A DNA stretch of 64,000 bases. Origin: Antedon mediterranea (Eukaryota; Echinodermata; Crinoidea; Comatulida; Antedonidae). The stretch is taken from positions 4,278,001 to 4,342,000 of the forward strand of contig NC_092672.1 of NCBI RefSeq assembly GCF_964355755.1, given 5' to 3'. The notes under the pieces are model-generated. The model did no database searches and had not been told where the DNA came from. It saw only the letters and a list, made by a program, of their open reading frames with translations. Every line of letters starts with the position of its first letter. The stretch's first letter is position 1. The position numbers and the translations under genes are program-made. Below, one piece after another: positions 1 to 64,000 of this stretch.

Positions 1-1405
1 CAGAATCTGCTTCACCTTCCTCAGACTTTTTTTTATTTTTTTTGCCTTTTTTCTTTGGACTTTGTGCAACCTAGTATAGTGTAATAAAAATGTATTACTG
101 TATTAGAAGAAATTGAAACAAACATATATTTGATAGTTAATATTTAATTATTTAGACCAAGGCATATTATCACCCCAAAAAGTTTAGATCTTGTGCCAGG
201 TATTTCTGTAACTTGGAAAAGATATAAATTAATATGTACATTATATATAATATATAACTTCAAAGGCAAATTACTGAAAAAAAATGACAATGCTGTGGGT
301 ATCAGTGGCTGGATCTCAATAGAGATACAAAAAAAAGCGAAAAGCTAGATCAATATACATGAACCATACACTAAATTTGAACTTCACTGTTTAAATAACT
401 TATTGTGTTAAATGCAAAATAATCTCATAATTTAGTTTAAAATAATAATAAAAAAACAAAACAAATATTAGTCTTACTTTGATGCTTTTGACCAGACCAT
501 ATGCCATCGGCATATGTGCCGGGGGCTGTAAACCTTCGTTAAAATCGACCTGGTATTCCTGTTTCAACCAACGAATTGTCAACGGCAGACGACACCATGG
601 TGCTGTTCTTAACATGTTACTTACAATACGGAATCGAAATTGGAATTGGTTCTCTTTTGTGGATTTGCCAGGGAGTGTTTTCAGTCGGCGTGAAGATTTT
701 GGATGCTGCCATGCCCATTCAAACTGAAAAAAAATGAATGTAAATATATATTTCAAATTAAAACATATTTTTAATTAAGTTTGAAAATTTAAACTTATCA
801 TAACAATTTTTACAGAAATTCTGGGTTGGAATTGGGAATGCAAAAAGTGAAAGCGAATGTTGCAGAGAGACCATACACCACCTACCCTCAATGCTGAAAT
901 GTCATTTGGAAAACCATGGATTATTAACACCATTTGCCTGAAGGAAAAAAAAAGACATTTTATGATTATATTTTGTATAAACTTTAAATAATAGCAATGT
1001 TACTTTATATTTATCCTTGGTATAGATGAATATGCAAGCAATATTCTCTAACTATGCCGACACAAAGAGGAAAGGTTACCTATCAATAATGTACTAGCCT
1101 AGTATTACTAAGTACAGTAGTTGTTTTATCCTATAATTCACGTGTACATGTATGTTTCAAGTTAAGGTCTATTTACAGCAGGCCTAGTAGTAGTACTAGT
1201 AGTATTAGTAATTAATACTATCCTCTTCTTACCATGGTCCTTTGCCACTTGTACGTCTTGCTCCACCAAATTTAGACCCTTTATTATGTTGTTGGATTCT
1301 ACGACTTGGATTTACTGTATAACCAATATATGTGCGACCTTTATATTTGGGGTTTTCATTTTTTAATAGATAAACACCAAAGAAATGTTCTATTTCTTGT
1401 ACCAT
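1..1405 (-). CDS. SLX1: SLX1 structure-specific endonuclease subunit, GIY-YIG family (3' end outside window)
   Basis: Exons on the minus strand: 1405-1233, 937-886, 723-478 and 70-<1; phases join without a break. SLX1 is the catalytic subunit of the SLX1-SLX4 nuclease that resolves Holliday junctions and branched DNA in the nucleus. Visible family marks are GVY (residues 10-12) and YIG (26-28) of the GIY-YIG core, the candidate catalytic arginine at 35/36 in [10 protein letters not shown], and the catalytic glutamate at 77 in FEWAWQHP, followed by the conserved block [11 protein letters not shown] at 58-68. The fourth exon is a lysine-rich linker and is the least certain border. The C-terminal RING/PHD zinc domain expected of the family is beyond base 1. 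The start is the ATG at 1405; the reading frame stays open to a GTG six bases upstream, which is not a eukaryotic start. It shares a promoter region with COQ5. Confidence 0.93.
72..477. other. SLX1 intron 3, with dispersed-repeat fragment
   Basis: No coding potential seen. About 255-352 is a minus-strand copy of a repeat also present at 20172-20343 and 55713-55833; all share the string TTTGTATCTCCATTGAGA (or its complement) followed by an A/T-rich tail ending near TTTGCCTTTGGA. Confidence 0.6.
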
Positions 1406-1663
1406 CTTCACTACTCATCTTTTTTTCCAACTCCGTGTTTACTTCAATTTTAAAACATCGCCCCCTATCGACAACTCAATAATTTTGCCGTGTTTGGTTT
1501 AATTACTGTTAAATTATTTGTATCATTAATTTAAATACATTTTTAGAAAAATAAAAAGATTCAATTTACAAAATTATTTATTTACACATTTATAATATAC
1601 TTTGATTTACTGTTATGTTATTTCACTGACATCCTTATCAAACAGTTGTGAATAAGCCACAAG
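1406..1663. promoter_or_regulatory. Head-to-head SLX1/COQ5 intergenic region
   Basis: Only 258 bp separate the two start codons, so both genes must start transcription here or within each other. No TATA box is obvious. This arrangement is typical of bidirectional housekeeping promoters; promoter activity is inferred from position only. Confidence 0.6.
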
Positions 1664-3967
<2,304 letters not shown>

Positions 3968-4412
3968 TTTTAGGGCGAAATAGAAAAAAGTAGCATTTAC
4001 TGTAAAACAAATATTGTAAAATTATAGGTCAGGAATAGATTTTAACTTTATATCAAATATTGTTTTTTTAATGAATAAAACAACTTGACAAAAAGCATAG
4101 TTTAACACTTTATTTTATTAACGTGTTTATTTTGATTAAGCAACAATGTCGTAAATCACAATACAACATTATTAATTGCAATCTAGCATTCAAAAGATCA
4201 GATTGTTGAGGGCTGAGATGTTACGGATATTCACCAGTCCTCCCATCCCATCCACAGGTCTTCTCATAAAGCCTCACAAATAGTACTACAGTACACCCTC
4301 ACAAGCCTGTTTAAATCTCACAAACTGAGCAAAGCTACAAAAAATGCACATCCGTTTTTTAACATAAAGAGGATGTAGTAAAACACATTCCCACTTCTTT
4401 TATTTCATTTCA
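3968..4412. terminator. Convergent 3' ends of COQ5 and the CUB/TSP1 gene
   Basis: COQ5 has AATAAA at 4074-4079. On the minus strand AATAAA lies at 4114-4109, with another overlapping to 4119. If both signals are used the two transcripts overlap or nearly abut at their 3' ends. No other feature seen. Confidence 0.6.
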
Positions 4413-7400
4413 CTATTCATCTTTTTTTTGTTTGATAGAACTATCATCACCTTCCTTCTTTTCTTTACCATTATTCTCTTTCGTTCCATCCACATCCTCA
4501 ACAATGTTCTTGATCATGCCATTCTTACCAAGAAATCCGAAAAGAAAGGCAGTTGCAAAGAATATAGCACAAAGAAGTTGAAAAGCGGACATATATTTTT
4601 CCAAAGTAGCTGCCGATTGTTCATTTCTGTTCCTTCTATCTTCTGAACTCTCACCTGGACCTCTTTTATGTGGCATCTTTTTGATGTCCTCTTTACTGTA
4701 AACTTTTCTTAAGTCTTCTTCTTGGGTGTCCATTTTGGTGTCGTCTTTTACCGTTTTGATCGGGGTTTTCTGGTCCTTCGGGTTGCCTGTGTCTGTTGTG
4801 CCACAGGGAGTTAAAATACAGCTTTTTCTGAACTTGGGAAGTTTAGAAATATTGCAGTTTCCAGGTCCAACGATCTTTTTGTTAGAAGCCTTGCAAAGTG
4901 GTCGTCTGGTCATTACTCCTTCACCACACGTTACTGAACACTAGTAAAGCAATGATATTTGTATTAGGTATGTTATATGAAATATGAATAAATTTCAATG
5001 TGTTTCTAAGCGGAATATAATCAAAATTATTATTGATTTCGATTAGGTTTTCAGCCAATTACAATGACGATTAAAAAATAATTCCTTCATTTCATCTGCC
5101 ACTTTTCTGTAACTGGGCAATTTAATAGGTCGCTTTAAAATTATTATCTGTATAGAGATAGTTCTCTTGATTTAATTTTGTGTGAATTTTTTTGTAATTT
5201 ATTTTTTTTTGACAATCAGCCTAATTAAACGAAACTAAGTTGCCGTCCACGTTGTTTTAGTCCTATATTTTATAGCGATAAATTACAATCAATGTTATCA
5301 AATTTAGTATAGGATCGTGTTAAAAATGTCGCGTTTGGTTTATCTTTCTTATCAGATCAGATATTTCTTTCATCTTTATTTTTTTATTATTAAAACTGCG
5401 AAATGGCCTATTCATGTGTTTGGTGCAAAATACATCTTATATCCTCATTAACTTACATCTGACCATTTTTCTTTTGTCCAACTGTACTTCATGCATGGTT
5501 GGAAAAACAGTTGTGTGGAGTATCCTCGTAAAGTGACGTTGTTGTCTGTGTGGAACGTCACATTTACGGTATGCGTCTTGCTGACGTACGGTTCTTGCGG
5601 CAGTATGTCTCCGCAGTAACGGTTCTTTCGATTCACTTCTACCTCACTTATCTAAGTATTGATAGATATATATTATCACATATATCATTGAAGTGCCAGA
5701 AGAATTCCTTCTTTTTATGAATTTTTAAGAAAATCGATACAGGCCTATCGCTTGATTTGTAGACTCAATTCAAGTGAAAATGTTTTAGTCTCAACGATAA
5801 TAAACAACGTCTTATATAAGTCAAAGATGCTCTCCTGGTGGAATGCCATCCTGAGAAGAGTAGTAGTAATTAGTACAGCACCGGTATTGCTTTTTTAAAA
5901 ATTCATTATTATACGTAATTTTACTTTCTGTGGACCAGAGATTCCGAAATAAAAGATTGAATGAATGAATGAATGAGTAATGCGTCTTCAAGTTACAGGA
6001 AATAATACACAATAAAGAGATATTCTACTTATAAGCGCTAACTCAATTATTGAGGATATCTTAGCCAAGGATTTTTCTTTAACATTTAATTTTACATTTT
6101 TAAGTGAAATTTTTATTTTTGGTTCCGATCTTCTTTCGAATTGTGAAAATGCTTTATTATTTTATTATGTACAACAATTTCTTGTTAATTCTGGAAGATA
6201 TAATTGATGTTTCTGTTAGTTGTTTTAAAATGTTGTATTTGTTAATCTGAGGCGCCTTGAAGCTAAGGGGGTTCCATCTTGTAAGGCGCCTCTGTGTAAT
6301 ATACTGAATAAAAAAAATAAAAAAAGTTACAGGAATTCAGTAATTATTCATCCGAGGTTACAATAAGCTTTAGAAGATAGAATAAATTGTAACATTTAAT
6401 TGTAAATGGCTTGAGTGAATTTAGTTATTTTGTTTAGTTAATTATAATATAGGCCTATACAATATATTTATTTATTTATTTTTGTCTTGCTCTGAACTGT
6501 GAGGGTCCTAAATGCTCAGCTTCGGCTGGATTGACCCTCGTAATCGACCACCCTCGATAATTGTTAAAATATTAAAATAAATATTGTTAGTTTGGCCTAC
6601 TGAAAAGGAGAAAATACGTAATTCTGTATCAAACCATTTTTCTCATAATCAGTTACACTATAAATGTGTATGCATTCAACCAAATATTATATTTGTAATG
6701 TATTGTATCTGAAATTCATCCCTTTTATTAAACTGAGCAAGTTGATAATGGTAATTCGATCCGGCCTTTTACCGTACATTCCATAGGCCTATTTAATTTA
6801 AATCATATACAATCATAGTAGTTACCTCTAAATAATCATTTATGCAACGTATCACAGGATTAATAGTGTTTTCAAGAGACAGATCTAGAAACACTATCGT
6901 CACACACCCTGATGGATTAGTGATAACTGTCTTCAAATCCAGATTGTCACCATACCCTCTGGGGTATCCTGGTGACTTCATCTCAATTGGTGACGAAATG
7001 TAGGTAACATCTTTTTGAGAAATGTGTTAATAAATAAAGAAAATAAATAAAGCACTTCATAATCAATGAATTATTATACATTAATGAGCAATCGTCACTA
7101 GGCCTCTAGGCTAGACCTAGAATTAATTGTAATAAAATTATAAAAAAAGTTTTTAATATGGCATAAAATAACAATTTAAAAAAATCTTCTCCTGCTGCAT
7201 GCTGCTATGTATAAGTATAAAATTCGTATGGAACTTTGTGATTAAACATTGAGTTTTTTATTATTTAATTTAAAAAAAATTAATATTTAATAAATTAAAA
7301 CATTGTTCCACCCCTCTACCTCCTCTGTAGTACCACACCACCGTCCGTACAGTAGCCTTACCCTCTTATTCCCATCAGCATTGAAGCTGCTAATGAAGGA

Positions 7401-7582
7401 GGGTACGTGTACTTTGCGTAAAAAAGAAGAAGAGAAGACATAAATGAATCGATGAATGGTTTGTCCTATTTTCAGATGATGATTTTACCTTGTTTTGATA
7501 ATGCGTTTGTTGAGTTGAACAGCAAAAATGTTACTAGAGAAAGAATAAAGTAGAACTGCCGCAACACTATGATGCTCATCAT
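4413..7582 (-). CDS. Signal peptide, CUB domain, TSP1 repeat, single-pass membrane protein
   Basis: Four minus-strand exons: 7582-7489, 7010-6826, 5642-5457, 4940-4413; phases are consistent and give 330 aa. Residues 1-27 form a signal peptide (hydrophobic stretch FILSLVTFLLF). A CUB domain follows: start block ISSPIEMKSPGYPRGYGDN, single cysteine in PSGCVTIVFLDLSLE, then CINDYLEV, NRYCGDILP and VNVTFHTDNN, giving the usual four cysteines. A thrombospondin type-1 repeat begins at WTKEKWSDCSVTCGEGVMTR (~149) and ends in SCILTPC (~201). A hydrophobic segment at ~271-293 (FQLLCAIFFATAFLFGFLG) is the membrane span; the short tail is rich in lysine and acidic residues. The outside part would bind proteins or glycans, but I know no named gene with this exact set, so no function is given. 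The alternative that the CUB start exon belongs to another gene is unlikely, because phases fit. Confidence 0.85.
5895..5977 (+). mobile_element. Retroposon 3' tail ending in (TGAA)n
   Basis: The stretch ends in a perfect TGAA tetramer run after an A-rich segment, the pattern left by some LINE or SINE insertions. The 5' part is not recognisable. Confidence 0.4.
6235..6330 (+). mobile_element. Retroposon-like tail with GGCGCC hairpin and A-rich end
   Basis: GAGGCGCCTT and AAGGCGCCTC form a hairpin, followed by an A-rich end with two runs of A. This looks like the end of a retroposed element; family unknown. Confidence 0.35.
6478..6542 (-). repeat. Short dispersed element with GAGGGTCC/ACCCTC ends, copy 1
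   Basis: Reverse complement matches 9965-10016 and 24118-24163: all have CC-A-C-C followed by GCTGAT-ATTAGG-ACCCTCA. Probably part of a SINE or LINE 3' end. Confidence 0.5.
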
Positions 7583-8027
7583 GTTATAATTAGTCTTAAT
7601 TTTAAAATATAAAATCAAATTAAAAATCAATGGCAATCAATGCGTGATGGCTTCTCTCTCTCCTCCCGTCGTCCCTTCTTCTTATAACGTGTTGTAACTT
7701 TTGCGCATATACAGTACATTATACACACATAAATACGCGCTTGTAATTAAGCGCGCGAGTTATTAGCGCGCGAACCACAGTATTTTTACGCGAATGAAAT
7801 CTGCATTAACGTATTTCTTCAAATCTATTTTTATACCTCCATTATATTTTTAATAACATCAGACAAAAGTCACGCTTTCATTTTTATTTAAGTCTCTGGC
7901 AATGCATACTAATGATTGACGTAATCTGTCATATTACGTAACGTCGTACATGACGACGATGTAGGCCTATACTCTAGCCCCTCCTATCTATGATGTAATC
8001 ATAATGTGCACGTGATCTTTTACAAAA
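7583..8027. promoter_or_regulatory. Head-to-head CUB/TSP1 gene - TMEM199 intergenic region
   Basis: 445 bp lie between opposite start codons. The region has two GCGCGCGA motifs at ~7750-7780 and CpG-containing palindromes such as TTACGTAA near 7935, against an AT-rich background. A shared promoter is inferred from position and CpG content. Confidence 0.55.
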
Positions 8028-9397
8028 ATGGCGACTTCCATAATACTCACGAGCAAAATTCAGAATTTTATAGATAGTATGATATCTGACTTTGCACCAG
8101 ATAATTTAAAGGGACAGTTAGACAAATATTCTTCGCAAAATTGTTCTGAGAAAAGTATACCTGCCTCACTTGTGATTAAAGCCTATAAATGTTTTACTGA
8201 AAATTCTAAAGGTATGTAGCCAGCCTAGCTTGAATGCCGTGTGACGGTTGATTTTGTAGTTGTCACACTTTGCTTATATTGTGTGGACAGTTCGTACCAG
8301 TCAATCTTTCTACAGTTCCACAAAGTTAATTTCGTGTCTGCTTCGTTTTCTTTTCAGATAAAGAAAAAATATATCTTCATGAATTATTAGAAGATAGTGA
8401 TTTATATTATGAACCAATTAAACAACCAGAAAGAGTAATTAATTTTATTTTTTATTTATTCGATAAACTAAAAAATAATGCCTTGATGGTATTAATAAAT
8501 TATTAGTTATGAGTTATCTTACCTTTAAGTAAGGCCTAAATTCATGGAAAACATCCGACTTGAAATTGAACATTAAAATATATCTATCAATTTTCTAATA
8601 TAATTTGATAAATGTCCATTCTTTTGCAGAATCCAGAACTTCTTAAAAGATTAGAAAAATTAAAAGCTCAACAAGAAAATAGAGATTACCAGCAGATGAC
8701 CAAGAACGTGAGAGTTGAGGTAATAGAAAATACATTGTTGACGATATCATCTTTACTCAATGCATAATTGTGTGTGGTTTAGTATGAAACATAGGAAAAT
8801 AGCTTTTGAAAAGTATATTTAATTTTTAAAACAATTTTTCTAAATATAATTGTTATGTAATTCAAAGTTTATGTACAGGTATGTTTCTTTATTTTCAGGC
8901 ATTTGGTGGAAGTATATTGTCTGATGTTGGAAAAGACTGTAAGTAGTACTGTAAACATTATAAAACCACAAATAAATAGAAATTTAGTCACACATTCACA
9001 AAGCTATCAAAATACTGTAATAATATGCGTTTTTATAATCTTTCTTTTAGTGCGGTCTACTTCGGCACAGCTTATTGGTGTATTGAATATTCTCCTCACT
9101 ATTGTTGGAGCTTTTGTGTTTGGGTACATGGCAACGTATTATATAGGAAAACCTACACCATATGTAAGTATCACTGCTAGCAGTAATATATAATTTAAGT
9201 GTATAGGTAGTTACTCAGGCATATAAGTGCAATAAGTATTTCATTAAGCTTTGTCTACACTATCAAACTTTATGTGACAAAAGAATGTGATGGTTATTTA
9301 ATGTTTTTCTTTTTTGTAGTGTATTATAACAGGATTTATTATGGCCACTGTAGTTGCTGTTGCTGATGTCTACTTCTTCATCAAATTTGAAGTTTGA
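8028..9397 (+). CDS. TMEM199: TMEM199 / Vma12 family V-ATPase assembly protein
   Basis: Six exons: 8028-8211, 8358-8434, 8630-8719, 8899-8938, 9051-9163, 9320-9397; 193 aa. The protein is the animal relative of yeast Vma12p, an ER/Golgi membrane factor that helps assemble the V0 sector of the vacuolar proton pump; human loss disturbs Golgi glycosylation. Evidence: the family block IYLHELLEDSDLYYEP (residues ~65-80), then NPELLKRLEKLKAQQENRDY and MTKNV, then two hydrophobic segments, AQLIGVLNILLTIVGAFVFG (~136-155) and CIITGFIMATVVAVADVYFF (~169-188), both cytosolic-ended as in the family. Length is near human (208). The N-terminal 60 residues are diverged. A truncated MITE lies in intron 5. 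Confidence 0.93.
9245..9290 (+). mobile_element. MITE family M1, 5' fragment, TMEM199 intron 5
   Basis: Only the left terminus, TTGTCTACACTATCAAACTT, and ~25 following bases are kept; it stops 30 bp short of exon 6. Confidence 0.8.
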
Positions 9398-10324
9398 ATT
9401 ATGTTTCAATTGAAGGACAAAATAAGAAGACGAAGAAGTCATTCCTCCTGTACATTGGAACATACAAGGACCAAAATAAGAAATACTGTGCCATATAAAA
9501 TAACATTTATTGGCAATCAATCAATCCATCAAGTAATCTTTATTGTGAACAGTATTTTAAAAAGATTGGAAATTTACAATCCAAAACCAGCTATTATTGT
9601 AGTACAGCAGATGGGCTCCGAGAACCAATTTTCTAAACAAATGTCACAACATATATGAATCATAAAGTCCTTTAAGAAAGTATGAAGTGAGAACATTGTA
9701 TTGTAATCTCTGGTGGTATTAATATTTTCTACAAAAGAGTTAATTCAAAATCAAATGATTGTATAAATAAATGTATATTATACCTATTATTTATTAATAA
9801 AACATTTATAAAAAAATTATGTGAAAAGTACTTTTTCTTTGACTGATGATACTGTACTAAGAAAAGTTGTGAAAATGTTCCACCACAACATCAATTTGTT
9901 ATTGGAACTCACGGAAATTTTAATTGTGGTACTGTACTGTGTATAGTATGTAGCTATTTATTTATTTTAACAATATTTTGTGGTCCATCCAACCGAATCT
10001 GATCATTAGGGACCCTCACAAAAATATAATATGACTTCAATTTTATTAGATAAATTGTAAAATGAATGTGCTGTACATTAAACACAATTTTACACAACAA
10101 TTTTGCAATTTAAAAATCTCAATAAATGATTTTTGTTTTTATGAGTTTGTGATTTGCAATATGAAAATACAGAATTATTTAAATAAATCATGGAGATAGT
10201 AGTATTATAGGACCATGAATAAATTAATGCGCGTTTTGATGGGAAGCATATTGATTGGCTTATTGTTCCCGCCGCCTCATCTATAGCTCGCTCAGAAAAA
10301 GGCACGCTATACACGTATGACGTG
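9398..10324. other. TMEM199 3' UTR and intergenic DNA
   Basis: AATAAA signals occur at ~9766 and ~9798 in the presumed 3' UTR. A short dispersed element (same family as 6478-6542) is at ~9965-10016. The rest is AT-rich with no gene seen until the CpG-containing start of the next transcript near 10320. Confidence 0.6.
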
Positions 10325-10376
10325 TCGATAGCCATTTTGGAAAATCGTCGGACTTCGAGAATTGTTGATACGGAAG
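10325..10376 (+). other. Probable 5' non-coding exon of the ZSWIM-like gene
   Basis: A CpG-rich stretch containing AGCCATTTTGG and ending in CGGAAG followed by the strong donor GTAAGTG at 10377. It has no start codon and would splice to the acceptor at 11266, one base before the ATG. Its 5' limit is a guess. Confidence 0.5.
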
Positions 10377-11266
10377 GTAAGTGTTATTATCTGACTTAAA
10401 ATCATGATTTAATATCATAAAAAGTTAATAACATCAATCGATATATGATTGTGCCGATAGTTTTGATGATTTTATGTTCCATGCAAATAGGATTACGCCT
10501 TTATTCGTCCAAAAAGCTAATCGTATAGCCTAGTCCACCACCGTCCACTTTCCCACGAGTTGGGCCTAACAAACTGCATCGCGAGGTTTTTAAGTGCGTT
10601 TGTTCACAATGTGTTTTGAAAGAGGAAGTGATCCGACCCTGACTATTGAAACTGGCAAACAAACTGGTGTCCGTGAATCAAGGGATCCGTTCCCAGGGAC
10701 CTGGTTTGGGACATGATTAATGATTTTCATGGAAGTTTGTCATATTTTATTATTTGTTTATGTATTTTATTATATAATCTATTCTTTATTTTTTATTTAC
10801 TTAATTTATTATTATTGTAAATTTTAAATTTTCAGAACAATTTCAATCTTAAATAGAGATTTAATTATAGGCCCTAAAGGCAGATTACTAATTTTAAATA
10901 TTTTTTTTCAAATAAAAAAATACACACTAACAGGCCATGGATGGTGGAACAGTGGCCGACTCTTGTAATAAATATAGTGATTAAAAAATTATATAATTAA
11001 TAAAATCACTCTGCATATAATACAATTTCCTGTTATTCACACAGCCGCTGTGCGTATAGCCTGTCAATTAATTTTGAGTAGAAAAAAAAATTAATATAAT
11101 ATGAATAAAACATATGTTTTATTAAAATGTTGATTTTTTATGAGCACATTCAAAATCTTATTATTCTACTATCAATAAATTTAATTAATTATCATTAAGA
11201 CATTTTTTATGATTACTTAATAATTAATATTATTAATAATATTATTTTTCATTTAGATCTTTTCAG
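10377..11266 (+). other. Intron 1 of the ZSWIM-like gene
   Basis: 890 bp, very AT-rich in its second half. No repeat or conserved block recognised. Confidence 0.5.
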
Positions 11267-11267
11267 G

Positions 11268-13667
11268 ATGACTGAAACAGATACTATCATAGACGAGGCA
11301 TGTACATCTATTTCTGATGACACCGATCAAACAGCGCTCTCCCTATCAGTTGGCTCTGTGTTCGCTAACTGGGAAGAATTCAAAACTGCCATGGAAGCAT
11401 ACGAAGCTAACGCACATGTTAAGCTTATATTTGCAGACACAAGAAAAATAGAAACTGCAAACATTGCATATCGAAGGGAGGATGCTCCCGTGTATGATGC
11501 AAAGTTTAAATATGCTTATGCAAGACTTACATGTAAACACCATGGCAAATATCGTAGTAAAGGATCTGGCAAACGGCCCAATCAAAGGTGAGATATCTTT
11601 ATACAGTATTAGCCTCCATTCCTTCAATTTTGGACAGGAAATTCTTATCTTGTCTGCCGGTCTCCCAGGGTGCTGATCATGCTCTTATACTTTGACTTCT
11701 GGAAGAACAGTCTTGTACTGTGTTAAGGGGTCACCCAGTGTGAAATAGAAGAAATGATATACAATGATGGTCATGGGTCATGCTTGAGTGCATCTCATAG
11801 ACAAACATTACACCTCTAAACTATCAAGACATTTTTTATTTTCAGGAGTTACAAGACAAATTGTCCAATGCAATTTATACTGAGTGTGGATCGAGCTAAA
11901 GATATTATGTACATTCGCAGTGGCAACTTCACACACAATCACCCGACAGACGAAGATGTCGCCAAGCTGTACCCCGAAAATCGTCGGCTCAGCAAGTCCG
12001 AAAGGCAGTTCAGTAAGATACTCATGGACATGAAAGTTCCTCAAAAGGTATTTTGCGAAAGGGTGCGGGAGATGAGCCAAAAACCGCTGACAAATAAGGA
12101 TATCTATAATCTTCAAGCTCAGCTTCGTAAAGAAATGGCGGAAGAGGAGAAGACAGAGGTTCAGTCGTTACTGCATGAACTTCAGGATATAACGGAGAAA
12201 GACTCCGGGAGTGAAGTGGTGGTGAATGTTGATGGTAATGGACAGATTCAGGTTGTATTCTTTCAGACATCGTACATGAAAGAAGCTTATCTTAAGTTTC
12301 CAGAAGTTTGCATCGTAGGAGAGACAGATGACATCAACAGCAATGGGATGATTCTGTGTACCATAATGGTTCAAGATGGCAGTGGGACATTCCTTCCATG
12401 TGCTCATTTCTTACTTGCAAAATTAGATGAACCAACTATGGTATCTGCTTTTCAATTGTTTAAACAACCATTAAATGACGAAATATTTAACAAGCCATGC
12501 CTGTTCATCATAGGAAGTAGCAACTTAGATGTTGCAGTCTTTCAAAACCAGTTTCCAAATGCATCTATTAAACTATGTGAAACACAGATCTTAAAGAAAT
12601 TTAAGAATGAGACAATGAACATTGAAAACGGCAGTGAAAAACCACGAAGGCAAGGTCAACTATGGACCTTACTACACGCAATGGTGATGTCTAAGACTGA
12701 ATCGGAATACGAGGAACTTAGAACAAAAATGCAAGATTTACCATTTGCGAGTGCTTTCAACGAAACATGGCATCAACAGCGCCATCTATGGGTTGGATCA
12801 TTTAGAAACAAAGATTTGAATTATGGGATTAAGAATGCCAATAATCTTGTGAGCTTCCACGAAAAGGTCAAAGGTGTTGTGAATAGCTCAAGCACGGTGG
12901 CAGAATGCGTTAAAGGAATTCTAAAAATGGACAATCAGATGAAATTGGAGGCTAATCGTAAGAAGCTGCAAGCAATGATGACGACTTCGGTACCCATTGT
13001 CGATAACCCAGATCTAGAAGAACTTACGCAATTATGTACACGCTACGCTGTAAATTTTCTAGAGAAAGAGCTGACATTCATAACTTCCCTGAATGTTGCA
13101 CGAAATGAACTTGGCCAATTAATTATTACTGATGCGATTGGAGATAAGCAACTTGAAAATGACAACACATGTTCCTGTCTTTTCTATACAAATTTCAAAT
13201 TGCCGTGTAAACATATTTTTGCTATGCGTAAATTTCTGGAAAAGAAACTGTTTGACGATAGCATGATAGCAAGTCGATGGAGGAGGGATTACCAACATTC
13301 AGAATGTAAAGTTGAGGACATTGATTTTGCCAGCAGTCCGAGTGGAGATAAAAAGAAGAAAAGAGCAAGCACGGGCAATTCTGTTCCTGCACCTCCAGCG
13401 GCTAAAAAGGTAAAAAAAAACACCAGGAAGTCTTCAACATCCTCTCAGTCAATGACGCGTGATGAAAAATACGCCAAATCTACGCTGCTATGCCGACAGA
13501 TAGCTGGTATTATTAGTGAAGTGCCTCAACCACAGTATGAAAATAAAATTAAGATTTTAAAAGCACTTTGCACTCACTGGTTGGAAGGGAGTGAGGTTCA
13601 GCTCTTGGTCAAGTCAACTGCCAATGAGGAAGAAGATGAAGAATCGGCTCAAAATGGAAATGACTAA
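11268..13667 (+). CDS. ZSWIM1/ZSWIM3-like SWIM zinc-finger protein, transposase-derived
   Basis: Coding exons 11268-11587 and 11846-13667 give 713 aa. Order of parts: an N-terminal FAR1/WRKY-GCM1-like zinc domain (C89, C113, H137, H139); a lysine/glutamate-rich helix; an RNase H-like fold at ~231-360 recalling MULE transposases; a helical part; and a SWIM zinc finger with C549, C551, C561 and H563 (spacing C-x-C-x9-C-x-H). A basic, lysine-rich segment near 600-635 could be a nuclear signal, and the tail is acidic. In vertebrates this layout is ZSWIM1/ZSWIM3, nuclear proteins of poorly known role. The catalytic positions look lost: the usual TD of the second acidic site reads SSNLD, and the C-x2-H motif reads CETQ. 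Hence a DNA-binding, non-transposing protein is likely. It could instead be a lineage-specific MULE-derived gene rather than the ZSWIM1/3 ortholog. Confidence 0.82.
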
Positions 13668-13693
13668 TTTATTTCTTCTTATTTCATTTACGC

Positions 13694-13699
13694 AATAAA
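13694..13699 (+). terminator. Polyadenylation signal of the ZSWIM-like gene
   Basis: AATAAA 27 bases after the stop codon; no other signal is nearer. Confidence 0.55.
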
Positions 13700-13808
13700 G
13701 ATGCTTATTATATCTTAAGTTGACCTATATAATGTATGTGACTCATCAGTTCATTTGTAAGTGTTGAGCAACATGGCCCGGCAAGGTAAAGAATTCAATC
13801 TGAGAGTG

Positions 13809-13982
13809 TAAAGCTCTGTCTACACTATCAAACTTTATGTTTTACTAAAAAATGTGCCAAATATGGTAGTGATATGGTGTCATCGTGTTCATATAAGGCC
13901 ACGATGATGTCATATCACTACCATATTTGAGCACATCACACTTTTTTTTTCAAACTCATTTGGTAGTGTTAACAGAGCTTTA
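13809..13982 (+). mobile_element. MITE family M1, full-length, downstream of the ZSWIM-like gene
   Basis: Both ends are intact (TAAAGCTCTGTCTACACTAT and its complement with TTAACAGAGCTTTA). Outer TA dinucleotides could be the target duplication. The centre has GATGATGTCATATCACTACC. Confidence 0.9.
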
Positions 13983-16900
13983 GTGATACAAATAAAGGAA
14001 TGTTTTACATGTCTGATGCAAAATAAGACTGTACAGTAATTCTTAGTGAATTGGCAACATGCTATTAATGTTTGAAAAACTTTATGAACAGTTTTGTTTG
14101 GTTTTTTAACTTTCTCTTCAGAAAATCATTAGTAAATATTTAATTAAAAACTAATGAATGACAAATACAGATGTTATGACAAAAAGTACAAAGAAGTATA
14201 ATGTTTAATCATGGAGGAAATATTCCTCCATATCTTAATAGTGTTGTGTTATAAAGATAAATTTACTGTAAATATAAATTGATGATAAATTTTTTTAAAT
14301 GTCAATTTGCCAAAAAAGTATTGTTTTGCAAATTACAAAGTATTTATAAAGTTATTTACATATTAAAGTTGTTGCATTACGATGTTATTAACAGTTTCCT
14401 CACTGTGATATTGAGTTGTATTTCAGATGCATATATACAGATAAACTAAAGAATATATGCTTAACGTTTGAATGAAATGTAAAACTTTTTTTTAATGTTT
14501 CAATCGTGTTCATTTCTCAAAGAAGTAAATACTGTAAAACCGATCTTAGCTTGATTTGCAATGTAGATAAAGAATATTTTACAAAGAGTATATGAGAGTT
14601 GTAATGTGAATTATTTCGTCTAATAATATAGTGCTTCTTATACCAGTCGGAAAGCCGCGTTGGTAACGCATCACTGATTTCATTCATTGTGAGGGCGCGC
14701 TTCGTGGAAAATGTTGGAATTTTTGCTATTTTAGTACACTTTGAAAATTGTATAATTTTGATATTAGATGAAATCAATAAACGTATTTAAATAGTTGAAC
14801 TACAAGCGTAAATAATGATAAAAACTGTGATCTAAATTCCACAGTTTTTTTGTTTCGAGAAATATCATTATTTTGTGTATAAACTTTTTTATTTATATTT
14901 TTTTTTAAATGATGGTAAAAAATCATTATTAAGCTATCTATTAAAATAAAAATCAAATTTTTAGCTTTCTTGGGATGCAACTCCCACTAATCAAACCAAA
15001 CCTACTACATTTCTGTTCAGTTACGATCGAAAAACCGCCATTTTGAAACTTTGTTTACGTTTTACGAAGCTGGTACGAATCGACCCGGACCGAATCGTGT
15101 CCCTGTTTAATCCGGTTGTTCATGCAGGCGTACTGCGTCACAGGCCTAAGGTTTCAATCTGCTGCCCGATTATTGTTCTATTTGGTTTCTGAGCTAGGAA
15201 AGGCCTACTTAGACTAGCTACTATAATTACTTACTTAACTTCTAGCCTAGCTAGGCCTAAAAATAGTATTTTCTAGGCCTAGTTAGGCAGTAATTCTGAT
15301 AGTAGTTTGTGTTATAGGGCCTATAGTAGCTGGAGTAGAAGTAGACATAATCTGGGTATTCCATAATCTAGGCTGGTAGGTCTATCCCAGCTCATATACC
15401 AAGCAAGAAGAAGCCCGAAGAAGAACCTAGGCCCAGAAAAAATTACAAAAACTGTTAAAAAACAATAAATTGAAAAACAAAGTGCCAAAAAATAACCCAT
15501 TTTCAATTTATATATAAATATGGTGGGGAATGTTATTTATAAAATCAGGCATCTTTTGTTTGAGAGACTCAACCATGTATTTTTATATGGTCATGTTTTA
15601 AAAAAAGATAATTATTAGCCCATCATTTACTTGAGTATTGTTAATTGGTTGGTATATCAATATCTGGCAGTAAATGTCACACTTGTATACAGAAATATTC
15701 TATTACTTTATTAGATACAACTTACATTTCACACAAGCAATACATTTTTTCCTATTATGTATACATATACAGAATGAGGAAAAATACAACCTTTCAAACA
15801 ATACTGATACAAATAGTAAATACAACTACTGTATATAAAAACTTGCTTCTAATAGCACCTTGTTCATCAGACAAAACAAACTAGCTAGGCCTAATACTGT
15901 AAATATAAAATATGCCACCATATGTACTTTTTGAGATATCATTTTACTTGAGTCTTACTGTTGTACTGATTTTATGATTGTTTTATGTTTATATTGTATG
16001 CATCTGTGCGACTCTGGTTAATAAAGTAAATCAATCAATCAATTGCAACTTAATTTATATCTTTATAAAAATTTACTGATCTGAAACACTTCTACAACTT
16101 AAATGAATATAAATTTATATGTTATATTAGCGAATAAAATGAAAAACTATCAGCAATGATATTGAAATCGAGAAAACCACTTTACAGCTTCCACCGTCCA
16201 ACCTCATATTGAAGAACGAGATAGAAAATCTTGATACCAACAAAAAACCTGAAATGAAAATGAATAGCTGAAATGTAAAGAACTATTTAAATAATTGTCA
16301 CTATGACGAAAACATTTTCTTAAATACTGTATTAATTATATAATTATTCCACAACCTGAAAACATATTCAGATAATATGACTGTACTGTAGGCCTACCAT
16401 AAAAAAGCACTAAACACAAAACTTCCTTGTGTCTGTATATTTATTGTATAATTATTAATACAGTAAATAAATTGTACCCATCAGTTGCCAATAATGAGGA
16501 TATTTAACTATATGTCAGGGGGCGATTGGCTTAATTATCTTTTTAAAACCTTCCCAACGCATCTTCAATATAGAGTAGGATTGTAACGAAACTTTAATAA
16601 TACTACAGTAAATTGTAACTAAAGTATTTTAATTATCAACATGTTACTAAGGCTAAGCCTCTAGGCCGATATTACGACAACGATCCACCAGGTCGTGCAC
16701 ACACCCACACCTGCAACAACCCCAATCAACACACCATGCACCACACACGACGGAAATAGTGCGCGAGACGTAACAATTATGTGAAATGAGGACCTTTTTT
16801 AAAATGTTCGCTGTAAGAAGCTTAAATAGGGTTTCAAGCCAATTTTAACGTAAAACAGACTATTGATACTTACTCTATCCATATACGCCGATTTTTTGGT

Positions 16901-17371
16901 AATTCACTGTATGGGATGCAAATCCCACTAATGGAAAATTTGTAAACAAACACAAGTTAGAAAACTTCAGCTTTGACGGCTGCACACGAACTTTGGAAAG
17001 AAACTGTCACTGACAACAAATCCAACCAATTATTCCTAAAATTAGGTGACCTGCGACATCTTAAACATATAAGGAACTGATCTTACCATATATGGTTAAT
17101 TTTTCGCCTATTAATGTTTATTAAACAGCTATAAAACGACGTATACTTTATGCTAATGTTTTCGCGCGAAACGTTGATGCCTCTGTGCCGAGAGAGGGCT
17201 TCTAAAATTAATGACGTCATGCGAAGTCGAAAATTTCGCGATAACGGTCATATTTCCCAACGCGGCTCTCCGACTGATACTGTATACTGTACCAAAATGT
17301 TTATGTTCATAGGATTACCAGAGGGCGCGCTCTTAATTTTTTTGAGGATGTGCTGTGCCAGGTATATAAAA
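13983..17371. other. Gene-poor intergenic region
   Basis: No gene recognised on either strand. It holds a retroposon tail at ~15935-16045, two near-identical 20-mers at 14972 and 16913, a small hairpin around 14820-14850 (AAAACTGTG / CACAGTTTT), a cluster of TAGGCCTA at 15140-15310, and CpG-richer patches near 14640-14710 and 17150-17340. Open frames here are short and without family marks. Confidence 0.6.
15935..16045 (+). mobile_element. Retroposon 3' tail ending in (TCAA)n
   Basis: The segment contains a polyadenylation-like AATAAAG followed by four TCAA units; GCATCTGTGCGACTCTGG just before it looks like a LINE 3' end. Family not recognised. Confidence 0.45.
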
Positions 17372-17689
17372 TATACCAAATTGGCTAGTTGAGAATTCTC
17401 AACTATTACCGCAGTACGCCTGTAACGACGAAGCCTACCGGTATAATGGGATAGGCTGATTTCCTTGTTAACTTAAGGGGTCATTTAATTACTGAATTAT
17501 GATTGGTAGTAAAGGAAATTTACTGGAATCCTATTGGATGGTAAGGTGGTAGTAGGACCATGTCCATCCCATTGCAGTAATAAAGTTGAGCCACCTGCGA
17601 CCATTACAATGTCCTACCATGCTAATGTAGGAGTGGGGAAATGTTATGCTTACTACTGTTTCTTTTAATAATTTAGTACAATTAATAAG

Positions 17690-19249
17690 AATAAAGAATA
17701 CACTTAACAATATACAACAAATAACATTAATGTACGATGTAGTTTAACACTGTTCTCAACTATAGTCATTTTGGTATACTTGAGCACATTGATAAAGAAT
17801 AGGATAAACTTAACAATATACAACAAATAACATTAATGTACAATCCCGTTTAACACTGTTCTCAACTATAGTCATTTTGGTATACTTGAGCACAGTGATA
17901 AAGAATAGGATAAACTTAACAATATACAACAACAATGTACGATCCCGTTTAACACTGTTCTCAACTATAGTCATTTTGGTATACTTGAGCACAGTGATAA
18001 AGAATAGGATAAACTTAACAATATACAACAAAAAACATTAATGTACGATCCAGTTTAACACTGTTCTCAACTATAGTCATTTTGGTATACTTGAGAACAG
18101 TTATAAAGAATAGGATAAACTTAACAATATACAACAAAAAACATTAATGTACGATCCAGTTTAACACTGTTCTCAACTATAGTCATTTTGGTATACTTGA
18201 GAACAGTGATAAAGAATAGGATAAACTTAACAATATACAACAAAAAACATTAATGTACGATCCCGTTTAACACTGTTCTCAACTATAGTCATTTTGGTAT
18301 ACTTGAGCACAGTGATAAAGAATAGGATAAACTTAATAATATACAACAAATAACATTAATGTACGATCCAGTTTACCACTGTTCTCAACTATAGTCATTT
18401 TGGTATACTTGAGCACAGTGATAAAGAATAGGATAAACTTAAAAATATACAACAAAAAACATTAATGTCCGATCCAGTTTAACACTGTTCTCAACTATAG
18501 TCATTTTGGTATACTTGAGCACAGTGATAAAGAATAGGATAAACTTAAAAATATACAACAAAAACATTAATGTACGATCCAGTTTAACACTGTTCTCAAC
18601 TATAGTTATTTTGGTATACTTGAGAACAGTGATAAAGAATAGGATAAACTTAACAATATACAACAAAAAACATTAATGTACGATCCAGTTTAACACTGTT
18701 CTCAACTATAGTCCTTTTGGTATACTTGAGCACAGTGATAAAGAATAGGATAAACTTAAAAATATACAACAAAAAACATTAATGTACGATCCAGTTTAAT
18801 ACTGTTCTCAACTATAGTTATTTTGGTATACTTGAGAACAGTGATAAAGAATAGGATAAACTTAACAATATACAACAAAAAACGTACATTAATGTACGAT
18901 CCCGTTTAACACTGTTCTCGACTATAGTCATTTTGGTATACTTGAGCACAGTGATAAAGAATAGGATAAACTTAACAATATACAACAAAAAACATTAATG
19001 TACGATCCCGTTTAACACTGTTCTCAACTATAGTCATTTTGGTATACTTGAGCACAGTGATAAAGAATAGGATAAACTTAATAATATACAACAAATAACA
19101 TTAATGTACGATCCCGTTTACCACTGTTCTCAACTATAGTCATTTTGGTATACTTGAGCACAATATACAACAAATAACATTAATGTACACGATTCTGTTT
19201 AACACTGTTCTCAACTATAGTCATTTTCATATACTTGAGCACAGTGATA
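17690..19249 (+). repeat. Left tandem array, ~105-bp unit, about 15 copies
   Basis: Each unit contains CTGTTCTCAACTATAGTCAT, then TTTGGTATACTTGAG(A/C)ACAG, then AAGAATAGGATAAACTTAA and ACATTAATGTACGATCC. CTGTTCTCAA and TTGAGAACAG pair, so every unit can form its own hairpin. Unit starts fall near 17751, 17858, 17957, 18060 and so on to 19205. Confidence 0.95.
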
Positions 19250-19254
19250 ATATG

Positions 19255-20625
19255 AAAAACATAATAACACTATAATATTTGTAGATGAATGACGCGGACA
19301 CATACATATGTTCATAAGTAATTGATATAAATTGACTTTTAAAAGTGGAATTAACACAAATGATTGTAGATAAATATGACGTGAATTGCACGTACATAAT
19401 GTTGATGAGTAGTATATTTATATAAATCGACTTTGAAAAGTGAAATAACATTAATATTTGTAGATGAATATGACGTGGACACGTACATATATTGATTAGT
19501 ATATTGATATAAATCGACTTTTAAAAGTCAAATTAACACTAATATTTGTAGATGAATATAACTTGGACACGATTTACATATGTTGATGAGTATATTGATA
19601 TAAATCGACTTTTAAAAGTGAAATAACACTAATATTTGTAGATGAATATGACGTGGACACGTACGGTACATAATGTTGATGAGTATATTGATATAAATCG
19701 ACTTTTAAAAGTGAAATAACACTATTGATTGTAGATGAATATGACGTGGACAAGTACATTTATTGATGAGTATATTGATATAAATCGACTTTTAAAAGTG
19801 AAATAATCCTATTAGTTGTACACTATTGATCATATATGAATATGACGTGAATTGCACGTACATATGTTGATGAGTAGGCCTATATTGATATAATTGACTT
19901 CGAAAAGTGAAATAACACTGATTTGTAAATGAATATGACGTGGACAAGTACATTTATTGATGAGTATATTGATAAATCGACTTTTAAAAGTGAAATAACA
20001 CTAATATTTATAGATGAATATGACGTGGACACGTACATATGTTGATGAGTATATTGATATAAATCGACTTTTAAAAGAGGAATTAACACTATTGATTGTA
20101 GACGTGAATTGCACGTACATATGTTGATGAGTGTATTGATATAAATCGACTAAACGTTAAATAACACTATCTTGTACAAGTACCCTCACTTGCACTGATG
20201 AAGGGCTAGTGTTGCCCGAAAACTCTGCTAACTTTTCTGGCTGTTTTACTTTATCGTTTTGATTTAGCTTTTCGCTTCTTTTTTTGTATCTCCATTGAGA
20301 CCACAGCATTGTTATTATTTCAGTATTTTGCCTTTGGATTTACTAATATTAAAAGTGAAATAACACCAATGACTGTAGATGATATGACATTTATGTTGAT
20401 GTATATATTTTTGTATATATAATATGCACACGTACATACGTTGATAGGTATTGATATAAATAGATTTATAAAAGTACGGTAATAGACACTTTATTTGTAG
20501 ATGAATACGACATGGACAAGTTGCAATAAATTCTATCGTTATATCGTATGTTGATGAGTATTGATATAAATCGACTTTTTTAAAGTGGAATAACACTAAA
20601 ATGTATAGATGGATAGGCCTCAACA
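19255..20625 (+). repeat. Central tandem array, ~85-95-bp unit, interrupted
   Basis: About ten units with GATGAATATGACGTGGACAC, GTACATATGTTGATGAGTAT and ATAAATCGACTTTTAAAAGT. The array is unrelated in sequence to the flanking arrays. At ~20172 it is broken by a dispersed-repeat insert and resumes at 20341 as about three diverged units. Confidence 0.9.
20172..20343 (+). mobile_element. Penelope-like element tail with hammerhead-like core
   Basis: Inserted in the central array. At 20196-20222 it reads CTGATGA, then AGGGC...GCCC able to pair as a stem, then GAAA: the order of conserved parts of a hammerhead ribozyme core, which occurs in Penelope-like retroelements. The downstream part, up to TTTGCCTTTGGA, recurs at 55713-55833 and on the minus strand at 255-352, so it is a genuine dispersed family. 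Stem I is not obvious here and one pair of stem III is mismatched, so activity is doubtful. Confidence 0.55.
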
Positions 20626-21031
20626 AGTATTGTATTAAGCGGTACTGTATATTGATAGACTTCATACCTGTAATGTCAATGAAATCTGGCAACAAGAATT
20701 GTGTTTGATCCTCCTAATAGTATTCTAATAATCTTGGTTTGTAAAGGAGGCATGAAAAATCTAAACGCATAGCCAGGGGAGGGGTTGGAGTTTCGAACAA
20801 ACTTCCCTGTGCCCGTCCTACGGTTTTTGTGAACTTTTTAGTAGCGTGCAAACGCGACTCTACAGCTCACTATGTCGATCGGTCGGTCGGTAAACACCAA
20901 CTCAAATTTGAGCACGCGACTGCAGCCATGTATAGGCCTATGGCCTGTTTATACTAGAAATCAGCAGTGAAAGTATATGTAAATAATATGTGTTAATATA
21001 GAATTAGTTTTTTTTATTTAATAAATAGTAT
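20626..21031. other. Unique spacer of the foldback element
   Basis: Not repetitive; CpG-richer than the arrays, with a run of CGGTCGGTCGGT near 20880. No reading frame with family marks. Confidence 0.5.
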
Positions 21032-23155
21032 TAAAGTTGATCTTATTCTTTATCTGTGATTAATTATACTCAAATGACTATAGTTTAAAACAGTATTAAA
21101 CGGCATCTTACATTAATGTTATTTGCTGTTTATTCGAAGTTTATCCTATTCTTTATCACTGTGCTCAAATATACCAAAATGACTATAGTTGAGAACAGTG
21201 TTAAACTGGATCGTACATTAATGTTATTTGTTGTATATTGTTAAGTTTATCCTATTCTTTATCACTGTGCTCAAGTATACCAAAATGACTATAGTTTAGA
21301 ACAGGGTTAAACTGGATCGTACACATTAATGTTATTTGTTGTATATTGTTAAGTTTATCCTATTCTTTATCACTGTGCTCAAGTATACCAAAATGACTAT
21401 AGTCGAGAACAGTGTTAAACGGGATCATACATTAATGTTATTTGTTGTATAATGTTAAGTTTATCATATTCTTTATCACTGTTCTCAAGTATCCAAAATG
21501 ACTATAGTTGAGAACAGTGTTAAACTGGATCGTACATTAATGCTATTTGTTGTAGGCCTATATTGTTAAGTTTATCCTATTCTTTATCACTGTGCTCAAG
21601 TATACCAAAATGACTATAGTCGAGAACAGTGTTAAACGGGATCGTACATTAATGTTATTTGTTGTATATTGTTAAGTTTATCCTATTCTTTATCACTGTG
21701 CTCAAGTATACCAAAATGACTATAGTCGAGAACAGTGTTAAACGGGATCGTACATTAATGTACGTTTTTTGTTGTATATTGTTAAGTTTATCCTATTCTT
21801 TATCACTGTTCTCAAGTATACCAAAATGACTATAGTTGAGAACAGTGTTAAACTGGATCGTACATTAATGTTTTTTGTTGTATATTGTTAAGTTTATCCT
21901 ATTCTTTATCACTGTTCTCAAGTATACCAAAATGACTATAGTTGAGAACAGTGTTAAACTGGATCGTACATTAATGTTTTTTGTTGTATATTTTTAAGTT
22001 TATCCTATTCTTTATCACTGTGCTCAAGTATACCAAAATGACTATAGTTGAGAACAGTGTTAAACTGGATCGTACATTAATGTTTTTTGTTGTATATTGT
22101 TAAGTTTATCCTATTCTTTATCACTGTTCTCAAGTATACCAAAATGACTATAGTTGAGAACAGTGTTAAACTGGATCGTACATTAATGCTATTTGTTGTA
22201 TATTATTAAGTTTATCCTATTCTTTATCACTGTGCTTAAGTATACCAAAATGACTATAGTTGAGAACAGTGTTAAACGGGATCGTACATTAATGTTTTTT
22301 GTTGTATATTATTAAGTTTATCCTATTCTTTATCACTGTGCTCAAGTATACCAAAATGACTATAGTCGAGAACAGTGTTAAACGGGATCATACCTTAATG
22401 CTATTTGTTGTATATTATTAAGTTTATCCTATTCTTTATCACTGTGCTTAAGTATACCAAAATGACTATAGTTGAGAACAGTGTTAAACTGGATCGTACA
22501 TTAATGTTATTTGTTGTATATTATTAAGTTTATCCTATTCTTTATCACTGTGCTCAAGTATACCAAAATGACTATAGTTGAGAACAGTGTTAAACTGGAT
22601 CGTACATTAATGCTATTTGTTGTATATTATTAAGTTTATCCTATTCTTTATCACTGTGCTCACCAAAATGACTATAGTTGAGAACAGTGTTAAACGGAAT
22701 CGTACATTAATGTTATATGTTGTATATTGTTAAGTTTATCCTATTCTTTATCACTGTGCTCAAGTATACCAAAATGACTATAGTTGAGAACAGTGTTTAA
22801 CTACATCGTACATTAATGTTATGTGTTGTATATTGTTAAGTTTATCCTATTCTTTATCACTGTGCTCAAGTATACCAAAATGACTATAGTTGAGAACAGT
22901 GTTAAACGGGATCATACATTAATTTTATTTGTTGTATAATGTTAAGTTTATCCTATTCTTTATCACTGTTCTCAAGTATCCAAAATGACTATAGTTGAGA
23001 ACAGTGTTAAACTGGATCGTACATTAATGCTATTTGTTGTATATTGTTAAGTTTATCCTATTCTTTATCACTGTGCTCAAGTATACCAAAATGACTATAG
23101 TCGAGAACAGTGGTAAACTGGATCGTACATTAATTTTATCCTTTGCTTTACTGTG
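21032..23155 (-). repeat. Right tandem array, inverted relative to the left, about 20 copies
   Basis: Units read GGATCGTACATTAATGT, TTAAGTTTATCCTATTCTTT, CACTGT(G/T)CTCAAGTATACC, AAAATGACTATAGTTGAGAA. A rare variant, with an added ACGTACATTAATGTACG palindrome next to a C-for-T change in CTCGAC, is present in both arrays (18885/18915 on the left, 21723/21755 on the right), showing that the arrays are true inverted copies. Confidence 0.95.
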
Positions 23156-23525
23156 CTTTGATTTGATAAGCAAGTTTGGTTGCCCCGCCCCCATATGTTG
23201 CCTACTAAATTAGGATTCCCTAGCTTTTCTATAAAAATTGAAGTACCCACAATGCACGTTATACGGAATTCATAGTCTTGTAAAATACAGACACAATAGT
23301 TTTTATCGTATTGTTTTCATTTAAATATCACTAAGATTGTCTTAAACTACAAACAACTAAAATTAGTGAAGGTATGCAAGTGTTTCTAAATATTTATTAC
23401 TGGTAGTATTAATACAATTTGGATTATATCATTTTCCAGAAAGGTAGAAAAAAACATAAAATAGTTGAGAATTCTCAACTAGCCAGGATGGTATAGGAAA
23501 TATAGCTCGCTGTGCTGCTGCTCTG

Positions 23526-23555
23526 ATGATGCGTGAAGGAACGAAAGGCTGCTAA
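23526..23555 (+). promoter_or_regulatory. Upstream ORF in the POLDIP2 5' leader
   Basis: ATGATG followed by seven codons and TAA, ending 26 bases before the POLDIP2 start. Whether it lies in the transcript depends on an unseen start site. Confidence 0.35.
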
Positions 23556-23581
23556 ACGGCGCTCTAGCTAGGGCCTGCTGG

Positions 23582-26500
23582 ATGACGATGGCAAAAACTT
23601 TAAAAAACTGTATTTATTACAGCATAATTAATGCACATTTACGTCAACATCACAATGCTGCATTTCTGTCAATTGGTGGTATTAATTTACAATGGAACCG
23701 TCGATTGGCATCAAGGTAAGCGAAGGCTAGACGACCCTCTCAAACGATGAACTAGCCTCACTAGGTAGGCCTAGGCGGCCTACTCCAGAGCTAGAGCTAG
23801 GCCTGGCTAGAAAAGTAGTTTACTCAGGCTGGTTAGCAGCGCAACGCAGCTGAGTTATGTTGTTGGAGGAGGTGCTGCTGCATGCGGCCGGGCCTGGTAT
23901 GCCCAGCAAGCTAGGCTCTAGGCTAAAATTATTAATTGTTTTATTCTTTTAAAGAAAATTACAAGCAGTAGGTAAGCTGGAAAATCCAAAGCCACAGGGA
24001 AAATATCCAACTGGACAGGTTAGATTTTCATTCATTTATTTGTATTATTAATTAATAAATATCATGATGGGATATATAATTTCAGATTTTTTTAAATATT
24101 TTTTTTAAACCATATTTAATGAGGGTGATCCATCCAGCTATTGCTGATCATTAGGGACCCTCAGAGGTTCACAAGACAAACATATACACAAGATGCTCTA
24201 CATAAACAAAGTCTTATTACAAGTCTTTGTTGGGAGTGGAGTAATTTGGTCCTTGTAGCCAAGCATCATAACCACCAAGTCACAACTCCACTCCGAATGA
24301 ATGTGATAATGTATTTAAACAAGCAATTCTGTATCAAAATACAGTAACTTTCTGTTACGACTACGTTAATTATTAACAGACGCTTTTTTATTTTTAATAA
24401 ATAATAGTTTATATAATATATATTATTAATATTATAATAAATATAGTTTTAACATTTTTTTCTTTTTTCAGCTCTTTCTTCATAAAGTGTTTGGTTACAG
24501 AGGTATTTTGTTATTCCCGTGGCTTGCAAGACTTTATGACCGAGATGTAGGCAATAAAAATACTGAAAGGTACAGTATGATGTAACAACCAAGAATGTAG
24601 TTGTGTTAAGAAGAGATCGATGAACTTACCCAAGTTTATTAAAGCCATTTGTACAGCTTCAAAAACACTTTAGATCTAAAAAAAAACACACAAACATTTG
24701 TTTGCAGTTTGTCTGATTTGGATCATCTTTCTTTGTCTTTTATAACTGTTTTTAACTTGGCAGAAATTTAAAAAAATAAAATAAATATATTGAAATACAA
24801 ATTATAAATAATATGAAAATAAATTGGCTATAACTAAATTTCTGATTACCCAAAGTTAATAATAAATATGAACTATTTATTTGCAAAAAAATGAAACCAT
24901 CTAGAGCTATCAAACAAGTTTGACAAAAAAAAGTGTGATTTTCCCAAATATGGTAGTGATAGTATGGTTAATAATATGAAAATAAATTGTCCATTTAGTA
25001 TAACAAAATTTCTGATTACTTAAAGTTAAAAATGAATTGTAATAAACTGTTTGCAAAATAAGCAAACCGTCTAAAGCTCTGTCTACACTATCAAACTAGT
25101 GTGATGTGCCCAAATATGGTAGTGATATGCTTAAATACGGTAGTGATATGACATCATCATTTCCATATATGGGCACATCACATTTTTTTGCCACATAAAG
25201 TTTGATAACAAAAAAGTTTGACATAAGCATGAACACCAGTACCAGAGGCATATTTTCATTTTACAACAATCTATGTACTGTATTATATTTTTATAGTAAT
25301 ATGTTTTCATTAATGGGGGCTATATAAATCCATAAAGGACTAAGAAAACCTAAACTTATAAATTGGTTGCAAGTATGTGACTTACCCAGTATACACTGGA
25401 ATCCTCTGAAACCTACAACAAATTGAATTACAGTACCATTAATAAAGCATGTTATTTAAAAATTTCAAATGATTATGAGTCTAAAGCTTTGTCTACACAT
25501 ATTATAATATGGGCACATCACATGTTGTTGTCACATACAATTTGATGTGTAGACAGAGCTTAACATAAACAATTTTTTTAACAAGCTATTTACTGTATTA
25601 TATTTTTATCATATTTTTTGATCTCTGTATTTAGTTCACAGAATGAAATTGACGGTGAACACATTGACAGCAGTAACAAAGAGGTCCAGGGAAAGACACA
25701 GACTTACTATCAAGTTCTCATTGATTCTAGGGATTGTCCATTCATTGTAATTCATCATTGATTATGTAAAAGGATAAAATAATAACAATTGATATGTATA
25801 TAGATGTAATTATTGGCCATGATAACCCATGATCACGGTCAATTTTGGTAGCGCCTTGAGCACTTCTGTGGATATGCGTTCTTTATACATTATTATTATT
25901 ATTCATTGTCCATTGCAAGCATTTGTTATTTTTATATCAATCCAAAAGCTAATTACTGAAAAAAATGAAAATTCTACAGAGTGGCTGAATCTCTAACAAT
26001 ACTGTAATAACAAACAGAAATATTTGCTGGAAAACACTGTTTCTCTGTCTATGACTGTTTAAAATAAAGTGGTTAGTTATAAATCTCAAGGAATCGGCAC
26101 TATTATGCTACGTAATCACGTAGCCATAACATCGGCAGGGGTTTGAGGCTCACTCACTCCATGGTTCTGGTGGTAGAACGAGTCTTCTCGGATAAGGACT
26201 ATAAACCGTAGGTCCAGTGTACACAACTTGCTCGTGTGCACTTTAAAGAACCTAGTACATCTTTCGAGACGAGTAGGGGGTCACCCCGGTGTATTAGTAC
26301 ATCACAGCCACTGATCACCAACTGGGCCCTCTGGGAGATCAGTCTTTGACTGAAGAGGTCACCCAGTATAAAGATAAAACAAACAAACAAACTATCTTTC
26401 TCAAAGGTGGCAATTCTGTTCACAAGACAAACATAATATACACAAGATGCTCTACATTAATCTTATCAGTATCTTATTACAAGTCTGTAGGAGTGGAGTT

Positions 26501-29500
26501 ATAATTTGTCTTGTTGGTTTTATGTTATTTCTAGCATAAACACACTTTCAATACATTCCTTATACAGATATGAGTATAGCACTGGTACAGTATTATATTT
26601 AATTTTCAGAGAGCTCAAACAGAAGCCGTAACGTTCCTTGGAAATCAAGACAACAACAGGTCTTTATATGCCATACCAGGTATTTTGAGATTTAATCATT
26701 TTACCTTGACTTAATATTACAAATGTAATACTGATTTGATTGCATCCCCAAAATGTTCATGTACATTGATTTGGTCAGACATACTTCCAAACTTTACCCC
26801 AATGTGTATTCCTAACCTCTAAAAGTAGGGAAGAGTGAAATCACACTCTTTCCTGAAAAGATGAAGTAAAAGCATAGCCAAACAATAAAGTGTGCTATAA
26901 TGATTTAAAAATATTTCAGTATACTAATAAATCTATAGAGGGCACTATTATAAAAATCTGTAACAATACATCAACATCTATAGTAAACACTGGGCATTTA
27001 ATGGAAGTCAGTAATTTATTGGTACTCACTTTCGAATCAGTGGCACACATCTTTCGGTGGTGCGTCCATACAAATATAAACAATAAAATAAAAAAAATAT
27101 GTGAAGAAAAAAAAATGGACCTTTCAGTCACTATGCCTTTATAACCTCAATGGTTGTTATAACTATAGTATGTTATTTTCCCAGGATTAGACTATGTTGC
27201 CCATGAAGATATTTTACCATACTCATCGGCGGATAAAACTCCACTACAGCATGAGCTGTTTGATAAGTTTCTGGAATTAAAATCAGGACAAGGTATGGAT
27301 TAACTGTGTAACTGTTATTGTACATCTATAAACTAACCTTCTTACAGGAAGAATTAAAAGCAGTACAATCAAAACACACAAATCAATAGAAACATAATAT
27401 ACAAATAATGAATGTTTATGAGTGCAATGGTACAAATAATGGCACAAGGTGAATGATGAAAGGTTATATCAACGAGTCAAAGCCGAGTTGATATAACCTT
27501 TCATCATTCACCAAGTGCCATTATTTGTACCATTACATGAATACAAAACATTCATTATTTGTTTTATATAACATCTAGACGTTTTTTTTTCGTACACAAA
27601 AATGTTTCAAAAAGTACTATTTAACGATCGTTGAATAGTGCGTACTATTGCACGCCATGTGACCCACATTCGTCCAATCAAATGACAGGAATTTATATAG
27701 GTGTTATATAACATGGAATAAATAATAAGTAGGCCTACAATGGTATTGATAATTTCTATGAATTTTTATTAAATTATTAATTTATTAAAATTATTTACAA
27801 AAATACATCATAACTAGATACATTATAAGATTATAACACTATATTTAAGTCTTCAAATTTACACCGAAAAATTAGTAGTAGAATATTATAATTTTGTATT
27901 TATTTTTTTTTTACATTTTAGAGATATTATAATATTTTCTATTAATACTATACCTGTATTTGAAATGTTTTGCTTACACAGTACACAACATCCATAAAAT
28001 ACTCAAAAACAGTTTTGTTAACATATTTAAAAAGTCACTTTGTCCAGACCACTTTCTATAAAATTCTTCTTAATATCCCTGAAAAATGGCAAATTTTTCC
28101 AAACTTTTATTTAATATGTTTTAACTTCCAATTGCAACTCAGAAATATAATTTATGATTATTTTTTCAGAACCACCTTTCGTAGCAAAAGATACTCTTAA
28201 AGCGTGGCAGGAAAAGAACCACCCCTGGTTAGAGTTGTCCGACGTTCACCGTGAAACGACAGAGAATGTACGGGTCACTGTCATACCTTTTTACATGGGT
28301 ACTAGGGTAAGTTTTTATTAAGAACATTATTTAAAAAGAAAAACATGATGAATGATCATATCATGTCTCATCTCTAATTGAACTAAAGCTTTGTCTACAC
28401 TATCAAACTTAATGTGACAACAAAATGTGATGTGCCCATATATGGACATGATGATGTCATATCACTACCATATTTGGGCATATCACTACCATATTTGAGC
28501 ACATCACACTTTTTTTGTCAAACTTGTTTGATAGTGTAGACAAAGCTTTAGACTCATAATCATTTGAAATATTTAAATAACATGCTTATTAATGGTACTG
28601 TAATTCAATTTGTTGTAGGTTTCAGAGGATTCCAGTGTATACTGGGTAAGTCACATACTTGCAACCAATTTATATGTTAGTTCTGGTTTTCTTTATCCTT
28701 TATGGATTCATATAGCCCCATTAATGAAAACATATTACTTTGGTATCTTGTCATACACAATGCTTAAAAAAATTGTAAATTATCTTATACTGTAGTAGCT
28801 TAATTATAATGATGCAATTCGTAAGTATATCTCAACCTTTGTTTTTCCTAGTGGAGGTACTGTATTCGACTTGAGAACCTAGGTAAAGAAACTGTTCAGT
28901 TACGAGAGCGACATTGGAGGATATTCAGCTTATCAGGCACATTAGAAACTGTGAGAGGAAGAGGAGTTGTTGGCCAGGTTAGTTTTAGATAGGAAGCTTT
29001 TGCTTCTTGTGCGGGTCACAGTTGTTATTGTTATAAATGCGTATGGCTTCTGCCGTATGGTAGTTTTCCGATTAATCGTACGATCAAACGGTACTGGGTA
29101 TGATCAACTAGCGTTCGTGTTCCCACCTAATCATCCATTCATAGAAGTACTGATGAAGATATCAATCTGTGGCGACAATAGAATGCACCCGAGACCTGGC
29201 TATCTTCGACTTTTAAATAATAGAAAGTTTAGAAATTTTTTGTTAGACTAGAAATGTACGTTGTATGTATATAGAAAAATGGTTGTAGTTTTCAAAATTA
29301 CGTTGTATAAGTTTTCAAAATTACGTTGTATAAGTTGCGATGTGAAAAACTGTTATTTGATCGTTAGTTGTCGTGTACATAAAGCAAAAACATAAATACT
29401 GTATAATAAAATAAAAATCGTTACGGACAACCAATCATAATATGCCTAGTCCAGGCCATCAGTACCTGTAACATGCATTAGCCTCGAGGCCTACAAGCAC

Positions 29501-30377
29501 ATACTTTAAACCACACTGCTTGTGAATTCGGCGCGCTATGTAAATGGGACAAGCTACGCAGGTTTCCCCTTACCTTTAACTCTTACCGTTACCACTCTTC
29601 AGTGTAAATTGGCCTTTATGAATCGTGATAGCACTAGCCAATTACCATCTCCCCAATTGTGAGAGCTACCACAACTACACCAATTTCCATCTCCTGCTAA
29701 TTTATTAAGTAAAGTCTCTGTTCAAAACTCATGATAAATGTCTTTCTTTGTTAAAGGAACCTATTTTATCTAAAGAACAGCCAGCATTTCAGTACAGTAG
29801 TCACGTATCATTGCAAGCACCAAGCGGACATATGTGGTGAGTAGTGCGTGATGGTATACCAAGTCTTTGTCTACACTATCAAACAAAAAAGTGTGTGCCC
29901 ATCATCATGTCCATATATGGGCACATCACATTTTTTTTGTCACATAAAGTTTGATAGTCTAGTCAGGGCTATAAGATCTGTCAAAAAAAGTGTGACGATC
30001 CCAAATATGGTAGTGATATCATCATCATCATCATCAGCATCATCGTATATGGGCACATCACATTTTTTGTCACATAAAGTTTGATAGTGTAGACAGGGCT
30101 TTAAGATCTGTCAAAAGTAGTGATATGATGTTATCCTGCCTCCTGAAACAAGGGCTTAGGGAACATGTTTAGCCAGTTACAGTAACATCACATGGTGTTG
30201 TCATGGTTTCTTAGAATAGCTATGATAAAAGGTAGTGAAACTTTTGTTCTGTTTTTCCACAGGGGCACATTCCGTATGGAACGAAATGATGGATATTCCT
30301 TCGATTGCCGTATACCACCATTCACGCTGGAAAGTAAACAAAGTGAAACAAATAATCCGCACGGATTCTTTGGATAA
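23582..30377 (+). CDS. POLDIP2: POLDIP2, polymerase delta-interacting protein 2 (YccV-like + ApaG domains)
   Basis: Eleven exons: 23582-23715, 23955-24018, 24472-24569, 25635-25746, 26610-26679, 27185-27292, 28170-28306, 28619-28645, 28852-28977, 29757-29836, 30263-30377; phases close to 356 aa (human 368). The protein is mainly mitochondrial in vertebrates, and has been tied to DNA polymerase delta/PCNA, PrimPol and redox or lipoylation control. The first ~45 residues are basic/hydrophobic without acids, as for a matrix signal. The YccV-like part starts at LFLHKVFGYRGILLFPW (~67) and includes TYYQVLIDSRDCP and AIPGLDYVAHEDILPY. The ApaG/DUF525 part covers VTVIPFYMG, WRYCIRLENL, LRERHWRIFSLSGTLETVRG and GVVGQEPILS. 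Exon 8 is only 27 nt. An in-frame second ATG at 23588 is also possible. Confidence 0.96.
24118..24163 (+). repeat. Short dispersed element, GAGGGTGATCC...ACCCTCA, POLDIP2 intron 2
   Basis: Same family as 6478-6542 and 9965-10016; its ends GAGGGT and ACCCTC are complementary. It is followed directly by a second repeat (24165-24345) starting GTTCACAAGACAAACAT. Confidence 0.5.
24165..24345 (+). repeat. Dispersed repeat GTTCACAAGACAAACAT, copy 1
   Basis: Related copies begin at ~26417 and ~45712; the first two share ACACAAGATGCTCTACAT and ATTACAAGTCT. The frame open across it has no family marks. Confidence 0.5.
24808..25072 (+). repeat. Direct segmental duplication including a MITE fragment, POLDIP2 intron 3
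   Basis: 24808-24910 and 24969-25085 share AATATGAAAATAAATTG, AAATTTCTGATTAC and the run into a MITE terminus. The first MITE (24901-24966) is truncated to AGCTATCAAAC...GGTAGTGATA. Confidence 0.65.
25073..25214 (+). mobile_element. MITE family M1, POLDIP2 intron 3
   Basis: Left end TAAAGCTCTGTCTACACTAT is intact; the right end stops at AAAGTTTGATAAC. Two GGTAGTGATATG units precede the centre. Confidence 0.85.
25300..25499 (-). repeat. Inverted copy of POLDIP2 microexon 8 and its flanks, in intron 3
   Basis: The reverse complement of this stretch matches 28532-28738 at roughly 95 percent by eye. All 27 bases of microexon 8, its AG acceptor and its GTAAGT donor are unchanged in the copy, but on the strand opposite to transcription. 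One border merges with a shortened MITE. Confidence 0.9.
25481..25561 (+). mobile_element. MITE family M1, internally deleted, POLDIP2 intron 3
   Basis: Both ends are kept (AAAGCTTTGTCTACAC and GTGTAGACAGAGCTTA) but the middle is reduced to ~45 bp. Confidence 0.8.
25780..25913 (+). mobile_element. Retroposon 3' tail ending in (ATT)n
   Basis: GCGCCTTGAGCACTTCTGTG and GGATATGCGTTCTTTATA precede four ATT units. A reverse-complement relative with TTGAGTGC-type core and (AAT)n lies at 47683-47790. This is a widespread type of SINE/LINE tail. Confidence 0.5.
26090..26416 (-). repeat. Dispersed repeat family R2, copy 1, POLDIP2 intron 4
   Basis: The reverse complement has TTCTTTAAAGTGCACA, TGTGTACACTGGACCTACG and TTATAGTCCTT in the same order as 53040-53310, where the repeat lies on the plus strand. 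Not a recognised family; a LINE or LTR untranslated region is possible. Confidence 0.6.
27408..27557. mobile_element. Near-perfect 48-bp-arm palindrome, POLDIP2 intron 6
   Basis: Arms 27426-27473 and 27487-27534 match at 46 of 48 positions around a 13-base loop; outer flanks AATGAATGTTT also pair. A solo relic of the outer part is at ~45525 (TGAATGTTTATGAATG). The form is that of a foldback MITE unrelated to family M1. Confidence 0.85.
28384..28551 (+). mobile_element. MITE family M1, full-length, POLDIP2 intron 7
   Basis: Ends TAAAGCTTTGTCTACACTAT and GATAGTGTAGACAAAGCTTT pair over at least 20 bases; two CACTACCATATTTG units in the right half. It abuts the inverted duplication containing exon 8. 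Confidence 0.92.
28532..28738 (+). repeat. Exon 8 arm of the POLDIP2 inverted duplication
   Basis: Contains the end of a MITE, intron 7 sequence, exon 8 (28619-28645) and the first ~90 bp of intron 8. It is the partner of 25300-25499. Confidence 0.9.
29861..30127 (+). mobile_element. Two abutting MITE family M1 copies, POLDIP2 intron 10
   Basis: The first runs from TTTGTCTACACTATCAAAC to AGTTTGATAGTCTAGTCAGG (~29971); the second, lacking its left end, ends in GATAGTGTAGACAGGGCTTT at ~30104. Both are followed by the same string AAGATCTGTCAAAA, so one junction was duplicated with the element. A short ATC run lies in the second. Confidence 0.8.
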
Positions 30378-31949
30378 TCCTAAAAATCAAATTCTTCCAT
30401 AAAATGATATGTGCAATATAATCAAATTGTTGATTTTTTGCGGCTGATAATTTAAAACACCGTCAACTCGCTCGCGCACAGACTGCCCCAAAATATGGTT
30501 TTTAGAATTTTGTGGTTTGGAAAGGGTTTTCTGGTTTGAACGAGTTAACTATTTCAATTTTCTGAAATCATATATATCAGATATATCAGCAGATGAAAAG
30601 GTAAAATAATTAAGCAGAATCACCTAAAGAAATAACAGTTGAGAGGCTCTTCACATTGAAATATCACATCGCGTGGAGTTGCATAATACATATTTCAAAA
30701 TTTAAATTTTAAGGTCTAGAATGTTATACAGGGTGAACAGAATTATTATAAATACTGGAGTGTACAATAAAAATGTATTTAAAAATAATTTTGTTAGACT
30801 AAGCAATTTTGATCCAAGAATTGAGGCCTATTCATACTAGGGTTATTATGAACGGAGATAAATAAAGTATACATTTTTTCTACAGAAAACAAAATAAATG
30901 TATATTTGGTCCTAGTATAAATAGACCTTTAAGTTATTTTATTGTTGCACATTGAAAAAATTTAAGTTTAAAACTCTGTCTACACTAGTTTGACAAAAAG
31001 AAGTGTGATGTGCTAAATATGGTAGTGATATGCCTAAATATGGTAGTGATATGACATCATCATGTCCATATATGGGCATATCACATTTTTGTAAACAAAA
31101 AGTTTGATAGTGTAGACAGAGATTAAGGTTTATATCAAAAGATGTAATGTATATGTATACATGTACTATATGCTTAACCTAAGCATCTGTTGATATTATA
31201 TTGTAGAAAATATTTATTGAAGTTGCAGTCTGAATACAGTAATATATTTCATAATTTAGAAATTGTGACTTATATAATCAAAAGCATTTAAATTGAGGAG
31301 AATGATTTTGATTAAAAATATGACTGACCTTAACTATGCAAATTTTTTTTTTTTTTATCTTGCAAGTATAAATTGTAGTTTTGTCTTTCTTTCTGTACTT
31401 TGATTGAAAATTTTTATTTTAAACCGGAAACTTACTAGTTTGATGAGTAAAAAAAAGTGCCTTGATTGTGCAACCTCAAAATAGTCCCAATAGGCTTAAT
31501 TGCGAGAAAAATAACAGTTGATTAACTGCATGATTTAACCCTATTTGTGAAATATCATGAATTTTACGTAAAAAATAAAAAATTTCAAATGTATTTGTTT
31601 TTTATTTATTTTTGTTCTTGTCCCATACAAAGTGCACACGGGTCAACATGAGGTTATTAAAAAATCTATGAAAGAAAATGCGTATTTTATTTTTTTTTTT
31701 TTTTTTAAATTAAAATGAAATTTAAAAATGAAAGTAGGCCCTCTATCCTCCGGACACTGAACTGAAACTTTTTAGTTAGAAAAGTAGGGGTATTAAATAC
31801 CGACGTGTATGCAAATTCGAAGAAAACTCAAATTGCATTAGTATTTATTTAAAACTTTAATACTATTCATTTACCATGAATCAAAGAAACAAAAAATGTA
31901 AACAAAGAACTCAACATAAGTCGTATCCCCATTGATGATCGCAAGGGCA
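30378..31949. other. POLDIP2 3' UTR and POLDIP2-NCOR intergenic region
   Basis: A likely polyadenylation signal AATAAA is at 30766-30771. A short inverted repeat is at 30823-30935 (GGCCTATTCATACTAGG against CCTAGTATAAATAGACC) and a MITE at 30970-31125. Two runs of T near 31340 and 31690. No gene seen. Confidence 0.6.
30970..31125 (+). mobile_element. MITE family M1, POLDIP2-NCOR intergenic
   Basis: Ends AAAACTCTGTCTACACTAGT and GATAGTGTAGACAGAGATTA; central core GATATGACATCATCATGTCC. Confidence 0.88.
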
Positions 31950-32034
31950 TTCAACTCAAAACAACGCCGTGTGACGTCATCATTTTTAGACGAAAAGATG
32001 GCCGCCGAATTTTTTCGTGAACGCATTTGATGCA
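31950..32034 (+). promoter_or_regulatory. NCOR promoter-proximal region and 5' leader
   Basis: Contains the perfect CRE palindrome TGACGTCA at ~31972 and AAAAGATGGCCGCCG at 31993, which resembles a YY1 initiator element. The ATG inside the latter (31998) opens a 10-codon upstream ORF ending at 32030, five bases before the likely NCOR start. Factor binding is inferred from motifs only. Confidence 0.5.
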
Positions 32035-35000
32035 ATGTCCAGGCCGCCAAAGGACAGGTAATACTTCTTCTAAACTTATATTAAACATGCACAATGAGTT
32101 ATATAATTATTTATTAATTGTGTGGTTACACATTTAATGCATTATTTGCACAATATTTTAAGGTAAAATTGAATTTTTCCATTGCCTATCCAGCCACCCT
32201 ATCATCGATGTGATTAGTCCATCGTCGAGAGGACTGTTTGTGGTGGTCCGATATGAAAACGTACATTAATATTTAATTTAGAGGCCTAGCATTTCGTAGC
32301 CTCAAAATCATTTTATGTTGTTCAGTACATAACCACCTCTTACTAAATAGGGGCATGCACATGTAATATTTAAACCTGTGTAAACCCAGAGATTAGCTCA
32401 AAGAAAGGTGTAAAATGAATAGTGTTTTTTTGTTTATTTTAATTTACCATCATGATATCATTTTGCTCAAAAAGTGTGTTAACCTAACCCTGCGTGATAC
32501 ACCACCTGGCTGCATGAACATGATATTCTGCAGCAGTTTATTTAGGCTAGCTTCAGGCCTAGGCCTAGCATGTAAAAGGTTGTGTAAATCAAATCTAGGC
32601 CTAATTATATCAAAATGGATATTTTCCCATATTTTTACTGCATACATTTGAAAATGAATTGCATGAACATGATGCCTAGGCCTATATAAGTACATTTACA
32701 TAATAAATTATTTGACCCTACTAGCATGTTTAAGGGTAACAAATCTGTTTTTTAATGAATTATTTTAATTAGTTAGTGTTTTTTTTTAAAGCATGCAAAA
32801 ACATATACTGTTCATATTCAAAAGTTTTAATTTTATAAACTGTACCTACAGTATTTATTTTTGTATTTAAAACAAGTATTTTTGTTGAGTCAGCATTTTA
32901 TATGCTTAGTGGGATTAATTATTAATTTATAGTGGGAATCAGTATTTTGATTCTGATTGATTGATGATTCATACTCACTTGGAGGGAGACACAACGTGTC
33001 TCTTCTTCCTTTACTACTATTACTAAACAGTATATAATCCATTTTCATTTCTGTTTTCTTTCACAAATTTTATCTTAGGCTTTATCCTTTCATTGCCAAC
33101 TAGACCACAGTGCTACAATATTGATATTTTACTAGCAAGTGGCATGCAGTAGACACATAAAATTGCCAAGCCCACTAGATTTTACTAGATATTATACACA
33201 GGACTGGAACTACCTTTAAATTTAGTCTACATGAAAATCAAAATTCTAAATGTATAATATTTTATGAGAATGGTGTTCACGCCTTGAATAAGACAGATTT
33301 CCCAACATTTATACTGGTTTTGAGCCTACTGTATCACACAACTACAACAATGTATTGTTTTCATCGTCTTTATTTTTGGAATAAATTATTTGTATAATTT
33401 TCTGTACTGCTGTCATTACTACCATCTGTCCAGTATCCATCAAATGGAATATGAGCAGTTACTCTAGAGAGTAACATAATACTTAAGAATATTACACTTG
33501 AAAGACTATTTTAAAGTGCACAATAAAAAATCTGAAATCAAATACTAATTCATATTTATATTTAATTCCAGGTTTGTATTTAAATTATAATATATTTGGC
33601 TTTGTTGATGTACTGTTCTGTAATCTAACTTGGTTTTTATTTGCTATATTTTGGGGGATTTTTTTTCTGTTATATTAAAGCTCTGTCTACACTATCAAAC
33701 TAGTTTGACAAAATTAGTGTGATGTGCCAAAATATGGTAGGGATATGATGTCATCGTGTCCGTATAGTGGGAACATCACATTTTTTTTGTCACATAAAGT
33801 TTAATAGACGATCGATGATGTTAGTTTTTTTATTGGGGTTTTTCCATTACATATTTATTCAGAGTAAGTGTGTATAATCTTATTATCCACGTATTCACAT
33901 CATATTGTGGAATTTTAAACAGTTAAAACTGTTTACCTAATACTACAGTATAGCTTGCGTCAAAACTACAGTATATGCCTCAACAATACATCAATTTGCC
34001 AAGCATTTCAGGAATTGCAAATTATATGATAATGGCCCCATCAAACTACACATTTTATCATCCAAATAAATTTTTCGAAAAGAGAAAACTACCATAATAT
34101 TGTAAAAATGATTTCAAACTAATTGCATATTTTTATTGATATTTTAAAGCCTTCATTTTCCAGATGGAATGTATTTCTTACCCAGGGACTATTTGACAGG
34201 AAATAATGACTAAATCCCACCAATCAACCATCAAATGTCTTTGTATGTTTTTATTTAAACCTAGACGTAATTTGCATAGCACACACCATAGTAAGATTCA
34301 TCATTCCTTTGAGACCCTGTCTACATTTCAGGTCAAAAGAAACCCACTAAAAACTTCTTTTTATTAGAACCATTCGCCAAGCTTCAATTTGCACTCAAAA
34401 GTCATTTACATTTATTGCACACAAAAAGTAAATTGTTCATATACATGTCTAAACATAAATGGTACGTCTTTATCAATTTACTTACAGTATGGTTCAGTCC
34501 TATTATCTGGTATATTATTTAGTTTTACAGAACATAATTGCTGAATTTACCAATCCGTTATTAAGATGATCCCTGAATCATACTCAAGGGATATTTAGTT
34601 ATTCAGTTATTTTTCTTAGAACTTCTTCATCCCTGAATCATCATAAAATGCCAGATTTTATTATTGAACTTTGAAGGGGATGCCACTCTATCAAATCTTA
34701 TGCCAATCTTTTTTGTCTTTTACAGTGAAAAATGTTTTTGTAATAAATGAGGAGAAAGTGTTTTCTTTATTTTGCATTATCCGTTTCAGGCTAAAAAGAT
34801 GAGCTTTATGTTTTTTTACAGTTGTATCAAAATATAGATTGATTTATAATGTTCGTTTTGAAATATGAATGAAGGGGTTAACTAAATACAAGGCTTGATT
34901 AAACTGTAAATGTCACCAGCAAATTGATATTTTAAAGTATCATTTACCCTAGCTTTTGGAAAGGTCATTAAGTAATTATTTTCATTTCATCATTAAAGTA

Positions 35001-38000
35001 AGAAACCCTGATTTAGGTAAACCTATTTTATTCTTTCATAACGTGTGCAGTAGATGAACCTCCATAGTAGATCCAACAAAATAATTTTTTCTATACAAGA
35101 AATGTCAATACATTTTGCATACAATTTTGTTTTTAGAAGATGATCCCTGCATTAGGGATCAACTCGGTAATTATTTTATAATTTACTAATTGTTCAGAAC
35201 ACTTTAATAAATTGTAATAATAAATAGTATATGCATTGTATCATTATTATATGATGATAAAATGGATGAATAAAGGCAATTTATATATTTTAATAGTTTG
35301 ATTGTATTACAATTAAAGGTATTACATAAACACTTCAAATAAATAGGCTATTATAATACTTTGTTAAGATGATCCCTGTGAAAGGGGTTAAGGGTTCAGC
35401 TACAATATTGGTTGTTGTAAATATCAACTACTTTATCATTCATCGACATTGTATTTAAGTACAGTTTTTCATAATAATTTTTGCATTTTTTAAAAAACAA
35501 ATTATCACATTTCCCTCTTTTCTAGCTATCATAATATTATTTTTATCAGCTGAGTGTAACAATTCATAAAATAATTACAACATTTTAATTCTAATAAGAG
35601 TCAATTATTATTTTAATCACTTTATTTTGAATTTTAGAAATAAAAAAATTTACTTTATTATAATGAAAATTGATAATAAACAATTTCAGATAAATAAATA
35701 ACTAGCCATTGTTTATATTGAATGTTATAGCTTATTTTATGATAACTGAAAATGATGGTTTTGAATGAAAAAGCTTGGTAAAACTAATCCTTCTTCATCC
35801 CACCAGACTAGTCTCAGCGTAGTGAACCTGAAGACCGTCGCAGTGTGTGATTTGGTTGTTAAAAAAACAATTGTTTTCCGACCATTAGCTATTTCACTGC
35901 AAAACATTTTTAATTTAAATTAGAAGCATACAAATATGCAAAAATAAATAATTGATTTCTGTTTTATTATGTTACTTATTTAATATTTAACCTTTACAGT
36001 TTGAATTTGATATTTAAAACTTTTAAGAAAAATTAATTTGATATAATTAGATTAATTTGTTTACTTAATATTACTAAATCAATCAAAATTAATAATATTT
36101 TACATTTCAACCCAAATAAATCATTCATCATACCATAAATTAGGTATAAAAAATGTTAAATTTAAAAATGTGAAATGCCAAACAAATTCAATTGTATTTA
36201 AATTTGACATCGTACATTGCGGTACCCCAATCAAGGAACAATACACCAGCTGTCTTCGGTCATAAAGCTTTGAAAATGGTAAAAAACAACAATATTATGT
36301 CAGTTGGCAATAATAACGCTCAAATGGCTCGAATGAAATTGACCGAGGGATGTAATAAGGAAGTCCAAGTTGTAGTGATTACTTTTAGTACCAACTGTTG
36401 ACCCTGTAAGTGCAAGAATTTTATTATATTATTATTTATTTATTCACAATATTTTATGAGGACGGCCCAATTACGGTACTTAAAAAGACGGGTATTGGTG
36501 TTGATAACTTTAGAGTAGAATTGATTTGTTGTACTGTATTTCTTTAAGCACCATTATTTCCACTTGTTTTCTGGACGAAATAAAGTTATATTCCTTAGGG
36601 CCTAGATACAAAATCACTATAATAAAAAAAAAAAAAATCTTTAAAGTTCCAAAAAAAAAAAGTAACTTTATATATACGGTACTATTTAAACAAATAATAA
36701 TGTCAATATCAGGGAACTTATTAATTAACATAATTAGGCCATGTAAAAAAAAAAGGTTGTTGATCGTCCTCGCTCGACATCGAAAATCGGCCCGCCTAAT
36801 TATTTTTTTTTGAACCGTGAAAATCCGGCCGAAAATCCCGTTTTTCAACCTCAGATCGGTCGTCGCGATCGCAAAATTCAGAAATTCATCTCGATTATCT
36901 GGCCCTCTATCGATAGTATCAATATGCGCGTGCAAGATACGGGTATGTAGCTTGATTTTGTTTATTTTTTTCGCTGACCTGCTGGCCTGCTGTACAGCGT
37001 GGGTTCTTTTTACACGTGATTTGCGAACAATAGATCTTTATTGATACGTATTTACGCAGCTTAAATGCCTTTTGTGGTACTTTCTATTACCCGCGAGGGT
37101 AGTAGTTCGCCGATTAAAGATTGGTTTGGCTGCGAAGTCACGGCTGATGTAACATTTTCAGAGTTGTATGTTGAATTGTACACGGGGAAGTTCGACGGTG
37201 AATCCGTCGTTGGCGATAGGCCTACGTTGCCTACAGTGTACGCCAGCGATAGGAAGCCCGGAAAGGGAGATGGTATGATCAAAGTATCGGCCCAATTCAT
37301 TAAGTTTGTCCAAACACCTACAGTTCCCGAAATTACGATGCCCCAAAATGCTAGGCCTAGTGCATTTGTTGTTTTAAGTCTTTATACTGAAACTGAATAA
37401 AAATGTGAATGAACACTTACCATACAGTATATCTAACCATGTTGCATTTTGTGATACTGCAGTTCAGAACCATATACCAATATTTACTATTTTGACCTTT
37501 CGCTTCATGTCAACATTTTGTCGAATCGTTACACTTTCATGATACTTTGCTGCTTTTTTATAATAAAAAAAAAAAAAAAAAAAAAAAAAAGCCTCCCTCC
37601 CTCCTGACTTTAAAAAAAAAAAAAGGACGATCAACAATTTTTTTTTTTTACATGGCCTTATTATACATTTAACTGCTGAACAATCTGTCTTTTGAATAGG
37701 AAACATATACAGAAGAGCGTGCTAACTAGGAGAATTAACAAATGTATGCAATTTACAATATGTTCACTTCTCCTCAATTGTCACAACTTGTTTTTATGTC
37801 ACTGTATTCTACATTAGTGCCAACCGCCATATGAATTGAATTGATCACTTGATTTCAGATTAAATATTCCATATATACAAATACAAAACGGAAAATCGCA
37901 ATAAAATAGGATTTTTTCACACTCAGCGAAGAGATTTGAATATCGAATAGTTCGCAGTACACCTACAGTAACAAGATCATTTTCAATATTCAAAACTCTT

Positions 38001-41000
38001 AATCTAAAACCATTTTATTTTTATATAATTTTTGTTATCTTTCATTTTACTATTCAATGTCAGTACAACCAACCAGAACTAGACAAATTTCCAATCACAC
38101 TTATCAAATTCATTATAAGAATGCCCTTTGACCTCTTGCTACTAATCATAATATACAATAATTGTTTTTGTTTAATAACAGTGTATAATATTCCATTGTT
38201 CTTTTATTAGTTCCAATAACACTACTACAATGTAATAATTTATTCATGGCTGCATTGTAATAGTTACTTAGTATGTACTGCATATTCATTTAAAACTGAA
38301 TGAAAGATTCCACACAGATCAGTTAATAAATAGCTATTAACGCAATTTTATTTGGTAGTATTTAGTCTACTACTTACAGTTATTATCTAATATAATGGAA
38401 ATTATAATCCTCATTTCTTGGCTCATCTTAAAGATGTATTGTCCTCCTGGAAATGAATGTTTAACATTTTTTTTGTTGCATATGCCATTTTTTCACAATT
38501 TAGTTATCCACAAAATTATTTACCTGAAAAAACTATAATGTTGTAAAGCAAAAGATGGTCAAATTGGCTGCCAGCCAATGGATTTTTGGTTGAGTTTAAC
38601 CATTTATTATGTTATTTTATAGGTAAAAACATTTTTTTTTTCTACGGAAGTGATTACAGAAATTTTTATTAAAACTACAAAATAACCTATTCAAAGTCTG
38701 ATTTAAATAATCTTCATTTTTCATGTTTTTGGGGGAACAATACGTCTTTAAATAAACATAAAGGAAAAGAAATATCTTACAAATCTTTTGTTTAATTTTA
38801 TAATGTGTAAGGCTCACAGGCAAGCCTGTACTTTTTATATTATTTGTCAAGGTCATTTTTATGACATTTCACCATTTTTAATATGCATTGTTGTTGACAT
38901 TGCAATATGTTTTATTTTACTCATTAGTGAAGACTGAATCAATACCAGGCATCTATCATTATTATTACTTTTGTTTGATAATGACCTGTCATTGTTAAAG
39001 ATAGAATAAGAAAATATACATTATGTTAATGCTGTTATTGGAGTCAAATTCAGTTGTCTATTGACACAGGAGGCTATTATATCATGACACAGTGGAAGCT
39101 GTAATTAAGTTTTCTATTTAATTTTTAGTAGCATGTTAAGTAATATTATTTGTACTCTATTATTGTGTTTTTTTTCTTCTCATGTCATAAATTAAAGAAT
39201 TAAAATTTTAATATGTTTTAGGGACCATCTCAATATTTAGTTGTTAAGTTGTTTATTGGACAACGATGTGTGGATGACGCAACCTTTCAGAAAAATATGC
39301 AAATTAATTTTGAGACTGTCCCTTATTCATATTCAATGCTACCAAAGTATATAATTTGTCTCTTATTTACATGTAGACTGCACTCTTTCTATTGTTTCAG
39401 GATGCCAGGTGGATCTCAGCGCGATCAGATGAATGTATATAAAAGAGTGCGCCCCCTTAGTCCTTCGTTGCACCGATATGCAGTATTTCCACCTCGTGAA
39501 ACCCCGCATTATGCAGTTAGAGAGACTCCGTACGCCAGTATTTATGGAGGACATGGGCATCAAGACTTAAGGCAACAGGTAATATATTCAGTAGGTAGCT
39601 GGCCTTGATGGTGATAGAATAAATAATGTTATAGGCTTAACACAAAAAAGCAGTACTTAGTTTGGGGCGTTTTGATTCTTAATTTCTTCAAATCAGGCGG
39701 TGGGGATTGAAAATAAAAAAACAATTGCAGAATGTGTAGCTTGGCTTTATAGCGATTGAATGAATAATATTGAAAGCCTGTGTTCTCACAATGAGCAATT
39801 GTGATATAAATATATGAAATTGAAAGTGTATTAAAAGATGATTTTTGTTATTGATATTGCAGGAATACAATTCCTGGGATCACAGAGATTCTCAATATGG
39901 AGCCCCCTCTATGAATCGGAGGCGTCCTTCATTGTTGTCAGAGTTCCATGGACACCAAACAGCTGATAGGTGAGATTTCAATCCATTTGCTTTTTAAAGT
40001 TTAATTGTTGAAATGTCATTTTGTGCTTGGCTAAAAAATAGTGTACAGTTTCAATGAGCCTAGTTTTAGGGGCGAGTTTTTCAATTTTCAGACAATCCCA
40101 TTTTGAGAGAGTTTTCAAAGAGTCCAGTAGCAGTATTCACCATTCATAATTAAATTGAGATATTTCCCTTAAATATTAAGTATTTCCCTTAAATTGCATA
40201 AATATTTAAGTATTTCCCTTAAATTGCTTTATACTTAGGCCTAAATAGGAGATTTTTTTAAATTTTGAATGTTTCCTTTAGCCTAAGTGAGAATTTGCAA
40301 ATATGCTCATAGATTTGTGGAATATTCTCAGTTTTCAGACAGTCCAATTTAATGGATAGTTCCTAGTTTTCAGGGATTCCAATTTGGGAGAGTTTGTTTG
40401 TAATTGCACATGCAGTTGTTATTTATCAAAGGGGTAGATCATTAGCCAATTATTAATAATGATGCAAGTGATTTGACAAAAACTGAAAAACTACAGCTGC
40501 GCTTGCTGTGATATATTTATTAATGTTGTTGCAACATTTGATGATTTTTCTTCCTGACTTTGGGCGCAGTCTATTAAGTTTCAAACAGGCATACATATTA
40601 AATTCGTCAAGATCCCAATCACCCTCAAATAAATTCTTTAAACTTAGCTAAACTGGTAGACTGATCACTCTGAATCAAAACACTAAACGTTGCCAACAAT
40701 CATTTGTATATCAATCTATTCATGTATTTAATAGCAAGTTTGTTAGATCTCTGTAATTTCTTAAATAGCCCTTATAATTTTACACGAAACTATTTTCACC
40801 CATACAACAAGAGTACCTCATTTGTTTTTAATGAATCATGCATTTATTCTAGGACTGCAGAGTATTATCGGCATCATGAATTTGGGGCAGCCAATCAACT
40901 GGCAGTTGCAGCGCATATGGAAGTGCCTGAGGTCCTATCTGCAAAGCGCCCTCGCTTGAATGACCCTGATGCGGAAAAATCGATACGCATACTTCACCAA

Positions 41001-44000
41001 CCCACAGATCAACAAGTACAAGCAGTAGAGATAAAGAAGGTGACAATTTATAATAACATTCTCTTGTGGAATTCATTTTAATTTAAAGAATAAACTGAAA
41101 ATCACCCTCTGATAATGCAGAGATTTCATTTGACTGTTGTATTGATCTTTGTACATAAAAGAAAGAATGATAAATAAAAATAAAACTTATTTGTTTTTGT
41201 GTAGGAACCACCATTTATACCTAAAGTCGAGAATATTTCACCAACGCCATGTGACCAAGAAGCAGCTTCTAAACTGTCCAAAGACGAGTTGGTGTTATGT
41301 ATGGACAAAGTAGATAAAGAGATCTCTATAGTAGAGACCCAGATTAAGAACCTTAAACAGAAGCAGGTAGGGTACATGTGTGTTCTTGTTACCAAAAGCA
41401 ATGATAAACCTGCACAATGGGAGACCCAGGATTTTTAAATAGGGGGGCCGCAGGAGGGCTGGGCCTAATTTACTGCCCTATTTTTCTTATCATTAACATA
41501 ACAGTGTGTCTTCTGAATACCTTTCAAATATATTTCTATCTTAAAATATTACATTCCAGGATGAACTCGAGCGGAGGGCAGCTAAACCTCCTAAAACAGA
41601 CAAGGAGGCCACAAATGATACCGGTCCAGAGCCCAAGCAACAAAACGTGATACAGATGATTTATGCTGAAAACAGGGTATGTTTATTCATAAAATTCATA
41701 TAAAATTTAATAATTTTTTTAATTACACACATCAATAGCTACTAAATTTATAATAGAATTCTTTACTTCTTAATTTGTTGTTCATATCTTCAAAATCAAT
41801 AAAAACGTCTCAAGTGAAAAAAATCATTGTGAATATTAATTATAGATATGATCGAGATGAGTCGCATAGCTGCGTACGTAAGCCATGCTTAGAACTACGC
41901 CTGGCTTCAGTGAAATTAACACACTTCATTTTCCTTCGTATCATCATGTGACTTGGTTTGACCTTTATTTAGCCTTCCCAGTGAGCTCATTAAATGGAGG
42001 TCAGGTTGTTGTGGTCTTTTGATGCATCTAAATGCTCAGAGCTTAGATATCTGTTTCTTTGTGGCTTCAGTTATTCGTGAAGTAGACGTTATTGTTATAC
42101 ATTTGAAATTTATATTTATGATTTATATTTTTGTAAATATAACATTTAATTTTATGTACCATATCATTCATTTTTTTTTCAATATTTTTATTTGACGATA
42201 TCATTTAATGTAGAAATGTTTACATTTTGATATCAATAATTTCCAAAATAAATAAGTAGAAAATGAATTAAATAATTTGAATAATTTTTATACTAAATGT
42301 TTGACCTTTCACCTTCTTATACATTCCACTTCCCATCCGTGTTAATAGACCATATTCATTTTATTAAAAAAAAAATATTTAGTTGATATGAATTTTTTTT
42401 GTTTAATACAAACATAAAAAATTAGACGTTAAACATTGTTGTATATAGATATATATATTTAAAATTTATAGAAATAACTACATTTAATTCCATATACGTA
42501 ACCATATCATTCATTGTATTACAAAATATTCTAATTAAATGACATAATTTAATGTAGAAATGTATACCAGATATATATATATCAATAATTTCCAAAATAA
42601 ATAGGTAGTAAATGAATTAAACAATTAAGCATAATAATAATAATAATAATAGTTGATTTTAATTTTGAATAATGTTTTATACCAAAAGTTTGACCTTTCA
42701 CCTTCTCATCCTTTCCATTCCGCATCCCTGTTAAAAAACAAAATTATTATTGCAAATAAGTGTATTTAGTATATTCTGTATATATTTAGTTATAACTATA
42801 AACGTGGCTGCAATATCATAATTTACAGTGTAATAAGTGATATTTTAAAATGTTTTTATTAAAATGTATTTTTTTCAATCTAGCAACGAAAAGCACACTC
42901 TGTATGACAAACAACACTTTAACTACTACCATGTCACAGTATAGTAATTAGATAAGTAGATAAGATGCTTGTAGTCTGTAAGGTAACCTATAAATACAAG
43001 ATGATTGCTTAGGGGACAAGATATAGGCCAGGTTATGCCGCCTTCGTCGCCGCGAATGATAAACATAGACCAAGCTTTGCTTTACCAATGCGCTATAAGC
43101 ATGCCGAAATTGGTTCAACTTGACTGGCTCTCTGATTAAAGTGGCCTTTCGTTAAAAAAAGAATCATTTCTTAAGCTCTGTCTACACTATTAAACTAGTT
43201 TGACAAAAAAAAGTTTGATGGGCACAAGTATGGTAGTGATATACCCAAATATGGTAGTGGTATGACATCATGTCAATATATGGGCACATCACATTTTTTG
43301 GCCACATAAAGTTTGATAGTGTAGACAGAGCTTTAAAAACAATAAATGATATTTGTCCGTGCAAAAGGGTCAACATTATAGAATATTTTTTATTATATGC
43401 GATTTAGTTGGTTTATTGTTTGATCCTTAAACTAAACTAATATAAATGTAATTTATAAACGTCAAAGTAAACACAAGCTGATAATGGATATTTCTATTAT
43501 TTACAATATGCATTTACCTCTTGACGAGAAAATCACAACACTTCAAAGATTTAAAGGCTGAGCTTAATATTTATTTTAAAACATTGTTTTGTTAGACCTT
43601 CTACAATGTATTGTGAATGTTATTATTGTATTACAAATATCATGAATAAATGTTGTAGTTGCACTGGAGAAAGTAATTGAGTCTTAAGCTCTGCCTACAC
43701 TATCAAACTTTATGTGACAAGAAAAAATGTGAAGACGTCATATCACTACCATTTTGACCATATCACTACCATATTTGGGTACATGACACCTTTTTGTCAT
43801 ATAAAGTTTGATAGTGTAGACAGAGTTTAAAGGCATTTTAGCCATCTAGATTTCTATCTTTCAAAAAAGGAGGAGAACAATTTTTTTTTGTGGATATATT
43901 AATTTTTCAATGTTTTTATTTTAGAGAAAAGCTGAGGAATCTCACAATGTGTTGTCAAATCTGGGGCCTAAGAATGATCTGGTAAGTTTGAAAGCTACGA

Positions 44001-47000
44001 TCTCTTATTTATTAAACTGGATGGTTCATAGAAATACTCTAAGAGATTTAAACTGTTGATGGCTATAATTATAAGTACAGGTTCTAAAATTGGTTTTTAA
44101 CTTTTATTAGTGTTAACTTATTCTTAATTTGGTGTGTAAATCTATATTATTTTTTCTAGCCATTGTATAACCAACCATCTGACAGTTCCCAATATCAAGA
44201 AAATATACAAACGTATGTATCTTATATTTATTTTGCATTTCCCCTGTGTAAAGAACTATTTCTCAATCTATTAACAACAATTGTTATAGCCCCACTTGTA
44301 TATAATACTTAATAAGTTTTTTTGAAATAGGAAGTGTAAATGTAGTTTTGGTCTACACTATCAAACTTTATGTGAAAACAAAATGTGATGTGCCCATATA
44401 TGGACATGATGATGTCATATCACTACCATATTCAGGCATATCACCAACATATTGGGCACATCACACTTTTTTTGTCAAACTAGTTTGATAGTGTAGACAG
44501 AGCTTAAGTCCATAGAATATGGTATATCAATACACATTCAAATCATAGTGTAATTATGGATTATTAATTTTGCAGGCATCTTGCCATGAGAAAGAAGTTG
44601 ATTCTGTTTCTCAAGTGCAGGAACACCACAAGGAAATTACGAGTAAGTGCTTATAACATTACATTGGGAGAAGTTCAAAGTTCAAAGTTGACTGTGCTGA
44701 TTTCAATAAACTCCCAGACTCTCCCGGCCATCAATGTATAAAAAAAAGAGTTGCTCTCGTTTGAAGAGTATTTTCAGAAACAAAATGCCATTTTAGTATG
44801 TAAAGCTCTACCTACACTATTAAACTATTTTGACAAAAAATGTGTGATGTGCCCAAATATAGTAGTGATATGACATCATCATGTCCATATATGTCCATAT
44901 TCACATAAAGTTTGATAGTGTAGTGTATGTTGTCAGTTGTATGTTATGCTTGATTGATTTTATGGTCTAATGCCACATCAGGCTTTTACTATCAGAAGTA
45001 CAAAATCATTTTGTATATTAATATCTTATCTATGACTCATTTACTATCATATGTTACTGTCTACACACAATCTGCTTTTACAGAATTTAAATGTATTTGT
45101 AGAATGTAGATACATATCTGGAGACTTAATGTCAACAAAAGCAGCCTATCGCCCAATTTTAGATAATAAAATATTGTACTTTATATATAAAATGTATGCG
45201 ATATATGTTTTTAAATTACAAAAAAATAAATAACTAAATGAACTATGCACTTTAAAAAAAATAAAATCTTTGACCTACAAAACAAATCAGGTCTAAAATC
45301 ATGTCTATATTTTCCAGTAATGTTAAGTTATATATACCGATTTCATTTTGTTAAAATTAATATTAAAATTCAATTTCTTTAGGAGCAAGGTTTATGTGAA
45401 AAATATGATAAGCTTATGGAATCATGGGAGAAGAGAATGGATCGATTGGAGAACAATGCGAAAAGGAAGTAAGTTAAATTTAAACTTTATCAAGTAGATT
45501 GGACCTTGAATCTTAATTACAATGAATGTTTATGAATGTAATGGAGAGAATAAGGAGTAGTGCCATTAGCCTTGTATAAATTAATTTTTGTCCCCACAAA
45601 ATCCTGAATTTAGTAAAGATAGGACGATTATTATTATAGGCATATTGCCAAGAATAGCCAGAAGTGATTTCATTCACTGTCCTTCTCAAGGTAGCACCTC
45701 TGTTCACAAGACAAACATACAAGTCACATGTGTGATACGTAATCAACCATTGCAATGACAAGAATATTCTTAGTATCTAAAGCTCTGTCTACACTATCAA
45801 AAAAGATTTGCCCAAATATGGTAGTGATATTCCCAAATATGGTAGTGATATGTCATCATCATGTCCATATATAGGCACATCACATTTTTTTGTCATAAAG
45901 TTTGATAGTGTAGACAGAGCTTTATAAAGCATGGTAATCCACAACTAATATCAATGATCGATGTTTATATTGCAACGGTGTGTTGCAAAATCCAGTAGGA
46001 TATGTATCTACATAATGTGTGTTCAGACGGTAGTCCAATATTTGTTCAGTATATAGTTTTTTCTTGAGTTGAACTTAGGACTTTATGATTAAAAGTAAAG
46101 CGCCTTATCTACAATACTTTACAATCAGTATTTGTTGATTAGTCTGAGTTTAGTCCATTCTATTTCGATGAGTAATATGTAGGTTTGAACCTGCAAGAAA
46201 AGTGATTAAAAATTATCTAATACTATTATGAATAATTTTTATGATGGGTTTTTTTGGACTGAATAATGCAATAGTGTACTATCCTTAAGGTGAAGGTCGA
46301 TAGTCAGTTTGAAATCATGAAACATTTAATTTAATTGATTTTGACATTTGTATTTAGGCAGGAAATGCCTCCCAAGTAACACATTTCCTCTCTCCTTAGT
46401 CTGTAACATAGAGTAGGTCAGATTATGAGGAATTGCCGATCAAACTCGAGTAATAACAAAAAACCAATGCTTAATCTCTCAAACAACATTCACGCCATTT
46501 TCCGCCTCATGTACGTTTGTTGGCTAATATGTGTGTGTCACTGAACTGAATTCGAGCTATTGCTGACAATTTTTAAGTGTGGTTGACTGATGTTGTGAGT
46601 GATACATTGCAGATGAGAAATTACTGTAGCATTCTAGACAGAATTTAATTTCAAAAACATACTTCTGTTTAGCTACCATTCTTTAAAAATGTATTTATTT
46701 AAAAACATATTAATTTATACAAGATAAAAAATCAGGTATAGATATTGCACCTGTTTTACATATCGTCCTGTTTTTCAGAGAAGTAGATTAAAAAACATGA
46801 ATTACTTTAAACTTTATTCACATCATACAAATAGTAAAATATGTGAAAAGGAGCCAAAAAATAGCTTTCGCTAATCGAGGTTTGGCTCCTGTAAAAAGAC
46901 ATTAAATAACTTCATTATTTAAAAATTTGTAAAATTAATAAAAAAAAAAAAATTAGGGTCTTATGTTAGTTTTCTTCAATGTATGCCTATGGTCATGATA

Positions 47001-50000
47001 GATAAAGAGGTAATTTTTTAATAAATTTTCATTAAACATTTTTACCTCCAGGAAATAATTTTAATAACTAAAAGTGGACTATCCTAATCAAAATCACCAT
47101 TTGTTAGGTGTCGATCAAAACATTTTTTACTGAATTTTACTGATATTGGTTGTATTCTCTCACCTCATCTTTGTTTAAATTGAATTTAAAAAAAAAAAAA
47201 AAAAATTAAACTCTCTCTTTATAGTTCGGTATTCAATGAATATTTTATCTATTTCTTTGTTTATCTCCATTGTGATTTTGATCCCCCCAAAAAACTGGGT
47301 GAAGAATTTGAAAGCATAATTGAACCTATGTTCTAAAAAAAAAAATCTTTTATTGCCAAGATCTTTTTATTAGAGACTGACATATTTTATGTGTTTAGTA
47401 CTAATTGGCTAATACAATTATTTAATTTCAATGCTCTTTATCATATTATAGATAATAATAACCAAATGAATCCGATTGAACAAGATTCCCTATCTTTATA
47501 CTGTAGTGTCTGATTCTATTAAACCATGGCTAATGCAACGGCTTTCATTACTGTTGACTCGGTGCTATTATACTTTCAGGGGCAAGGACGCGAAGGCTAG
47601 GGAGTATTTTGAAAAGCAATTCCCAGAAATTCGAAAGCAAAGGGAACAACAAGAAAGGTTTTCAAGGTAATTTTCAACAAGAATAATAATAATAATAATA
47701 ATAATAATATTAAAAATAATATTAAAAATAATATGGATTCATATAGCGTACATACAACTCAAGAGTGCTCAAAGCCTGTGAAAAATATGAAAAGAATTAA
47801 ATGAAAAGAATTAAATGAAAAGAATTAAATATATATAGTGTATGAGAACTATCATTTTATATGGCTTTTTAAATGATAAAAAGAACCCCTACTTTGGGAC
47901 ACCCATATTAAAGAGATATTTTCCCATGAAATGAATGCGGGAAATATAACACTACTAACAACACCTATTCAACGGACACCATTATAAAGGGGACATTTTC
48001 CCATGAAACAAATGAGGAGAAATTAAACATGACTAACAACCACCCCTATTCAAGAGGACATGAAGGGGACAATTTGTTTTGCCCCAAAGGTGTCCCTTAA
48101 TAGGGGGTTTTACTGTATACAATTAACTCCAAATTGTTTAATGAACTTAGTCCCATGTGGTCCTATGTATGAGTATGGTATCAATACTTAATGTGATGAC
48201 ACGTCTGACCTTACCAAAAATGAATATAAACTCTACATTTGTTGAAATACATTTAAAGGTTAGCATTTTGGAGGAAATACAACTCATGAAATGTCTCTAT
48301 TAATTAATTATCTCCCTATTTGATTTATCTACTTTCAAGTCTAATGCTAATGTTAATTAAAATGATGAATTTGAAATAATTAATCAATTTACCTAAAGTA
48401 GGCGGGGGAGTATAAACTAGTCGTTTAATTTAAAATATGATGATTGATATCTAGGCCTTGGTATAACTTTTTTTAAACTAGACCACTGGATTGTTAATAT
48501 CCATTTTTCTGTTGAATGATTGTGGTTAAAATAAGTTCACAAAAAACATAAAATTGTTTTTATTTTGAATATATTTTTTAAACCGTAAAAATTTTCAATT
48601 AATTTTATTTATTTCTGTTGGTGTCCTATTAAAATATTTAAAAAAAAAATGTTTTTATTTTGTTGTGTTGTATTGATATTATGTTTTGTGTTTTTTTTAT
48701 CCTACAGGGCTGGTAGTAGGAGTACTTGGGGGAATATTGCAAGAAGTGACGCTGAGCTGGCCGAGATTGTGGACGGCCTAAATGAAGCTGAGGCTAACGA
48801 TAGGCATATCAGAAGTCTTGCTGTTGTACCGCCGATGCTGTTTGACAGTCATCAACGTAGGATTAAATATATTAATAAAAATGGTAGGTATTTTTTATAA
48901 TTTATGTTAAAAAAGTAAATTGCCAGATTTCTGACAATTTTGGTAATATTGATGAGTTACACACAGAATAAATTGTAAATATAAATATTATATTTTATAG
49001 GCATTGTAGAGGATCCCATGAAAGAACACAAAGAAAAACAATTGTTTAACACGTGGTCAGACGAAGAAAAAGAAATGTTTAAAGAGAAATTCCTACAACA
49101 TCCTAAGAACTTCCTTTTAATAGCATCATTTTTAGAAAAAAAGGTAAGAAAAAAATGTTTTATTAAGATTTATTAATTACATAATATTAGTAGCAGTAGT
49201 AGTAGTAAAGATGTAGCTTGGTGGTTAACATACTTGCCTTTCAATTCCAGAGTCTATTGTTCAATCCTGACCTAGTGCCAGGGTTGTACCTCACAACTCT
49301 TTCGACTCCACTCCCTAAGCCCTAAATGAGACTTAGTTTATAAGCATGATAAATGATTAAATAGTTTATCCATCTTGTAATTGTTGGATGGGTATAACTA
49401 AATAAATAAATTAAAAAATGTTTATTCAGTCTCTGAAGATGATGACGTTTTCAAAAAGGAAAAGAAAGGGCCCCAATATTTTTGCTAATAATCCACTGAT
49501 TTGTTTTAGAGTGTTGCAGATTGTGTTTTACATTATTACCAAACCAAGAAAAGCGACAACTACAAACAGATACTAAGGAAAAACCAAGCAAAGAAAGGTC
49601 GCAGTACTAGGTTCCCACCCAAGACGAGCATTCCTCGAAATAACGATGATGAAGATAGGGAAGACAAAGAAGAAGACTCCAAACAACCGCCAACGTAAGT
49701 TAATGTAAACATCTTAAGATATCGCACAAACCTTCTCTTTAATGACATATTGTCAGAAATTGGACTGGAAAAAAAAATTATTTACATGAAAAAAACTGTA
49801 ATTAAAGGAAAGAATATTCAAATTGACTGCCAGCCAATGGATTTTTGGTTAAATTTAACCGTTGGTATTTTTATAACTGATTTTTTGTGTTTTTTTTATT
49901 TCATAAAAACTACAAAATAACCTATTCAAAATCTGATTTTAATAATCTTCATTTATCATGTTTTTAATTTAATAATATAATCTTTAATAGAAAGTTTATA

Positions 50001-53000
50001 TACTTAGGATATGCATTTCATCAGTTTAATTCAACAACCCAAATACATAATTTTACCTTGAATCGATCCTATTAAGTATGTAAGCTAGAAGAATGTTGAC
50101 ATGCATTAGCCAACTAAAGTGCATACTTAGTTTGTTCTGTGTTGGCATTTGCTCAAGTAAATTTCACATAATGTTTGGTTGTATCTCTTCAGTTCAAGTA
50201 ACATAAACGAATACATTTTTAAGGTCTCACTCCAAATAAAAAGCACCTTTGAGACCAAACATTACTATTTTTAATAGCTTTAGCCCCTATAAACTTTACA
50301 ACCATCCACCACACTGCAATTTTGTCTCTTCTTAGAGATACAATATAACCATTGTTTTATGTATTTACGTATTGATAGAGAAAAAGAAAAGTTTTACGTA
50401 CGTCTTTCGGTCCCATACCGTACATAAAATGTACTACTGCAAAGCTTCCGTTTGAATTCAGTGAACCCATATTCCAGGCAACACATTAATTCATAGAATA
50501 AAATTATTATGATTCTTTATTCTTTATCAGGAGAAGTAGAACAAAAGAACGAGAAGAAAATGCTGAAAAGGAAAAGCAGGAGGAAGAAAAGGAAAAGGAG
50601 AAGGATAAAGAAAAAGAGAAGGAAAAGGAAGAGGAGGAATCAAAAGTAAAAAATGAGAAAAGCGATAAAAATGAGCAACAAGTTGATGCTCCAATAACTT
50701 CTACATTGGCGACTGCTACAACTACAGTTGCGTCTTCTACTATGACTACCTCAACAGTGGAAGAACCAACATTAATAATAAACAATCAATCGGGGGACGG
50801 TAAGCATTTTAATTTATTAGGTTATATGCTATTTTGGTCACATTAAGCGGCAAGATTGAATGGAGAAGAGAGTGTTGGAGGCTTATATTCCAGGGAAGAG
50901 AAGAAGAGGAAGACCAAGATGCAAATCGAAAAAGACTATAACAGATGTGTTTGGCTCTATGGAGCAAGCAAGTAGGATGACAGAGGACAGGAGACGGTTT
51001 CAGAATGCTGTTAAAGAAGCCAGGCTCTGATCAGAGTTTGCTTTGACGACGACGACAATTTGTATACCACTATTTTGATTATATTACAATATTTCTGATT
51101 AGTTTATTTTTTAAGTCATTTATGGTTTTAGTAAATTATAATGATAATGTAATAAGCTCTGTCTACACTATGTGACAAAAAAATGTGATGTGCTAATATA
51201 TGGACATTATGATGTCATTTCCTTACCATATTTGGGTATCACTACCATATTTCGGAACATCACACTTTATTTTGTCAAACTAGCTTGATTAGTGTAGACA
51301 GAGCTTTAAATGTGATTACATGTTTGGTGTGTGGATGTAAAATTTAGAAAACTAAGGTCTTAGCTTTCTAGACATCCATTGAACTAATGACTGTATTTTT
51401 GTTTATTAATAAATAAGTATTTTTGTTTATTATGTATTTTAGGAGAGGCAACACACTGTTCAGTTTGCAGGAATTCTTTAGGCAGTAGTTTAAGTCGACC
51501 GGTCACGCACCAGAATTGTAGTATATTTGGTATTGAAAAATCACAGGTTGTTTCGAATATGAGAGTGTGCAGTAAATGTCGCTGTAGGTCTATTCGCAGA
51601 AGGCAAGTACAATACAGATCCTTAATTCTAATAACATACATACTATACATTATGCTAAAGCCTCAACAATAAAAGAATGCAAGAAATACAGTTTTAATGG
51701 TGAGTTTTTAAAGCTGGACGTTGGAATAGTTACAAGTAGCAATGTAGCCAGAGAATTTCTTTATGAATTTCATTTGCTTAAAACAAATATTCTTTTCCTT
51801 TAAGCACAGAAACAAAACAAAGAATTATTATTTATTCATTAATTATATGCTTATAATAGGTGCCCTATACCAACATGTAAAACACCGAAAAGAAAAGTTA
51901 GAAAATTAAAACTGTTACCTGCTAAGTGGTCAGAAATTCCAGAAGAACAAAGAAATAGTATAGCAGAAGAAATTGGTAGGTTTTTGATGGAACCCAAATT
52001 AATAATTATTATTAATAGCCTATTTATTAATACAAATAATTTTATCATTATTATGTTATTTGATTGTATATGTAATTATAATCATCCTCAAGCTTATTTG
52101 GAAACGGACTATGTCCTATAGACCCACGGCAGACAGAAGTCCAGCGCCTACCCCACATAGGGAGACAATTCCCTACTCTTTTGGAATATTGCATCAACTT
52201 CTTTAACATACACTATGTACATGAGACCAACAGCTTTCAATCCGAAGGCAATCAAAATGAATCTTACTGTACGTAAAGCTCCACTACTTCATGTGACAAA
52301 AAAATGTGAATATATGACATGATGATGCCATATCACTACCATATTTGGGCACATCACGCTAGTTTGATAGTGTAGACAGAGCTTTAGATAATCAATATGA
52401 AACAGGCAGGCTCAAAGCCATGCCTCCCACATGCTAGTCTATTTCCTTACTATTACGTCATATCATCGTGAGGTGGTTTCCCGAATGATCGTAAAAACTC
52501 GCTCTCTGAATTTCGTTTAAAAAAAGCAAACATTCACAATGTGTAGATACATTTCTCAATGCTTTCACAGTTTTTCTTTTCAATTATATTGTATGTACTT
52601 GTTCTTGTTAGGTTTAAGCGAAGAAATCCTGAAATGCTGTGCTGGCTGTTTTAATAGAATAGCCAGGAAACTTGGCACTGAAGGAAATGAGATGGAAATA
52701 TCAACCACATCTGATAAGATGAATGACGGTATGTTTTAAATTAATTTCTTCATTTTAGGATAATTATTAATGAAATGTTGTATTGGTGACTGTTAAAGAA
52801 TTTATTAGAGAATAATAGTGAAAGTTCCTTACTGTTATTATTTACAACACTACAATTTATTTTTAATGTGGGTTGCTTTAAATAACTATATAATTTGATT
52901 TTTTGGTTTTTGTTTTAAATTTATTACATTATTTTATTTAACAGAAACTTCATTAAGGTGGACAGAGGATGAAATGAGCACTGCCAAGAAAGGTAATTTT

Positions 53001-56000
53001 TTTTTATATTCATTTTTATTTATTAAACTTCTCACTAAGACATACATTAGTGAAGGATGGGTCCAACAGGTGGAAACGGTCCAGTCCCACTTGCACAATG
53101 AATTCAGTTATGATCAGTGGATGTGTGTGACAGTGGCTGTATGTGTGGACTAGTACACCGGGGTAACCCCTAACCACTCATGTAAAGATGGACTAGATTC
53201 TTTAAAGTGCACATGAGCTAGATGTGTACACTGGACCTACGTGTTATAGTCCTTTACCAAGAAGACTTGTTACATGGATTGATTGAGCCGCGAACCCTTG
53301 CAGATTCTACTTCAGTTCAATACAGAGTTAAAGGTAGATTCAGTCTATAATTATAGTCACTTTAACAATAAGCTAGCTATGTTTTGTGTAATCAAAAAAT
53401 GGTTTACAATTAGAAAGAAGAGGGACCTACACTATCAAGTGATTAATTGTCATTTAAAAAAGAAATTTTCTATCAAGATTTTCACACATTGACTTCTATG
53501 AAGATGTGATTGTCCAGTAATTGATTCGGTCAATTCATCTGATTTTTATGATGACCAAAATTCAATATCAAAATAACCATATATACTCTTTTTGTAACAT
53601 TTTGATATACATTTTGTGATTTTAAATTGCATAGGTTTGATGGAGCATGGGCGTGACTGGGTTTCCATCTCGAAAATGGTTGGTTCTAAAACAGAATCGC
53701 AATGTCGCAACTTTTACTCCAACTACAGAAAGAAACTTCATCTCGAAGAAATCCTTGAAGAACATTGTAAAAACGTATGTCATTTTAGTTTTGTTATACA
53801 GTTATCTATTTTTCGATTTTATTAGGAATAATTTTGGCAATGTCTGTTTTTTATATATGAACATTTATAATAATAATGTCATACCGCTGACGAAGTCTAC
53901 AACTGTTGATTTTTTTTTATTGTTTTGTGATCAAAAGTTTAATTATTTATTTACTTGCTTTACTACCAACACAGTTGATTCTTACAATAATTATAATATA
54001 ATAATAAGTCTTATAAATCAGAACTTTAATTATCTACATACTTGCTTATCTACTACCAATATAGATGAGTCTTATAATAATTATAATAATGAGTCTAATG
54101 TATTAAGTAATGTCAATTTAATTTAAATTTAATTATTTATAGGTTTCTGGTGATAAAACAGCAGGAAGCTCAGCCATTGATTTCTCATCTGATGATGAGT
54201 CGGACGTAGACAGTGATATGGATTGTAGCACAGACACGGCAAGTGCTAGTGAAAGTGAGGATACCTCAACTTATCAAAAGAACGATAAACAATTAACTAA
54301 AACTGAAAATGATTCAAAAACTAGTGTTAAAACATCTGAAACAAATACTGAAAAAAAACCACTGGAAAATTCAAACGATATAGATTCAAAAATTAAAATA
54401 AAATCGGAAGAGACTAAAATGGAAGTTGATATTGTAAATGTGGAAATAAAGCAAGAAGACGATGATTCTAGCGCTACGTGTAGCGCGGACGAAGCACCAC
54501 ACGCCACAGATTTGTTTGATAAAACATGCGAAAAAACATCTGATAATAAAATGAGTGTTAGCTCAAGTGGGGATAAAGCAGTTAAAGTAAAGGAGGAAGT
54601 TATAAAGATCGAACCAGGTACAACGGAGCAACCGACTAGTACATTCTCTAGCTTACAGGATAATATGAATAGATTTAACATCAGGGATCTCATCAACTCG
54701 GCCATTGATAAACATCTTGGTACGTATGTTTTTGTCCATATATGGACATGATGATGTCATATCACTACCATATTTGGGCATATCACTACCATATTTAGGC
54801 ACATCACACTTTTTTTGTCAAACTAGTTTGATAGTTTAGACAGAGCTTTAAAGAGTGTGAGTGTTCCTATTGTTTTTAATAATACAACGACATATTTAAA
54901 TATAATTGGTTTTTTTTTACTCCAGCAAAACCAACTCCAATTGATGTAACCTCAAAAGAATCTGCTTCCTTGACTACAAAAAGCCACACACCCAAAGATG
55001 CCAAACCATCTCACGCATTGCTATCAAACATGGACCCAAAAGTTAACCACGTAGACAGACGTGAAAGACAAACGGTTGACAGGCGTACGCCTAGTCGGCC
55101 AGATTCTCGAGAGTCTGTTGTGAAAATGAGACCTAGATCTTCCGACTCTAATTCCGGATTCTCATCCCCACATATTGTCCACACATCGCAACATCAAGAA
55201 CGTCATCGGAGGGACCCTTACGAACGCCCTCAAGAACATTTAGAAGATTCACATGCGAGACAACAGTTTGCATATTTTGGTCATGCCGGTTATCCTAGTT
55301 ACCATGGTTATGAAAGTCTAATGGACAGAGGACATCCAGCTGCTAATTTGGACGCATATAACAGGTCATCGCGAATGTTTGTCTCTAAAACAGAATCACC
55401 ATACCCCTTGATACCATCACCTCTAGCCACCCAAGATAGGGAATTGTTACTAAGGCAGGCTAGAGCTACTCCCACTGGGATGCCAAAGGTGTCGATGCCA
55501 CCTCCGCCACCTCTTAAGCCTAGTAAATCACCCAAGCCTATAAAGGATGAGAAATTATCGCCTACGATACAGATGGTGCATGCCGTGCCTGGATCTATTA
55601 CTCATGGTACACCTAACAATTATCCAAGATCATCACCGTCACCCAATAGGTTCGTGGTCTTTTGTTTGTGATTGACAGTTGTCTGCTTATTTGAATATAT
55701 ATATAATAATGTTTTTGCTTTTCTGGCTTTTTCGTTTTGATTTAGCTTTTTTTTTTGTATCTCCATTGAGATCCAGCTGCTGATACCCACAGCATTGTAA
55801 TTTTTTCAGTAATTTGCCTTTGGATTTATAATAATGTAATATATATATTAATGTAATATATATATAAAATTATGTAAACAGTTAGAAATGCAGACCCCCT
55901 TAGTTATCTCTATGCACCCTCAAGATTATACAGTGAGAAAGCACCAATTTGTATTGAATACAGCACCCCTAGAGAAACCTACCTTTATTACCACACAAAG

Positions 56001-59000
56001 TGTCCCCTTAAGCTTAGTTCCCACTGGTGATGCAACGCAATGACGTAACGCAACGCAAGTGATTTGACCAATCACAAGCCATGGATTATTCGAACAGTGG
56101 CTTGTCATTGGTCAACTCGCTTGTGTTGCGTTACATCCTTGTGTCTCTAGTGGGAACCAATCATTAGTAAGGGTGTCTCCTTGAATAGGGACTGGCTGTA
56201 TTGTTATAAGGAGTGTCCCATTAATAGTGATGTACTCTACTTTACCACTGTGCCTTTTCATTGTACAGAGTACCTAAAGGAACACCAGTGAGGTATGATG
56301 CCCATCTGATGCAACAAGCCCATCATCAGCTATCGCCTAATCAGCATCAAGGTGGCTCTATCACACATGGTACGCCAATTGGGCCAAAAGAGACAACATC
56401 AGTGGGATCCATAACAAAAGGGATTCCTATTAAGCAAGAACCAAGAGGTACAATAAAAAGTTGATACTATTTTGCTTTCTTTGAATTTTATATAAAATAA
56501 GTCAAAACTCCCTAAATATTGTCCCTTGGGTTGGCCCAAAATATTGTTTTTTTTTACAATTCTAGGTTGTAGAATAAACCTGCGATTGTTAAGGTTTTAC
56601 TTATTTGTATCCTTTTTACTTTAAACAGGAAGCCATTATGGTAGCCATGAAAGCCAACGAAATATGCAAAGGGAGTATGAACATGCCACGCATCACAGGG
56701 ACAGAGAGACGAACGCAAGTCTGTATGAAGCCAGTTTACGAGCGGCTCAACGACGTGAGAGCCCCGTTACAAAATACGAAGGCCGAGTCGTCTATGAAGC
56801 TCATTCTAAAGGTATAATGTCGGCTAGATTATGATTGTTGCTGTTTTCCTATTCACACACTGACTTAAGCTCTGTCTACACTATCAAGCAAAAACTTTAA
56901 TGTGCCCATATATGGACATTATGATGTCATATCCATATTTGGGCATATCACCATATTTGGGCACATCACACTTTTTTTGTCACATAAAGTTTGATAGTGT
57001 AGACAGAGCTTTAGAACTCAATCTGTGTATTGTAAAGATTCTATGCAAAAAATAGGTAGCACTTCATTCCAGTATTAGCATGCAAAGCCTTATTTAAATA
57101 GTTACTCCATTTACTGTCAAACAGATAGATTGTGCATGCTTCTTAATAGCCCACTACTAGCCCACATACCATTTTATTAGACATGCATCGGGCTAGTGCT
57201 AAATTGATATTTAGAAATGCTATTATACTGTGATGATTATCATTGCACTGCAATCAATCAATCTTGTTGTATACTAGGAGGGAGTGGTGATGGCCACAGT
57301 ATGTATAATGTACATTACCCTCATGGAGCACAAGAGATGGCACTCTCTAGGGGACAGTTTGACAGCTCTAAAGAGACTCTAGCAGGTTAGTTGGAGATGG
57401 CTTGCTTGCTCATGGATGCTTAGTTCACTTGGATAGGGTCACCCAGCTGTCTTTTCTCCCCACCCGAAAGTTTATTTTACAACATACAACTCTGCATAAG
57501 TTTTTTTGTAGCTACCCTAATGTTGCTATAAATAACTGGGTAACTGGTCTATGTAAGGATTGATAACTGCTAATGATTATGAGCAACTGCTAATATGAGT
57601 TATGTAATAGTATAAACTCAAGTTTTTGAATTTGACAAAGTTATACCACTTACAACCTATATGGTAATGAATTCCAAAAAATGGTTTTATTTTTTGTTTA
57701 GGTGATTTTCTGACTGCTAAGAAGATGCGGCATTTACCAAGTAGTAGTGGAAAAGACCGTCCAGCATCACCTCCTAGAGCGCCCCATACGCCTACAAATA
57801 AGACACCTTACTCTCAACTTGAAGCAGCCCACTTACCGCCTCACATGCTTTACCCTCACCAGGTATTCTTTTGTTTTCGTTTTTAGGTTCAAATATTATT
57901 TATATTTAACAGTTTTGATTTTTTGTTTAAACTTCCCCACTTCCAAAATCAAGTGATATTTTGATTATGTGAGAATATTATTTGCGGTTTTTATCTTTGT
58001 ATTTTAGGGAGGTCTGATGTACATACAAACAGGTTATCTGCCAGTCCACCACATGCCTGCACAATACATACCAATCAGCCACCCTGCATCGCCTCATGTA
58101 CTACCCCCTCACCCTCACACTTCCCTTGCTCATATTCCGCAAGGTCCTCCTGATGCTAGGCCTCAATCGTCAGGAGCCCAACATCGGGAGGTTTACATGG
58201 ATTATCCAGGTGGACCACCTAGACATTGGCCTGGAGTGTCACCGCATGATCAGGCTAGGTTGAGCTCTGGGAGAGGAGCTAGCCCAGGTGCACAGGCACA
58301 AGCGAGGATGCATGGGCAACCACCGTCGATGGGTAGCATCATGCAGGGAACGCCGATGCGAGTGGGGCCTAGCATCATGACTGGTACGCCAAACCATGAG
58401 TTGAAAGCTGCAGCCAGAGTGACTGCAGACAGTAGTAGTGGTAAGGACAATTTTGTTTATTTGTATTCGATATTAAAACCAATCGCAGTGATGACAACAC
58501 CACATAAGGAGGTGGTTTAAGTGTGACCACAATGACAATGCCACAAGCCTAACAATATTCTGATAACACTGATAACAATATACTGTACCGACATTTCTGA
58601 TACCAGTATACTGCTATTATTGATACTGATAGCATTCTGACATTACTGATAATATAATGTAAAGACAATACTGATACCAATATACTGATACCAATATACT
58701 GATATTACTGATAGCATTCTGACATTACTGGTAATATAATGTAAAGACAGTACTGATACCAATATACTGATATTACTGATACCATTCGGACTGATAAAAA
58801 TATACTATAAAGACAATACTGATACCAATATACTTATATTACTGATACTGATAGCATTCTGATATTACTGATGGCACTGATAACAATATTATGACATTAC
58901 TGATGCTGATAACATTTTGTAATCATTTACCAGGTTCTCGGAGCAAGTCTGTTGCCATACAGCCTACTGGAACTGAGGCATTTCAAGCTCTTATAAATCT

Positions 59001-61805
59001 AGCAACATCATCCGAAGATAGAAAGAACGATGGTGGGTGTCTTCTGCACAACTTTACAAACTATATAAATATAATATAAATTCCCTTGAACTAATATACA
59101 TGCCATATAATTAATACAAATGACCTATAATTTATATAAAAAATACCAATGTAGATAATAGAGGTGTGTTTCAACTTATTAAAATCACCTATGGTTTATA
59201 AACATTTCCTATAAATTATACAATTGCGCTAAAAATTAATTTAAAAATGCCATAGGACTAAAAAAAAATGTAGACATTAGAGCTAGAAGAGATGCTATAA
59301 AACTAGATGTGTAACAACTAAAACACCTCCCTAAAGCTAAAGCTCTGTATACACTATCAAACTTTCTGTAATAAAAAAATGTGCCCATAGATAGACAGGA
59401 TGATGTCATATCACTACCATATTTGGGAATATCACTACCATATTTGGGAATATCACTACCATATTTGGGCACATCACACTTTGTTTGTCAAACTAGTTTG
59501 ATTCTATAGACAGGACTTAATAGATTGTAGAGATGCCCTTTGACATAATATAATAATGCAATAAAGTTTCCTATTTAAAAATGCATGATGATTAGGCTTA
59601 ATTTCGTTATTAATTTGATATTTTTCAGATAAGCCGTCAGGAACAAAAACTGGAAAGCGAACAGAAAGATCAGATGCAAATCCGAATGAGAGCCATTTCT
59701 CATCTCGCCGGCCTGTTGCTATGGTTGAACCGTCAACTCGGAACCAATCTCCTAGCAAGCAGAGAGTTGACCAAGTCAGGGAAAACAAACCAGACTCATC
59801 ATCGGAGGATTGCTCACAAAGAGAAAGGAAAATAAATACCAATACGAACTATTCAGCAATTATAGCAGCTTTGTTTACACATGAGAATAAAGGTGCCGGT
59901 GATAATAAGGAAACCGGGAAGGATGGACCTTCAGGAGGAACGCCAATAACAGCTGCGAATCTAATTGAAGTGATAATAAATCAATCAATAAACCAACAAT
60001 CTGATCAGGATGAAGCAGAAAATAATAAGAAACCACGGCAGGAGTCTGCCAGTTCTAAAGGCAAAGCTGCCGAAGATAGACCAGCAGTTGGTTCTTCAAT
60101 TGGAGATGTGAAGAAACCATCGACGACTGCATCTTGCCCTGATTCCTCACAAATAACACTTTCTGAACATATAGACTCAATTATTTCGCATTATGAATCT
60201 CCGGCTGCGTCGTCGGATGTTGTGTCTCAGGGAAACTCACCAAATCCGTCTTCTATGAGAGATCATTCTGGTACCGTTGACACTACAACCGTACCTTCCT
60301 CGAGTAAGTCGTCAGTTGAGGCAAGTTCCAGTACTGGTTCTAAGGAAACGTCGAGGAGTGTGAATGAAGCAGAAGCTACATCTTCATCCCAAGTACCATA
60401 CAAAGTGAGTCAAATGTCTATGCACTTTACTGAACTCTTACGTAGCACCCTAACAAGCTCATCACCTACTGAAAACTTGCACTCAAGCACAAAGAAACAA
60501 TCGCCTCCTGCAAGGAGGTTTGATCTGCCCTCTAGTGGTTGTTTAGTCCCTGATAGTCGAACAAAAGATGGGTTTGGTGCTAGTAGGGGCGTATCCCCAA
60601 GCTCAACATCAGCTTTGCATAGGCAGCCTGGAAAGTCTCCTGACAGACCCCTTGTTGAGAGTAGCCAAGATATGGTGCTAAAGAACAGAGTCTATGGCTC
60701 TGATAGAGATAGTTTGTCACCTAGAAAACATCTAGAAAGTAGTTTACATCAGGGGAAACCCATGCATTTGTCGTCTCCTCGGAACAATCCAACTGAGCTT
60801 TTAGGTCAATGCCATGCTTCCTCAACCGGTGGTGGAAATAGGTCAGGTCATTCACCCTCACGGAAAACCTTAATGGATAATCAGACAAGGACTGCAGTAT
60901 TACAGGGTAGAAACTGTAGCCCAAAAGCTGATAGCCCTAAGCCTAGCTCAGCGTCGACTGAGGGCCTGCCTTCTAGAATGCCATCAGTCGGGAGTCAAAA
61001 TCGTACTCCACCAAGAACGCTTGCTAAGCCTGTAGTTATAAATAATGTACCACTGAAGATGAGCAGCTGCAAGACTAATAACACATTGTCATTTCAGTTT
61101 GATCTGCAGCAAGCTATGGAACATGTGATTGATGCTCAATTGAGACATGAACGTAATGATAATAAACAAATACGAATGGACGAATACGTCACACGATTGG
61201 TAAATGCGGAATTTAGTGGTTCAAGCAATCGGCAGAATCCGCCGCCTGACAACAGTAGTTCGTCAAAGAACACTGGTGCCAGTTCTTCGGAGGACGTTCG
61301 ACCAGACACATCTTCTGGTTGTAGACCCTTACATGGGAATGCCAGACCGGATGCTTACGACACAGAAGTGTCAAACAGTAAGAGAAGTACTTTATTAGAA
61401 GCTGCTCCATCAGGTTTGGCAGCAGCTAAGAACTCTGAAAAGATAGTTTCTAGTCATAATCCTGTAGTGGCTGCACAGTCTTCAACTGTAGACGATTCAG
61501 GCCAACAAGTGCAGTCACATTACCCAGGCTCCTCCCAAGTTAACTATCCCTTAGCGAATCAATATAGATATTCTGCATTATCCATTTTAAATATTGGAGG
61601 ACCACCGTCTGGGATAGCACCATCCGGGATAGCACATCCTATGCCACATCAAAATCAATCTCTCCATGTTCCTCCGACACACTCAAGCCAAACCAGTAGC
61701 CCTTCCCCTGGGTTAGGGGCTGTTAAACAAGTAGCAGGCTACCGGGATAAAGAACCTCAACCTCTGCTTTCCTCTCAGTATGAAACCCTATCAGATAGTG
61801 ATTAA
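32035..61805 (+). CDS. NCOR: NCOR, nuclear receptor corepressor (NCOR1/NCOR2/SMRTER family)
   Basis: 29 coding exons; starts-ends: 32035-32057, 39401-39578, 39863-39969, 40853-41039, 41205-41366, 41560-41676, 43925-43981, 44160-44212, 44576-44642, 45383-45468, 47580-47666, 48708-48883, 49001-49143, 49510-49694, 50531-50799, 51443-51602, 51860-51975, 52612-52728, 52945-52992, 53635-53774, 54143-54719, 54926-55649, 56269-56447, 56629-56811, 57278-57385, 57702-57862, 58008-58440, 58934-59032, 59629-61805. All phases agree: 2,372 aa. It is the nuclear scaffold that brings HDAC3, TBL1 and GPS2 to unliganded nuclear receptors. In order: N-terminal RPD1/GPS2-TBL1 coiled-coil part (~190-260), DAD-SANT1 (~350-500), acidic/basic linker, a cysteine-rich insert (~634-760), SANT2 (~767-823), GSI repeats ([24 protein letters not shown]), CoRNR boxes, and the family C-terminus [14 protein letters not shown]. 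The in-frame ATG at 39402 is the fallback start. A single gene here fits a pre-duplication ortholog of both vertebrate copies. Confidence 0.96.
33677..33810 (+). mobile_element. MITE family M1, 3'-truncated, NCOR intron 1
   Basis: Left end AAAGCTCTGTCTACACTATC intact; right end breaks off at AAAGTTTAATAGACGATCG. Confidence 0.85.
36192..36401 (+). pseudogene. Possible decayed coding fragment in NCOR intron 1
   Basis: About 190 bp are less AT-rich than the surroundings and stay open in one frame with a mixed amino-acid composition (for example [13 protein letters not shown]). No family recognised; chance is a fair alternative. Confidence 0.2.
36737..37657 (+). mobile_element. Small DNA transposon, Harbinger-like ends, NCOR intron 1
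   Basis: Terminal inverted repeats of ~34 bp start GGCCATGTAAAAAAAAAA and contain TTGTTGATCGTCCT on the left, with the complement on the right. The element is flanked on both sides by TTA (36734-36736 and 37658-37660), the 3-bp target duplication typical of PIF/Harbinger elements. Length 921 bp. No transposase or Myb-like protein is encoded; instead there is a single 111-codon ORF. Long A runs lie inside the right end. Confidence 0.75.
37065..37400 (+). CDS. 111-aa hypothetical protein carried by the TIR element
   Basis: An uninterrupted frame from ATG 37065 to TAA 37400, in a locally GC-richer stretch with balanced amino-acid use: it starts [16 protein letters not shown], has [20 protein letters not shown] and ends [11 protein letters not shown]. 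The alternating hydrophobic pattern suggests a small beta-rich fold. I do not recognise a family; it resembles neither a DDE transposase nor a Myb/SANT protein. No splice sites are needed. It could be a captured host exon, an accessory protein of a larger autonomous relative, or a remnant of a longer protein. Confidence 0.45.
   Translation: MPFVVLSITREGSSSPIKDWFGCEVTADVTFSELYVELYTGKFDGESVVGDRPTLPTVYASDRKPGKGDGMIKVSAQFIKFVQTPTVPEITMPQNARPSAFVVLSLYTETE
38541..38735 (+). repeat. Dispersed repeat R5, copy 1
   Basis: Shares GCCAGCCAATGGATTTTTGG and ACTACAAAATAACCTATTCA, in the same order and spacing, with 49795-49965 in NCOR intron 14. Family unknown. Confidence 0.7.
43172..43335 (+). mobile_element. 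MITE family M1, full-length, NCOR intron 6
   Basis: Ends TTAAGCTCTGTCTACACTAT and GATAGTGTAGACAGAGCTTT pair. Confidence 0.92.
43684..43830 (+). mobile_element. MITE family M1, full-length, NCOR intron 6 (second)
   Basis: Ends TTAAGCTCTGCCTACACTAT and GATAGTGTAGACAGAGTTTA; the GTCCATATATGG block is missing. Confidence 0.9.
44348..44507 (+). mobile_element. MITE family M1, NCOR intron 8
   Basis: Left end lacks the outer six bases (starts TTTTGGTCTACACTATC); right end GATAGTGTAGACAGAGCTTA is intact. Confidence 0.9.
44802..44927 (+). mobile_element. MITE family M1, NCOR intron 9
   Basis: Left end AAAGCTCTACCTACACTATT; right end stops at GATAGTGTAGTG. The middle has lost one block. Confidence 0.85.
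45469..47579 (+). other. NCOR intron 10
   Basis: Contains a relic of the 27408 palindrome (~45522-45545), a copy of the GTTCACAAGACAAACAT repeat (~45640-45770), and a MITE at 45779-45924. From 46000 to 47579 I see nothing beyond AT-rich DNA with A runs near 46940 and 47190. Confidence 0.6.
45779..45924 (+). mobile_element. MITE family M1, full-length, NCOR intron 10
   Basis: Ends TAAAGCTCTGTCTACACTAT and ATAGTGTAGACAGAGCTTTA pair, with outer TA on both sides. Confidence 0.92.
47667..48707 (+). other. NCOR intron 11
   Basis: After the retroposon tail there are three AAAAGAATTAAATG units (47795-47830), then a repeat-like stretch (47880-48115) with GGACA-type motifs and two CATTTTCCCATGAAA-like strings, similar in style to DNA at 55880-56250. 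Nothing else seen. Confidence 0.5.
47683..47790 (-). mobile_element. Retroposon tail with (AAT)n, reverse orientation, NCOR intron 11
   Basis: Nine AAT units followed by a minus-strand version of the GCTTTGAGCACTCTTGAG/GCTATATGAA tail type seen at 25780-25913. Confidence 0.45.
49144..49509 (+). other. NCOR intron 13 with a tRNA-derived SINE
   Basis: 49209-49415 looks like a SINE: TAGCTTGGTGG fits the pol III A box and TGTTCAATCC, about 45 bases later, fits the B box; the tail is AAATAAATAAATT. The body after the B box is not tRNA-like. Not a functional tRNA gene. Confidence 0.55.
49795..49965 (+). repeat. Dispersed repeat R5, copy 2, NCOR intron 14
   Basis: Direct counterpart of 38541-38735; both keep the 20-mer GCCAGCCAATGGATTTTTGG. 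Confidence 0.7.
50843..51056 (+). mobile_element. LINE 3' end: last ~56 codons of a reverse-transcriptase ORF
   Basis: Reading from 50860, the frame runs [20 protein letters not shown], then [20 protein letters not shown] and a stop at 51028. KRRRGRPR followed by a D/R-rich helix is the usual C-terminus of endonuclease/reverse-transcriptase proteins of non-LTR elements. A stop directly before the fragment shows 5' truncation. It lies in NCOR intron 15. Confidence 0.7.
51153..51309 (+). mobile_element. MITE family M1, NCOR intron 15
   Basis: Ends TAAGCTCTGTCTACACTATG and TAGTGTAGACAGAGCTTTA; a short deletion removes the left ATCAAAC. Confidence 0.9.
51603..51859 (+). other. NCOR intron 16, GC-AG type
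   Basis: The only donor that keeps phase and sequence (CRSIRRRCPIPTC across the joint) is AGAAG/GCAAGT, a GC donor with otherwise perfect consensus; the acceptor is TTATAATAG. Confidence 0.8.
52274..52386 (+). mobile_element. MITE family M1, shortened, NCOR intron 17
   Basis: Left end GTAAAGCTCCACTACTTC is diverged; right end GATAGTGTAGACAGAGCTTT is intact. Confidence 0.85.
53040..53310 (+). repeat. Dispersed repeat family R2, copy 2, NCOR intron 19
   Basis: Shares TTCTTTAAAGTGCACA, GTGTACACTGGACCTACG and TATAGTCCTT with the minus strand of 26090-26416. Confidence 0.6.
54734..54853 (+). mobile_element. MITE family M1, 5'-truncated, NCOR intron 21
   Basis: Begins at GTCCATATATGGACATG, 14 bases after the donor of exon 21, and ends GATAGTTTAGACAGAGCTTT. 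The left terminus is missing. Confidence 0.88.
55713..55833 (+). repeat. Dispersed repeat (Penelope-like tail family), NCOR intron 22
   Basis: Shares TTTTCTGGCT, GTTTTGATTTAGCTTTT, TTTGTATCTCCATTGAGA and TTTGCCTTTGGATTTA with 20172-20343; the hammerhead-like part is not present. Confidence 0.65.
56013..56160. mobile_element. Palindromic MITE of another family, NCOR intron 22
   Basis: Arms start TTAGTTCCCACT and end AGTGGGAACCAA, contain GTAACGCAACGCAAG against CTTGTGTTGCGTTAC, and meet at CACAAGCCA/TGGCTTGTC. It splits a GTGTCCC-type repeat stretch. Confidence 0.8.
56865..57013 (+). mobile_element. MITE family M1, full-length, NCOR intron 24
   Basis: Ends TTAAGCTCTGTCTACACTAT and ATAGTGTAGACAGAGCTTTA. 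Confidence 0.92.
58555..58915 (+). repeat. Minisatellite, NCOR intron 27
   Basis: Irregular repeats built from GATACCAATATACTGATA, TAGCATTCTGACATTACTG and ATATAATGTAAAGACA; four to five long units. Confidence 0.85.
59337..59519 (+). mobile_element. MITE family M1 with three copies of the inner repeat, NCOR intron 28
   Basis: Left end TAAAGCTCTGTATACACTAT; right end diverged (TTGATTCTATAGACAGGA). The inner unit ATATCACTACCATATTTGGG occurs three times instead of one or two. Confidence 0.9.
59961..59978 (+). other. NCOR CoRNR box N3: LIEVII
   Basis: The context [13 protein letters not shown] aligns by position with the first vertebrate receptor-binding CoRNR box; pattern (I/L)xx(I/V)I is met. 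Confidence 0.85.
60171..60185 (+). other. NCOR CoRNR box N2: IDSII
   Basis: [13 protein letters not shown] matches the layout of the second vertebrate box (L-H-I-x-x-I-I). Confidence 0.85.
61116..61130 (+). other. NCOR CoRNR box N1 candidate: MEHVI
   Basis: [17 protein letters not shown] sits where the third vertebrate box is expected. Methionine replaces I/L at the first position, so binding may differ. Confidence 0.5.
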
Positions 61806-61898
61806 ACAACAAATCCACAGATTAGGCCTGCCATCATTCTAGTATAAAAACCTAACCATTTTAAATTAAATGCTATTTTGGTAAAGTTTTATATCATT

Positions 61899-62029
61899 AA
61901 GCCTTGTGTAGACTATCAAACTAGTTTGAACAAAAATGTGTGATGTTGTGATATGACATCATCATGTCTATATATGGGCACATCACATTTTTTTGTCACA
62001 TAAAGTTGATACTGTAGACAGAGCTTTAC
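61899..62029 (+). mobile_element. MITE family M1, NCOR 3' UTR
   Basis: Ends TTAAGCCTTGTGTAGACTAT (diverged) and ACTGTAGACAGAGCTTTA. It would be transcribed in the mRNA. Confidence 0.85.
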
Positions 62030-62616
62030 AATACATTTTTTTGTAATACACATTTATTGTTTATGTTCGATGATTTTATGGTATACATATTAGTGTTGCA
62101 CTACATGGTTGGGTTGTATTATTATCTTTATGTTATAAAGTGTAGCGCAAAAAAAATATTTGACACCACTAACCATATTATTTATGTTGTATACCCTTGC
62201 AATTAGGTAATGACTGAAATAATGGTATACAGCAGTCAAAATTTATAACAAAGGATTAAGGCACAAATAATAATACTATAGGGGTGGGCTGTACCATTGT
62301 ATTCTTAGGATGTGTTGTAGAAAGAATAATTTCTATGTTGGAAATAGATAATTGTATAAATACAATATGTTAGGTGCTTAACAGTTGTAACGTAAGCAGG
62401 GTGTTGAATATTCATGTGTAAATATTCATGAATATTCATGTGTAAATGATTGACATGAGTGATAATGTAAAATAAATCTGTATATAAGTAATGTTTATAT
62501 CATGTTTAAGGTAAACGTTTCCTACAATTATAAAAAAAAATGCTTAAACACTTTTCAACATTTATTTGCATGAAACGTGGCATCAGTGCTGTAAAAAAAA
62601 ACTTTTTTCTTTGTGT

Positions 62617-62762
62617 AAAGCCCTGTCTACACTTTCAAACTATGATGTGCCCAAATATGGTAGTGATATGCTTAAATATGGTAGTGATATGACGCCATCA
62701 TGTGCATATATGGGCACATCACGTTTTTTTTCACATAAAGTTTGATAGTGTAAACAGAGCTC
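62617..62762 (+). mobile_element. MITE family M1, downstream of NCOR
   Basis: Ends AAAGCCCTGTCTACACTTTC and GATAGTGTAAACAGAGCTC; two GGTAGTGATATG units. Confidence 0.88.
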
Positions 62763-62893
62763 AAGGGAGTTGTCGTGTTTTGGTGCCAGTAAGGGGCTCT
62801 TCCTGCCTCCAAACAGGAGCACAGCTCTCTACCATACCTCCTACTGAAATTTCTTTCTAGTCCCCCTCTGGCACCAATTCGGGAAAGTACATC

Positions 62894-63183
62894 CATTCAG
62901 GGCTGTAAAGTGTGGCTGTTCGATCAAGGTATAGTTGTTTTTTTTTCTTCTCCCAAATGCTAGTTTCTATTTTTAAACAGTTATACTGTATTATTTGAAT
63001 ATGCTCTTGGGTAAAATACAAGAAAAACAATACAATTATGATAATTATACACACAAGAGCATATAAACAATTATTTACTTACTTAGACCCTGTGAGTGAA
63101 TAACTTTACATAACACCTAATTTACAGTACATTGATGAAATCCACTAGCCTTGAGGTTCACTAACATTTTACAGCCCTGAATG
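62894..63183. mobile_element. Possible non-autonomous TIR element
   Basis: CATTCAGGGCTGTAAA at 62894-62909 and its exact complement at 63168-63183 enclose 258 bp. CAGGG is a common start of hAT ends, but no 8-bp target duplication is visible. Confidence 0.4.
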
Positions 63184-63618
63184 TAGAGTTGAGATATTGC
63201 ACTTGCTACATAGCAATGCTACAGTTTGCAAGCTGCAGTGTCTTAAGGTAATTTTATGTTGTTGCTGAGGCACACTATAATGAGTTACATAAGAAGCCTT
63301 GTAACTTGCTGTTATATGTAAAGCATATGTTGAATAAAAACATCATATTTGACAAAATTGTGCGTAATAAATTTTGTTTATTCTTTAGTTGTATGGTAAT
63401 TTATGTTCCATTTTTGTCAACATTGGACCACTTTTAAGTGACAGTATGAGAATAGACATGATTTATTTTACTTGTATATAAAATCTTTTATTTTTATTGT
63501 TACTACTTTTTTACATGTAAGTAGTAGGCATTCATTTCCAATATAATCATTGTACAATAATCATGCAGTAGGCATTATTTTCACTGATAATCCTAAAGGT
63601 CATTGTATGTCACCAAGT

Positions 63619-63918
63619 TTATTCTATTCGTTCATCTCCTTCCTCTACATCTTTTAAACTGAGCACCTCAACACGACCTTTGCCCTTTGTTCCTGACCTT
63701 ACAAGCTCTTCAACATCTTTATAAACACCTGGATCTACAAGACAAACCAATTCTAGTTCATCGTCAAATTCTTCTGATTCTACTTTTGACATCAACGGTG
63801 CTAGTCTGTCTTTGATCTTCCTTGTTTCCTTGCTTGGTATACCAATTCGTAACCTCATCTGTGCCCGTGCTATTTGGAAGTTGTCCGTTTCTTTCAGCTT
63901 TTTGATAACTTCTAAAGC
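63619..63918 (-). CDS. SBDS: SBDS ribosome maturation factor, last exon (5' part outside window)
   Basis: The exon follows acceptor TTTATTTTTTAG and encodes 99 C-terminal residues. SBDS works with the GTPase EFL1 to release eIF6 from new 60S subunits in the cytoplasm. Family marks are ALEVIKKLKE, the start of domain III with RAQMRLRIGIPSKE, ELVCLVDPGVYKDVEELV, and the final block GKGRVEVLSLKDVEEGDER. The C-terminus matches the usual family end in length. Convergent with NCOR. The bases after 63918 are intron. Confidence 0.95.
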   Translation of the reverse strand, partial: ALEVIKKLKETDNFQIARAQMRLRIGIPSKETRKIKDRLAPLMSKVESEEFDDELELVCLVDPGVYKDVEELVRSGTKGKGRVEVLSLKDVEEGDERIE

Positions 63919-64000
63919 CTAAAAAATAAAATTAATCAATAAACTAGAAGCAACAATAAAGCAGTAATTAAAACATCTTCCTCTCTCCTTCTATGCACAC

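Follow-up and report, generated by a model that had tools for sequence, protein, structure and literature searches.

The window analyzed here, a 64,000-nucleotide stretch of the genome of the crinoid Antedon mediterranea (positions 4,278,001 to 4,342,000 of contig NC_092672.1), carries the POLDIP2 gene on its forward (+) strand. With their introns, exons 3 to 11 occupy positions 24472 to 30378, where the GT-AG borders were checked and one open frame runs through the coding sequence. The exons lie at 24472-24569 (exon 3), 25642-25746 (exon 4), 26610-26679 (exon 5), 27185-27292 (exon 6), 28170-28306 (exon 7), 28619-28645 (exon 8), 28852-28977 (exon 9), 29757-29836 (exon 10), and 30263-30378 (exon 11, stop codon included). 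Exon 1 was not located; the gene model covers these nine exons and the end of exon 2 (GKYPTGQ, at about 24018), whose recognizable sequence is consistent with the numbering. The spliced product matches human POLDIP2 (PDB 6z9c) end to end with an E value of 6e-151, which bears out the identity that an earlier note had assigned to the gene from the DNA letters.

Exon 8 measures 27 nt (GTTTCAGAGGATTCCAGTGTATACTGG), is preceded by tgtag and followed by gtaagt, and is in phase 0. Its residues, VSEDSSVYW, align without gaps to human POLDIP2 between two strongly conserved stretches, and we take them to join two strands of the ApaG fold. A literature search on POLDIP2 splicing or circular RNAs found no report among the ten papers listed. 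Two other features were seen in and near the gene. Intron 6 contains a near-perfect palindrome (27401-27562) with arms of 51 nt and a loop of 13 nt, reaching -96 kcal/mol as RNA. Upstream of POLDIP2, a 599-codon open frame (11868-13667) harbors in its C-terminal third a CxCx9CxH motif that resembles a SWIM zinc finger.

Extent and divergence of an inverted exon 8 copy

In intron 3, positions 25295-25498 are the reverse complement of 28534-28739, with 94.2% identity over the 208 columns of a local alignment, and both segments lie inside POLDIP2. The near-identical inverted pair that the earlier note had placed in the introns of this gene was thus confirmed, its edges being corrected to 25295 and 28739. 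On the + strand, the source arm (28534-28739) begins within the end of a MITE that we call MITE-C and continues through the last part of intron 7 and all of exon 8 into intron 8. The copy of exon 8 and its flanking intron 7 and intron 8 sequence fills 25295-25476 on the - strand, with the exon itself at 25386-25412. Six substitutions and three indel events separate the 204-base copy from its source, and the alignment also confirmed that the exon, the acceptor AG, and the GTAAGT donor are identical in both. That the pair was produced by an assembly or library artefact, such as a chimeric inverted read, is hardly credible, since these nine differences are spread over the arms and the junction is elaborate, unlike what inverted chimeras display.

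Searching the whole genome (354 Mb) recovered the exon-bearing segment at two places only, with an E value of 3e-84, which excludes chance and indicates that the copy is a local duplication and no dispersed repeat. The 44 further matches to the query were confined to its MITE end. Insertion of the exon copy as a transposon or MITE was rejected, because many copies with shared ends would then be expected, as opposed to two genomic places.

The MITE family in question is about 170 bp long, has terminal inverted repeats, and is present in many copies genome-wide. By alignment, its intron 7 member MITE-C (28383-28554, - strand) ends 64 bp upstream of exon 8. At the end of the inverted unit, alignment and BLAST identified MITE-B (25477-25561, + strand), which retains MITE positions 1-22 and 115-170. 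Its left part is unbroken with the exon copy, and both of its ends align to the intron 7 MITE, the middle being deleted. Since similarity to the intron 7 MITE resumes beyond this internal gap, at 25507-25561, the duplicated unit is larger than previously described.

We also considered whether the unchanged exon carries information on how the copy has been maintained. A given block of 27 nt would be free of changes with a probability of 0.27, and the longest clean run, 86 nt across exon 8, has a P value of 0.06. When excess conservation of the exon and splice sites was sought relative to the rest of the arms, Fisher's test gave a P value of 0.59. Given these three values, the unchanged exon is no evidence for exchange or function, and the proposal that a lack of drift points to continued sequence exchange did not hold up. 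A fairly recent copy is enough to account for the likeness of the arms.

Junctions, origin, and frequency of such duplications

The order of features in intron 3 is MITE-A, Y, inverted exon 8, MITE-B, and Y'. MITE-A (25069-25215, + strand) lies in the opposite orientation to the intron 7 MITE, to which it is 84% identical over 153 columns. Y (25252-25294, + strand) is the stretch immediately left of the copy, and Y' (25572-25609, + strand), just right of MITE-B, is a second version of it. The match between Y and Y' scored 53, whereas 2000 dinucleotide shuffles reached at most 39 and comparisons at 3169 other positions of the window at most 31. The similarity of Y and Y' stops exactly at the junction of the copy (25294/25295). 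A genome search with Y returned no further match. No clear microhomology was found at the left junction of the copy, while MITE homology is present at the right one.

Farther left, intron 3 contains an older tandem duplication (24807-25068, + strand), whose two units (24807-24898 and 24970-25068) are 76% identical; directly behind each unit stands a fragment of this MITE. A MITE piece in the opposite orientation to the intron 7 MITE lies at 24907-24961. A genome search found the duplicated sequence at just these two places, which makes it a second duplication private to this intron and again associated with this MITE family.

Directly observed are the two arms, the absence of further copies of them, a MITE at one border of the copy, and a duplication of Y that terminates at the opposite border. 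The explanation that we find best, and consider probable, is a locus-specific inverted duplication arising by replicative template switching between opposite MITEs, with a mostly neutral consequence. The origin is supported by the local reverse-complement copy, the MITE homology on the right, the Y/Y' duplication ending at the left junction, and the second duplication in the same intron. We thus infer that the copy is likely to have originated by template switching between the inverted MITEs of introns 3 and 7, the mechanism and the order of steps being reconstructed as follows. Having reached the end of Y, a nascent strand would have departed from intron 3 and switched to the opposite strand at 28739, which it copied across exon 8 as far as the intron 7 MITE. 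Homology between the MITEs would then have brought it back into intron 3, where it copied Y a second time, giving rise to Y'. Since Y and Y' have diverged more than the arms have (4 of 36 sites versus 6 of 198; Fisher P = 0.05), Y was perhaps duplicated earlier than the exon was copied.

One edge of the copy lies within a MITE with which the copy is continuous, as would also be seen if transposon capture or ectopic gene conversion had moved or converted a MITE-bounded exon 8 segment into intron 3, with no replication slip. The other edge is without a MITE end, and a third copy is absent from the whole genome, which makes this origin very improbable.

Inverted repeats left by short-range template switching have been documented in great apes (PMC7954356), and a replication-based switch, microhomology-mediated break-induced replication, has been proposed for human copy-number variants (PMC2621351). 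The POLDIP2 copy shares with such cases a nearby reverse-complement copy, sharp junctions, and a duplicated flank; it differs from them by its larger span (3 kb), by the probable assistance of MITE homology in the return, and by taking in an entire exon together with the splice sites.

The base rate of such duplications was estimated from 200 kb of DNA taken at arbitrary places in this genome, in which we collected inverted pairs that were 50 bp or longer, 85% or more identical, and no more than 10 kb apart. This sample contained a single locus-specific duplication (L021), along with a repeat family (L027) and an element carrying satellite arrays in inverted orientation (L028). The L021 arms (1284-1441 and 1887-2042; 158 bp, 94%) have no match outside their locus, where a weaker third copy in direct orientation was noticed at about 1176-1270. 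L027 was rejected as a second local inverted duplication since it is a repeat family of at least 40 copies. Its element (L027:6548-10000) has inverted ends of about 490 bp, some 3 kb apart, with at least 40 matches at 96 to 100% identity, which suggests a young DNA transposon bounded by long terminal inverted repeats.

An element of the same kind as that of L028 (325-10000), likewise with inverted satellite arrays, lies in the window at 17349-23509. This composite element has inverted arrays of a 106-bp satellite at 17668-19267 and 21034-23139, separated by a spacer with repeats of about 87 bp. Because a version about 94% identical in arrays and flanks is found on another contig, it seems to be mobile, or to have been copied, as a unit that carries inverted satellite arrays.

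Scaled up, one event per 200 kb would mean roughly a thousand such events genome-wide, the error being wide (from tens to about ten thousand), and some of these inverted duplications should include exons. The process is ordinary; that it happened to take in an entire microexon along with both splice sites makes the locus a good test case.

Predicted RNA pairing and its possible consequences

In the computed fold of 24472-29000, 193 of the 206 arm positions are paired, as are all 36 positions of exon 8 and its splice sites, 16 of which became unpaired once the copy was deleted in silico. The arm duplex amounts to about -308 kcal/mol. As an equilibrium computation for naked RNA, the fold overstates pairing in the cell. 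The duplex of about 200 bp over exon 8 and both splice sites that had been postulated is thus the computed minimum-energy state. Looping out of exons 4 to 7, also postulated, is already given by MITE-A and the intron 7 MITE alone, which form a 136-pair duplex of -205 kcal/mol and loop out the same exons without the exon copy. Since opposite MITEs provide for this loop, the potential for circularization is not particular to the copy, and the fold predicts that the copy's particular effect would be the covering of exon 8 rather than the looping of exons 4 to 7. The intron 7 MITE also pairs with a MITE downstream of the POLDIP2 stop codon (30965-31127) at -229 kcal/mol.

The copy could be read as a cis-acting splicing switch that masks exon 8 and places exons 4 to 7 in a loop, leading to in-frame skipping, to a circular RNA of exons 4 to 7, or to both. 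In its favor, the fold pairs exon 8 and its splice sites fully, and the exon is 27 nt long and in phase 0, so that skipping would, as the earlier note had stated, preserve the frame. There is also a precedent in inverted Alus, which when located in one intron, within tens of bases of an exon, push this flanking exon to alternative splicing (PMC2533698). The two systems have in common complementary stretches that flank or touch exons in one pre-mRNA; in POLDIP2, in contrast to the Alu pairs, the arms are single copy and contain the exon, and the predicted pairing covers the exon instead of merely joining introns. Against such a switch, the copy is conserved no better than chance, and its partner lies downstream by about 3.1 kb (from the end of intron 3 at 25641 to the end of the partner at 28739). 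Moreover, the loss of VSEDSSVYW would probably harm the ApaG domain, since these residues are ungapped relative to human and presumably join two strands; we infer that harm is more likely than a useful form of the protein. Finally, rice MITEs are found in both flanks of few circular RNAs, namely 72 of 2354 (PMC4647462). A splicing switch is unlikely, and on balance a regulatory role is unlikely to be strong.

In some human genes, an intron persists until transcription has gone beyond its junction by up to about 2 kb (PMC11959613). For the POLDIP2 copy, a mostly neutral effect is most likely, judging from general knowledge of splicing kinetics. By the time its partner, 3.1 kb downstream, has been transcribed, intron 3 would often have been removed already, or local folding or proteins would have intervened. 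The transcripts that keep intron 3 would perhaps undergo some exon 8 skipping, form circles of exons 4 to 7, or be subject to A-to-I editing.

The last of these outcomes would be the main one if the copy were a distant editing partner, through which ADAR would edit exon 8 in transcripts keeping intron 3 and thereby recode a few residues or mark the RNA. The unchanged run of 86 bp across exon 8 is in principle enough for ADAR, and edited exons with intronic partners are known. Known ADAR editing complementary sequences resemble the present arrangement in that an intronic sequence is complementary to an exon, but they are usually near, in the adjoining intron, whereas here the partner is far away in another intron, 3.1 kb upstream and with four exons between. 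Long perfect duplexes are also edited promiscuously. We regard an editing role as quite improbable. A further idea, that an antisense exon copy which arose at random in a distant upstream intron may act as a built-in antisense lock on exon inclusion, paced by the splicing of the upstream intron, also seems to us improbable.

The copy belongs to a known kind and offers a clear natural test case. Should the arms pair in living cells, this would be a natural counterpart of an antisense oligonucleotide, with exon 8 covered only in transcripts that hold intron 3, and inclusion of exon 8 would report the order of splicing. If the pairing does nothing, a near-perfect complement of about 200 bp spanning an exon would be tolerable when the partner's intron leaves early. 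As the arms that contain the exon are confined to this locus, POLDIP2 of A. mediterranea would provide a clean test either way.
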